The notes beneath the pieces were generated by a model. That model searched no databases. It saw nothing but the letters and a program-made list of their open reading frames with translations, and was not told the DNA's origin. A stretch of DNA of 47,960 nucleotides from Wenzhouxiangella sediminis (lineage in GTDB: Bacteria; Pseudomonadota; Gammaproteobacteria; Xanthomonadales; Wenzhouxiangellaceae): assembly GCF_003410055.1 (NCBI RefSeq), contig NZ_QUZK01000023.1, positions 1-47,960 on the forward strand. The letters are read 5' to 3'. Below are positions 1 through 47,960 of the stretch, one piece after another. Position 1 is the stretch's first letter. Each line of letters opens with the position of its first letter. A program made the position numbers and the translations under genes.

Positions 1-84
1 GTGCCAACACCCCTTCCCGGGCCAGTCTACCGCCTCTTCCTTTGGCATGGCAATCGGCGCCGGCCGGCACGGCGCGCGGGCGCG

Positions 85-1185
85 TCAGGCGCAGACGCGG
101 TCGCGGCCCTGGGCCTTGGCCCGGTACATCGCGTCATCGGCGCGCCGAATGAGGTCGGCGACCTGGTCGCTGTCGGTCAGTTCCGCCACGCCGAAGCTGA
201 TGGTGACGGGCACCTCCTGGCCGTTGCAGCCGATCGGGTGCTCCGAGATCGTGCGCCGGATCTTCTCCGCTACATCTACGGCGCCGTCGCGATCAGTGTC
301 GGGCAGCAGCAGCAGGAACTCCTCGCCGCCCCAGCGCACCGCCAGGTCCTCGCTGCGAAGGTTGCGACGCATGCGCACGCCGACGGCGCGCAGCACGTCG
401 TCGCCCACGCCATGCCCGTATTCGTCGTTGACGCGCTTGAAGTGATCGAGGTCGCCGATGACCACCGAAAGCGGTTGGGCGTGGCGCCGGCTTCGCGACA
501 TTTCCGCAGCAATGCGACGTTCCAGGTCGCGTCGGTTGTGCAGGCCGGTCAGCGCATCGGTGCTGGCCAGTTGTCGCAACTGGCGCTGGAGGGCGAACTG
601 CTGGCCTCGGATCCGGTAGAACAGCTCCGAGGCGATCATGGCGATGACGAGCATCATCACCGGGTCGACCAATTGCGTGGTGGTTTCCAGCAGGTCGGCG
701 CCACGGAAGGCAAGCCAGGCCAGGCTGCCGGCCAGCGGCAACGCGAAATGAAGCAATACCTCCCAGCCGCCCCGGAGCGAGAGCAGGGAGACCGCAAACG
801 TGGCCATGATGATGCCCCGTGCCATGGGCTCCGGGTTGCCCTGGGCATGGAGCATGTTGGTGGTGAACAGCCCGAACATCATGATCATCACGCTGGCGGC
901 GATCAGGCGAAGCAGCAACTTCGGCGCGCCCGAACCCGGCTGGAGCATGCACACGAGTAGGCTGGCCAGCGCCACCAGGAAGACCGGCGCTCGCCAGGCG
1001 GCGTGCAGCCACAGCAGGTCGCTCGGCGTCTGGTGCTCGAAGATCTCGATCAGCTGGTAGAGGGGCAGGACAAGCATCGCCAGAGCCGCCGCGGCGCAGG
1101 TCGTGGCGCGCGTGACCAAAAGGCTGACGTCGTTTGCGCAGTCCGTTCCATCGTGCGGCACATCGAACAACTTGATTGGAGCCAC
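85..1185 (-). CDS. membrane-anchored diguanylate cyclase (GGDEF)
   Basis: Makes the second messenger cyclic-di-GMP from two GTP. The first ~190 of 366 residues are hydrophobic with about five to six membrane helices and no recognisable ligand domain. The C-terminal ~170 residues are a GGDEF domain with the active-site signature GGEEF at residues 286-290. An RSED sequence five residues upstream fits the RxxD inhibitory I-site, so product feedback is expected. The start is a GTG at 1185 preceded by AGGGGGAC at good spacing; no in-frame ATG fits better. It is transcribed away from the aminotransferase at 1313. Domain call is firm; the signal sensed cannot be told. Confidence 0.93.
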   Translation of the reverse strand: MAPIKLFDVPHDGTDCANDVSLLVTRATTCAAAALAMLVLPLYQLIEIFEHQTPSDLLWLHAAWRAPVFLVALASLLVCMLQPGSGAPKLLLRLIAASVMIMMFGLFTTNMLHAQGNPEPMARGIIMATFAVSLLSLRGGWEVLLHFALPLAGSLAWLAFRGADLLETTTQLVDPVMMLVIAMIASELFYRIRGQQFALQRQLRQLASTDALTGLHNRRDLERRIAAEMSRSRRHAQPLSVVIGDLDHFKRVNDEYGHGVGDDVLRAVGVRMRRNLRSEDLAVRWGGEEFLLLLPDTDRDGAVDVAEKIRRTISEHPIGCNGQEVPVTISFGVAELTDSDQVADLIRRADDAMYRAKAQGRDRVCA

Positions 1186-1312
1186 TGGCGGGGTCCCCCT
1201 GACGGCTGTCTTCGATTCAGTCTAGCGCCCTGCCCGGATGGCCGCATTGGTCAGGGTCAATATCCGGCCTGTTTATGCGATCCTCTGGGTCGGTAAAAAC
1301 GCGGACTCAACG

Positions 1313-2515
1313 ATGACGGATCGGGCAGAACTGGGCAGCCGGGCGCTCTTCGAGCTGCTCGAGACGGATGTCTACGTCAATCACGCCTCCCTGTCGCCGC
1401 CTTCAAGGCCCGTGCGCGATGCGGTGGCGGCAACGCTGGGCGGCTATGCGAGCCAGGGCATGGCCTGGTACGTCAAGGAGGTCGAGCGACGCGAAAGGCT
1501 GCGCGATCGGCTCGCGCGCCTGATCGGTGCCCCGCAGGGCAGCGTGGGGCTGGTGGCCAATACCTCGGCCGGCATCATCGACATCGCCCTGGGCCTGCCG
1601 TGGCAGCGCGGCGAGCGGGTGCTGCTCTTCGACGGCGAGTTTCCGACCAATGTCACGCCCTGGCAGCAGGCCGCCCGCCGCCACGACCTGGAACTGGTCT
1701 GGATGAGTGCCGACGATTTCCGCACCGAGCGTGAAGCGGCGCTGGCGCGCCTGGAGGCCGAGCTGGTGCGCGGCATCCGGCTGGTTGCGGTGAGCGCGGT
1801 CCAGTTCACGTCCGGACAGCGCATGCCCCTGGAAGCGATGGGCGAGTTGTGCCGCGCCCACGGCGCCGAACTGTTCGTCGACGCCATTCAGGCCGTCGGG
1901 ATCGTGCCCCTGGATGTGGCGGCCATGGGCATCGACTACCTGGCCTGCGGTTCCCACAAATGGCTGATGGCGCCGGAGGGCGTCGGCTTTCTTTACGTGG
2001 CGCCGGCGCGCGCGGATGCCCTCGAGCCTTACATGGCCGGCTGGCTCAGCCACGAAGACGCCTTCGCTTTCCTCACCCGCGCGCCGGGCGAACTGCGTTA
2101 CGACCGTCCGTTCCGAACCGGGGCACTGATGGCCGAGGCCGGCACGCCCAACACGATCGGCGCCGCCGGACTCGATGCGAGCCTGGACCTGATCGAGCAG
2201 ATCGGCGTGGCGGCGATTCTGGAACACGTCCAGGCCTGGCACGATGCGCTCGAGCCCGCTCTCGTCGAGCGCGGTTTCGAAAGCGCACGGATGGACACGC
2301 CGTCGGGCCGTTCCGGCATTCTCAGCGTGCGCCCCGAGGACCCTTCGCAATCACCGGCCTGGGTGCAGGCGCTGGCCGCACGCGGCGTGGCCTGCGCCAG
2401 CCCCGACGGCTGGATTCGCTTTTCCCCCCACTGGCCCAATGCGCTCGACGAGACGCCCCGCGTGCTCTCGGCGATCGACGCGATTCTCGCAGACGGCGGG
2501 CCGTCGCAGGAGTGA
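1313..2515 (+). CDS. aminotransferase class V (PLP-dependent, cysteine desulfurase-like fold)
   Basis: A 400-residue fold-type I PLP enzyme of the class V group (NifS/kynureninase/isopenicillin-epimerase-like). Visible features are the N-terminal VNHASLSPP substrate-loop type sequence, the DAIQAVG segment (cofactor Asp) and the PLP lysine in SHKWLMAPEG. The frame stays open back to 1238, but the conserved family start corresponds to the ATG at 1313 (MTDRAEL), so that was chosen. It ends 90 bp before ubiU on the same strand; an FNR-like palindrome in that gap suggests ubiU has its own promoter. The substrate cannot be assigned: desulfurase, epimerase and aminotransferase activities all occur in this group. 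Confidence 0.85.
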   Translation: MTDRAELGSRALFELLETDVYVNHASLSPPSRPVRDAVAATLGGYASQGMAWYVKEVERRERLRDRLARLIGAPQGSVGLVANTSAGIIDIALGLPWQRGERVLLFDGEFPTNVTPWQQAARRHDLELVWMSADDFRTEREAALARLEAELVRGIRLVAVSAVQFTSGQRMPLEAMGELCRAHGAELFVDAIQAVGIVPLDVAAMGIDYLACGSHKWLMAPEGVGFLYVAPARADALEPYMAGWLSHEDAFAFLTRAPGELRYDRPFRTGALMAEAGTPNTIGAAGLDASLDLIEQIGVAAILEHVQAWHDALEPALVERGFESARMDTPSGRSGILSVRPEDPSQSPAWVQALAARGVACASPDGWIRFSPHWPNALDETPRVLSAIDAILADGGPSQE

Positions 2516-2528
2516 GCGGCGGCCGGCC

Positions 2529-2570
2529 TTGACGGCCGTCAACGACATCGCGGCCTTCGCCGGCCATGCT
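2529..2570 (+). promoter_or_regulatory. FNR-like box and -10 element before ubiUV
   Basis: TTGACGGCCGTCAA at 2529-2542 is a perfect palindrome matching the FNR consensus TTGAT-N4-ATCAA at 8 of 10 positions, with symmetric changes. A weak -10-like hexamer CATGCT lies at 2565-2570. The box centre to hexamer distance is 29.5 bp, as expected for an activator at -41.5. The two other candidate FNR promoters in this window have the same distance. The hexamer matches consensus at only 3 of 6. Confidence 0.5.
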
Positions 2571-2605
2571 GATGCGCTTTCGAACCGGACCGAAAGCGCT
2601 CGCCC

Positions 2606-3607
2606 ATGTCCATCAAGCTCGTTTGCCCGGCCGGCTCCCTGCCGGCCCTGACCGAGGCCGTCAACAACGGTGCCGATGCCGTCTACCTGGGTTTCCGCGA
2701 CGAAACCAACGCGCGCGCTTTCCCGGGGCTGAACTTCTCCGACCGCGACATCGAGCGGGCCCTGGCGCATGCGCGCGCCAGGGGCTGCCAGGTCTACGTG
2801 GCGCTCAATACCTACCCGACCTCGGACAAACTGTCGCAGTGGTACTCGGCGGTGGACCGCGCCGCCGACCTGGGCGTGGATGCGCTGATCATCGCCGAAA
2901 TGGCGGTCATGGACTACGCCTTGCGCAAGCACCCGAACATCCGGCGGCACCTGTCGGTGCAAGGGTCGGCGACGACGGCCGCGGCGCTCGGTTTCTATCG
3001 TGAGTGTTTTGGCATTTCGCGGGCCGTGCTGCCGAGGGTCCTGGCCATCCAGCAGGTCGAGCACCTGGCCGAACGCTCGCCCGTGGAGCTCGAGGTCTTC
3101 GCCTTCGGCAGCCTGTGCATCATGGTCGAGGGCCGCTGCCAGCTGTCGAGCTACGTCACCGGCCGCTCGCCCAACCTGGCCGGGGTGTGTTCGCCCGCCG
3201 AGTTCGTCGCCTGGGAGGACACGGCCGAAGGCAAGACGGCCCGGCTCAACGGCGTGCTGATCGATCGCTTTGCCGACGGTGAGCCGGCCGGCTATCCGGT
3301 GGTCTGCAAGGGGCGATACCAGGTGGACGATCGGACATTTCACGCGCTCGAGGAGCCGACCAGCCTCAACACGCTCGAGTTGCTGCCCAGGCTCGCGGCT
3401 GCCGGCGTCTCGGCGGTCAAGATCGAGGGCCGGCAGCGCAGCGCGGCCTACGTGGGCACGGTCACGCGGATCTGGCGCGCGGCCATCGATCGGCTCGAGG
3501 CGAGTCCGGACAACTTCACGACCGAGGACGAATGGCGGCGGGAGCTGACCCGCCTGTCGGAAGGCAGCCAGGTCACCCTCGGTCCCTACCAGAGGGCATG
3601 GCAATGA
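2606..3607 (+). CDS. ubiU: UbiU, oxygen-independent ubiquinone biosynthesis protein (U32 family)
   Basis: A 333-residue U32-family protein close to E. coli UbiU along its whole length. UbiU pairs with UbiV to hydroxylate ubiquinone precursors without O2. The four cysteines that bind the 4Fe-4S cluster are at C171, C178, C195 and C234, with exactly the spacing of E. coli UbiU (169/176/193/232). Family signatures include CPAGSLPAL near the N-terminus and KIEGRQRS near the C-terminus. Its TGA overlaps the ATG of ubiV (ATGA), so the two are translationally coupled. The third partner, ubiT, is not in this window. Older databases call such proteins collagenase-like peptidases; that is not the expected role here. 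Confidence 0.96.
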   Translation: MSIKLVCPAGSLPALTEAVNNGADAVYLGFRDETNARAFPGLNFSDRDIERALAHARARGCQVYVALNTYPTSDKLSQWYSAVDRAADLGVDALIIAEMAVMDYALRKHPNIRRHLSVQGSATTAAALGFYRECFGISRAVLPRVLAIQQVEHLAERSPVELEVFAFGSLCIMVEGRCQLSSYVTGRSPNLAGVCSPAEFVAWEDTAEGKTARLNGVLIDRFADGEPAGYPVVCKGRYQVDDRTFHALEEPTSLNTLELLPRLAAAGVSAVKIEGRQRSAAYVGTVTRIWRAAIDRLEASPDNFTTEDEWRRELTRLSEGSQVTLGPYQRAWQ

Positions 3608-4455
3608 AACTGTCGCTGGGACCGTTGCAGTACTTCTGGCCGCGCGCGAAGACGCTGGCCTTCTACGAAACGATGGCGGGGCAGCCGGTCGATATCGTCT
3701 ATCTCGGCGAGACCGTTTGTTCCAAGCGACGTGAGCTCAGGCTGCCCGACTGGTTGGCACTGGGCCGTGAGCTCAAGGCCGCCGGCCACGAGGTGGTGTT
3801 GTCGACCCTGACCCTGATCGAGGCGGCCTCGGAGTTATCGGCCTGCAAGCGCATGGTCGACAACGGCGAGTTTCCGATCGAGGCAGGCGATCTCTCGGCC
3901 GTCGAGCTGTGCCGCGAGCGCGGCCTGCCATTCGTGTCCGGGCCCGGCGTGAATATCTACAACAACCGGGCCCTTGCCCTGCTGCGCGACGCGGGCCTGA
4001 TCCGCATGGTCGCGCCGGTCGAGCTCGGGCGCGAGCACCTCGTCTCCCTGCGTGCGGAAGACGAGGCATCGCCCGAAATCGAGCTGCTGGCCTGGGGGCG
4101 GATTCCGCTTTCGTATTCCGCCCGCTGCTTCACGGCCCGCGCGGTCGGTCGCGGCAAGGATCAGTGCGGGTTCGAATGCATCCACTATCCCGAAGGTCAG
4201 CTGGTTCGAACGCGTGAAGACCAACCCTTCCTGAACATGAACGGCATCCAGGTGCAGTCCGGCGCCGTGCAGGATCTGAGCCCGCTCGTGGGCGAACTGG
4301 ATTCCGCCGGGGTCGACGTATTGCGCCTGTCGCCCGGGGCCGGAGACATGCCGGCGGTGGTCGCGCGCTTCCGCGGCGCCCTGGCGGGCCGGCCGGTTGC
4401 GACCGCCCGGGACACGATCAGTGGTTACTGGCAGGGACGGCCCGGGATGGACTGA
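3604..4455 (+). CDS. ubiV: UbiV, oxygen-independent ubiquinone biosynthesis protein
   Basis: A 283-residue U32-family partner of UbiU. The 4Fe-4S cysteines are C39, C175, C188 and C192, with the 13- and 4-residue spacing seen in E. coli UbiV. The start at 3604 was chosen because it forms an ATGA overlap with the ubiU stop and gives the family N-terminus MKLSLGPLQYFWP; an ATG two codons upstream is the only near alternative. UbiU and UbiV form a heterodimer carrying one cluster each and take hydroxyl groups from prephenate in E. coli. The gene converges on the lipoprotein gene ending at 4478. Confidence 0.96.
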   Translation: MKLSLGPLQYFWPRAKTLAFYETMAGQPVDIVYLGETVCSKRRELRLPDWLALGRELKAAGHEVVLSTLTLIEAASELSACKRMVDNGEFPIEAGDLSAVELCRERGLPFVSGPGVNIYNNRALALLRDAGLIRMVAPVELGREHLVSLRAEDEASPEIELLAWGRIPLSYSARCFTARAVGRGKDQCGFECIHYPEGQLVRTREDQPFLNMNGIQVQSGAVQDLSPLVGELDSAGVDVLRLSPGAGDMPAVVARFRGALAGRPVATARDTISGYWQGRPGMD

Positions 4456-4477
4456 ACCGGGCGTTCGCCGCTCGTTG

Positions 4478-4999
4478 TCAGGGAATGTCGAGCTTCTCGC
4501 GCACGGCCGACTCTAGGCTGGTCAGCCCGTGCGCCTTGCCGATCTCGATGGCGCGCTCCGGGCCTTCGCCCTCGATCCATGCCGCTCGCAGGGCATAGAG
4601 CGCACCGATTCGATTGCCCGATTTGCAGTGTAGCAGCGCGGGATCATCGCCGATCTCGGCCAGGATGCGGTCGAAGGCCTCGACGGCGTCGCGGTCGAGG
4701 TCGTCCGTGCTGCCGATCGGGACGCGGTGATAGGTCATGGCCAGCGAATCGACGAGCTCGCCTTCGTCCCAGGCATCGAACTCGCCGATGTCGCGGGCGT
4801 TGACCACGTGCTGCACGCCGGCTCGCTCGGCGGCGACCAGTTCGGCCGGCGTGGGTTGGCCGGAAACCATCCGGTTGGGCTCGGGCGTCATCGACCCGGT
4901 GATATCCGGCCAGCGCGTGGGCTCCGGCGTGGTCGCGCAGGCGCCGACCAGCAGGGCGAGTGTCAGCACGGCGATCAGTCGATGGCGGAATTCAATCAT
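4478..4999 (-). CDS. phosphatase-like lipoprotein (DUF442/BLH-type tyrosine-phosphatase fold)
   Basis: A 173-residue predicted lipoprotein: a hydrophobic leader ends in the lipobox VGAC with the lipidated Cys at residue 21. The rest resembles the phosphatase-like (DUF442/BLH) family. It has a MVSGQPTPAEL segment and the P-loop-like HCKSGNRIG, in which C125 and R130 are spaced CX4R as in BLH proteins rather than the CX5R of classic tyrosine phosphatases. The start at 4999 overlaps the end of the CorC-like gene by 8 bp, so the two are probably translated together. The frame is open further upstream, but that would run across the CorC gene. Activity and substrate are unknown. Confidence 0.82.
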   Translation of the reverse strand: MIEFRHRLIAVLTLALLVGACATTPEPTRWPDITGSMTPEPNRMVSGQPTPAELVAAERAGVQHVVNARDIGEFDAWDEGELVDSLAMTYHRVPIGSTDDLDRDAVEAFDRILAEIGDDPALLHCKSGNRIGALYALRAAWIEGEGPERAIEIGKAHGLTSLESAVREKLDIP

Positions 5000-6101
5000 G
5001 GCGCTCTTCCTCGGTTCGGTTTCGGTTGGATTCCCCTTGCGCTTCGGTTTCGGCGTCGGGCCACTCCATGCCCAGCTTGCGGGCCCGGGCCTTCCACTTT
5101 TCGCGGGCGGCGTGGCGCAGGTCCTCGACCGTGTCGCTCTCGTCGACGATCTCCATGCCCAGCAGGGTCTCGAGCACGTCTTCCATGGTGACCACGCCGG
5201 CCAGCCCGCCGTATTCGTCGACCACCACGGCGAAGTGCTCCTGGCGCGCGAGCAGCTGGCTGAACAGGTTCTGCAGCGAAACGAACTCGGGCACGAACAG
5301 GACTTCGCGCCTGAGCTCGTCCAGTTCGGTCTCACCTCGCCCTTGCGCCTGGGCCAGCATGATGTCGGTCTTGAGGACGTAGCCGCGAATGTCCTCGTCT
5401 GATTCCCCGTAGACCGGGAAGCGCGAGAAGCTCATGCCGCGTTTGGAATCCATGGTCTCGGCGACTGTCTGGTCGCAGCGCATCATCACCACGGCCACGC
5501 GCGGGGTCATGATGTCCTCGACGCGGATGGCGCTGAAGCGGATCAGATTGAGAAAGATGTTCGATTCTTCCTCTTCGAACACACCCTCGCGCGTGCCGGC
5601 CTGGGCGAGCACGCGGAATTCCTCGCGGCTTACGGTCGGCGCCGACTTGTCGTGGGCCAGCCAGCGGGTGATCTGTTTCGATAGCTGCACCAGCGGCCAG
5701 GTCAGGTAGATGAGCACGATGCAGGCGCTGGCGGTGAAACCGGCCAGGGCCTTGGCGTGCGTCGCTCCGAGCGTCTTGGGGATGATCTCGGAGAAGACCA
5801 GGATCAGCAGGGTAACGATGGCCGATGTCAGGGCGAGCCAGGCCTGGCCGAAGACGATCTGCGCCTGGGCGCCGACGCCGGCCGCGCCGAAAGTGTGGGC
5901 GACGGTGTTTAGGCTGAGGATCGCCGACAGCGGCTGGTCGATGTCGCGCTTGAGGCGCCTCAAGCGCTTGCCGGTGCGGCTGCCGCGTTCGTTGAGCACG
6001 GCGATGTGGGCCGGCGTGATGCTCAGAAGCGCCGCCTCGAGAATCGAACACAGGAAGGAAACGCCGACGGCGAGGAAAAGATAGAACGCCAGTAGGGCCA
6101 T
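4992..6101 (-). CDS. CNNM/CorC/HlyC-type membrane transporter with CBS pair
   Basis: A 369-residue inner-membrane protein of the DUF21/CNNM family, associated with magnesium or cobalt efflux. Residues 1 to ~185 hold about four membrane helices, including the SEIIPKTLGA motif. Two CBS domains follow at roughly 200-320; the second contains VVDEYGGLAGVVTMEDVLE. The usual C-terminal CorC_HlyC domain is missing; the protein ends in an Arg/Glu-rich tail. The ATG at 6101 gives the family N-terminus (ALLAFYLFLAVGVSFLCS); another in-frame ATG lies at 6131. It overlaps the phosphatase-like lipoprotein gene by 8 bp. Ion specificity is inferred from family only. Confidence 0.9.
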   Translation of the reverse strand: MALLAFYLFLAVGVSFLCSILEAALLSITPAHIAVLNERGSRTGKRLRRLKRDIDQPLSAILSLNTVAHTFGAAGVGAQAQIVFGQAWLALTSAIVTLLILVFSEIIPKTLGATHAKALAGFTASACIVLIYLTWPLVQLSKQITRWLAHDKSAPTVSREEFRVLAQAGTREGVFEEEESNIFLNLIRFSAIRVEDIMTPRVAVVMMRCDQTVAETMDSKRGMSFSRFPVYGESDEDIRGYVLKTDIMLAQAQGRGETELDELRREVLFVPEFVSLQNLFSQLLARQEHFAVVVDEYGGLAGVVTMEDVLETLLGMEIVDESDTVEDLRHAAREKWKARARKLGMEWPDAETEAQGESNRNRTEEERHD

Positions 6102-6185
6102 GCAGGTTCGGTCCGTGAACGGAACCCGCATTGTATCGAACCCGGCGCATTGGCTTGTGCAGGACCGCCCGATCCGCTGGCGGCG

Positions 6186-6956
6186 TCAGAACCCGAAGAT
6201 GCTGAAGCCGCCGTCGACGGCTAGCGTCTGGCCGGTAATGTAGCCGGCCGCCGGCAGGCAGAGGAAGGCAACGGTCGCGGCCACTTCCTCCGGGCGCCCG
6301 ATGCGCTTCAGCGGCGTGCGCGCGAGCACTTCGGCCAGGAACTCGGGGTCGTCGAGCACCTGTCGGGCCAGGGGGGTCTCGATATACCAGGGCGCGACGG
6401 CGTTGACCCGGATGCCGTCGGCGGCCCATTCGGCGGCGAGGTTGCGCGTCATCTGGTGCATGGCCGCCTTGCTCATTGCATACGGCGCGCCGGTGCGCAG
6501 GTGCGTCAGCCCGGCCACCGAGGAGATGTTGACCAGGCTGGCCGATCCGGCCGCCTTCAGGCGCGGGTGGGCGGCGCGCGCCAGTTCGAAGGCGGCGACC
6601 AGGTTGGTGTCGAGAATGCCGCGAAGTTCCTCCTCGGTGTAGGCGAGGGCGGGCTTTCGGATGTTGTAGCCGGCGTTGTTGACGAGGATGTCGAGCGCGC
6701 CATCCACCGCCGTCAGCATCCTGCGACGCGACTCAGGGTCGGTCACGTCGGCGCTGACCGCATGGACCCGGTATCCGGCCGAAGCCAGTTCGTCGGCGGA
6801 CTCGGCCAGGCGCTCCTGCCCGCGGGCGGCCATCCAGACTTCGGCGCCGCGCTGGCACAGTGCATGGGTGATCGCCAGGCCGATGCCGCGGCTCGCCCCG
6901 GTAACCAGGGCGTGCTTGCCGGCTAATGACCAGAGGTTGTCGGTTGGCTTGTGCAT
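6186..6956 (-). CDS. SDR-family NAD(P)-dependent oxidoreductase
   Basis: A 256-residue classical short-chain dehydrogenase. Visible motifs are the cofactor loop TGASRGIG (19-26), NNAG, the catalytic Y159-x3-K163 pair in YAMSK, and the C-terminal [13 protein letters not shown]. The Asn/Ser positions of the catalytic tetrad also look intact. The chosen ATG at 6956 starts MHKPTDNLW about ten residues before the Rossmann fold; upstream in-frame starts would run into the divergent promoter region. It resembles gluconate 5-dehydrogenase and 3-oxoacyl reductase-like SDRs, but the substrate cannot be assigned. It is divergent from the cNMP/CBS gene at 7037. Confidence 0.9.
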
Positions 6957-7036
6957 GGCCCCATTATTGTCGCGTGAAGCAGCCCGCTCAACATGGCGCG
7001 GTACCATGAGGTCGAGCCGTTACGTCGGAGTTGTGA

Positions 7037-8923
7037 ATGGAAATTGAACAGATCGAGATTCGCGAGCACCTGCGCGACCACGAACCGTTCAGCTTCCTGA
7101 CCGACGAAGAGCTCGAAGAAGTGGCGCGCTCGGTGGAGGTCAGCTACTTCCGGGCTGGCGCCGACATCGTCAGCCTCGGCGACGAGATTCGCGACCTGCA
7201 CTACATCCGCAGTGGATCGGTCGAGTTGTTCCGGCGCAGCGGCGATCTATACAACCGCCTCGGTGAGGGCGATCTGTTCGGCCAGCTCGGACTGCTCAGC
7301 GGCCGGCCGGCGCGGTTTCCTGCACGTGCGCTCGAAGACACCCTGATCTATTTCATCCCGGGCGAGCTGTTCAAGCGCCTGTTCGACAGCAATGTCGCCT
7401 TCGCCGACTACGTCGAGGTCGAAGACCGCACGCGGCTGCGCCAGGCTGCCAAACAGCATGCCGGCGACAACCCGCTTCTGACCCTGCGTACCGGCAAGCT
7501 GGTCCGACAATCCCCGGTGACCGTCTCCGTTTCGACCGCCGTCGAGGATGCGGCCCGGCTGATGACCGAAGAGCGGGTCACTTCGGTGCTGGTGCTCGAG
7601 GACGGCGATGGCGGGGAAACGGCGGCAGCGCCCGTGCTGGCGGGGATTCTCACCGACAGCGACCTGCGGCGCAGGATCGTGGCCGAGGGCTTGCCGCCCT
7701 CGACGCCGGTCGGGGAGGTCATGTCGGGCAACGTGTCCAGCGTCCAGCGCGACCAGTTCCTGTTCGAAGCGCTTCTGGTGATGCTGCGCCAGAACGTGCA
7801 CCACCTGCCCGTGCTGGATCACCGCCGCCCGGTCGGCGTGCTCGACATGGCCGATATCATCCACCACGAGACGCAGAACAGCCTGTTCGTGGTGCGCAAC
7901 ATCTTTCACTGCGGCAGCCACGAAGAACTGGAGGCGCTCAAGCCGTCGGTCGCTGCGAGTTTCGTCCGGATGGTCAACGAGGATGCCAACTCGCACATGA
8001 TCGGCTCGGCGATGGCGACCATCGGCAGGGCCTTCAAGCAGCGCCTGCTGGAACTCGGCGAAGAGAAGCTCGGGCCGCCGCCGGTGCCGTACTGCTTCCT
8101 TGCGCTGGGCTCCATGGCTCGCGACGAGCAGTTCCTCTACACCGACCAGGACAATGCCATGATCCTGGATGACGCCTTCGATCCGAAGGTGCACGACGAG
8201 TACTTCCGCGAGTTGGCGCAGTTCGTCAGCGACGGCCTGCACCGGGCCGGCTACGTCTACTGCAGCGGTGACATCATGGCGACCAACAAGAAGTGGCGCC
8301 AGCCGCTTGCCGCCTGGAAGCAGCAGTTCACCGAGTGGATTCGCAAGCCCAGCGCCGAGCGACTCCTGCACAGTTCGATCTTCTTCGATCTCGACGGCGT
8401 GGCCGGCGTCACGAGCATGGCCGACGAGCTCAAGAGCCTGATCGCGCAGGAGGCGAGCGTCCAGCCGATCTTCCTGGGCTGCCTGGCGATCAACGCCAAC
8501 AACCGCACGCCGCCGCTGGGCTTCTTTCGCGATTTCGTGCTCGAGCACGGCGGGCGCCACGAGAACTCGATCAACCTCAAGCGTCGCGGCACCGCGCCGC
8601 TGGTCGACGTTATCCGGGTGCACGCGCTGGCGGCCGGTTCCCAGTCGCAGAATTCCTTTCGCCGGCTCGAGGATACGGTGGCCGCCGGCTTCCTGACCGC
8701 CAGCATGGCCGCCGACTTGCGCGACTCCCTGGAGTTCATCGCCATGGTGCGCGCCCGGCACCAGGCCTGGGACGCCGAGCGCGGCGGCGAGGCCAACAAC
8801 AACATCGACCCCGAAGTTCTATCCGCGTTCGAGCGGCGCAGCCTCAAGGATGCCTTCAAGGTGCTGGCCAACGCCCAGAAATTCATCCGTTTCCGTTACC
8901 GACCGGTTCGTGGTCGCCAGTAG
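7037..8923 (+). CDS. cNMP-binding/CBS/putative nucleotidyltransferase (DUF294) protein
   Basis: A 628-residue cytoplasmic regulatory protein in four parts. A cyclic-nucleotide-binding-like domain spans ~15-130 and a CBS pair ~155-280. A DUF294 nucleotidyltransferase-like domain spans ~300-440, with G358-S359, R362/E364/Q365 and an Asp pair D370/D372 (TDQDN) like GlnD-type transferases. A helical DUF294 C-terminal domain spans ~480-620. GGAG lies 7 nt before the ATG. Its stop TAG is directly followed by the ATG of the exonuclease gene. This two-gene pair is a recurring arrangement in proteobacteria, sometimes near acetate permease genes, which are absent here. The substrate to be modified is unknown. 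Confidence 0.9.
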   Translation: MEIEQIEIREHLRDHEPFSFLTDEELEEVARSVEVSYFRAGADIVSLGDEIRDLHYIRSGSVELFRRSGDLYNRLGEGDLFGQLGLLSGRPARFPARALEDTLIYFIPGELFKRLFDSNVAFADYVEVEDRTRLRQAAKQHAGDNPLLTLRTGKLVRQSPVTVSVSTAVEDAARLMTEERVTSVLVLEDGDGGETAAAPVLAGILTDSDLRRRIVAEGLPPSTPVGEVMSGNVSSVQRDQFLFEALLVMLRQNVHHLPVLDHRRPVGVLDMADIIHHETQNSLFVVRNIFHCGSHEELEALKPSVAASFVRMVNEDANSHMIGSAMATIGRAFKQRLLELGEEKLGPPPVPYCFLALGSMARDEQFLYTDQDNAMILDDAFDPKVHDEYFRELAQFVSDGLHRAGYVYCSGDIMATNKKWRQPLAAWKQQFTEWIRKPSAERLLHSSIFFDLDGVAGVTSMADELKSLIAQEASVQPIFLGCLAINANNRTPPLGFFRDFVLEHGGRHENSINLKRRGTAPLVDVIRVHALAAGSQSQNSFRRLEDTVAAGFLTASMAADLRDSLEFIAMVRARHQAWDAERGGEANNNIDPEVLSAFERRSLKDAFKVLANAQKFIRFRYRPVRGRQ

Positions 8924-9646
8924 ATGTTTTCGCCGGATCGAAAGGAAACGCCCCCGACGCGCGACTGGCGGGAGCGCTTCGCGGAACTGGCCGCCGGGAG
9001 CCGGCAGGCGCCGCTGCGCGATTTCTACGCCCGCGGGGCGCCGAAGGCCGACACGAGCCTGTCCGAAGCGCCGCTGGTGGCGCTCGACCTGGAGACGACC
9101 GGCCTCGACCCGAAGCGGCACGGCATCGTCAGCATCGGCATGGTGCCGTTCTCGCTCCAACGCATTCGCCCGGCACAGGGCTATTACCGCGTCATCCGGC
9201 CGCGTCGGGAGATCGACGAGCACTCCATCACCATCCACCGGATCACGCACGAGGAAGTCGACGGCGCGCCGGACCTGGAGGACATCGTCGATGGCTTTCT
9301 CGAGGCGCTGTCGGGTCGCGTGGCTGTCGTTCACTATCACGCCATCGAGCGGCGGTTTCTCTACCAGGCCTTTCTCAGGCGCTTCGGCGAGGGCGTGCTG
9401 TTCCCGCTCATCGATACCCTCCAGATCGAAAAGCGGGTCAGCCAGCAACGCACGCTCAATCCGCTGACCTGGTTCGGTCGCCGGCGGGTGTCGCTGCGCC
9501 TGGCCGACGCCAGGCGCCGCTACGGCTTGCCGGAGTATTCACCACACCACGCCCTGACCGACGCGCTGGCCACGGCGGAGCTCTTCCAGGCGCAGGTCGC
9601 CCATCACGGCAGTCCCGACGACCAGCTCTCGCAATGGTGGCTGTAG
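8924..9646 (+). CDS. DnaQ-like 3'-5' exonuclease (DEDDh)
   Basis: A 240-residue protein of the DNA polymerase III epsilon-like exonuclease family. The first motif LDLETTG gives D55 and E57. The middle motif reads HYHAIERRFL, with Glu where many members have Asp. The last motif HHALTDALATAEL supplies the His and Asp of DEDDh enzymes. The ATG directly follows the stop of the upstream cNMP/CBS/DUF294 gene with no gap, so translation is coupled. It is unlikely to be the replicative proofreading subunit, given this partner and the ~35-residue N-terminal extension before the fold. The substrate, DNA or RNA, is unknown. Confidence 0.88.
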   Translation: MFSPDRKETPPTRDWRERFAELAAGSRQAPLRDFYARGAPKADTSLSEAPLVALDLETTGLDPKRHGIVSIGMVPFSLQRIRPAQGYYRVIRPRREIDEHSITIHRITHEEVDGAPDLEDIVDGFLEALSGRVAVVHYHAIERRFLYQAFLRRFGEGVLFPLIDTLQIEKRVSQQRTLNPLTWFGRRRVSLRLADARRRYGLPEYSPHHALTDALATAELFQAQVAHHGSPDDQLSQWWL

Positions 9647-9654
9647 GCTGCTGC

Positions 9655-9702
9655 GGGTTCCGGGTTCCGGGTTCCGAACCCTGAAACCTGAAACCAGGTT
9701 CC
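9655..9702. repeat. 7-bp tandem repeats forming an imperfect hairpin between convergent genes
   Basis: Three GGGTTCC-type units (9655-9675) are followed by the inverted form GAACCC-TGAAACC-TGAAACC (9676-9695). The two 20-nt arms match at 16 of 20 positions. It sits between the stop of the exonuclease (9646) and the stop of the porin (9717), so it could end transcription from both sides. The units are related to those at 22014-22371, 31221-31250 and 47862-47884. Confidence 0.75.
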
Positions 9703-9716
9703 GCCCCGCCCGCGCC

Positions 9717-10895
9717 CTACCAGTTTCCGTTCAGCGTCAACCAGATCTTCTGCACGTCGGTGCGGCCGTCGTCGCCGTCGAATTGCGCCGCCTTGACCTC
9801 GAATGACAGGCCTGCGGGCAGCGGTCGCTTGACCATGACGCCGTACTCTCGGCCGTAGTTGATCGAGCCGCGGTCGCTGCGGAAGTCGTGCAGCTTGACC
9901 AGGCCGGTCCACCGGCCGAGTTTCGTGCCGGCGGCCGCGTAGGTGTCGACCAGGCCGTCCGCCGGCGTGGACAGGAACTGATCGGTCCAGCCGTTGTGCG
10001 CGTGCAGGGTGGCCAGCGGGGTTTGGAAAGCGTATGTCCCATCGCCGCCGAGCCGCTCGTGGCCGGCGAACCAGTGCCATGCTTCCAGCTTTTGCGCGAT
10101 GCGCGCATGCAGGTAGTTCTGTCCGTCGACGTCGTCGAGCTCACGGATGCCGTCCTGGCGCGCGAATTCGAGTCGATAGCTGAAGTCCTCGCGGCCCGGA
10201 ATCGTGCCGGTCAGGCGGGCACCGAGGTTGCGGTGAGAAGCCGGCCGGTCCTCGAAGGCGATGCGGTGGGCATAGAACGCCAGGGTGCTTTGGCCGATCG
10301 CGCGGGAGAAGGTCCCCATCCAGGTGTCGAGGTCGGCTTCGGCGAGCCGGTCGTTGGGGTTCGACGGCCCGAAGACGCGATGCGCCTTGTCCAGCCAGCG
10401 CAGGTCGATGCGCCACTCGGCCGCTTCCAGGCCGACCGTCACGGCGTCGAAGGTCTGCTCGAGCTGGCGAAAGCCGACGTTGCCGAGGAAGCGAACGTTG
10501 TCTTCCAGCAGGCGCTGTCGGCCCGCACGCAGGCTGAAGCGGTCGGGGCGCGAGTAGCCGATCCATGCCTCGGAGATGTTCTCGTCGTCGGGATCGGCGA
10601 CCACCGGGTAGGCGGTACGGCCGTTGGCCGTGGAATTGAAGTCCTCGCTGCCGATATGACGGTTGGCGTGGGCGGTCAGGCCGAACCGCCAGCCGGACCA
10701 CTCGGGGCTGATGATGCCGACGCGGGCGCGCAGGGTCGATGCGGTGGCATCGTTCACGAAGCGGTCGTCGTCCACCAGTTCGAGACGATAGCGGAGGTCG
10801 AGCGTCGGCTGCCAGGTATTGCCTTCATCGGCGATGGCGGTGGACAGGGGCAGGGCGAGGGCCAGGGCGAAGCCGAGACGGGTAAGCGTGCGCAT
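9717..10895 (-). CDS. outer-membrane porin, alginate-export (AlgE-like) family
   Basis: A 392-residue beta-barrel protein with a signal peptide (MRTLTRLGFALALALPLSTAIA) and a final Trp typical of outer-membrane proteins. The GRQRLLEDNVRFLGNVGFRQ region, followed by EQTFDAV, fits the alginate-export domain family (PF13372). Alternating hydrophobic strands run throughout. The ATG at 10895 has GTGGAG just upstream. The gene lies directly downstream of the fnr gene on the same strand, behind a candidate FNR-dependent promoter, so induction at low oxygen is likely. No other alginate or polysaccharide gene is nearby, so alginate itself need not be the substrate. Confidence 0.85.
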   Translation of the reverse strand: MRTLTRLGFALALALPLSTAIADEGNTWQPTLDLRYRLELVDDDRFVNDATASTLRARVGIISPEWSGWRFGLTAHANRHIGSEDFNSTANGRTAYPVVADPDDENISEAWIGYSRPDRFSLRAGRQRLLEDNVRFLGNVGFRQLEQTFDAVTVGLEAAEWRIDLRWLDKAHRVFGPSNPNDRLAEADLDTWMGTFSRAIGQSTLAFYAHRIAFEDRPASHRNLGARLTGTIPGREDFSYRLEFARQDGIRELDDVDGQNYLHARIAQKLEAWHWFAGHERLGGDGTYAFQTPLATLHAHNGWTDQFLSTPADGLVDTYAAAGTKLGRWTGLVKLHDFRSDRGSINYGREYGVMVKRPLPAGLSFEVKAAQFDGDDGRTDVQKIWLTLNGNW

Positions 10896-10927
10896 AGGTG
10901 ACTCCACAATGCATCAATTGTGGCGCC

Positions 10928-10969
10928 AGTATGAAGGCTGCCCGAGGTGGGCTATTTGACCCGAATCAA
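10928..10969 (-). promoter_or_regulatory. FNR box and -10 element driving the porin
   Basis: TTGACCCGAATCAA at 10956-10969 matches TTGAT-N4-ATCAA at 9 of 10 positions. On the minus strand a -10-like CATACT lies at 10928-10933 (4 of 6 matches to TATAAT). Its upstream edge is 29.5 bp from the box centre, which places the box at -41.5 of a start near 10921. This is the geometry of class II FNR activation. The regulator gene itself ends only 11 bp upstream, at 10980. Confidence 0.72.
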
Positions 10970-10979
10970 AGCGGGTCGA

Positions 10980-11708
10980 TCAGCATTCGCCGATGGACTT
11001 GAGCCCTTCTCGGTCGAGGATCTTGACTTCGCGGCGGCGGACTTCAATGACGCCCATTTCCTGCAGGCGGCCGAACAGGCGGCTGACGGTCTCCAGTACC
11101 AGGCCCAGGTAGTTGGCCAGGTCGGCGCGCGACATGGTCAAGGTCAGCTGGTCGGCGCTGCGGCCCAGACGCGCCTGTCGCTTGCTCATGCTGTGCAGGA
11201 ACAGGGCCAGTCGGCTGATCGCCTGGTTGCGTCCCATCATGGCCATGTGGTCGTGATCGTCGCCCATCTCGCGGCTGACCAGGCGCATGAACTGGCGCTG
11301 CAGTCCGGGAACGGACGCACTGATGCGTTCGAGTTCGGCGTACGGCAGCCGGCACACGCTGGAGGCCTCCAGGGCCTCGGCGCTGCACTGGTGGCGTTCG
11401 CCGGCCAGGGCGTCGAATCCCATGATCTCGCCGGGCAGGTGGAAGCCCAGTATCTGCAGCTCGCCGCCCTCGGACACCGCCTGCGTCTTGAGCGAGCCGG
11501 ACTTGATGACGTACAGCGCGCGGAAAGGGGAGCCGGCGTGATAGAGCGTGTCGCCCGATGCCAGGCTGGTGCGGTCGGCCACCATCTGGTCGACTCGATC
11601 GACGTCGGCGCTGTCGAGTCCGGCCGGCAGGCAGAGTTCGCGCAGGTCGCAGCGCGCGCACTGGCGGCGGACCTGATCGAGATCGATGGCCGGATTATTG
11701 GCTGGCAT
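10980..11708 (-). CDS. fnr: FNR/Anr-type oxygen-sensing transcription regulator
   Basis: A 242-residue Crp/Fnr-family regulator. The cluster-binding cysteines C17, C20, C26 and C108 match the CX2CX5C plus central-Cys pattern of E. coli FNR, so it should bind an oxygen-labile 4Fe-4S cluster. A cNMP-like beta-barrel and dimer helix follow. The C-terminal helix-turn-helix has the ETVSR-type recognition helix, expected to read TTGAT half-sites. The ATG at 11708 follows a GGGGG ribosome site and gives the conserved N-terminus; an in-frame start exists at 11726. Candidate target sites are seen before the adjacent porin, cytochrome c and ubiU. It is called Anr in pseudomonads. Confidence 0.95.
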   Translation of the reverse strand: MPANNPAIDLDQVRRQCARCDLRELCLPAGLDSADVDRVDQMVADRTSLASGDTLYHAGSPFRALYVIKSGSLKTQAVSEGGELQILGFHLPGEIMGFDALAGERHQCSAEALEASSVCRLPYAELERISASVPGLQRQFMRLVSREMGDDHDHMAMMGRNQAISRLALFLHSMSKRQARLGRSADQLTLTMSRADLANYLGLVLETVSRLFGRLQEMGVIEVRRREVKILDREGLKSIGEC

Positions 11709-11801
11709 GAAACCCCCGCAAAGCACGTCGTCGGCAACTTTCGAACTCTAGCATATGCGAGCGGCTGCTCGGCTTCGTCAACGCGCGCGTCTTCAGGGCA
11801 A

Positions 11802-12437
11802 TCAGGGCAGGCCGAGCAGCTTGTGCGTCTGTACGCTCAGGCGCCATTTCGGGTGCTGCATGCAGTACTCGATCGATCGCCGGGTGTTGCCTTCGAGTTC
11901 GGGGCCGTCCATGGGCTGGAGCAGGAAGTGACGGAAGTCGAGCCCTTCGAAGTCGGCCGGGTCGATACCCGCCTGCGGATAGACGAGCTTGAGTTCGTCG
12001 CCGTGCTCGACCACGAGCTCGGCGCCCGCCTTCGGGCTGACGCAGAGCCAGTCGATGCCGGAGGGAGCGGGGATGGTGCCGTTGGTTTCGACGGCGATCT
12101 CGAAGCCGCGTTCGTGCAAGGCATCGATCGCGGCTCGGTCGAGCTGCAGCAGGGGTTCGCCGCCGGTGCAGACCACCAGTTTCGGACCTTGCGCGTCGTG
12201 CGGCCAGCGCCGGCTGACGGCGGCCGCCAGCGACTCACCGTCCTCGAACTTGCCGCCGCCCGGACCGCCCGTACCGACGAACTGGGTGTCGCAGAACTTG
12301 CAGATCGCCAGATGCCGGTGCTGCTCCCGTCCGGACCAGAGGTTGCAGCCGGCAAAACGCAGGAAGACTGCCGGCCGGCCGGCGTTGAGCCCCTCGCCCT
12401 GCAGCGTGTGAAAGATCTCGCGGACGGTGTAGGTCAT
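11802..12437 (-). CDS. queE: 7-carboxy-7-deazaguanine synthase QueE
   Basis: A 211-residue radical SAM enzyme that ring-contracts 6-carboxytetrahydropterin to 7-carboxy-7-deazaguanine in queuosine/preQ0 biosynthesis. Cluster cysteines are C31, C46 and C49, the extended CX14CX2C form known from Burkholderia QueE. The N-terminal REIFHTLQGEG and CTGGEPLLQ are clear family motifs. The ATG at 12437 overlaps the stop of the upstream queD-like gene (ATGA), which decides the start over the longer open frame reaching 13262. QueC and QueF are not in the window. Confidence 0.96.
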   Translation of the reverse strand: MTYTVREIFHTLQGEGLNAGRPAVFLRFAGCNLWSGREQHRHLAICKFCDTQFVGTGGPGGGKFEDGESLAAAVSRRWPHDAQGPKLVVCTGGEPLLQLDRAAIDALHERGFEIAVETNGTIPAPSGIDWLCVSPKAGAELVVEHGDELKLVYPQAGIDPADFEGLDFRHFLLQPMDGPELEGNTRRSIEYCMQHPKWRLSVQTHKLLGLP

Positions 12438-13519
12438 GGCACGAGCAGGCCCCGGGTGCTTCCGCCGCGCAGTAGAAGGGCGCCGTGCCCGGGTTTTTCG
12501 AGCACATCGATACGGCTCAGCCCCGGGAGTTCGGCGGCCATCCGCGCCTCGATGTGGCGCGCGATGGCAGCCGGGTCGTTGTCCTCGAGCCCGGCCTTCT
12601 GGTGGAGCGGCTGATGGTCGAGTTCCCGGAACAGCGGATCGAAACGCTGTTTGACGTCGCCGTAGTCGTGGACCCAGCCCATCACCTCGTCGAGCCCGCC
12701 GGCCAGGTGCAGGCGCGTGGTGAACGTGTGCCCGTGGAGCAGCCTGCGGGGATCGCCCTGCGGCGCCCGCGCAAGCCGGACGGCGCTGTCGAAGGACATC
12801 GCTTTCCAGATTCGCCAGGTGCGGCCGTCGTAGTGGCAGCCGGCCGAAGCGGTTTCCAGCACCGAGATGCCGGTCAGGCCGGGCAGAACATCGGTAAGGT
12901 TCTGCCAGAGCCAGCGGGCCAGGACTTCGCTGGTGGGGTTGTCGAGGCCGGGCAGGTCGTTCAGGCAGGCGAAGTGGATCTGCTCGTGCACCGGCTGCCA
13001 GGCTTCGGCGATCCGATCCTGCGTGCGCCAGGCATCCTGCCCGGCATCGACGCGAGCATGGATGACCGCCTCGAAACCGTGACCGTGCATCCGGCCGCAC
13101 TTGTGCCCCCGAGGAACGCTGGGCAGCCGGTGCGCGGACTCGAAGCGGAAGCGGCGCCAGGCCAGCGGGTGTTTTCCCGGCTCCACGACCGCGCCACGAT
13201 CCGGCGCGCTCCTCAGGACGATGGCGTGCGGTTGGGCCGAAGCGGCGCGCTCCAGCAGCCATTCGGCGATGCGGGCGTCGTCCGGTGCGCCGATGAGCTC
13301 GTTGACGAGCGCGTAGTCGAGTGGCGCGACGGCCTCGTCCAGGATTGCTCCCAGCGCACGCGTTTCATCGCCGGGGAAGTCGCCGGGACAGGAGGCGGCG
13401 GCTGCGAAGATGCGGGCCTCGAAGCCGTGGCCGTGCAGGCGCTCGCCGTCGGCAACGGCCAGGCGCCGCGCCGCCTCGAAGGGCCGCAGCGCAGTCAGAA
13501 AAAGCGAGTGGGCGTTCAT
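12434..13519 (-). CDS. queD: three-domain 6-carboxytetrahydropterin synthase (QueD-like, triple T-fold)
   Basis: A 361-residue protein with three tandem PTPS/QueD-like domains, where QueD is normally ~120 residues. Domain 1 (~1-110) has HGH at 29-31 but lacks the first zinc His and catalytic Cys. Domain 2 (~118-238) has the full zinc set H130, H145, H147, the catalytic-type C141 and E222, but IHF at 181-183 replaces the usual LDH dyad. Domain 3 (~239-355) lacks the first His and the Cys but keeps HGH at 262-264, D301-H302 and E341. Its stop overlaps queE's start, supporting a QueD role before QueE. A complete active site may need residues from domains 2 and 3; that is inference. Confidence 0.85.
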   Translation of the reverse strand: MNAHSLFLTALRPFEAARRLAVADGERLHGHGFEARIFAAAASCPGDFPGDETRALGAILDEAVAPLDYALVNELIGAPDDARIAEWLLERAASAQPHAIVLRSAPDRGAVVEPGKHPLAWRRFRFESAHRLPSVPRGHKCGRMHGHGFEAVIHARVDAGQDAWRTQDRIAEAWQPVHEQIHFACLNDLPGLDNPTSEVLARWLWQNLTDVLPGLTGISVLETASAGCHYDGRTWRIWKAMSFDSAVRLARAPQGDPRRLLHGHTFTTRLHLAGGLDEVMGWVHDYGDVKQRFDPLFRELDHQPLHQKAGLEDNDPAAIARHIEARMAAELPGLSRIDVLEKPGHGALLLRGGSTRGLLVP

Positions 13520-13581
13520 GCCTGGGCTTTGCCGGAAAGGAGCACGCCGGGGTCCTGGGGCGACCCCGGCGCCTGAAACGG

Positions 13582-13658
13582 TGGTGGCTACGGGTGGACT
13601 CGAACCACCGACCCCAGCATTATGAGTGCTGTGCTCTAACCGGCTGAGCTACGTAGCC
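13582..13658 (-). tRNA. tRNA-Met (CAT), elongator
   Basis: A complete cloverleaf on the minus strand, 77 nt including an encoded CCA. The acceptor stem GGCTACG pairs with CGTAGCC and is followed by discriminator A. The D-arm holds AGCTCAGCCGGTTAGAGC, and the T-loop reads GGTTCGAGTCC. The anticodon stem CAGCA/TGCTG encloses the loop CTCATAA with anticodon CAT. The first acceptor base is paired, and the overall sequence is close to elongator Met tRNA rather than the initiator. A CAT anticodon could also be a tRNA-Ile modified at C34, but the body resembles elongator Met. Confidence 0.95.
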
Positions 13659-13728
13659 TCAAGCGAGCCGGCTATTTTTTCCATTTTTTCCGGGGAAGTC
13701 AAGCAATTCGTGGCGTTTCGGGCGGAAA

Positions 13729-13770
13729 TTGATCTAATGCAAGTTTGCCGGCCCCGAGTCGGGCTAGATT
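13729..13770 (+). promoter_or_regulatory. FNR-like box and -10 element before the cytochrome c gene
   Basis: TTGATCTAATGCAA at 13729-13742 matches the FNR consensus at 8 of 10, with one perfect half-site. A -10-like TAGATT lies at 13765-13770 (4 of 6). The distance from box centre to hexamer is 29.5 bp, the same as for the porin and ubiU candidates. The gene starts at 13813. Confidence 0.5.
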
Positions 13771-13812
13771 GCCGTCCCGAAAGTCGAATCCGTCCAGCAA
13801 GGGGAGCCCACG

Positions 13813-14466
13813 ATGACGCGTTGCACGTTCCTGTTGATCACACTCCTGGCCGCTCCGGCGGTACTCGCCCAGTACGGCCTCGACGAGTTGCCCGATGATC
13901 TGGTCTCCGATTTCCGGGCACTGCGCGAAGAAATCGAATCCGATCCCCAAGCGCTCGAAGACGTCATCAAGGCGGGCCGGGAGCGCGCGATCTTCTGCAA
14001 TACCTGTCACGGCGACGACGGCAACGCCGAACGGCCGACTTATCCCGCCCTGGCGGGTCAGAACGCCGCCTACCTGCTCGACCAGATCGAGCAGTTTGCG
14101 GCCGGTACGCGCGAGAAGAAAGTGATGAACGTTCTCGCGGCGACCTTCAGCAACGAGGAAAAAGTCACCCTGGCGCTCTACTACACGAACATGGAGCGCG
14201 AGCGGCCGGTGCTCGATGCCGATCTGGCGCAACAGGGCGCCGCCGAGTACCAGCTACGCTGCGCGCAGTGCCACGGCGCCGATGGGCGCGGCCAGCAGGG
14301 CTACGCCCGGATTGCCGGTCAGCAGCCCGGCTACATCGCCAAGGTGTTGCGCGAGTACCGCAGCGGCGAGAGTCCGCGGCGGCTCAGCCCCATGTACGGG
14401 GTCGCTGCCGCGCTCGATGAATCGGTGATCGACGCCATTGCCCACTACGCCGCGAGCCTGCGCTGA
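13813..14466 (+). CDS. dihaem cytochrome c (c4-like), periplasmic
   Basis: A 217-residue secreted electron carrier with two class I c-type haem sites: C62-x2-CH and C150-x2-CH. A signal peptide ends near AVLAQ. Met residues in VMNVL and SPMYG are candidate sixth ligands. The two-domain layout fits cytochrome c4, although the first haem site is preceded by an unusually long acidic helical stretch (residues 20-60). AAGGGGAG sits 6 nt before the ATG. The gene stands alone, with no oxidase or reductase beside it. A candidate FNR box upstream suggests use under low oxygen. The electron partners cannot be named. Confidence 0.9.
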   Translation: MTRCTFLLITLLAAPAVLAQYGLDELPDDLVSDFRALREEIESDPQALEDVIKAGRERAIFCNTCHGDDGNAERPTYPALAGQNAAYLLDQIEQFAAGTREKKVMNVLAATFSNEEKVTLALYYTNMERERPVLDADLAQQGAAEYQLRCAQCHGADGRGQQGYARIAGQQPGYIAKVLREYRSGESPRRLSPMYGVAAALDESVIDAIAHYAASLR

Positions 14467-14481
14467 AGCCGCGGCAGTCTG

Positions 14482-15630
14482 TCACGGCAGCGCGCCGAAG
14501 CCGTCTCCGAAGATGAGATCGGCGTTGGGTGTGGTCACCAGGCAGGAAGCGGCGGCCACTGCGGGTTGCATCTGCTCCAGGCTGCATTGCGAGAACTCCT
14601 GGGAGCCGTTGATCGACGGATTCATGATGCCCCGGAAGGTCTCGTCGGCGCACTCGTTCTGGCCGTCGTGCGGGGCGTCGAAGTTGTGCCCCAGTTCGTG
14701 CGCGAAGACCAGGCCGTTGGTCGTTTCGTTGCCGGCGTCCCAGTCCACGCCGTAGCCGGCGAAGGAGCTGCAGAGAACGCCCAGGTAGGCAATGCCGGCG
14801 ATTCCGCCGTCGCGTGAGCGACTCGTCACCAGGTGCGCCAGCCCGGCGAAGGGGATTGCGCTGCCGTCACCGCCATCCATGAAGTCACGAAACTCGCCGA
14901 GAAGGGTCGAGGCTTCGGTTGCCGTCAGTGGTCCGTCGTCGCTCAGTGCTTCGAGATGGTGGAGCACGATTCCGGTGCCGAGCTGGGAAGTGTAGATGCC
15001 GTCGACGAAGTTGATGCGTCCGGCCACGATGGCAGCGGCATTACCGCCATGGGTGGCCTGGAAGGCCGTATCGGCCACGATCGTGACCGGGAGAGACTGC
15101 GCGCCGGATGTCGATCCGCGATCGGCAGTCGACTGAGGGCGGTTCGGGACGGGTGGCACGATGGGATCGTGCCCGATGACGCCCTCCAGGCTCAAGTCCT
15201 GGCGCCGAAACACGATGTCCTGCCCGGCAGCCGGCTCGGCCCGGCCTGTCCAGTCGAAGCCGGCGGCGCGGTCGATCAGGTACAGCGCACGGCCATCGTG
15301 GAACGCGCCCCACCAGCGATGACCGGTCCAGTTGAGGCGAACCCAGCTGCCGGGTCGACCGACGACTTCTCCGCTCATGTAGCGGTGGCCTCCCCGGCTG
15401 ATGCGCTCGCGAAGGTCGGCGCTGAGTTGCGCAAACGGCGCCGTATTGTCGCGAAGCGAGAGCTGCCAGCGCTGGCCGAATGCATTGACCGTCATGTGCG
15501 TCTCGACGCGGTGCGCGGGCGAGGGCAGGTCGAGAAGGGCGTAGTCGTTCAGCTTCGCGGCCGGGGCGGCGACAGCGCTCGCACAACCGGCGCAGAGCAG
15601 GAATATGAGGCAGATCAGTCGGATGGGCAT
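14482..15630 (-). CDS. secreted zinc metalloprotease (M12-type, reprolysin-like)
   Basis: A 382-residue exported protein. The N-terminal signal peptide is hydrophobic; a Cys at residue 16 (CAGC) is a poor lipobox, so lipidation is uncertain. A propeptide-like region spans ~25-170 and a peptidase domain ~175-365. The zinc site is H311-E312-x2-H315-x5-H321-D322, the extended adamalysin pattern, but Asp318 stands where the family normally has Gly. M336 is the likely Met-turn residue. The protein ends with IFGDGFGALP after a Cys-containing segment. Substrate is unknown. It stands alone, convergent with the cytochrome c gene. Confidence 0.85.
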   Translation of the reverse strand: MPIRLICLIFLLCAGCASAVAAPAAKLNDYALLDLPSPAHRVETHMTVNAFGQRWQLSLRDNTAPFAQLSADLRERISRGGHRYMSGEVVGRPGSWVRLNWTGHRWWGAFHDGRALYLIDRAAGFDWTGRAEPAAGQDIVFRRQDLSLEGVIGHDPIVPPVPNRPQSTADRGSTSGAQSLPVTIVADTAFQATHGGNAAAIVAGRINFVDGIYTSQLGTGIVLHHLEALSDDGPLTATEASTLLGEFRDFMDGGDGSAIPFAGLAHLVTSRSRDGGIAGIAYLGVLCSSFAGYGVDWDAGNETTNGLVFAHELGHNFDAPHDGQNECADETFRGIMNPSINGSQEFSQCSLEQMQPAVAAASCLVTTPNADLIFGDGFGALP

Positions 15631-15764
15631 GACGGCAAACCGCTGTGCGTTCGACTCCCGATCATAGGCCGGCGCCGCGGAAATTGCCGTGACCGGTTTC
15701 TCTTTTTGGAAAATTTGCTTGCTTGTCCGCCGTCACAGGCAGGTTGCGTTGGCCTGGAACGGCG

Positions 15765-15796
15765 ATCCGGCCGGACCCGGGCGGGTCGGGCCGGAT
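15765..15796. terminator. strong hairpin, possible terminator of the PfkB kinase gene
   Basis: ATCCGGCC (15765-15772) pairs with GGCCGGAT (15789-15796), with an inner GACCC/GGGTC stem and a GGGC loop. It lies 7 bp after the stop of the minus-strand kinase gene. There is no T tract on either side, so simple intrinsic termination is not assured. Confidence 0.5.
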
Positions 15797-15803
15797 GGAG
15801 GCT

Positions 15804-16745
15804 TCAGCCCGGCATGGCCTTTCCGAATTCGGCCTCGAAGCGCTTACCGATTTCCGCGGGCGTGAAGTCGTGGTGCTGCGGGCCGGCTTCGGCGATCTTC
15901 ATCGAGCCCAGGATCGATCCCAGGCGGCAGGCGTCGGCAGGGTCCCAGCCCTTCTCCAGGCCGAACAGCAGGCCGGCGCGGTAGGCGTCGCCGCAGCCGG
16001 TGGGGTCGGTCACTCTTTCAGGTTTGACGGCGGGGATGTGCGTGCGGCCTTCGCCGTTCCAGAGTTCCGAGCCTTCCCCGCCGTGGGTGATCACCAGCCC
16101 GCCGGACAGGCGCGAAGTGATGTCGCCGTGCTCCCAGCCGGTCTTGTTCTTGAGCATCTCCCACTCGTAGGAGTTGACCGCCAGCCAGTCGGCGTTGGTG
16201 ATCATGCGCTGCAGCTCCTCGCCGGAGAAAAGCGGCAGGCCCTGGCCGGGATCGAAGATGTGCGGGATGCCGGCGGCCTTGAACTGCTCGGAATGATCGA
16301 GCATGGCCTGCTTGCCGTCCGGCGAGACGATGCCGAAGCGAATCTCGCGGTCTTCCGGGACGGGTTGGCAGTGGGCCTCGTTCATCGCGCCTGGGTGGAA
16401 GGCCGTGATCTGGTTGTCGTCGAGATCGGTCGTGATATAGGCCTGGGCCGTCCAGTGATCGCCGAGCGTGCGCACGAAATCCTGGTTGATGTCCAGCCGC
16501 TCGAGATGGCGGGCGTAGTCGTCGAAATCCGGGCCCACGGTGGCCATGGGCAGCGGGTCGCCGCCGAGCTTGCGCAGGTTGTAGGCGATGTTGCCGGCGG
16601 TGCCGCCGAAATTGCGGTGCAGTTCGGGGACCAGGAAGGCGACATTGATCATGTGGGTCTTGTCGGGAAGGATGTGATCCTTGAAGCGCTCCGGGAAGAC
16701 CATGATGTTGTCGTAGGCCAGCGAGCCGCAGATGAGCACGGACAT
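15804..16745 (-). CDS. PfkB-family carbohydrate/adenosine kinase
   Basis: A 313-residue ribokinase-fold kinase most like bacterial adenosine kinases. The N-terminal substrate motif FGGTAGNIAYNL is visible. The C-terminal signature reads DPTGCGDAYRAG, with the catalytic Asp after GCG; the usual family sequence is GAGD. It should phosphorylate a nucleoside or sugar hydroxyl with ATP. The ATG at 16745 has AAGGAA upstream and gives the conserved MSVLICGSLAYDN start, so the longer open frame to 16847 was rejected. It is divergent from the tetR gene at 16925. Adenosine is the best guess for the substrate, by family only. Confidence 0.87.
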   Translation of the reverse strand: MSVLICGSLAYDNIMVFPERFKDHILPDKTHMINVAFLVPELHRNFGGTAGNIAYNLRKLGGDPLPMATVGPDFDDYARHLERLDINQDFVRTLGDHWTAQAYITTDLDDNQITAFHPGAMNEAHCQPVPEDREIRFGIVSPDGKQAMLDHSEQFKAAGIPHIFDPGQGLPLFSGEELQRMITNADWLAVNSYEWEMLKNKTGWEHGDITSRLSGGLVITHGGEGSELWNGEGRTHIPAVKPERVTDPTGCGDAYRAGLLFGLEKGWDPADACRLGSILGSMKIAEAGPQHHDFTPAEIGKRFEAEFGKAMPG

Positions 16746-16864
16746 GGGGGTTCCTTGGGTTCGAGTGACAAACGGCCGCTCATTGTAATGGACCCGTGGC
16801 GGGATTCCGACCGGCCTCCAGGCCTTGAAGAAGGCGCGGTCGCGCAAACCGGGGCTTGATCACT

Positions 16865-16896
16865 TTTTGAACATCGTTCAAAATACGCGTTCTATT
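16865..16896 (+). promoter_or_regulatory. TetR-type operator overlapping the efflux operon promoter
   Basis: TTTTGAAC-ATC-GTTCAAAA (16865-16883) is a perfect palindrome with 8-bp arms. It covers a -35-like TTGAAC (16867-16872); a -10-like TCTATT follows at 16891-16896 after 18 bp. The tetR gene starts at 16925, so the regulator probably represses its own operon. Confidence 0.7.
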
Positions 16897-16924
16897 CACG
16901 CCTGCCGGGCTATCTTCGCCACCC

Positions 16925-17704
16925 ATGGGAACCCAGGAACGCAAGGCGCGCGAGTTCGCGGCCCGGGAAGATCTCTTCCTGGACACGGCACGCCAGCTGA
17001 TTCTCTCCGACGGCCTGCTCAGCCTCACCATGGCGCGCGTCGCGGCGGCCTGCGACTACGCGACCGGCACGCTCTACCAACACTTCTCTTCCAAGGAAGA
17101 CCTGCTGCTGGCCCTGTCGACGCGCATGGCCGGTGACCGGGTCGCATTGTTCTGCCGCGCGGCGGCTTTCGACGGCGCGACGCGTGACCGGATGTTTGCG
17201 CTGTCGGTGGCCGATGTCCTGTTCGCAAAACAGTGTCCGGAGCATTTCCGCCTGGCCCAGTACGTCTTTACCGAAGCGGTCTGGTCGGCGACCAGTGATG
17301 CTCGGCGCCAGGCCGCACTGGAAGGCAGCCAGCCGATGTGCGAGGAGGTGCGTTCGATTATCCGCCAGGCCGTTGCCGACGGCGACCTGCCGGATCGCGG
17401 GCTGCGCAACCTCGATCTGGGCGTCGGGCCGTGGACGCTCTGCCTGGGCATGCACACCCTGGTGCACGCCGACGGGTTGCTGTCGTTTTATGACGTGAAC
17501 CGCCCGTACGGCCTGTTGCTGCAGCACATCGAGTTCCTGCTCAACGGCCTGGGCTGGAAGCCGCTGGTCGATGACATCAGCGCGTCGCACGTCGCTGCCA
17601 AGGTCGAGCGGCTGTGCCGCGAAGTCTTTTCCGACGTTTGCGACCACCAGGGCCTGGAAGACCTGCTTTCCGACCCCGGGCACATCTCCCAATCCCCGAT
17701 CTGA
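16925..17704 (+). CDS. TetR/AcrR-family repressor of the RND efflux operon
   Basis: A 259-residue regulator, somewhat longer than the usual ~200-220. The N-terminal helix-turn-helix spans ~15-65 and contains the typical TMARVAAACDYATGTLYQHFSSKEDLL. The C-terminal ligand domain is diverse, as is normal for this family. It is the first gene of a three-gene unit: the adaptor starts 13 bp after its stop and the permease follows. An 8+3+8 palindrome overlapping its promoter is the likely operator. The inducing compound is unknown. Confidence 0.9.
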   Translation: MGTQERKAREFAAREDLFLDTARQLILSDGLLSLTMARVAAACDYATGTLYQHFSSKEDLLLALSTRMAGDRVALFCRAAAFDGATRDRMFALSVADVLFAKQCPEHFRLAQYVFTEAVWSATSDARRQAALEGSQPMCEEVRSIIRQAVADGDLPDRGLRNLDLGVGPWTLCLGMHTLVHADGLLSFYDVNRPYGLLLQHIEFLLNGLGWKPLVDDISASHVAAKVERLCREVFSDVCDHQGLEDLLSDPGHISQSPI

Positions 17705-17717
17705 TCGAGACTGACCT

Positions 17718-18875
17718 ATGGCCAATCAACAACAAGGCGCACAGCGCAAGAAACCCTCGGTGACCAAGCGCATGATCGTGATGCTGATCGTCGTCGCCGT
17801 GGTGTTCGGTGGTGTGTTCGGATGGATCTGGTTCTCCGGCATGATGATGAACCAGTATTTCGACAGCATGCCGGCGCCGACCGCCACGGTCACCGCGACC
17901 GAAGCCAGGCAGGACACCTGGCCGCGGGAGATTCGTGCGGTGGGCAGCTTCAAGGCCACCAACGGCGTCAACCTCACGACCGAGCTCGGCGGCATCGTGC
18001 GCTCGCTCGAGTTCGATAACGGTGCCTTCGTGGAGGCCGGCGACGTGCTGGCCCGCCTGGACGTCGATGCCGATCAGGCGCAGTTGGCCGCCCTGCGCGC
18101 CGCTCGCGACCTGGCCGAATCCGAACGCGACCGCCTGCGCCGCCTGCGCGCGCAGAACAGCGTGTCGGAATCCGATCTGGACGAAGCCGAGTCCCGCTAC
18201 CGGCAGGCGGTTGCCGAAGTCGAGGCCCAGCAGGCGCGCATCGAGCAGAAGGTCCTGCGCGCGCCATTCAATGGTTACCTGGGCATTCGCCGCGTCGATC
18301 TGGGCGAATACATCGCGCCGGGCACCCCGATCGTGCCGTTGCGCGCGCTCCAGCCGATATTCCTCGACTTCTCGTTGCCCGAGCGCCATCTCTCGCACAT
18401 CGAAATCGGCGCCGATGTGACCGTGACCACCGACGCCTGGCCCGGGCGGACCTTCAACGGCCGCGTCACTTCGGTCGAGGGCTCGATCGACGAGCGCACG
18501 CGCAGTTTCCTGGCCCAGGCGACCTTCGAAAACGCCGACATGTCGCTTCGGCCGGGCATGTTCGCCAACGTGACCATTCGCTGGGGTGAGCCGCGCGAGG
18601 TGCTGATGGTTCCCCAGACCGCCGTGAGCTTCAATCCTTACGGCAACTCGGTCTACGTGATCCAGGGGCAGGGAGACGCCGACCTCACCGTGGAACGCCG
18701 CATCGTCCAGACGGGCGAGCGGCGGGGCGACCTCGTCGAGATCACCGAGGGCCTGGAAGCCGGCGCGCGCGTGGCGACCAGCGGCCTGCTGAAGCTTCGC
18801 AACGGCTCGAAGGTCACCATCAACAACGAGATTCGGCCCGAGGCCGACCCCGACCCGCAGCCCGCCAACGGCTGA
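17718..18875 (+). CDS. RND efflux periplasmic adaptor (membrane fusion protein)
   Basis: A 385-residue AcrA/MexH-like adaptor. One N-terminal membrane anchor (~18-42) is followed by a lipoyl/barrel-sandwich half, a short helical hairpin (~105-160), the second lipoyl half with RAPFNGYLGIRRVDLGEY, and beta-barrel and membrane-proximal domains. It links the inner-membrane pump encoded next to an outer-membrane channel. No outer-membrane factor (TolC-like) gene follows, so a channel encoded elsewhere must serve. The gene is 12 bp upstream of the permease. Confidence 0.93.
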   Translation: MANQQQGAQRKKPSVTKRMIVMLIVVAVVFGGVFGWIWFSGMMMNQYFDSMPAPTATVTATEARQDTWPREIRAVGSFKATNGVNLTTELGGIVRSLEFDNGAFVEAGDVLARLDVDADQAQLAALRAARDLAESERDRLRRLRAQNSVSESDLDEAESRYRQAVAEVEAQQARIEQKVLRAPFNGYLGIRRVDLGEYIAPGTPIVPLRALQPIFLDFSLPERHLSHIEIGADVTVTTDAWPGRTFNGRVTSVEGSIDERTRSFLAQATFENADMSLRPGMFANVTIRWGEPREVLMVPQTAVSFNPYGNSVYVIQGQGDADLTVERRIVQTGERRGDLVEITEGLEAGARVATSGLLKLRNGSKVTINNEIRPEADPDPQPANG

Positions 18876-18887
18876 TCGACGACTGTC

Positions 18888-21800
18888 ATGAAATTCACCG
18901 ACATCTTCATCACCAAGCCGGTGCTGGCCACCGTGGTCAGCCTGTTCATCCTGTTGCTGGGCCTGCGTGCCGCCGGCGACCTCAACGTCCGACAGTACCC
19001 GGAACTGCAGAACGCGGTGATCAGCGTCTCGACCGCCTATATCGGCGCCGATGCCGACCTCGTCCAGGGTTTCATCACCACGCCCATGGAGCGCGAGGTG
19101 GCCACGGCCGAGGGCATCGACTACATCGTTTCGACAACGGTGCCGGGCGCATCCAACATCCAGGCCTACCTCGACATCGAAACCGATCCCAACGAGGCGC
19201 TCACCCAGGTTGCGGCCAAGGTCAACAAGCTCAGAGGCGAGCTGCCGGATGCCGCCGAGGATCCGATCGTCGACCTCGCCGAAGGCCAGTCCACGGCCGC
19301 GATGTACCTGAGCTTCTACAGCGAGCTGCTCGATAACAACCAGATCACCGACTACCTGGTGCGGGTGGTCGAGCCCAAGCTGTCGACCATTCCGGGCGTG
19401 CAGCGCGCGCAGATCCTGGGCGCGGAAACCTTCGCCATGCGCATCTGGCTGGACCCCGCCCGGATGACTTCCCTGGAAGTCACCGCCAGCGACGTCTACG
19501 CCGCACTGGCCAGCAACAACGTGCTCTCGGCGGTCGGCTCGACCAAGGGCCAGATGATCTCCATCGGCCTGACGGCCGAGACCGACCTGCAGACCGCCGA
19601 GCAGTTCCAGGACCTGGTCGTCAAGTCCACGCAGGACACGGTGGTGCGGCTCGAAGACATCGCCCAAGTGGAACTGGGTTCGGAAAGCTACAACTCCTCG
19701 GTGAGCTTCAACGGCGAGGAGGCGACCTTCATCGGCGTGCAGGTCTCGCCGGACGCCAATTCCCTGGACGTCATCGCCGACGTCCGCGAGGTCTGGGACA
19801 ACGAAATCCTGCCGGAACTGCCGACGGGCCTGGAAGCCGACATTCCCTACGACAGCACCGAGTACATCAACAACGCCATCGACGAGGTCATCACCACGAT
19901 CATCGAGGCGCTGATCATCGTCGTCATCGTCATCTTCCTGTTCCTGGGCTCCTTGCGCACGGTCATCATTCCGGCCGTCGCGGTGCCGCTGTCGCTCATC
20001 GGCGCGATGTTCCTGATGCTGTTGATGGGCTTTTCGATCAACCTGCTGACCCTGCTCGCGATGGTGCTCGCGATCGGCATCGTCGTCGACGACGCCATCA
20101 TCGTGCTCGAAAACATCCACCGTCACATCGAGGAGGGCATGACGCCCAAGGATGCGGCCATCAAGGGTGCGCGCGAGCTCGCCTGGCCGGTCGTGGCGAT
20201 GACCACGACCCTGGTCGCCGTCTACATTCCCATCGGTTTCATCGGCGGCCTGACGGGCACCCTGTTCGTCGAATTCGCGTTTACCCTGGCCGGCGCCGTG
20301 CTGCTGTCAGGGCTGGTGGCCCTGACGCTCTCGCCGATGATGTGCGCCAAACTGCTCAAGGCCAATGATGGCGAAAACGGCGACAGTCGCCTGGCCCACT
20401 GGCTCGACGAACGCTTCGACAGCCTGCGCCGCGCCTACCGTCGGCGCCTGCACGGTGCGCTCGAGACCAAGTCGGTCATCGCGGTGTTCGGCCTGATCGT
20501 GCTGGTCTCCTGCGGTTTCCTGTTCGTCTCGGCCCAGTCCGAACTGGCTCCCGAGGAAGACCAGGGCTTCGTGATCGCGCAGTCGACGAGCGATCCGTAT
20601 TCCACGATCGAGTATCTGGAACGCTACACGCGCAGCTACGTGGACCTGATCGACGAGATCCCCGAGCTCGAGAACGTGTTCATCATCAACGGCGCCAGCG
20701 GCGGCGGGGGCGGCATGACCGAGTCGACCAACTCGGCGATTACCGGTTTCGTGCTCAAGCCCTGGAACCAGCGCGAGCGCGGCACGCGCGAGGTCATGAC
20801 CGAGGCCATCCAGCCGGCCGCCCAGAACGTGGCCGGTCTCGATGTCGCCACCTTCATGCCGCCGGCCCTGCCCAGCGGCGGCTCCGGCTTCCCGGTCGAA
20901 TTCGTCATCGGCTCGACCGAGCCGCTCAGCAATATCCAGGAGTTATCGGAACAGGTGATGCAGGCCGCGCGCGAGAGCGGCAAGTTCATCTTCGTCAATT
21001 CCGACCTCAATATCGACAAGCCCCGGGTGCGGATCCAGGTCGACCGCGACAAAGCCGCACTGCTGGGCGTGGACATGGCCACGCTGGGCAACGACCTGTC
21101 GGCGATGCTTGCCGGCGGTTACGTCAATCGCTTTGCGATGGACAACCGGAGCTACCGGGTGGTCCCGCAGGTGGCGCGCGAGTGGCGCCTCAATCCCGAA
21201 CAGCTCGAGAACTACTACACGCGCTCGAGAAGCGGCGAGCTGATTCCGCTGTCGACCCTGGTCAGCCTCGAAGACACCGTCGAGCCGCGCCAGCTCAAGC
21301 GTTTCCAGCAGCTCAACGCCGTCACCATCTCCGGCGTGCCCCGGCCGGGTGTGCCGCTGGGTGATGCCCTGGCGGTGCTCGACGAGGCCGCGGCCGAGGT
21401 TCTGCCCCCCGGCTACAACGTCGACTACGCCGGACAGTCGCGCCAGTTCAAGACCGAGGGGTCGGCGCTCTTGCTGACCTTCGCCTTTGCGCTGACCGTG
21501 ATCTTCCTGGTGCTTTCGGCCCAGTTCGAGTCCTTTCGCGATCCGCTGATCATGCTGGTCACGGTGCCGATGTCGATCTGCGGAGCGATGATCTTCGTGT
21601 CCCTGGGCCTGACCACGCTCAACATCTACACCCAGGTCGGCCTGGTCACGCTCATCGGCGTGATTTCCAAGCACGGCATCCTGATCGTCGAGTTCGCCAA
21701 CAAGCTCCAGGAAGAAGGCATGAGCAAGCGCAAGGCCATCGAAGAGGCGACTTCGATTCGCCTGCGCCCGATCCTGATGACCACCGCAGCCCTGGTGCTG

Positions 21801-21974
21801 GCGATGGTGCCGCTGCTGATCGCTACCGGCGCCGGCGCGGCCTCGCGCTTCTCGATGGGCCTGGTGATCGCCACCGGCATGACCATCGGCACGGCTTTCA
21901 CCCTGTTCGTGGTGCCGGCGATGTATCTCTATTTGGCTCGGGATCATGGGCATTCTGACGAAGCCGTTGCCTGA
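18888..21974 (+). CDS. RND multidrug efflux permease (HAE1-type)
   Basis: A 1028-residue proton-driven pump of the AcrB/MexI type, near the usual ~1030. Twelve membrane helices are arranged 1+5+1+5 around two large periplasmic loops. TM4 carries the paired acidic residues of the proton relay in GIVVDDAIIVLEN. The GASRFSMGLVIATGM segment near the C-terminus is typical of HAE1 pumps. It forms an operon with its TetR repressor and adaptor. Substrates cannot be inferred from sequence. Confidence 0.95.
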   Translation: MKFTDIFITKPVLATVVSLFILLLGLRAAGDLNVRQYPELQNAVISVSTAYIGADADLVQGFITTPMEREVATAEGIDYIVSTTVPGASNIQAYLDIETDPNEALTQVAAKVNKLRGELPDAAEDPIVDLAEGQSTAAMYLSFYSELLDNNQITDYLVRVVEPKLSTIPGVQRAQILGAETFAMRIWLDPARMTSLEVTASDVYAALASNNVLSAVGSTKGQMISIGLTAETDLQTAEQFQDLVVKSTQDTVVRLEDIAQVELGSESYNSSVSFNGEEATFIGVQVSPDANSLDVIADVREVWDNEILPELPTGLEADIPYDSTEYINNAIDEVITTIIEALIIVVIVIFLFLGSLRTVIIPAVAVPLSLIGAMFLMLLMGFSINLLTLLAMVLAIGIVVDDAIIVLENIHRHIEEGMTPKDAAIKGARELAWPVVAMTTTLVAVYIPIGFIGGLTGTLFVEFAFTLAGAVLLSGLVALTLSPMMCAKLLKANDGENGDSRLAHWLDERFDSLRRAYRRRLHGALETKSVIAVFGLIVLVSCGFLFVSAQSELAPEEDQGFVIAQSTSDPYSTIEYLERYTRSYVDLIDEIPELENVFIINGASGGGGGMTESTNSAITGFVLKPWNQRERGTREVMTEAIQPAAQNVAGLDVATFMPPALPSGGSGFPVEFVIGSTEPLSNIQELSEQVMQAARESGKFIFVNSDLNIDKPRVRIQVDRDKAALLGVDMATLGNDLSAMLAGGYVNRFAMDNRSYRVVPQVAREWRLNPEQLENYYTRSRSGELIPLSTLVSLEDTVEPRQLKRFQQLNAVTISGVPRPGVPLGDALAVLDEAAAEVLPPGYNVDYAGQSRQFKTEGSALLLTFAFALTVIFLVLSAQFESFRDPLIMLVTVPMSICGAMIFVSLGLTTLNIYTQVGLVTLIGVISKHGILIVEFANKLQEEGMSKRKAIEEATSIRLRPILMTTAALVLAMVPLLIATGAGAASRFSMGLVIATGMTIGTAFTLFVVPAMYLYLARDHGHSDEAVA

Positions 21975-22013
21975 CTCCGGGCGCCGGGGCCAGGTTCTGA
22001 GTTTTGGAGATGA

Positions 22014-22371
22014 GGGGTTCCGGGTTCGGGGTTCGGGGTTCCGGGGCTCCGGTGGTTGATCGGAGCGATGGGGGCTGAAGTTCGATCTCTAGGTTTCAGG
22101 GTTCAGGTTTCAGGGGCGTGGGAGGAGGCGGAGTGCGCTGCAGCGACAACCTGGGCGCAGGACACACCGCGAGCGAGAATGCCCTGCGAGCAACGGCTCA
22201 GAACGCGTTCGGCCTTCTCAAGGCCAGCCCGGCGAAGCCGGCCCCCAATGCGTCCCGCGCCGCCTGAAACCTGAAATCCTGAAACCTGAAACCCAACGCG
22301 CGAGCATTAGCCCCCACCGCTCCGATGCACCACCCAGGCCCCGGAACCCCGAACCCGGAACCCGGAACCCC
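22014..22371. repeat. 358-bp intergenic inverted-repeat element built from 7-bp units
   Basis: Two ~105-bp imperfect inverted arms (22014-22116 and 22263-22371) flank a 146-bp centre. Each arm has an outer block of GGGTTCC/GGGTTCG units, an inner 18-mer (22059-22076; complement at 22309-22326, 17 of 18 identical) and an inner block of GGTTTCA units. The centre contains small hairpins (GGCCTT-CTC-AAGGCC at 22211-22225; CCGGC-GAA-GCCGG at 22229-22241). It fills most of the 501-bp gap between the RND permease and mreB. No transposase or target duplication was seen. It may be a non-autonomous MITE/REP-type element. Confidence 0.75.
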
Positions 22372-22380
22372 AACCAGGTT

Positions 22381-22398
22381 CCGGGGAAACCCGGTTTT
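22381..22398 (+). terminator. possible terminator upstream of mreB
   Basis: CCGGG-GAAA-CCCGG is followed by TTTT. The stem is short (5 bp), but a stable GNRA loop and four T residues follow. It would end transcripts from the efflux operon just before the mreB promoter. Confidence 0.45.
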
Positions 22399-22402
22399 CC
22401 GC

Positions 22403-22431
22403 TTGCCGCTTCGGGCTGGCGTTGCTACATT
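22403..22431 (+). promoter_or_regulatory. predicted sigma-70 promoter of the mreB operon
   Basis: TTGCCG (22403-22408) and TACATT (22426-22431) are separated by exactly 17 bp and each match consensus at 4 of 6. They lie 44 bp before the mreB ATG and just after the hairpin/T-run at 22381-22398. Confidence 0.6.
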
Positions 22432-22433
22432 AG

Positions 22434-23522
<1,089 letters not shown>

Positions 23523-23543
23523 TCGGCGCCGGCGGGTCGAGAA

Positions 23544-24479
23544 GTGACTCCCTCCGGCGGTTCATGGCCTGCGGCGATCGACGGCGAGGCGGCCGCGCGC
23601 ATCGCCCGCCTGATGTTCTACGGTCTGCTGGCGATCGTGCTCATGACCCTCGACTATCGGGGACATTACGTGGAGTCGCTCAGGGGCCTGGCATGGCGTG
23701 CCCTGGAGCCGGTGTTCGTCGCCGTCGAAGCGCCGTTCGACCTTGGGCAGCGCCTGGGCGAGGAAATGCGCGATCGTCACGAGTTGATGGACCGCCTGGC
23801 CGTGCTGGAGCGCGAACGCCGCGAACGCGAGGCCGAGCTGGTCCTGCTCGAGGAGTTGCGCGAGGACAACCGCGAGCTCCGCGCTCTGCTGGCGGCCTCG
23901 CAGCGTATCGCACCGTCGTTCCAGTCCGCCGAGCTGATGAGCATCGATCTCAATCCCTGGTCGCACCGGGTGCTCATCAATCGCGGAAGCCGCGACGGCC
24001 TGAGTCCGGGGCAGCCGGTCATGGACATCCACGGCGTCATGGGCCAGGTCGACGAGGTCGCGCTCAATACCGCCCAGATCATCCTCATTTCCGATCCGGA
24101 TCATGCGTTGCCGGTGCGGGTGCAGCGCACCGGGCTTCGCACCGTCGCCTACGGCTCGGGCCGGATCAACCAGCTGCGGCTGACCGACCTGCCGATGAAT
24201 GTTGACCTTCAGCCCGGAGACATGCTCGTGACGTCCGGTCTCGGCGGCGCCTTCCCGGCGGGTCTGCCGGTGGCCGAGGTTGAATCCCTTTCCCGGCCCG
24301 TCGGCGAGGCCTTTGCGCGTGCCACCGTGCGTCCGGTCGCCCGACTGGACCGCGCCCGGCACGTGCTGGTGGTGGATTCGCCGGGCGCCTCGGCCGAGCC
24401 GGAGGAAACCGGAACGGAAGGATCCGGGCCGGATTCCGAGCAGCCGGCCGACAATGCCGCAACGGAGTCGACGCCGTGA
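23544..24479 (+). CDS. mreC: rod-shape determining protein MreC
   Basis: A 311-residue bitopic inner-membrane protein that scaffolds PBP2 and MreD in the elongasome. One membrane helix lies at ~20-40, a coiled coil at ~70-115, and the two beta domains from ~120 to 270. A Glu/Pro/Ser-rich disordered tail ends the protein. The start is a GTG at 23544, consistent with the family N-terminus. Its TGA overlaps the GTG of mreD (GTGA). Confidence 0.96.
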   Translation: MTPSGGSWPAAIDGEAAARIARLMFYGLLAIVLMTLDYRGHYVESLRGLAWRALEPVFVAVEAPFDLGQRLGEEMRDRHELMDRLAVLERERREREAELVLLEELREDNRELRALLAASQRIAPSFQSAELMSIDLNPWSHRVLINRGSRDGLSPGQPVMDIHGVMGQVDEVALNTAQIILISDPDHALPVRVQRTGLRTVAYGSGRINQLRLTDLPMNVDLQPGDMLVTSGLGGAFPAGLPVAEVESLSRPVGEAFARATVRPVARLDRARHVLVVDSPGASAEPEETGTEGSGPDSEQPADNAATESTP

Positions 24480-24967
24480 GCAAGCGCGGCGTTGCCAACT
24501 GGACCATGGCGCTCTCGCTGATCGCGGTGCTGCCCCTGACGCTGATGCCGCTGCCCGATGCGTTCTCCGACGCGCGCCCCTACTGGGCCGCGCTGGTGAT
24601 GATTTACTGGAACCTCGAAGCCGGGCGCCTGCGTCATCTGGGGCAGGCCTTCCTCGGCGGCCTGGTGCTCGACGTGCTCACTGCCTCCCTGCTCGGGCAG
24701 CACGCCCTCAGCCTCGTCATCATCAGCTATCTGGTCGAGCGATTTCGTTACCGTATCCGCTTCTTTCCGCCCTGGCAGCAGGCTGCTGTCGTCATGCTGC
24801 TGCTGTTCAACGACCGGATCGTCCAGCTCTGGATCATCGGACTGGTCGGCGATCGCTGGCCGACCTGGCAGTGGTGGCTGGCGCCGGTGATCGGCATGCT
24901 GCTGTGGCCGTGGCTGTTCCTGTTGCTCGACGCCCTTCGCCAGAAGGAGCGTCGCCGTCCGGCATGA
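24476..24967 (+). CDS. mreD: rod-shape determining protein MreD
   Basis: A 163-residue polytopic membrane protein with about five helices, matching MreD in length and character. The GTG start at 24476 overlaps the mreC stop, and its stop overlaps the mrdA ATG (ATGA), so three genes are translationally linked. It works with MreC in the elongation complex. Confidence 0.93.
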   Translation: MSKRGVANWTMALSLIAVLPLTLMPLPDAFSDARPYWAALVMIYWNLEAGRLRHLGQAFLGGLVLDVLTASLLGQHALSLVIISYLVERFRYRIRFFPPWQQAAVVMLLLFNDRIVQLWIIGLVGDRWPTWQWWLAPVIGMLLWPWLFLLLDALRQKERRRPA

Positions 24968-26790
24968 TTACCTCGACCCGTTCGGCCGGCATGGGCGATT
25001 CCCGCAGCGCGCTGGCGCAGGTGGACCGGCGTCTCCAGTTCCTGATCGTCCTGATGCTGATCGTCCTGTGCTTGTTGAGTCTGCGCCTGGGCCTGCTGCA
25101 GCTGGGTGATCATGAACAGTACGCCGCCCGCGCCGACGACAACCGGATCAGCCTGCGTGCCCTGCCGCCCAATCGCGGTCTGATCCTGGATCGGCGCGGA
25201 CGGGTCCTGGCGGAGAACCTGCCCGCCTACCGCCTCGTAGTGGTTCCCGAGCGCGCCCCGGATCTCGAGGGCACGCTCGCGCGGCTGGCCGACCTGGTGC
25301 CCGTCAGCGACGACGAGCGGCGACGTTTCGACCAGCAGCGCGCCCGGTCGCGACCTTTCGAGTCGATCACGCTCAAGAGCAATCTCGACGAAGAGGAAGT
25401 CGCCAAGCTGGCCATCCATCGCCATCGCCTGCCCGGCGTCGATATCGAGCCCTACCTGACCCGGCACTACCCGCAAGGCGAGCTGTTCGCGCACCTCGTC
25501 GGTTACGTGGGGCGAATGGACGACCGCGACCGAGCGCGCCTTGATCCGGACCGCTATCGGGCGACCACGCACGTCGGCAAGACGGGCATCGAGCGTCAGT
25601 ACGAGGAAGAACTGCACGGCCGTTCGGGTTTCGAGCGGGTCGAGACCAATGCCCAGGGACGAATCCTCAGGGTCCTCGAGCGCAACGATCCGCAACCCGG
25701 CGAGGATCTCAGGCTGAACGTCGACCTCGATGTCCAGCGCGCGGCCTACGAGGCGCTCGGCGACTATGCGGGCGCCGTCGTGGTGCTGCAGGTCGCCACC
25801 GGCGAGGTGCTGGCCCTGGTCAGCAAGCCCGGCTTCGATCCCAATCTCTTCGTGCACGGCATCAGTCACGCCGACTACAACCGGCTGCTCGATCACCGGC
25901 AGAGACCGCTTTTCAATCGCGTGCTCTCCGGTGGCTACGAGCCCGGCTCGACGGTCAAGCCCTTCATCGCACTGGCCGGCCTCGAGGCGGGCGTGGTCAC
26001 GCCGAGCACCGAGGTGGTTTCCACCGGGCAATACCGGCTCCCGGGCCACAGCCGCACCTACGGTGACTGGAAGGCCGGCGGGCACGGCCGGGTCAACCTG
26101 GAGCTGGCGCTTGCCGAGTCGGTCAATGTCTATTTCTACAGGCTGGCCGTGGAGTTGGGCATCGACCGGATCTCGCGCGAGCTCGCGCTGTTCGGATTCG
26201 GTCGGACCACCGGGCTGGACCTGCCGGGTGAGAACAGCGGCATCCTGCCGACCCGTTCATGGAAACGGGCGACTTTCAACCAGCCCTGGTTTCCCGGTGA
26301 GACGGTCATTACCGGCATCGGCCAGGGGTTCACGGTGGTCACGCCTGTGCAACTGGCTCACGCCACCGCCGCCCTGGCCGGCCGCGGCCAAACGGCGGCT
26401 CCGGCCCTGGTCGGTCAGCGCGAGCCGGTCCAGATGGTGCGCCACGACGATGCCGACTGGCAGGCCGTGCACCGGGGAATGGAGGCCGTCGTGCACGGCG
26501 CGAGCGGAACGGCTCGCGCCATCGAGTCGGAGCTGGTCGTGCGCATGGCCGGCAAGACCGGTACCGCCCAGGTTTTCGGGCGGCCGGACGAGGATGAAGA
26601 AGCCGACGAACGAGAGCAGGACGAGTTGCCCGAGTTCCTCCGCAACCACGCCCTGTTCACCGGGTTCGCGCCGATCGATGAACCGCGCCTGGTGGTGTCG
26701 GTGGTGGCCGAACACGGCGGTGGCGGTGCCAGCGTGGCCGCGCCGATTGCCGCGACGGTCATGAACGCGGCGCTGGAGGCCGGTTTGTGA
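24964..26790 (+). CDS. mrdA: penicillin-binding protein 2 (elongation transpeptidase)
   Basis: A 608-residue class B transpeptidase that cross-links peptidoglycan during elongation. An N-terminal membrane anchor lies at ~25-45, the dimerisation/pedestal domain at ~60-240, and the transpeptidase domain from ~270. The active-site motifs are S329-T-V-K332, S386-V-N388 and K531-T-G533. The ATG at 24964 is fixed by its ATGA overlap with mreD; the same frame is open back to 24280 through mreC and mreD, which is a shadow. A short acidic insert (DEDEEADEREQDE) follows the KTG motif. Confidence 0.97.
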   Translation: MITSTRSAGMGDSRSALAQVDRRLQFLIVLMLIVLCLLSLRLGLLQLGDHEQYAARADDNRISLRALPPNRGLILDRRGRVLAENLPAYRLVVVPERAPDLEGTLARLADLVPVSDDERRRFDQQRARSRPFESITLKSNLDEEEVAKLAIHRHRLPGVDIEPYLTRHYPQGELFAHLVGYVGRMDDRDRARLDPDRYRATTHVGKTGIERQYEEELHGRSGFERVETNAQGRILRVLERNDPQPGEDLRLNVDLDVQRAAYEALGDYAGAVVVLQVATGEVLALVSKPGFDPNLFVHGISHADYNRLLDHRQRPLFNRVLSGGYEPGSTVKPFIALAGLEAGVVTPSTEVVSTGQYRLPGHSRTYGDWKAGGHGRVNLELALAESVNVYFYRLAVELGIDRISRELALFGFGRTTGLDLPGENSGILPTRSWKRATFNQPWFPGETVITGIGQGFTVVTPVQLAHATAALAGRGQTAAPALVGQREPVQMVRHDDADWQAVHRGMEAVVHGASGTARAIESELVVRMAGKTGTAQVFGRPDEDEEADEREQDELPEFLRNHALFTGFAPIDEPRLVVSVVAEHGGGGASVAAPIAATVMNAALEAGL

Positions 26791-27890
26791 GCGGCTCGCC
26801 CGGTTCCCTCATCGCCGTGGGGCTGCAGCGGCTCCGGCTCGACCCCTGGCTGTTCGGGCTGCTTGTCGTGCTGGTCGCCTTCGGCAGCATGGTGCTCTAC
26901 TCGGCCGGTGAGCAGAGCATGGCCCTGGTCTGGCGGCAGTGGGTCCGCCTGGGCGTGGGCCTGGCGGTGATGCTGTTCGTCGCCCAGATTCCTCCCCGCC
27001 TGCTCAAGGCCTGGGCGCCCTTCCTGTTTCTCGCGGCCCTGCTGATGCTGGTGGCCGTGGTGTTCTTCGGCGTGGGGCGCGGTGCGCAGCGCTGGCTGGA
27101 CCTGGGGCTGCTGCGTTTCCAGCCCTCGGAAGCGATGAAGCTGGCGCTACCTCTGGCGCTGGCGGCCATGCTCGACCGCAAGCCGCTGCCGCCGGACTGG
27201 CGGACCGTGATTGCGGCGGCCACCCTGATCGCCGTGCCCGTGGGGCTGATCGTGATCCAGCCGGATCTGGGTACGGCCGTGCTGGTCGGCTTGAGCGGCG
27301 CCTGCGTTCTATTCCTGGCCGGACTCCGCTGGCGGCTGATCCTCGGCGTTTCAGCGGCCCTGGCTGCGGCCGCCCCGCTGATCTGGCTGAACCTGCACGA
27401 GTACCAGCAGGATCGCATCCGCACCTTCCTCGATCCCGAATCGGATCCGCTGGGCGAGGGCTGGAACATCATCCAGTCGAAGATCGCCGTCGGCTCCGGC
27501 GGGCTGTCCGGCAAGGGCTGGCTCGAGGGCAGTCAGTCGCACCTGGAGTTTCTGCCCGAACCGCACACCGATTTCATTTTCTCCGTCCTGGCCGAGGAGT
27601 TCGGTTTTATCGGCGTCGTGGCCGTGCTGGCGCTTTACGTCGCCATCATCCTGCGCGGGATGTTCCTGGCCGGTCAGTGCCGCGATGCCTTCGGCCGCCT
27701 GCTGGCCGGCGCCATGATCTTCATGTTCTTCGTCTACCTGGCCGTCAATGTCGGCATGGTCTCCGGTGCCCTGCCGGTCGTCGGCGTCCCGCTGCCGCTG
27801 GTGAGCTACGGGGGTACCTCCGCGGTGACCCTGCTGGCAGGGTTCGGCCTGGTCATGGGGCTGTACAGCCGCCGCAGATTCATGGGATAG
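26787..27890 (+). CDS. rodA: RodA, peptidoglycan glycosyltransferase (SEDS)
   Basis: A 367-residue SEDS-family polymerase with about ten membrane helices, the glycan-chain partner of PBP2. The conserved LPEPHTDFIFSVLAEEFG segment carries the catalytic Asp loop; PLPLVSYGGTS is the C-terminal signature. The GTG start overlaps the mrdA stop (GTGA). Length fits the family (~370). Confidence 0.97.
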   Translation: MSGSPGSLIAVGLQRLRLDPWLFGLLVVLVAFGSMVLYSAGEQSMALVWRQWVRLGVGLAVMLFVAQIPPRLLKAWAPFLFLAALLMLVAVVFFGVGRGAQRWLDLGLLRFQPSEAMKLALPLALAAMLDRKPLPPDWRTVIAAATLIAVPVGLIVIQPDLGTAVLVGLSGACVLFLAGLRWRLILGVSAALAAAAPLIWLNLHEYQQDRIRTFLDPESDPLGEGWNIIQSKIAVGSGGLSGKGWLEGSQSHLEFLPEPHTDFIFSVLAEEFGFIGVVAVLALYVAIILRGMFLAGQCRDAFGRLLAGAMIFMFFVYLAVNVGMVSGALPVVGVPLPLVSYGGTSAVTLLAGFGLVMGLYSRRRFMG

Positions 27891-27975
27891 AATGCCAGCC
27901 CGGCAAACGGGGCCAAACTTTTTCTTTACCGTGCCCTCTATATCCTCGACACAATCCCAGGAGTGAACCCGAGCG

Positions 27976-28944
27976 ATGCTGCGATTTTCCTTGTTAGTGA
28001 TGACCCTGATGACGACTGCGGCGGTTGTCGCCAGCGAGGAGCCGCATCCGGGCGCGGCGGCTTTCGTCGATCGCGTCGTGGCCGAGTACGGGCTCGACCC
28101 CGAGCATGTCCAGGGTGTTCTGGCCGAGGCGCGCTACCAGCAGTCGATCATCGACGCCATTACGCGCCCGGCGGAAAGCAAGCCCTGGCACGAGTACCGC
28201 AAGATTTTCATTACACCCACCCGGATCAGTTCCGGCGTGGAGTTCTGGCGAGCGAACGCCGACCTGCTCGGTCAGGTGTCGGATCGGTTCGGTGTCCCTG
28301 TCGAGGTGGTCGTCGCCATTGTCGGTGTGGAGACCAGCTACGGCCTGAACACCGGCAGTTACCGGGTGATCGACGCCCTGGCCACGCTGGGCTTCTACTA
28401 CCCCAAGCGAGGCGCCTTCTTCGCCGACGAACTGGGTCAGTTCCTGCGCCTGGCCGAGGAAGAGGCGCTGCCGCTGACCGAAGTCCGCGGCTCCTACGCC
28501 GGCGCCATGGGCGTTGGCCAGTTCATTCCCTCCAGCTATCGGGCCTATGCCGTCGACATGGACGAGACCGGCAAACGCGACCTGTGGCGCTCGCTGCCCG
28601 ACGCCATGGGATCGGTGGCGAACTACCTGGCCACGCACGGCTGGCGCGACGACGAGCCCATCGCCTTGCCTGCTGATCTGTCCGTTGATTTGCCCGAGGG
28701 AGCCGATTTTCCGTTGAAGCCCGAGCACACCCTCGCCGAGCTGGCGGAAATGGGGGTCGAGTTCGATGCCGGAGAGCTGCCCGGCGATACCGAGGCCACG
28801 CTGATCGAACTCGAGCAGGCCGATGGTCGCGACTACTGGGTCGGCCTGAACAACTTCTATGTCATTACGCGCTACAACCGCTCGCCGCTCTATGCCATGG
28901 CCGTCACCCAGCTGGCCAAAGAGATCCGGGAGCAGCGGCAATGA
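27976..28944 (+). CDS. mltB: lytic murein transglycosylase MltB
   Basis: A 322-residue membrane/periplasmic wall hydrolase that cleaves glycan strands to 1,6-anhydro ends. A signal peptide ends near VVAS; there is no lipobox Cys, so unlike E. coli MltB it appears soluble. The catalytic Glu is E119 in VGVETSYG, and AMGVGQFIPSSY is a family motif. AGGAGTG precedes the ATG. Its stop overlaps the rlpA ATG (ATGA). Confidence 0.94.
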   Translation: MLRFSLLVMTLMTTAAVVASEEPHPGAAAFVDRVVAEYGLDPEHVQGVLAEARYQQSIIDAITRPAESKPWHEYRKIFITPTRISSGVEFWRANADLLGQVSDRFGVPVEVVVAIVGVETSYGLNTGSYRVIDALATLGFYYPKRGAFFADELGQFLRLAEEEALPLTEVRGSYAGAMGVGQFIPSSYRAYAVDMDETGKRDLWRSLPDAMGSVANYLATHGWRDDEPIALPADLSVDLPEGADFPLKPEHTLAELAEMGVEFDAGELPGDTEATLIELEQADGRDYWVGLNNFYVITRYNRSPLYAMAVTQLAKEIREQRQ

Positions 28945-29726
28945 ATCTGGCGCGCTTGCTCGGCCTGCTGGCCTGCACGCTCCTGCTGGCCGCCTGCGGC
29001 CGGGAAGCCGTGCGTGAGGTCAGCGACGGCCCGCCCGGCGATCGGTTCGATCCGACGCTGATCGAGCGTCCCGAGCCCCGCCCCGAACCGCGCAGCGCCT
29101 ACGGCAACCACAGTCCTTACGAGGTGCTCGGCCGAACCTATCGCGTCATGGAAAGCGCAACGGGTTATCACGAGCGAGGCGTCGCTTCCTGGTACGGCAC
29201 GAAGTTCCACGGCCGCCTGACCTCCTCGGGCGAACCTTATGATCTCTACCAGTTGACCGCGGCCCATCGCACGCTGCCGTTGCCGACCTGGGTCGAAGTC
29301 ACCCGGCTCGATACCGGCAAGACCATCGTCGTGCGCGTCAACGACCGCGGTCCCTTTCATCCCGACCGCATCATCGACCTGTCCTGGGCGGCCGCCAGCA
29401 AGCTCGGCATGACGGAGCTAGGCACCGCACCGGTGGAGGTTCGCGCCATTACCTTCGAGGACGGACCGGGTGATACGCCGCGCCCGGCGCGCGTGCCCGT
29501 CTACGTCCAGGTGGGCGCGTTTTCCGAGCGCCAGCGGGCACACCGCGTGGTCCAAGACCTTGAACGGGCCGGAATCGGACCCATTGAATCCGAATCGGCC
29601 CGGACGGATGTCGGTCACGTCTGGCGCGTGCGCCTGGGGCCGATCGACGAAGTCTCGCGCGCCATCGCGCTTGTCGATCGAGTCGCCGAGCTCGGCCTGG
29701 GCCGGGCGCGCTATGTGTACCCTTGA
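28941..29726 (+). CDS. rlpA: RlpA, septal/lateral lipoprotein with SPOR domain
   Basis: A 261-residue lipoprotein. The leader ends in LLAAC with the lipidated Cys19. The double-psi barrel spans ~75-165 and includes GVASWYGTKFHGRLT and VRVNDRGPF, with the putative catalytic His and Asp of lytic RlpA. A SPOR domain (~185-260), which binds denuded glycans, ends the protein. It lies between mltB and dacA, as in Pseudomonas. The RlpA of Pseudomonas is a lytic transglycosylase, and this one has the same layout. Confidence 0.94.
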   Translation: MNLARLLGLLACTLLLAACGREAVREVSDGPPGDRFDPTLIERPEPRPEPRSAYGNHSPYEVLGRTYRVMESATGYHERGVASWYGTKFHGRLTSSGEPYDLYQLTAAHRTLPLPTWVEVTRLDTGKTIVVRVNDRGPFHPDRIIDLSWAAASKLGMTELGTAPVEVRAITFEDGPGDTPRPARVPVYVQVGAFSERQRAHRVVQDLERAGIGPIESESARTDVGHVWRVRLGPIDEVSRAIALVDRVAELGLGRARYVYP

Positions 29727-29771
29727 AAATCCGATACCGCCTGCAATCATTTCCGAACTGACTCCAGACTC

Positions 29772-30941
29772 ATGAACTTCGCCCCCAGAATCTTCCTGTC
29801 GTCGCTGATCGCCGCCGTTGTGCTGGCGGCCAGCCCGCTCACTTCCGCGCAGTCGCCCGTGCCGGCCGCACCGTCCGTCGGGGCGACCAGTTATGTTCTG
29901 GTCGATTACCACAGCGACACGGTGGTGGCCGAACTCGACGCCGATTCGCAGGTCGAGCCGGCCTCGATCACGAAACTGATGACGTCCTACGTGGTGTTCT
30001 CGGAAATCGCCGACGGCAACATGTCGCTCTCCGACGAGGTGCTGATCTCGGAGAAGGCCTGGCGCACCGAGGGGTCGAGGATGTTCATCGAGGTCGGCGA
30101 CCGGGTAACCGTGGAGGAGCTGCTCAAGGGCGTGATCATCCAGTCCGGCAACGACGCTTCGGTTGCGCTGGCCGAGTATGTCGGCGGCACCGAGGAAGTC
30201 TTTGCGGACATGATGAACGAAGCGGCCCGCAATCTCGGCATGAGCAACACGCATTTCGTCAATGCGACCGGTCTGCCGCACCCGGAACACTACACCACCG
30301 CGCGCGACATCGCCCGCCTGGCCGACGCGCTGATCCGGGAGTTTCCGGATTTCTACGGCTGGTATTCCGAGCGCGAGTACACCTACAACGGCATCCGCCA
30401 GCACAATCGCAACCGCCTGCTGTGGCGCGATCCCTCGGTCGACGGCCTCAAGACGGGCCACACCGAGTCGGCCGGGTATTGCCTGGTGACCTCGGCAATG
30501 CGAGACGGCATGCGCCTGATCAGCGTGGTCATGGGGACCGACGGCGAAGATGCCCGTGCCACGGCCAGCCAGGCCCTGCTCAACTACGGTTTCCGGTTCT
30601 TCGAGACCTACCAGCTCTACGAGGCCGGCGACGAGATCAGCGTGGAGCCGATCTGGAAAGGCGCGGCCGACGAAGTCACGCTCGGCGTCCACAGCGACCT
30701 GTTCGTGACCATTCCTCGCGGCCGCTACGATGCGCTGGAAGCGAGGCTGGAAGTCGAAGATACCCTCACGGCACCCATTGCATCCGGGGAGAATGTGGGG
30801 CGCCTGGTCGTCTCGCTGGACGACGCCGACCTGGCCGATCGCCCGCTGGTGGCACTCGAGGGCGTGGAGCAGGCCGGCTTCTTCGGACGCAGCATCGACG
30901 GCTTCCGGCTCTGGGTCGGAGGGCTGTTCGGCGGCGACTGA
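29772..30941 (+). CDS. dacA: D-alanyl-D-alanine carboxypeptidase (PBP5/6-like)
   Basis: A 389-residue class C low-molecular-weight PBP that trims the terminal D-Ala of wall pentapeptides. A signal peptide ends near TSAQ. Active-site motifs are S65-I-T-K68, S125-G-N127 and K227-T-G229. The C-terminal beta domain and a terminal amphipathic helix (ending FGGD) should anchor it on the inner membrane. Its TGA overlaps the following ATG by one base. Confidence 0.95.
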   Translation: MNFAPRIFLSSLIAAVVLAASPLTSAQSPVPAAPSVGATSYVLVDYHSDTVVAELDADSQVEPASITKLMTSYVVFSEIADGNMSLSDEVLISEKAWRTEGSRMFIEVGDRVTVEELLKGVIIQSGNDASVALAEYVGGTEEVFADMMNEAARNLGMSNTHFVNATGLPHPEHYTTARDIARLADALIREFPDFYGWYSEREYTYNGIRQHNRNRLLWRDPSVDGLKTGHTESAGYCLVTSAMRDGMRLISVVMGTDGEDARATASQALLNYGFRFFETYQLYEAGDEISVEPIWKGAADEVTLGVHSDLFVTIPRGRYDALEARLEVEDTLTAPIASGENVGRLVVSLDDADLADRPLVALEGVEQAGFFGRSIDGFRLWVGGLFGGD

Positions 30942-31210
30942 TGACCGGACCGACCGAAGTTCCACTGGAGTTTCCCTGCCAATGGCCGGTCAAGGCCATG
31001 GTCGAGGCGGGCGAGGATTCCCTGCGCGAGGTGCTCGGCGTGATTGCCCGGCACGCCGAGCTGCCCGACGAGAGCGACGTCAAGATACGGCCCAGCCGGC
31101 ACGGTCGCTACGAGAGCATCACCGTGGTCGTCGAGGCGCAGTCGCGCCGACACCTGGAGATCATCTACACCGAAATTCGGGCGCTCGACGCGGTGAAGAT
31201 GACGCTATGA
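30941..31210 (+). CDS. ybeD: YbeD/DUF493 family protein
   Basis: An 89-residue cytoplasmic protein of the DUF493 (YbeD) family, conserved between dacA and lipB in many gammaproteobacteria. The family pattern PCQWPVKAMVEAG and YESITVVVEA is clear. It has an ACT-like ferredoxin fold by family knowledge; its function is not established. It overlaps dacA by one base and lipB by four (ATGA). Confidence 0.92.
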   Translation: MTGPTEVPLEFPCQWPVKAMVEAGEDSLREVLGVIARHAELPDESDVKIRPSRHGRYESITVVVEAQSRRHLEIIYTEIRALDAVKMTL

Positions 31211-31971
31211 CCGAAAACAAGGGTTCAGGTTTCAGGTTTCAGGGTTCAGGAACGGCGCCCGGGCGCCGCGGCGGCCCGGCCGAAGTTCCCGGCTCCGATC
31301 TGACCGTGCGGCATCTGGGGCGGCAGCCCTACGAGCCGGTCTGGGCGGCGATGCGGGATTTCACCGATTCGCGCGACGAGGCCACCGGCGACGAGCTCTG
31401 GCTGGTCGAGCACGATCCCGTGTTCACCCAGGGGCTGGCCGGCAAGCCCGAGCATTTGCTCAATCCGGGCGATATCCCCATCGTCCAGACCGACCGCGGC
31501 GGCCAGGTGACCTACCACGGCCCCGGCCAGGTCGTTGCCTATCCGCTGCTCGACCTGGAGCGCAAGGGCGTGAGCGTGCGCTGCCTGGTCGATCGGCTCG
31601 AACAGGCCGTGATCGACGTGCTGGCCGGGCTCGACGTGGCGGGCGGCCGACAGGAGGGCGCGCCGGGCGTGTTCGTCGGGGCATCCAAGATCGCCTCGAT
31701 CGGGCTGAAGGTTCGCCGGGGTCGCACCTACCACGGCCTGGCATTCAACATCGATATGGACCTGGCGCCGTTTTCGCTGATCAATCCCTGTGGGTTCAGC
31801 GGCCTGACGATGACGCAGGTCGTCGATCAGGTGGGCCGCGCCGACTGGGACGACATGGCCGGAAGGCTGCTGACGGCGTTCTGCAAACTGATGGGTTACC
31901 ATGCGGTGAAAGGTGAGCGGCCCGCAATCGACGCGCGCCAAACTTCCACCGCCCGATCCGGTCATAGCTGA
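31207..31971 (+). CDS. lipB: octanoyl-[acyl-carrier protein] transferase LipB
   Basis: A 254-residue enzyme that moves octanoate from ACP to lipoyl domains. Catalytic residues are K161 (ASKIASIG) and C195 (NPCGFSGL); GGQVTYHGPGQ is the family core. The conserved protein starts near residue 34; the first ~33 residues are extra and include GSGFRFQGSGT, the translation of a 7-bp repeat (31221-31250). The ATG at 31207 overlaps the ybeD stop and was kept; a GTG at 31306 would give a standard-length protein. lipA does not follow; prc does, one base after the stop. Confidence 0.94.
   Translation: MTENKGSGFRFQGSGTAPGRRGGPAEVPGSDLTVRHLGRQPYEPVWAAMRDFTDSRDEATGDELWLVEHDPVFTQGLAGKPEHLLNPGDIPIVQTDRGGQVTYHGPGQVVAYPLLDLERKGVSVRCLVDRLEQAVIDVLAGLDVAGGRQEGAPGVFVGASKIASIGLKVRRGRTYHGLAFNIDMDLAPFSLINPCGFSGLTMTQVVDQVGRADWDDMAGRLLTAFCKLMGYHAVKGERPAIDARQTSTARSGHS
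31221..31250 (+). repeat. (GGKTTCA)4 repeat inside the lipB 5' end
   Basis: Four 7-bp units GGGTTCA, GGTTTCA, GGTTTCA, GGGTTCA plus a final GG. They match units in the inverted-repeat element at 22014-22371 and at 47862-47884. The 28 bp do not break the lipB reading frame. Confidence 0.9.
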
Positions 31972-31972
31972 C

Positions 31973-34138
31973 ATGAATATCAATTCGATCAGACTCTTCC
32001 TCGTCTCCCTGCTCGCTGTGCTGGTGGTGCCGGCCCTGCTGCTGCAGCAGCCGGCAGGCCAGGCCAGCGCGGCCGCGGAAACGGCCGTCTCGCTCAGCCC
32101 GGAGCCCAAGCACCGCTTCGCCAGCCGGCTGGCATCGCGGTTCATGACCAGCTATCACTACCGCAGCCCCGAGCTCGACACCGAGTTTTCCCGGCGCGTG
32201 TTCGATCAGTACCTGTCGGTGCTCGATCCCAACCGCATGTATTTCACCTCCGCCGATATCGAGGCGCTGTCGGAGTACAGCGACTTCATGGCCGACGCCG
32301 TGCGCACCGCCGATCTCGAGCCGGCCTACGAGATCTTCAATCGCTACGTGCAGCGCTCCGACGAGCGCATTGCCCACGCCCTGAAGCTTCTCGAGGAGGG
32401 CTTCGATTTCAGCATCGACGAGGACTACCAGTTCGACCGTAGCGAGGAGCCCTGGGCGATGTCGGCTGAAGAGCTCGACGAGCTCTGGCGCAAGCGCGTC
32501 AAGAACGACTGGCTGCGGCTGAAGCTCGCCGACCAGTCCGACGAGGAAATCGTCGAGACCCTGAGCGAACGTTACGAGAACTTGCGCCGCCGCATCCACG
32601 AGTTCAACAGCGAGGAAGTGTTCTCGTTCTTCATGAACGCCTTCACCCGCTCGATCGAGCCGCATTCGGCCTACATGTCGCCGCGCACCTCCGAGAACTT
32701 CGAAATCTCGATGCGCCTGTCGCTCGAGGGCATCGGCGCCATGCTCCAGCGCGAGACCGAGTACACCACGGTCATGGAAATCGTGCCGGGCGGTCCCGCC
32801 GACCTCGACGGCCGTCTGCAGTCCGGCGACCGCATCGTCGGCGTCGGGCAGGGCGACGACGGCGAGATCGTCGACGTCGTGGGCTGGCGGCTCGACGACG
32901 TCGTCGACAAGATTCGCGGTGAGCGCGACACCGTCGTCCGCCTGGAGGTCCTGCCGGCCGACACCGGCCTGAGCGGTCCGTCCAAGGTCATCCGCATCGT
33001 TCGCAACGAGGTCAAGCTCGAAGAGCAGGCTGCCAGCAGCGAAGTGATCGAACTGCCGGCCGGGGACGATACGCGCCGTATTGGCGTGATCCGGGTGCCG
33101 GTGTTCTACGTCGATTTCGAGGGCCGTTCGCGCAATGAGCCGAACTACCGTTCGAGCACCCGCGACGTGCGCAAACTGATCAACGAGCTCAAGGGCCAGG
33201 ACATCGACGGTCTGATCATGGACCTTCGCGGCAATGGCGGCGGGGCCCTGGTCGAGGCGACCACGATGACCGGCCTGTTCATCGACACCGGGCCCGTCGT
33301 CCAGGTGCGCGATTCACGCGGAAAGGTCGAGCTCAAGACCGACAACGAGCCGGGCATGGCCTGGGAAGGGCCGCTTGGCGTGCTGGTCGATCGTCGCAGC
33401 GCGTCCGCTTCGGAGATCTTCGCCGCCGCCATCCAGGACTACGGCCGCGGTGTGATCATCGGCGAGCCGACCTTCGGCAAGGGCACCGTCCAGAACCTGA
33501 TCAATCTGGACAACATGGCCCGGAGCGAAGACACGCAGCTCGGCCAGCTCAAGCTGACCATGGCGCAGTTCTACCGCGTTGTCGGCGGTTCGACGCAGAA
33601 CAAGGGCGTGATTCCCGATATTCGCCTGCCCACCGCCGGCGACCCGGACGAGTACGGCGAGAGCGCGCTCGACTTCGCGATGCCCTGGGCGCAGATCGAT
33701 CCCACCGAGTACGAGCCGGTCGCCGACCTCGAACCGCTGATCGACCTGGCCCGCCACCGTCACGAAGTGCGCCTGGAGTCCGACGAAGAACTGGTCGCGC
33801 TGGTCGAGGACCTCGCCGAGTGGGAGGCCGACAGCCATCGCGAGAGCATTTCCCTGCTGGAGTCCGAGCGCCGACAGGAGATGGAAGAGGCCGAGGCCCG
33901 CCGGGCCGAGCGCTTCGGCGCCGACGACGGCATGGCGATGGCCGATGACGCCGGTCAGGATGACGGCGAAACCGGGCCCGATTCCGCCGAGGGCGACAAC
34001 GTGCAGGACGAAGAGCGTTCGGGTGAAGACGAGCAGAATGAAGATGAGGACCTCTACCTCGAGGAAACCGCCCGAATCCTCAGCGACCTCATCGACCTCG
34101 ACCAGGAGCGCCTGCTGGCTCATCGCCAGACGCCCTGA
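31973..34138 (+). CDS. prc: carboxy-terminal processing protease Prc (Tsp)
   Basis: A 721-residue periplasmic S41 protease. A signal peptide is followed by a helical N-terminal region (~45-225), a PDZ domain (~240-350) and the protease core. The Ser/Lys dyad is S478 (in SASASE) and K503 (in FGKGTVQ). The last ~90 residues are strongly acidic (Asp/Glu-rich) with a helical end. The ATG follows the lipB stop by one base. Prc trims lipoproteins and, in E. coli, PBP3 and MepS, so its place in a wall operon makes sense. Confidence 0.95.
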   Translation: MNINSIRLFLVSLLAVLVVPALLLQQPAGQASAAAETAVSLSPEPKHRFASRLASRFMTSYHYRSPELDTEFSRRVFDQYLSVLDPNRMYFTSADIEALSEYSDFMADAVRTADLEPAYEIFNRYVQRSDERIAHALKLLEEGFDFSIDEDYQFDRSEEPWAMSAEELDELWRKRVKNDWLRLKLADQSDEEIVETLSERYENLRRRIHEFNSEEVFSFFMNAFTRSIEPHSAYMSPRTSENFEISMRLSLEGIGAMLQRETEYTTVMEIVPGGPADLDGRLQSGDRIVGVGQGDDGEIVDVVGWRLDDVVDKIRGERDTVVRLEVLPADTGLSGPSKVIRIVRNEVKLEEQAASSEVIELPAGDDTRRIGVIRVPVFYVDFEGRSRNEPNYRSSTRDVRKLINELKGQDIDGLIMDLRGNGGGALVEATTMTGLFIDTGPVVQVRDSRGKVELKTDNEPGMAWEGPLGVLVDRRSASASEIFAAAIQDYGRGVIIGEPTFGKGTVQNLINLDNMARSEDTQLGQLKLTMAQFYRVVGGSTQNKGVIPDIRLPTAGDPDEYGESALDFAMPWAQIDPTEYEPVADLEPLIDLARHRHEVRLESDEELVALVEDLAEWEADSHRESISLLESERRQEMEEAEARRAERFGADDGMAMADDAGQDDGETGPDSAEGDNVQDEERSGEDEQNEDEDLYLEETARILSDLIDLDQERLLAHRQTP

Positions 34139-34186
34139 ACGCCGGTGGGCTTCGGGCAGCGCCACCCTCGATTGCGGACGTCCTGA

Positions 34187-36346
34187 ATGAGCGCGCCGCC
34201 CCAGACGGTGGCGCGCGTGGCGGTTCCGGTTCCGCTGCCGCGCCTGTTCGACTACCTGCCTGTTCCCGACCAGCAACTACCTCCCCCGGGTAGCCGCGTT
34301 CTCGTCCCCTTCGGCCGGCGACGGCTCGTCGGCCTGGTCATCGAGCACGGCGAACCCGAAGGGCAGGCGCCGAAGGGGCTGCGGCCGATCGAGCGGGTGC
34401 TCGATGAGGCCCTTATCGACACCGAGTTGCTCGAGTTGATCGGCTGGTGTGCCCGCTACTATGTCTTTCCGCCGGGCGAGGCGGTCAACCTGCTGCTTCC
34501 CGGAGCGCTGCGACGCAGCCGCGAGTTCCGGGCGCCGCCGCCCGCTGCCTTCGAGTTGACCGAAGCGGGTCGCCAGGCCGACCTGGCCCGCGCGCCGCGC
34601 CAGGTGGAAGTGCGTGAACTCCTGCTCGAAGGGCCCCTGACGCGCGAGGAGCTGATGACGCGCAGCGGCGCCGGCGCCGAGGTGCTGCGGCGCATGAGCG
34701 AAGGCGGCCTGCTGCGATCACTCGAGCGGCCGCCGCCCCCGCCGCCAAACGCGGGCCCGCGGCTCAATGCCGAGCAGCGGTCGGCCCTGGCCGCCGTCCT
34801 CCGCGCCCGGCGTCGTTTCGAAGCCTTCCTGCTTGCCGGCGTGACGGGTTCGGGCAAGACCGAGGTCTACCTGCAGGCCGCCCGCCGCGTGCTCGCCGCC
34901 GGGCGGCAGGTGCTGATCCTGGCGCCCGAGATCGGCCTCACGCCCCAGCTCGTCCGCCGCATCGAATCGAGGCTGGGCGAGCCGGCTTACCTCTACCACT
35001 CCGGACTGAGCGAGGGCGAACGACTGGCCTGCTGGCAGGCCGCCCGATCGGGCAGGGCGCGCGTGGTCGTGGGCACGCGTTCGGCCGTGTTCCTGCCGCT
35101 CGCCCGGCCGGGCATGTTCATCGTCGACGAAGAACACGACGCCTCGTTCAAGCAGGGCGACGGCGCCCGCTATCACGGCCGCGACGTCGCCGTCCTGCGG
35201 GCGCGTTCGGCGCGGGTTCCGGTGGTGCTCGGCTCGGCGACGCCTTCTCTCGAGAGCCTGTTCAACGTCGAGCAGGATCGCTACCGGATGCTGCGCCTGT
35301 CGCAGCGTGCCGGCGAGGCCCGCCAGCCGCGCTGGCGCATCGTCGACCAGCGCGGATCGCGGAGCAGCCTGTCGCCGGAACTCGTCGAAGCGATGGGTCG
35401 CCACCTGGGCGAGGGCGGGCAGGTACTGATCTACCGGAACCGGCGCGGCTATGCGCCCGTGCTGATGTGTTCGGAATGCGGCTGGCAGGCCGACTGCCAG
35501 CGGTGCAGCGCGCACATGACCTTCCACCAGGCCGTCCACAGCCTGCAATGCCACCATTGCGGCAGCCAGCGGCCCGAGCCCAGGCGTTGCCCGGATTGCG
35601 GATCACCCGCGCTGGTTGCGCTGGGCGCCGGCACCGAGCGCCTGGAAGAGGAGGTTGCCGAGCGTTTTCCCGACGTGCCCGTGCATCGCGTCGATCGAGA
35701 CGCCATGGGCGGCAAGCACCAATTCCGCCGATTGCTCGAGCGGGTTGGCCAGGGTGAGCCCTGCGTGCTGGTGGGAACGCAGATGCTGGCCAAGGGGCAC
35801 CACCTGCCCGGTGTCACGCTGGCGGCCGTTCTCGACGTTGACCAGGCCCTGTTCAGTGCCGACTTTCGCTCACCCGAAAGGCTGGGGCAGACCGTGGCGC
35901 AGGTGGCGGGCCGGGCCGGGCGCGGCGACCGCGGGGGGGAATTCCTGTTATTGACCCGGCACCCTGAGCATCCGTTGCTCGAGTCGTTGGGGCGGGGGGA
36001 TTACCTCTCCTACGCGGCCCCCCTTCTGGAAGAGCGACGGCAGGCCCGGTTGCCGCCGGCCAGTGCACTGGCCCTGCTGCGCGCCGAGGCGCACGATGCC
36101 CAGCCGGCGCGCCGCTTTCTGGCCGATGCGGCCGGTCTGCTGGGCGGTCGGGAAATCGAAACGATCGGACCGCTGCCGGCCATCCTGACGCGACGCAGCG
36201 GCTACTGGCGCTTCCAGTTGTGGCTGCAGTGCGACAGCCGCGCTGTGCTGTCCAATCACATCAGCGCGCGCCTGGCGGCAATTCACGAGCTGAAGAGCGC
36301 TCGCCGCGTGCGCTGGCACGTGGACGTCGATCCACTCGATCTCTAG
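34187..36346 (+). CDS. priA: primosomal replication helicase PriA
   Basis: A 719-residue 3'-5' helicase that restarts stalled replication forks. The N-terminal DNA-binding part covers ~1-200. Walker A is GSGKT at 221-225, and the DEEH box is at 314-317. Eight cysteines binding two zincs lie in the region CSECGWQADCQRC to CPDCGS (~428-475). C-terminal helicase motifs (GTQMLAKGHHLPGVT, QVAGRAGRG) are intact. Length fits E. coli PriA (732). It lies 48 bp after prc and may have its own promoter. Confidence 0.96.
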   Translation: MSAPPQTVARVAVPVPLPRLFDYLPVPDQQLPPPGSRVLVPFGRRRLVGLVIEHGEPEGQAPKGLRPIERVLDEALIDTELLELIGWCARYYVFPPGEAVNLLLPGALRRSREFRAPPPAAFELTEAGRQADLARAPRQVEVRELLLEGPLTREELMTRSGAGAEVLRRMSEGGLLRSLERPPPPPPNAGPRLNAEQRSALAAVLRARRRFEAFLLAGVTGSGKTEVYLQAARRVLAAGRQVLILAPEIGLTPQLVRRIESRLGEPAYLYHSGLSEGERLACWQAARSGRARVVVGTRSAVFLPLARPGMFIVDEEHDASFKQGDGARYHGRDVAVLRARSARVPVVLGSATPSLESLFNVEQDRYRMLRLSQRAGEARQPRWRIVDQRGSRSSLSPELVEAMGRHLGEGGQVLIYRNRRGYAPVLMCSECGWQADCQRCSAHMTFHQAVHSLQCHHCGSQRPEPRRCPDCGSPALVALGAGTERLEEEVAERFPDVPVHRVDRDAMGGKHQFRRLLERVGQGEPCVLVGTQMLAKGHHLPGVTLAAVLDVDQALFSADFRSPERLGQTVAQVAGRAGRGDRGGEFLLLTRHPEHPLLESLGRGDYLSYAAPLLEERRQARLPPASALALLRAEAHDAQPARRFLADAAGLLGGREIETIGPLPAILTRRSGYWRFQLWLQCDSRAVLSNHISARLAAIHELKSARRVRWHVDVDPLDL

Positions 36347-36422
36347 ATTCGGCGGCGCAATAAGGCTCCTGAACGCCGCTCGGGGCGTCGAGCAAGCCTT
36401 GCGTCCGACTTCGGCTGGTCCG

Positions 36423-36623
36423 TCAGCCTTCTTCGTCGGTTGTTCGGTTCCGGCGAGGCGGGTTGACCCACTGCACGTCGACGCCGGACAGCCGGGCCTG
36501 GCTTTCGACGGCCCCGACGTAATCCTTGTCGACTTCGGTGGGCGCGCGCTTTTCGGAAACGCTGGCGCAGGCGGAAACGGCGAGGGCCGCGGTGACGATG
36601 AGCAGAAGAGTGAGTGTCCTCAT
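36423..36623 (-). CDS. small lipoprotein, function unknown
   Basis: A 66-residue predicted lipoprotein: the leader ends in VSAC with Cys19 lipidated. The mature part is polar with no recognisable domain and ends in an Arg-rich then acidic tail (PPRRNRTTDEEG). The ATG at 36623 follows GGGAGG at ideal spacing; the longer frame from 36653 is not supported. A perfect TTGACA on the minus strand at 36668-36673 may be its -35, though no good -10 was found at 16-18 bp. A Lys/Ala-type wall lipoprotein role is possible but unsupported. Confidence 0.75.
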   Translation of the reverse strand: MRTLTLLLIVTAALAVSACASVSEKRAPTEVDKDYVGAVESQARLSGVDVQWVNPPRRNRTTDEEG

Positions 36624-36775
36624 CTCAAACCTCCCGTGCGGGTGGACTTTCACAATACATCAGACCTTGTCAAGGGCGCCAGTGTTCCCCGGACCCCTGT
36701 CAGCCTTGCATTTGCCGGCGTGATCCGTGACAATACCCGGCTATTTTCGTCAGATCGACCCAGGAACCGAGTGCC

Positions 36776-37027
36776 ATGAAATCCGAAATCCATCCCGAGT
36801 ACCGCGAAGTGGTGTTCCAGGACCTGTCCAGCGACCTCGTCTTCAAGACCCGCTCGACCGTCCAGACCAAGGAAACCATCGAGTGGGAAGACGGCAACGA
36901 GTACCCGCTGGTCAAGGTGGAAGTCTCGAGCAAGTCGCACCCCTTCTATACCGGCAAGCACAAGATCATGGATTCCGGCGGCCGCGTCGACCGCTTCAAG
37001 CAGCGCTACGGCAAGGGCAAGAAGTAA
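36776..37027 (+). CDS. rpmE2: 50S ribosomal protein L31 type B
   Basis: An 83-residue ribosomal protein of the zinc-independent (C-minus) L31 type. It lacks the CxxC pairs of type A and has the family sequence [12 protein letters not shown] and SHPFYTGKH. In many bacteria the type B gene is induced when zinc is short, under Zur; no clear Zur box was seen upstream. A weak promoter (TTGCAT 17 bp before GACAAT at 36729-36734) may serve it. It is closed by a strong terminator at 37065-37099. Confidence 0.95.
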
Positions 37028-37064
37028 GCCACAGCCGCGCCGCCACGGCGCGCTGAATCCCGCG

Positions 37065-37099
37065 AAAGCCACCGGCCGCCCCGCGCGGCCGGTGGCTTT
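37065..37099 (+). terminator. rho-independent terminator after rpmE2
   Basis: A perfect 14-bp stem AAAGCCACCGGCCG/CGGCCGGTGGCTTT with a 7-nt loop, 38 bp after the L31 stop. The stem's own A and T ends supply the T run, so it could work in both directions. Confidence 0.92.
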
Positions 37100-37143
37100 C
37101 TGCGTTCCTGGAGGCGGTCCGACCGCTGATCTGGATTCCGGCC

Positions 37144-37152
37144 CCGCTCGTC
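37144..37152 (+). promoter_or_regulatory. possible AlgR-type site before the minor pilin operon
   Basis: CCGCTCGTC matches the core of the Pseudomonas AlgR site (CCGTTCGTC) at 8 of 9 positions, 74 bp before the fimT start. It is worth noting because an AlgZ/FimS-like kinase gene lies just beyond the operon. No confident -10/-35 pair was found between this site and fimT. Confidence 0.3.
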
Positions 37153-37225
37153 GCCTGGCCCTTTCCCCGCCTGTTGCGCGGCAGTAATGTAGCCCTGAGT
37201 CAAAGCAATCGGGGCGCGCGCTGTC

Positions 37226-37759
37226 GTGAACTCAAGATCCCAACGCGGTTTCACCATTCTGGAACTGCTGATCACAATCGCATTGCTGGCGATCCTGTTA
37301 TCGGTAGCGGTGCCCAGTTTCCTGAGTGCCATCCAGAACAGCCGGATGACCGCCAGCGCGAACGACCTGGTTACGGCCTTCCAGCTGGCGCGCTCGGAAG
37401 CGCTCAAGCGCAAGCGGCCCATCTCGGTCTGCTCGAGTTCCGACGGCGCCACCTGCGGCGGCAGCTGGGAACAAGGCTGGATCGTCGTGATCGACGACGA
37501 AGATGCCGCGGGCGAGGCGACGGTATCCGAAGAAGAGGTTCTGCGCGTGTGGGGTTCGCTCGGCGGCGGTGCAACCATTGCCGGCGATGACGCCGCCGAT
37601 TTCGTGCGCTACCTGCCCGACGGCCAGATCGACATCGCGCCGGGGGTCACACCGCCCGAGTACGAAATGCGCATCCCGGATTGCACCGGCGACAAGCAGC
37701 GCAACATTTCCATCGGCCGCACCGGCCGCGCCAGTGCCGAAAGAGTGGAGTGCAGTTGA
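37226..37759 (+). CDS. fimT: minor pseudopilin FimT/FimU (GspH-type)
   Basis: A 177-residue type IV minor pilin. The prepilin peptidase site is RG|FTILELL, with Glu at +5, followed by the ~25-residue hydrophobic helix. The C-terminal GspH-like domain contains paired cysteines (C-x8-C near ISVCSSSDGATC) and a terminal pair. The start is a GTG at 37226, giving a short six- to seven-residue leader. It heads the minor pilin operon, in the position of Pseudomonas fimU. Together with PilV, W and X it should prime pilus assembly. Confidence 0.9.
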   Translation: MNSRSQRGFTILELLITIALLAILLSVAVPSFLSAIQNSRMTASANDLVTAFQLARSEALKRKRPISVCSSSDGATCGGSWEQGWIVVIDDEDAAGEATVSEEEVLRVWGSLGGGATIAGDDAADFVRYLPDGQIDIAPGVTPPEYEMRIPDCTGDKQRNISIGRTGRASAERVECS

Positions 37760-37761
37760 TC

Positions 37762-38172
37762 ATGGGTCATCGCAGGCATCAATTCCCGGCCCGCCAGGGC
37801 GGCACCAGCATGATCGAGGTGCTGGTCACGATTCTCGTCATGTCCGTGGGCCTGCTGGGTCTCGCCGCTCTCCAGGGTTTTTCCCTCCAGGCCGGACAGA
37901 GCGCCTACTACCGCACCCAGGCAACCAACCTGGCTTATGAAGTGACCGACTTCGCACGAGTCAACCGTTCTGCGGCGATCGACTCCTGCAGTCTGCCCGT
38001 TCTTGAGTCCTGGGACAATTTCGTCGAGACCCAGCTGCCCGGCGGTGAATTGGCAATCCAGTTCACGAACTGTGATGCCGGTCAGATCACCGTCACCGTT
38101 ACCTGGGACGAAGCGCGCATCGAAGACGCGGTCAGCGACGGGGAATCCCTCGTCATGACGACGCGCATCTGA
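37762..38172 (+). CDS. pilV: type IV pilus minor pilin PilV
   Basis: A 136-residue minor pilin with leader GHRRHQFPARQGG and cleavage before TSMIEVLVTILVMSVGLLGLA, the typical PilV helix with Glu at +5 in the processed form. The ATG follows the fimT stop by two bases. Two central cysteines (DSCSL, TNCDAG) could pair. It is shorter than Pseudomonas PilV (~185). Confidence 0.9.
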   Translation: MGHRRHQFPARQGGTSMIEVLVTILVMSVGLLGLAALQGFSLQAGQSAYYRTQATNLAYEVTDFARVNRSAAIDSCSLPVLESWDNFVETQLPGGELAIQFTNCDAGQITVTVTWDEARIEDAVSDGESLVMTTRI

Positions 38173-38190
38173 TTCGGGAGCCAAGCATCC

Positions 38191-39357
38191 ATGACACCTT
38201 TTCGCACCATAAGAAACCGCCAGCGAGGCCTGAGCCTGATCGAGCTCATGATTGCCATGGTTCTCGGCCTGCTGGTTGTCGGAGCCATTCTCCAGTTGTT
38301 CATCGGTAGCCGCGCCACGCAGATGTCCAACGAGGCGCTTGCAAGAGTCCAGGAGAACGGCCGCTTCAGCATAGAATTGCTCAAGCGCGAGTTTCGCGAG
38401 GTGGGCACCCATGGGTTCTGTGCCGCCGACATGGAGATTCGTAATCACCTTCGATCCGATTGCGACAACTACGTCAATTCCATCTACAACCCCAACCGGG
38501 CCTTCGTGGGTTGGGAATACGCCAGTACCGGCCGGGGTGAGGCCTACACGCTTGACGAAGCCGACATCGAACCGGCCAGCGGCAGCGCCTCCAGCTGGCA
38601 GTCGGCCGACGGCGCCGGCACCATCGACCTGCCGGATATCCTCGACGGCGAAGTCGTACCGGGCAGCGATGTGGTCGTTGTTCGCCAGCCGGTCGTGATC
38701 CCCGGCTTGACCGCAGACGGCAACCAGCCCGCCAACGCAAACGCCATCACCCTTAATAATCCCAATACCCTGGCCAAGAATGAAATCGTGCTGATCACCA
38801 ACTGCACGACCGGTGCCGACCTCTTCCAGAATCGTTCGAATGGCAACGCCAGCGCCGTTTCCGCTGGGTCGGGTAATTGCGCCAGTCCGGGCCCCGGCAA
38901 CCAGAATGGCCTGGATTGGAGTACTGCTTATGACGAGAGCATGCAGATGTTCCGAATCCGCGTCCTCGCCTACTACATCGGCTATAACGCCGACACGCAG
39001 GAACCGGGATTGTATCGGGCGAATCTCAGCGAAGGTACGGATAGCATCGTTACAGAAGAGCTGGTCCAGGGTGTAGAGACCATGCAGGTTCTCTACGGCT
39101 ACAGCCTGCCGGTGGAGCAGGGAGGCGACGGACAGACAGTCGATTTCTGGCTGCCGGCCGACGAGGTGCCCGACTGGCAGTTTGTCATCGGCGTTCGCTT
39201 GAGTATGCTGATGCGCTCGCCCGACACCATGGCGGATGGTCAGGTGCAAAGAACTTTCGACCTTGCCAGCACGCAGTTCACGCACCCTGAAGACGGGCGC
39301 CTGCGTCAGCCGTTTTTCGCGTCGATCAGCTTGCGCAACCGTCAGATCGTGATGTGA
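38191..39357 (+). CDS. pilW: type IV pilus assembly protein PilW
   Basis: A 388-residue large minor pilin. Cleavage is expected in RQRG|LSLIELMIAMVLGLLVVG. The family-typical GRFSIELLKREFREVGTHGFC and C-terminal RLSMLMRSPDT/FASISLRNRQ are present. The middle holds a variable Asn/Ser-rich region. It is 18 bp after pilV, and its stop overlaps a GTG that could also start pilX. Confidence 0.93.
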   Translation: MTPFRTIRNRQRGLSLIELMIAMVLGLLVVGAILQLFIGSRATQMSNEALARVQENGRFSIELLKREFREVGTHGFCAADMEIRNHLRSDCDNYVNSIYNPNRAFVGWEYASTGRGEAYTLDEADIEPASGSASSWQSADGAGTIDLPDILDGEVVPGSDVVVVRQPVVIPGLTADGNQPANANAITLNNPNTLAKNEIVLITNCTTGADLFQNRSNGNASAVSAGSGNCASPGPGNQNGLDWSTAYDESMQMFRIRVLAYYIGYNADTQEPGLYRANLSEGTDSIVTEELVQGVETMQVLYGYSLPVEQGGDGQTVDFWLPADEVPDWQFVIGVRLSMLMRSPDTMADGQVQRTFDLASTQFTHPEDGRLRQPFFASISLRNRQIVM

Positions 39358-39365
39358 GGCCGGAA

Positions 39366-39899
39366 ATGACTGTAAACATGCCTTCCATGAAAAAACAATC
39401 CGGCGCCACGCTGTTCATCGGCCTGATGTTCCTTCTCCTGTTGACCATCATCGGCCTGAGTTCCAGCAACACGGCCATCATGCAAGAGCGGATGGCGGGC
39501 AACGTCGCCGATTCCAATATTGCCTTCCAGGAGGCCGAGCGAACCCTGCGCGAAATCGAGGATCGCCTGACCCAGTACGTTATGGGCGGATCGGGCGGCC
39601 TCGGCTACGTGCCGCCGACCTGGGAAGAGACGGGGCTCAACCGAAATGATTGCACCATGTCCGGCTACAACTGGGATAACCCGGGGTGGCGCGACGCGCC
39701 CAATACCGACGGTGAATTCCTGGTGGTAGATCTGAGCGACTATACGGTTGGAGAAACGCCTTACGGCTCGAGCTGCCGCCCGGTTTCAGAGGCCGACATG
39801 AATACGGCCGGTGAATACTTTCTCGTGGTCGCGAGAGCCGTCAGCCCGACGGGTACTTCCGAATCCATCGTACAGAGCATTTTCTTCTGGCCGCAGTGA
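39366..39899 (+). CDS. pilX: type IV pilus assembly protein PilX
   Basis: A PilX-type minor pilin with leader MTVNMPSMKKQSG and hydrophobic helix ATLFIGLMFLLLLTIIGLSSSN, then the family segment NTAIMQERMAGNVADSNIAFQEAERTL. In PilX proteins the +5 Glu is usually missing, and it is here. The ATG at 39366 was chosen; a GTG at 39354 overlapping the pilW stop would add four residues, and ATGs at 39378 and 39387 would shorten the leader. It is followed at once by pilY1. Confidence 0.9.
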   Translation: MTVNMPSMKKQSGATLFIGLMFLLLLTIIGLSSSNTAIMQERMAGNVADSNIAFQEAERTLREIEDRLTQYVMGGSGGLGYVPPTWEETGLNRNDCTMSGYNWDNPGWRDAPNTDGEFLVVDLSDYTVGETPYGSSCRPVSEADMNTAGEYFLVVARAVSPTGTSESIVQSIFFWPQ

Positions 39900-39920
39900 T
39901 TGCGGCCGCAGGAGCAAGCA

Positions 39921-42900
39921 ATGATGATTAACAAGATCAAGATTCTGGTTCTGACCGTGGTGATCGCCGGCTCGGTCGGCGTTTCGAATTCCGCTCAGGC
40001 CACCCTGAATATCTCGGATTCGCCGATGTTCGTCGCCGTTTCGATTGACCCCAATATCAAGTTCCTCCTTGACGATTCCGGGTCAATGAGGTTTGGCTTC
40101 ATGCCTGGAGAGCTGGACCGGGTCTTTGCGTCAGGTTCTTCCCTGGTTGACGACCTGATACGCAACTGCTCCGATGAGGAGTGGGAGGGGAGAGACTATG
40201 AAATGTGTGCCATTGGTGCTGATGGCAGAGAGTTGGCCTTTCTTGTCTCGAGTTATCTGAACAAGATCTATTTTGATCCCGACACCAGGTATGTGCCCCC
40301 AATTAAGCCCAATGGCGATCGCTATCCGGATATGAAGTTTGACGATGCAAGGCTGAATGGCTACGGAGCCGGGGATTGCTCTGACTTTCGGGTTAGGTGC
40401 GTGGACCTCAATAGCAACTATCGGGCGGTCATGGATGACTATTATTATGGCAATCAATCCAATGAGGGGTTTGCGGTCAGCCCGTATGGAAGAGCGGGAG
40501 CAGCTTTCTATTACCGATACAATCCTCGATTGAATGGTTGTGACCATGCGTTTGATAACGACTGCTATGAGTATGTGAATGTCAGCACGCAAAGCAAGGA
40601 GGTGCAGCAAAATTTTGCTAACTGGTTCTCCTATTACCGAACACGCATGATGGTGGCCAAGGTCGGCGTTAGTCAGGCCTTTCATGAGCAATCTACCCGA
40701 ATGCGGGTTGGTTATGGGTTAATTAACTCCCAGAATGACTACTCGGGCGTTCGTTCGTTCAGTGACGAGCACAGAGTTGCGTTCTTCGATTGGCTTGATG
40801 ATCAGGATGGGACTGTCAACGGGAGCACTCCGCTCCGCACAGCGCTGGAGGAAGCGGGTGAATACTTCGAAACGGCAGAGCCTTGGCGAGAAGACCCCGA
40901 AGATAATACTTCCCGACTTCTAAGTTGTCGCCAAAGCTACTCGATTCTGATGACTGACGGTTACTGGAGTGGTGGTGATCCGAGCGTCGCCGACGAAGAC
41001 GGTGATGGTGAGTCGAAGACGCTTGCCGATGTAGCCTACAAGTACTACGACACGGATCTTCGGGACGATATCGACAACAACGTGCCCACGTCTGAGGAAG
41101 ACCAGAATCAGCGCCAGCATATGGTGACTTTCGGTGTCGGTCTCGGGGTGACGGGTACGATCCAGGATACGGAGGCTGCTTTTGCGTGGCCGCCCGAAGA
41201 CGATCGCTGGCCCGATCCGGACGACGGCGATCCGGAGAAGATCGATGATCTCTTGCATGCGGCGGTCAACAGCAAGGGGGGCTTCTTTAGTGCGGCTGAC
41301 CCGGTCGAGTTTGCGCGGGAGCTGTCCGCGATCCTCTCAGAAGTGGTGGCCCGTGCGAATGCCACCACCAGTGTCGCTGTCAGTGCCACACGCCTGACGA
41401 CGGAGTCGTTGGTCTATGCTGCGGCATTCGATAGTGCCGACTGGAGTGGCGAACTGTTTGCGTTGAACGCCGAAGATGGTTCGGTGGAGAGCCTGGCGAC
41501 CGAGCAGCTCGAGTCTCAGGGAGCCAATGGACGCAAGATTTTCTCCTACGATCCCGTAGAAGAAGAAGGCCTTGTTTTCGACACCACAGCCGCTGACGCG
41601 CTCCGCTCGCGCCTGACCTGGAGTGCGCCGGAAGGCGAGGCCTGGACTGCCGAGAATATCATCAACTACATTCGCGGAAACGACACGCCGGACGGCGATC
41701 ATCCCGAGGCTTTCCGTGAGCGTAGCGTCATGCTCGGCGACATCGTCAATTCTCGCCCGTTCTTCTCCGGCTCAGGCAACGAAGGCTGGGGTCGACTGGA
41801 CCAGGATTACCTCGACTACATCGACGGCCACAAGAACGATCCTGACCGGTGCGACGAAGTCGAAGGCGCCTGCGATTATGCCCGTGAAGACACCCTGTTC
41901 ATCGGCGCCAATGACGGCATGCTGCATGCCTTCGATGCGGAAACGCTCGAGGAGCTTTTCGCTTACGTGCCGTCCACTGTTCACCACAAGCTTCATGAGC
42001 TTGCCGACCCCGAGTACAGTCACAAGTTCTTCGTCGACGGACAGATCGCCGTGGCCGACGCCAAGATCGGCGGTAGCTGGGGCACCTATCTCGTCGGTAC
42101 ACTCGGTGCCGGCGGGCGCGGTGTGTTTGCGCTCGATGTCACCGATCCTGAGAGCTTCTCCCAGGACGATGTTCTGTGGGAGTTCCAGGATTTCGACCTG
42201 GGTTACACGTTCGGCGAGCCCATCATTACGCGAATCGGTGACGAGGACTCCGGTAAATGGGTGGCGGTATTCGGAAACGGCTACAACTCAGGAAGCGAGC
42301 AGGCGCGTCTCTTCGTGGTTGATCTCGAGAATGGTCCTGGAGAGAACGGCGAAGGCGTCATGGAGATTGAGCTTGGTGATTATGGTGACAACGGCCTGTC
42401 CGGTGTTGTCGGCTGGCGCGATCCGGCGACCAGAACGCATCTCAGCCGCGTCTATGCCGGTGACCTGAAGGGCAACATGTGGCGTATCGATTTCGACGGC
42501 ACCACGGCTTCCGTGCCATACGAGGACGGCCTGTTCACCGATCCGGATGGACGCGCCATCACATCGACGCCCAATGTTGCGGCTCACCCGAGCGGCGGCT
42601 TGATGGTTTACTTCGGTACCGGGAAGCTGATCGAAGATAGTGATCGCCTGGAAACCGAAATGGACCGCTTCTACGCCGTCCGCGATCTGGGTGAACCCGT
42701 CAGCAACAATTTCAACGGTAACGGTGCACTGGCCGAAGTCGAGATCGCGGTGGCTGAGACCGAGGACGGCGAGCCGCCCATGCGCACCCTTGAAAGCGGC
42801 GGTGTTTCCCAGAACGGCTGGTACATGGACCTTGCCGTGAGCGACAGCTCCAATGGCGAACGCACGCTCGCCAAGCCCCGTGTGGTCTTCGGGACGGTCA

Positions 42901-43289
42901 TCATTTCCACGTATCAGCCGGTCGAGGACCCGTGTACTCCGGGTGGCATTCAGCGAACCTACGCGATGGATGCACTTTCCGGTAACGGTGCGTTGCCGTA
43001 TTGCAGCAATTGTGGTGCAATCGAAGTCGGTGCAGGCGCGCCGTTCTCACCGCCGGTGGCCATCAAGCAGCGCCAGCCCGGAGAAGTGGGTGACGTGACC
43101 TTCCCGGGTAACAGCGATCCATCGGATCCGTCCGATCCGGACGACTTCCCCGGCGCGCCGCCTGCCAACGGCGGAGAGCCTCAGGGTTGGTGTTCGGAAT
43201 TTGGTATCCCGCCACTGTTTGAAGGCGGCTCGTTCCTTCCGCTGGGAACCATCTGCGAAGGCCGACAGGTGTGGCGGCAGGTCAAGTGA
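39921..43289 (+). CDS. pilY1: type IV pilus tip adhesin/assembly factor PilY1
   Basis: A ~1122-residue secreted protein carried at the pilus tip. A signal peptide ends at SAQA. A von Willebrand A-like region follows, with the MIDAS start DDSGSM near residue 55 and an acidic DEDGDG loop. The C-terminal half is the PilY1 beta-propeller (GANDGMLHAFDAETLEE, VGTLGAGGRGVFALDV). GGAG six nt upstream supports the ATG at 39921, with a second ATG right after. Base composition changes inside the gene: hand counts of 60-bp lines at 40561 and 40681 give 43% GC, against 70% at 42061. The N-terminal part looks exchanged or fast-evolving. Confidence 0.94.
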   Translation: MMINKIKILVLTVVIAGSVGVSNSAQATLNISDSPMFVAVSIDPNIKFLLDDSGSMRFGFMPGELDRVFASGSSLVDDLIRNCSDEEWEGRDYEMCAIGADGRELAFLVSSYLNKIYFDPDTRYVPPIKPNGDRYPDMKFDDARLNGYGAGDCSDFRVRCVDLNSNYRAVMDDYYYGNQSNEGFAVSPYGRAGAAFYYRYNPRLNGCDHAFDNDCYEYVNVSTQSKEVQQNFANWFSYYRTRMMVAKVGVSQAFHEQSTRMRVGYGLINSQNDYSGVRSFSDEHRVAFFDWLDDQDGTVNGSTPLRTALEEAGEYFETAEPWREDPEDNTSRLLSCRQSYSILMTDGYWSGGDPSVADEDGDGESKTLADVAYKYYDTDLRDDIDNNVPTSEEDQNQRQHMVTFGVGLGVTGTIQDTEAAFAWPPEDDRWPDPDDGDPEKIDDLLHAAVNSKGGFFSAADPVEFARELSAILSEVVARANATTSVAVSATRLTTESLVYAAAFDSADWSGELFALNAEDGSVESLATEQLESQGANGRKIFSYDPVEEEGLVFDTTAADALRSRLTWSAPEGEAWTAENIINYIRGNDTPDGDHPEAFRERSVMLGDIVNSRPFFSGSGNEGWGRLDQDYLDYIDGHKNDPDRCDEVEGACDYAREDTLFIGANDGMLHAFDAETLEELFAYVPSTVHHKLHELADPEYSHKFFVDGQIAVADAKIGGSWGTYLVGTLGAGGRGVFALDVTDPESFSQDDVLWEFQDFDLGYTFGEPIITRIGDEDSGKWVAVFGNGYNSGSEQARLFVVDLENGPGENGEGVMEIELGDYGDNGLSGVVGWRDPATRTHLSRVYAGDLKGNMWRIDFDGTTASVPYEDGLFTDPDGRAITSTPNVAAHPSGGLMVYFGTGKLIEDSDRLETEMDRFYAVRDLGEPVSNNFNGNGALAEVEIAVAETEDGEPPMRTLESGGVSQNGWYMDLAVSDSSNGERTLAKPRVVFGTVIISTYQPVEDPCTPGGIQRTYAMDALSGNGALPYCSNCGAIEVGAGAPFSPPVAIKQRQPGEVGDVTFPGNSDPSDPSDPDDFPGAPPANGGEPQGWCSEFGIPPLFEGGSFLPLGTICEGRQVWRQVK

Positions 43290-43324
43290 GGCGTTGCGAC
43301 GTCGGTAAAAACGAGGATTCTGCA

Positions 43325-43648
43325 ATGAAGATTGTGACCAGAGTGGGAATGTTTCTGCTCCCTGCGTTGATTGCATTGAGTGCGGTCGCCCAGGCGCCTG
43401 GGGATTTTCCGGATCGTCCCAAGGGAACGCAAGAGATAATGATGATCGAGAGTGTGGATCTGGCTCGGGGTACCGTGACGCTCAGCGGAGAGGCTTACCG
43501 CCTTCCCGAGGGATTCCGCTCTGATTACGAATCTGCACGTCGGGAAGGGCGTGGTGGGCATTCAGACTGGTTGAAGGCGGGTGCCCGGGTCATTGTCCGT
43601 AGCGACGGAGATACCATCATCTCGATATCTCCGCAGGAGGCGCGATAA
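43325..43648 (+). CDS. small exported protein in the PilY2 position
   Basis: A 107-residue protein with a signal peptide (MKIVTRVGMFLLPALIALSAVAQ). The mature part (~84 residues) looks like a small beta domain: ESVDLARGTVTLSGEAYRLP, then an Arg/Gly-rich linker and VRSDGDTIISISP. In Pseudomonas the gene between pilY1 and pilE is pilY2, of similar length and character, so this is its positional counterpart. Sequence similarity could not be tested. Its TAA overlaps the ATG of pilE by one base. Function is unknown beyond an assumed role in pilus assembly. Confidence 0.8.
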   Translation: MKIVTRVGMFLLPALIALSAVAQAPGDFPDRPKGTQEIMMIESVDLARGTVTLSGEAYRLPEGFRSDYESARREGRGGHSDWLKAGARVIVRSDGDTIISISPQEAR

Positions 43649-44076
43649 TGAGCCGGCCTGTAAATCCAGTTGGGCGTGGCATGGGCTTTACGCTGATTGA
43701 ACTCTTGGTGGCTATGGCCATTCTCGCAATCGTCATGGCCATTGCCATACCGAGTTACACGACCTACGTCACCCGCAGCAACCGCACCGAAGGCAAAGCC
43801 ATCCTGATGAATACGGCCCAGGCACTGGAGCGCTGTTTTACGCGGTACAACGCGTACGACTCCGACGAGTGCAACGTCAGTTTTCCGGTTGATTCGGAGA
43901 ACGACCACTATCAGATGGCCGCCGGCAACCAGACGATTGACGCGGCGACCTACACCCTCACGGCCGTGCCGCAGGGCTCGCAGGCGACTAACGACACCGA
44001 GTGCGCCAACTTCACTCTGACGCACAACGGGACGCGTGGTGTCAGCGGCAGCGGAGACGTCGAGGATTGCTGGTAG
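43648..44076 (+). CDS. pilE: type IV minor pilin PilE
   Basis: A 142-residue pilin. Cleavage is expected in GMG|FTLIELLVAMAILAIVMAIAIPSY, with Glu at +5. The short C-terminal domain has an N-terminal CF..ECN pair and a D-region pair ending in DCW. It closes the minor pilin operon, one base overlapping the previous gene, and is followed by a strong terminator at 44110-44138. Confidence 0.93.
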   Translation: MSRPVNPVGRGMGFTLIELLVAMAILAIVMAIAIPSYTTYVTRSNRTEGKAILMNTAQALERCFTRYNAYDSDECNVSFPVDSENDHYQMAAGNQTIDAATYTLTAVPQGSQATNDTECANFTLTHNGTRGVSGSGDVEDCW

Positions 44077-44109
44077 CCCTGGCGGCACTCTGCAGCTGGT
44101 TTCATGTGC

Positions 44110-44138
44110 AACCCCGCCCGCTGTGGCGGGGTTTTTTT
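44110..44138 (+). terminator. rho-independent terminator after pilE
   Basis: AACCCCGCC pairs with GGCGGGGTT around a 6-nt loop and runs into seven T residues. It separates the minor pilin operon from the histidine kinase gene at 44187. Confidence 0.95.
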
Positions 44139-44186
44139 CGCTCTGCTATCGTGACAATTCGCCCGTAACGGCCGCATGTCTCCAAA

Positions 44187-45224
44187 GTGAACAATCAACG
44201 CCAACGGCCTTCCGGGCAGCTGATGCCCGCCGACCTCCCCGACCTGTGTACCCCATCGAGCATTCTCCTGCTGGTTCTCGTGGGCACGGTTGTCGCTTTG
44301 ATTTTCGCGCTGGCAGGTACGGCGAACCCGGAGTCGTTCTGGCTGAACTTCGGTTTGTCGATGCTGTTCGTGCAATGGGTCGTACTGGTTTCCGCGGCGC
44401 TGATCTGTGGATTCAGGCGCTTCTTGGCCGACAGGGCCGGCAGGATCATGGGATGGGCCCTTTTTCTCGTGATTCCCGTGGTGAGCCTCTTGGCCAGCTT
44501 TATCGTGGTCAATTTCCTGCCCCTGGGGGATGCTCGAGGCGGTTTCTGGTTTGTGCTTCGCAATGTCCTCGTCAGTCTCCTGGCCTCCATGGCGCTGGTC
44601 AGATACCTGGTGTTGCAGCAGCGGTGGAAGCAGCAGGTAGCCGCCGAGGCTCGCGCAAGGCTCGACGCCCTGCAGGCCAGCATCCGGCCCCACTTCCTGT
44701 TCAACTCACTGAACACCATAGCCAGCCTGGTTCACGACAAGCCAGACGAGGCGGAGCAGGCGACGCTCGATCTCTCCGATCTGCTTCGGACGGGTTTGCG
44801 TTCGGGCGCTACGCAATCGCTGGGCGAGGAGCTCGAGCTGGTTCGGGGTTATCTCCGTCTCGAGGCGCTGCGCCTGGGAGAGCGCCTTCAGGTCGACTGG
44901 AGGCTTTCTGATGATTTGCCCTTGTCGCAGGAGCTGCCCGCATTGCTTATCCAGCCACTGGTGGAGAATGCAGTCGTCCACGGCATTGCGCGCTTGCCCG
45001 AGGGTGGACGATTGTCCATTCGCGGCGAGCGCGCCTCGCGAAACCGCCTGCGCTTCGAGGTCGTCAATCCCCTGCCTGCCGACTCGGCGCGACCGGCGGA
45101 GAGCAATCGCATGGCGCTCGATAACATCCGCCAGCGTCTTGCGCTCGCCTACGAGGAAGGGGCGCGCTTGAAGACGCGGCGAGAGGCTGGCTGTTTTCGG
45201 GTGGAGTTGACGGTGCCCGCGTAG
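44187..45224 (+). CDS. algZ: LytS/AlgZ (FimS)-type sensor histidine kinase
   Basis: A 345-residue inner-membrane kinase of the PF06580 group. Four to five membrane helices lie at ~25-145. The phosphoacceptor is H169 in RPHFLFNSLNT; the N-box Asn is N261 in LVENAVVHG; a C-terminal ALDNIRQRL segment is the family ATP-lid region. The N-terminal DLPDLCTPSSIL fits AlgZ proteins. The GTG start at 44187 is the best available; an ATG at 44223 would trim 12 residues. In Pseudomonas, AlgZ (FimS) and AlgR turn on fimU-pilVWXY1Y2E, the same operon lying immediately upstream here. No algR follows. Confidence 0.87.
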   Translation: MNNQRQRPSGQLMPADLPDLCTPSSILLLVLVGTVVALIFALAGTANPESFWLNFGLSMLFVQWVVLVSAALICGFRRFLADRAGRIMGWALFLVIPVVSLLASFIVVNFLPLGDARGGFWFVLRNVLVSLLASMALVRYLVLQQRWKQQVAAEARARLDALQASIRPHFLFNSLNTIASLVHDKPDEAEQATLDLSDLLRTGLRSGATQSLGEELELVRGYLRLEALRLGERLQVDWRLSDDLPLSQELPALLIQPLVENAVVHGIARLPEGGRLSIRGERASRNRLRFEVVNPLPADSARPAESNRMALDNIRQRLALAYEEGARLKTRREAGCFRVELTVPA

Positions 45225-45245
45225 GTCGGGGATGCGACCCCGACC
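45224..45245. terminator. hairpin between convergent algZ and MFS genes
   Basis: GGTCGGGG and CCCCGACC form an 8-bp stem with a 6-nt loop, starting at the last base of the algZ stop codon. There is no T run, so its strength as a terminator is uncertain. Confidence 0.5.
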
Positions 45246-45255
45246 CACGCGGCGA

Positions 45256-46530
45256 TCAGCGCGTTTCGTCGGCGGGCTGCTCGGTCGAGACAGCGTCGGA
45301 CTCGTCTTCTTCTTCCGCCTCCGGATACATCTCCAGCGCTGCTGGCGAAGTCGCGAACTGCGGCACCCAGTCGCCCTGTTCGTCGAGCGGCACCGGTGGG
45401 CGCACCCACATGCGCCATCGCGCGAACCCGGCGGGAACCAGGGCGGCAACGCCCATGAAGGCGAGCAAGGTGGTTGGGCCGAACCACTCCATCAGGAAGC
45501 CCGCGAACAGCGGGCCGGCAATCGCGCCGGAACCGTAGAGCAGCTGCAGGCTCGAGGTCGCCTCGAGCATGTGTTCGGATGCGATGTGGTCGTTCGTGTG
45601 CGAGGCCGACAGCGAGTACATGCTGAATCCCGTCGCGCCGTAGAGCAGGCCGGCGACCAGGATCAGTCGCGAATCCCAGGTGATCAGCCACAGGGCGCCG
45701 AGCGCCGCGATGCCGGTCGCCAGGCAGACCCAGGCAAGCACCTTCCGGCGGTCCAGCCGGTCGGAGAGCAGGCCGATGGGCCACATCACGATGGCGCCGC
45801 CGAGGATGCTCAGGCTCATGAAGCCGGAAATGCCCGACGGGTTGAGACCGATACCCGCCGCCATGACCGGCGCCAGGCCCCAGAAGGCCCCGGTGCCGAC
45901 ACCGGCAAACAGCGCGCCCACCACGCCGAGCGGCGAGGCTTCGTAGAGCTTGCGCAGGCCGAGTCGATGGGCCTCGACGATCGGCGGCTCTTTCACGCGG
46001 GTGAGCGCGACCGGTACCAGGCCGATCGACATGAGTACCGAGGCCAGCGCGAAGAGCTGCAGCGTATTGATATCACCGGCCAGCAGCAGTACCTGGCCGA
46101 TGCCCAGCCCGATGAGCGTCGTGGTCATGTAGGCCGAGAAGATGTGTCCACGCTGCTCGTTGGTCGTCTGTTCGTTGAGCCAGCTCTCGATGACGATGTA
46201 GATGCCGACGATGCACACCCCCGCCACCGCGCGCGCGACGAACCAGACCAGTGGGTTGGGATAGAGACCGTGCAGCAGGACCGTCACGGAGCAGATGGAA
46301 GCCAGCGCGGCGAAGGTGCGCACATGGCCCGTGCCTCGGATCATGCGCGGCACGATGAAGGTGCCGGCGACGAAACCGCTGAAGTAGCCGGCCATCACCA
46401 TGCCCAGGATCGTGCTCGAGAAGCCCTCGAGGCCGCCGCGCACGCCGAGCAAGGTGCCGATCAGGCCGTTGCCCGCCAGCATCAGCGCGATACCGACCAG
46501 CAGGGTGGTGATTGAGACGATGCTGCGCAT
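45256..46530 (-). CDS. MFS transporter (YcaD-like)
   Basis: A 424-residue inner-membrane transporter with twelve predicted helices. The N-terminal GNGLIGTLLGVRGGLEGFSSTILG and ARAVAGVCIVGIYIVIESWLN segments are typical of the YcaD subgroup of the major facilitator superfamily. The loop motif SDRLDRRKV (motif A-like) lies between helices 8 and 9. A ~40-residue acidic cytoplasmic tail ends the protein. The substrate is unknown. It is convergent with the kinase gene and 96 bp from hemW. Confidence 0.9.
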   Translation of the reverse strand: MRSIVSITTLLVGIALMLAGNGLIGTLLGVRGGLEGFSSTILGMVMAGYFSGFVAGTFIVPRMIRGTGHVRTFAALASICSVTVLLHGLYPNPLVWFVARAVAGVCIVGIYIVIESWLNEQTTNEQRGHIFSAYMTTTLIGLGIGQVLLLAGDINTLQLFALASVLMSIGLVPVALTRVKEPPIVEAHRLGLRKLYEASPLGVVGALFAGVGTGAFWGLAPVMAAGIGLNPSGISGFMSLSILGGAIVMWPIGLLSDRLDRRKVLAWVCLATGIAALGALWLITWDSRLILVAGLLYGATGFSMYSLSASHTNDHIASEHMLEATSSLQLLYGSGAIAGPLFAGFLMEWFGPTTLLAFMGVAALVPAGFARWRMWVRPPVPLDEQGDWVPQFATSPAALEMYPEAEEEDESDAVSTEQPADETR

Positions 46531-46626
46531 GCCGGAAGCTCCCGAAATCCGTGGCCGATTATGGCAGAGGAAACGATCTGTGACAGGCCCGTGGAAGCCG
46601 GGTTCCCCGGCCTGTTCGGAATCGTG

Positions 46627-47811
46627 CTACAGGAACAGCGCCTGCAGGTCGTTAAGGAAGCGCTGCCCCCTTTCGGTGCGGCGCAGCGTCGCCTCGGGAG
46701 GCGGCTCCCCGCCCCGATCGCCCGCGCGGATGCCGTCGGTGGCGATCAGGCCGAGTTCCCGGGCGCGATCGAGCGGGCCGGCGATGCTGTCGAGCGACAG
46801 GCCGGTGCGGGACGAGAACTCCGCGAGCGGAATCGTCTCGTCGAGACGAAGACGATTGAGGAAGTACTCGAAGGCCAGTTCGGCTTCCGCGATCGGCTTT
46901 TCCTCGGCAATGAAGCTGCCGTCTTCGGCGGCACTGAGGTAGGGCCGCGGGTGGGATTTGCGGCGGGTGCGAACGATGTGTTCTTCGGCCGGCAGGGTGA
47001 TCTTGCCGTGGGCGCCCGCGCCGATGCCCAGGTAGTCGCCGAAACGCCAGTAGTTGAGGTTGTGGATGCTCTCCTGCCCCGGCTGGGCCCAGGCGGAGAC
47101 CTCGTAGTCGCGAAGCCCGGCGGCCGTCAGGCGTTCGGCGCAGGCGTCCTGCATGTCGATGACGGTGTCCTCCGGCGGCAGCGGCGGCGGGTGCTTGGCG
47201 AACACGGTGTTGGGCTCGAGGGTGAGCTGGTAGTGCGACAGGTGGCGCGGCCCGAACGACAGCGCGCGTTCGACGTCGGCAACGGCTTCGTCGATCGTCT
47301 GCCCGGGCAGGGCCCGCATCAGGTCCAGGTTGAAGCGCTCGAAGCCGGCGGCCTTGACCGCCTCGATGGCGCTGGCCGCCTCATCGGCAGAGTGAATGCG
47401 CCCCAGTTTCTTGAGCTGCGCGTCGTCGAAGGTCTGGATGCCCAGGCTGATCCGGTTGACGCCGGCGGCCCGGTAGGCCTCGAAGCGATCGTGCTCGACC
47501 GTGCCCGGGTTGGCTTCCATGGTGACCTCCGCGCCCGGCGCCAGCGGCACCCGGGCGCGCACGCCGGCGAGCAGCCGGTCGATGGCGGCCGCCGAAAACA
47601 GGCTGGGCGTGCCGCCGCCGAGAAAGACGCTGACCACCGGGCGGCCCCACACGCGTGGCAGGTCCACCTCGAGATCTGCCAGCAGCGCGTCGATATAGCG
47701 CTCTTCGGGCAATTCATCCTTCAGCGCGTGCGAGTTGAAGTCGCAATACGGGCATTTGGCTACGCACCAGGGCAGGTGGATGTAGAGCGATAGGGGTGGG
47801 GTGGATAGCAT
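46627..47811 (-). CDS. hemW: HemW, radical SAM haem chaperone
   Basis: A 394-residue radical SAM protein. The cluster motif is C16-x3-C20-x2-C23 followed by Asp-Phe, i.e. without the extra Cys of true HemN, which marks it as HemW. FLGGGTPSLF and NPGTVEHDRF are family signatures, and the C-terminal HemN-like domain is present. HemW delivers haem to respiratory proteins rather than oxidising coproporphyrinogen. Length fits the family (~380). Databases often call it coproporphyrinogen III oxidase-like. Confidence 0.95.
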   Translation of the reverse strand: MLSTPPLSLYIHLPWCVAKCPYCDFNSHALKDELPEERYIDALLADLEVDLPRVWGRPVVSVFLGGGTPSLFSAAAIDRLLAGVRARVPLAPGAEVTMEANPGTVEHDRFEAYRAAGVNRISLGIQTFDDAQLKKLGRIHSADEAASAIEAVKAAGFERFNLDLMRALPGQTIDEAVADVERALSFGPRHLSHYQLTLEPNTVFAKHPPPLPPEDTVIDMQDACAERLTAAGLRDYEVSAWAQPGQESIHNLNYWRFGDYLGIGAGAHGKITLPAEEHIVRTRRKSHPRPYLSAAEDGSFIAEEKPIAEAELAFEYFLNRLRLDETIPLAEFSSRTGLSLDSIAGPLDRARELGLIATDGIRAGDRGGEPPPEATLRRTERGQRFLNDLQALFL

Positions 47812-47861
47812 CGGACGCTTGCGTGGGTGTTGGGGCGAGGTGGCTCTTGGACTCGAATATT

Positions 47862-47884
47862 GGTTTCAGGTTTCAGGTTTCAGG
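47862..47884 (+). repeat. (GGTTTCA)3 repeat
   Basis: Three perfect GGTTTCA units plus GG, 50 bp upstream of the hemW start. They match the units in lipB and in the 22014-22371 element. The sequence runs on towards the window edge, so a larger element may continue beyond it. Confidence 0.88.
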
Positions 47885-47902
47885 AATACAAGCGACTTCG
47901 TC

Positions 47903-47923
47903 GCCCCGGCCTTGAGCCGGGGC
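47903..47923. repeat. REP-like stem-loop
   Basis: GCCCCGGC-CTTGA-GCCGGGGC is an 8-bp perfect stem with a 5-nt loop, preceded by CTTCGT. It lies next to the 7-bp repeats in the non-coding edge of the window and looks like an extragenic palindrome. Confidence 0.6.
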
Positions 47924-47960
47924 CTTCCATCGGTTGGCGCCTTCGGTGGGGAGGTCCCGG

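Follow-up and report, generated by a model that had tools for sequence, protein, structure and literature searches.

The protein of 361 residues encoded in the window, by which is meant the whole stretch of 47,960 nucleotides from Wenzhouxiangella sediminis (NZ_QUZK01000023.1), is quite probably a single-chain QueD (6-carboxytetrahydropterin synthase) that builds one active site from the second and the third of its three modules. The pseudo-trimeric ring in which the modules would stand, the meeting of the two half-sites within one chain, and the catalytic activity are all predicted from sequence comparison. T-fold rings place the final strand of each subunit next to the opening strand of the following one, an arrangement that suits fusion. 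In ordinary PTPS/QueD enzymes, the zinc triad, the Cys, and the pterin-anchoring Glu come from one subunit and the Asp-His dyad from its neighbour. The three modules of the chain equal the number of subunits in one PTPS ring.

The gene is read on the minus strand, with its ATG at 13519 and its stop at 12434 (Table 1). The Pfam model PTPS matches the protein in three separate stretches, with a whole-protein E-value of 4.8e-42, which bears out an earlier note on this DNA that had described three QueD-like domains in one chain of 361 residues. The QueD equivalog of NCBIfam, TIGR03367, also falls in three stretches and gives 111.7 bits against a cut-off of 89.25, a score that is the sum over the modules; five scanned relatives are above this cut-off as well. 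The broader NCBIfam subfamily TIGR00039 gives 91.5 bits, under its cut-off of 125.5, and five scanned relatives are likewise under it.

The CxxxHGH motif is present as C141-GRM-HGH, and the predicted zinc ligands, H130, H145, and H147, are all in module 2. Module 1 has R18 at the position of the first His, no Cys, H29-G-H31, and D68-Y69 at the dyad, and module 3 has V247 at the first-His position and no Cys near its HGH. A unimodular QueD holds all of its catalytic residues in one module; the window protein has three modules, with the residues split between them. The earlier note had placed H130, C141, H145, H147, H182-F183, and D301-H302 correctly, and it had read rightly that, in the window protein, the zinc triad and the Cys are in module 2 alone and an intact Asp-His is in module 3 alone.

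Module 2 aligns over nearly the whole length with the single-module chains 4ntk, 4ntm, and 2oba, which are taken to be the QueD of E. coli and P. aeruginosa. No three-module protein was found among those of known structure, since all PDB sequence matches are to chains no longer than 200 residues. The residue numbers of E. coli QueD are counted along the solved chain, in which D70 and H71 are presumed to be the catalytic dyad and E110 the pterin-anchoring Glu, a role that would fall to E222 in the window protein.

Table 1. Features of the three-module queD and its surroundings in the window; E. coli QueD equivalents are in brackets, and rows are the 113 aligned proteins described in the text.
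Feature	Coordinates	Strand	Remarks
queE, Cx14CxxC type, 211 aa	11802..12437	-	TIGR04508 343.8 bits against 240
three-module queD, 361 aa	12434..13519	-	Pfam PTPS in three stretches; TIGR03367 above cut-off
module 1, about residues 4-106	13202..13510	-	HGH and D68-Y69; without first His, Cys, and dyad His
module 2, about residues 119-233	12821..13165	-	zinc triad, Cys, NPTSE, pterin-anchoring Glu
module 3, about residues 234-352	12464..12820	-	Asp-His dyad with nearby Trp, Asp, Lys, and Phe; without Cys and first His
H130, first zinc His (H16)	13130..13132	-	113/113 rows
C141, Cys of CxxxHGH (C27)	13097..13099	-	113/113 rows
H145-G-H147, zinc ligands (H31, H33)	13079..13087	-	113/113 rows
H182-F183, changed module-2 dyad (D70-H71)	12971..12976	-	Asp-His in 28/113 rows
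E222, pterin-anchoring Glu (E110)	12854..12856	-	113/113 rows
D301-H302, module-3 Asp-His dyad	12614..12619	-	113/113 rows
tRNA-Met (cat)	13582..13658	-	62 nt upstream of queD, same strand

The placing of these residues was followed through 113 rows, which consist of the window protein, 26 relatives from genome searches, 78 of 80 loci from a public-genome scan, and eight of nine phylum loci. Left out were L012 of G042, whose gene is split over two contig ends; L096, where the contig starts within module 2; L129, with its broken frame; L180, which the extraction pattern did not catch and which by eye has HH in module 2 but Asp-His in module 3; and G676 and G685, for which no locus was retrieved. 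L010, without the start of module 1, and L061, without the end of module 3, were kept though incomplete at a contig end. The His, Cys, His, and His of module 2, its Glu, and the Asp-His of module 3 are invariant in all 113 rows. The invariance of C141 and HGH is partly by construction in the first two sets of relatives, which were extracted with the pattern HxC...HGH; no complete row was seen to fail this pattern, and the eight phylum rows were extracted without it. Among 44 representatives below 70% identity, a set that removes redundancy such as that of two pairs of rows identical over the tree columns, the four module-2 residues and the module-3 Asp-His each occur in 44, and the module-2 Asp-His occurs in 14.

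The dyad of module 2 is Asp-His in 28 of the 113 rows (28 of 105 and none of the eight added later, which have no Asp at 182), and the intact form is also found close by, in L009 of the window's own genus. Within the 105 rows, it takes 19 other forms, including HH, HL, DY, HY, HQ, HG, NY, AW, and EN. On a tree of these 105 rows, built without the dyad columns, the state of this dyad changes at least 11 times, with three changes forced by well-supported branches; this tree was built quickly and contains several long branches, and loss and gain look alike on it. The dyad of module 3 does not vary in the same rows. In module 1, the second dyad position is Tyr in 109/113 rows and His in one. The HGH is kept in module 1 in 112/113 rows and the two His of the module-3 HGH are kept in 109/113 and 112/113, with the first His absent from both modules and the Cys absent from both with few exceptions.

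The three-module protein and its residue placing recur in relatives down to 36% identity and are thus not a chance reading. The earlier note had asked whether the residue split is conserved among homologues, and this stood for the zinc/Cys site of module 2 and the Asp-His of module 3; the 28 rows that keep Asp-His in module 2 mean, however, that the split is neither absolute nor obligatory across the family. The random loss of residues that the note had set against its own reading was not what the 113 rows gave, as the two halves are invariant and it is the module-2 dyad that drifts.

The modules of 105 three-module proteins were also compared with 22 single QueDs, namely, 21 from the window's family, extracted with the pattern HKC...HGH, and that of E. 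coli, at the positions that are at least 95% conserved in the single QueDs (given here in E. coli numbering). Module 2 retains H16, C27, H31, H33, N75, P83-T84-S85-E86, and E110 in 100% of the 105 proteins, and its losses are W51 (0%), K59 (0%), F62 (2%), D70 (42%), and H71 (48%). Module 3 retains W51, D54, F62, D70, and H71 in 100% and K59 in 99%; its losses are H16 (0%), C27 (0%), and T84 (1%), and the PTSE stretch is missing. Module 1 has no complete set, with H16 in 0%, C27 in 8%, W51 in 0%, H71 in 1%, and E110 in 0% of the proteins. The sharing is imperfect: D54 is kept in 76% and F55 in 63% of module 2; P83, T84, and E86 in 85-95%, D70 in 80%, and K59 in 14% of module 1; and E110 in 61% and HGH in 96-99% of module 3. 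The pattern of the catalytic residues fits what would be expected if module i gave the zinc/Cys site and module i+1 the Asp-His, with one site alive. The opposite direction is disfavoured because it would need a His at the module-1 dyad, where one row of the 113 has it.

The same comparison bears on whether module 2 is active by itself, or together with its own dyad in a module-2 oligomer, with the Asp-His of module 3 serving folding or packing. The zinc, Cys, and pterin-binding residues are all in module 2, which also keeps its dyad in 28 of 113 rows and D54 in 76%, and to this extent such an enzyme would be accommodated. It is nevertheless very improbable, since the module-2 dyad has taken 19 other forms in 105 rows, while the single QueDs have Asp-His in 22/22. 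In addition, W51, K59, and F62 are kept with the dyad in module 3, and modules 1 and 2 are without them in the majority or almost the whole of the rows, although the window protein still gives three PTPS stretches with Pfam.

The preferred reading, in which modules 2 and 3 of one chain share the site, draws further on the junction between them. Six residues lie between the Gly of module 2 that corresponds to the C-terminal Gly of E. coli QueD and the module-3 position of the E. coli N-terminal Lys in 113/113 rows, and that position is itself Lys in 111/113. A junction fixed at six residues leaves no free linker between the two modules. A site formed between chains, with module 2 of one and module 3 of another in a larger ring or dimer, would leave the same conservation, a pattern that looks alike whether the neighbour belongs to the same chain or to a second one. 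The accessible part of one source gives PTPS as a dimer of trimers, that is, a hexamer of two trimeric rings, with each site between three adjacent monomers, so that a second chain may contribute (PMC7546909). An arrangement of this kind is still rather unlikely here, as the three modules make up one PTPS ring and the fixed junction keeps module 3 beside its own module 2.

The genomic surroundings place the single-chain protein in the queuosine pathway. The stop of queD and the start of queE share the tetranucleotide ATGA (queD TGA 12436-12434, queE ATG at 12437), an overlap that the earlier note had already pointed out. The window's queE is of the kind with wide radical-SAM cysteine spacing, Cx14CxxC (TIGR04508). 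By motif patterns, 64 of 78 loci have a queE-like ORF at most 200 nt downstream of the three-module queD, and 42 of 78 have a queC-like ORF adjoining it upstream. The genome of the window also encodes FolE2 (GCHY-1; contig 44:72336-73211), QueC, QueF, and Tgt. Classical FolE was not found in this genome, and with FolE2 present the step before QueD is therefore probably carried out by that other cyclohydrolase.

A search of the genome, which is 99.79% complete, turned up no second PTPS protein with the QueD motif, and the separate normal queD that would have told against the earlier note was thus not seen; if the pathway runs, the three-module protein must be its QueD. A PTPS-like protein of 132 residues on contig 33 (L001:1492-1890), between ORFs that read as dehydrogenase-like and glycosyltransferase-like, was considered as the real QueD and rejected, as it has no Cys and carries HGA instead of HGH. 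Six further genomes of the genus with the three-module protein also have this Cys-less kind. With the same Pfam model, a further PTPS protein was found in 8 of 27 other three-module genomes, namely, the six Cys-less ones of the window's genus, one in G625 that has Glu, not Cys, before HGH, and one in G618. The last (L139:1480-1974) is a single PTPS of 164 residues with CxxxHGH, present in addition to the three-module protein, and is possibly a second QueD or another kind of PTPS. In 26 of the 27 genomes, no other PTPS with the QueD motif was found, an absence that weighs less in G034, G040, and G638, which are 84-85% complete.

These surroundings also bear on the idea that the protein has ceased to be a QueD and either catalyses a different reaction as a PTPS relative or is an inactive relic. 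According to the accessible part of one source, it is common for PTPS paralogues to have other functions, and the motif is CxxxHGH in PTPS-I and CxxxxxHGH in PTPS-II (PMC5041015); two of the three modules here are without a complete zinc/Cys site. Yet the PTPS-I motif is present in 113/113 rows (partly by construction of the extraction), conservation of the residues is strict, the gene shares an overlap with queE and its relatives adjoin queC and queE, and without this protein the queuosine pathway of the genome has no QueD. A change or loss of function is accordingly held to be extremely unlikely.

The three-module form was found in several samples of genomes. In the family sample (43 genomes, the window's own included), there are nine three-module genes, one of which is split over two contig ends, 21 single-domain QueDs, and 13 genomes with no match; all 21 one-module matches are single-domain QueDs with HKC...HGH, and no genome of this sample has both forms. 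Matches were obtained in nine of 298 other genomes of the order sample at E <= 1e-40, of which eight belong to the window's genus; in 18 of 368 other genomes of the class sample at E <= 1e-36, in 15 families; and in 13 of 397 other genomes of the phylum sample at E <= 1e-36, two of which were already in the class sample.

A scan of public genomes with the junction of modules 2 and 3, which selected module-3 stretches by HGH and DYGDVK and not by Asp-His, gave at least 577 confirmed stretches. The three-module form was examined in the best 80 of these, with the other 497 outside that count: 78 carry the complete set of modules in a single frame, with one of these cut at its end by the contig, and the remaining two are cut inside module 2 and frame-broken, respectively. 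Many of the best 80 of at least 577 belong to Chromatiaceae, and others bear the labels Methylococcaceae, Thiothrix, Magnetococcales, or, in one MAG, Nitrospinaceae. Rows from the window's class include some that are identical to records labelled Gammaproteobacteria, from which that class is deduced for the window as well. The locus in the MAG labelled Nitrospinaceae (L105) is outside Pseudomonadota and reflects a transfer or a binning error. Thiorhodococcus minor has a second, frame-broken copy (L129:951-1850) alongside the intact copy L080, and one Ectothiorhodospiraceae MAG has two copies on different contigs (L061 and L071), one of which is cut by a contig end. One scan of viral contigs found no relative; 44 plasmid records and one phage record match, and among the matches listed (10 and one) none covers 80% of the query in one place.

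It is probable that gene triplication turned a homotrimer into one chain, a pseudo-trimer that has given up two of its sites and forms the remaining one in trans from two unequal modules, and that this form is widespread. The triplication would have occurred within one gene, after which one of three sites was kept. Module 2 would supply H130, H145, H147, C141, the NPTSE stretch, and E222, and module 3, joined directly to it, would supply D301-H302 together with W282, D285, K290, and F293, while module 1 would close the ring as a scaffold. It is proposed that, as module 1 is without a zinc/Cys site, the Asp-His of module 2 serves nothing and drifts, and that, as module 3 is likewise without such a site, the His of the module-1 dyad could become Tyr. 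The HGH kept in modules 1 and 3 and the Asp/Asn-Tyr of module 1 are beyond what the single-site explanation covers.

Several known systems resemble this protein in part. QueD/PTPS-I (TIGR03367) has in common with it CxxxHGH, the zinc triad, the Glu, the Asp-His, and the queC/queE neighbourhood, but consists of one module with all residues in each chain and a site between identical subunits, whereas here the residues are split between modules 2 and 3. The PTPS of the BH4 pathway also combines zinc with an intersubunit catalytic triad, but it is a single-module hexamer with the PTPS-II motif CxxxxxHGH, in contrast to the CxxxHGH and three modules found here. In its title, the 1995 paper of Burgisser et al., reportedly on the rat enzyme, ascribes 'an intersubunit catalytic triad motif' to PTPS. 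Urate oxidase likewise has tandem T-folds in one chain; unlike the three-module QueD, it has two modules, no zinc, and other chemistry.

The closest parallel in design comes from the same pathway, in the bimodular QueF of V. cholerae and E. coli, which also has tandem T-folds with active-site elements distributed over the modules. In the accessible part of its description, the QueF motif is in one of the tandem T-folds and the catalytic Cys and Glu are in the other, and they meet in one chain (PMC5372742). Bimodular QueF differs in belonging to another enzyme family and in having two modules and no central tunnel, against three modules here. The principle of a divided T-fold site is thus known, and the three-module QueD shows it in a new form. 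No description of a three-module QueD was found in the open-access literature that was searched.

As the sites of PTPS/QueD lie between identical subunits, no subunit can have its role altered on its own. A chain whose modules each bear one half of one site would make the intersubunit triad testable by single-residue changes, and it also raises the question of the purpose of module 1. Following bimodular QueF, the three-module QueD would be another T-fold oligomer of the queuosine pathway, the second so far, that was fused with its residues divided, and it offers a simple annotation rule for 'QueD' proteins of about 360 residues. If the reading is true, the family would hold a natural record of complementary degeneration, in which the spare dyad has been changed repeatedly and the needed dyad is fixed, and a trimodular T-fold form would occur in many families within the window's class and also outside it.
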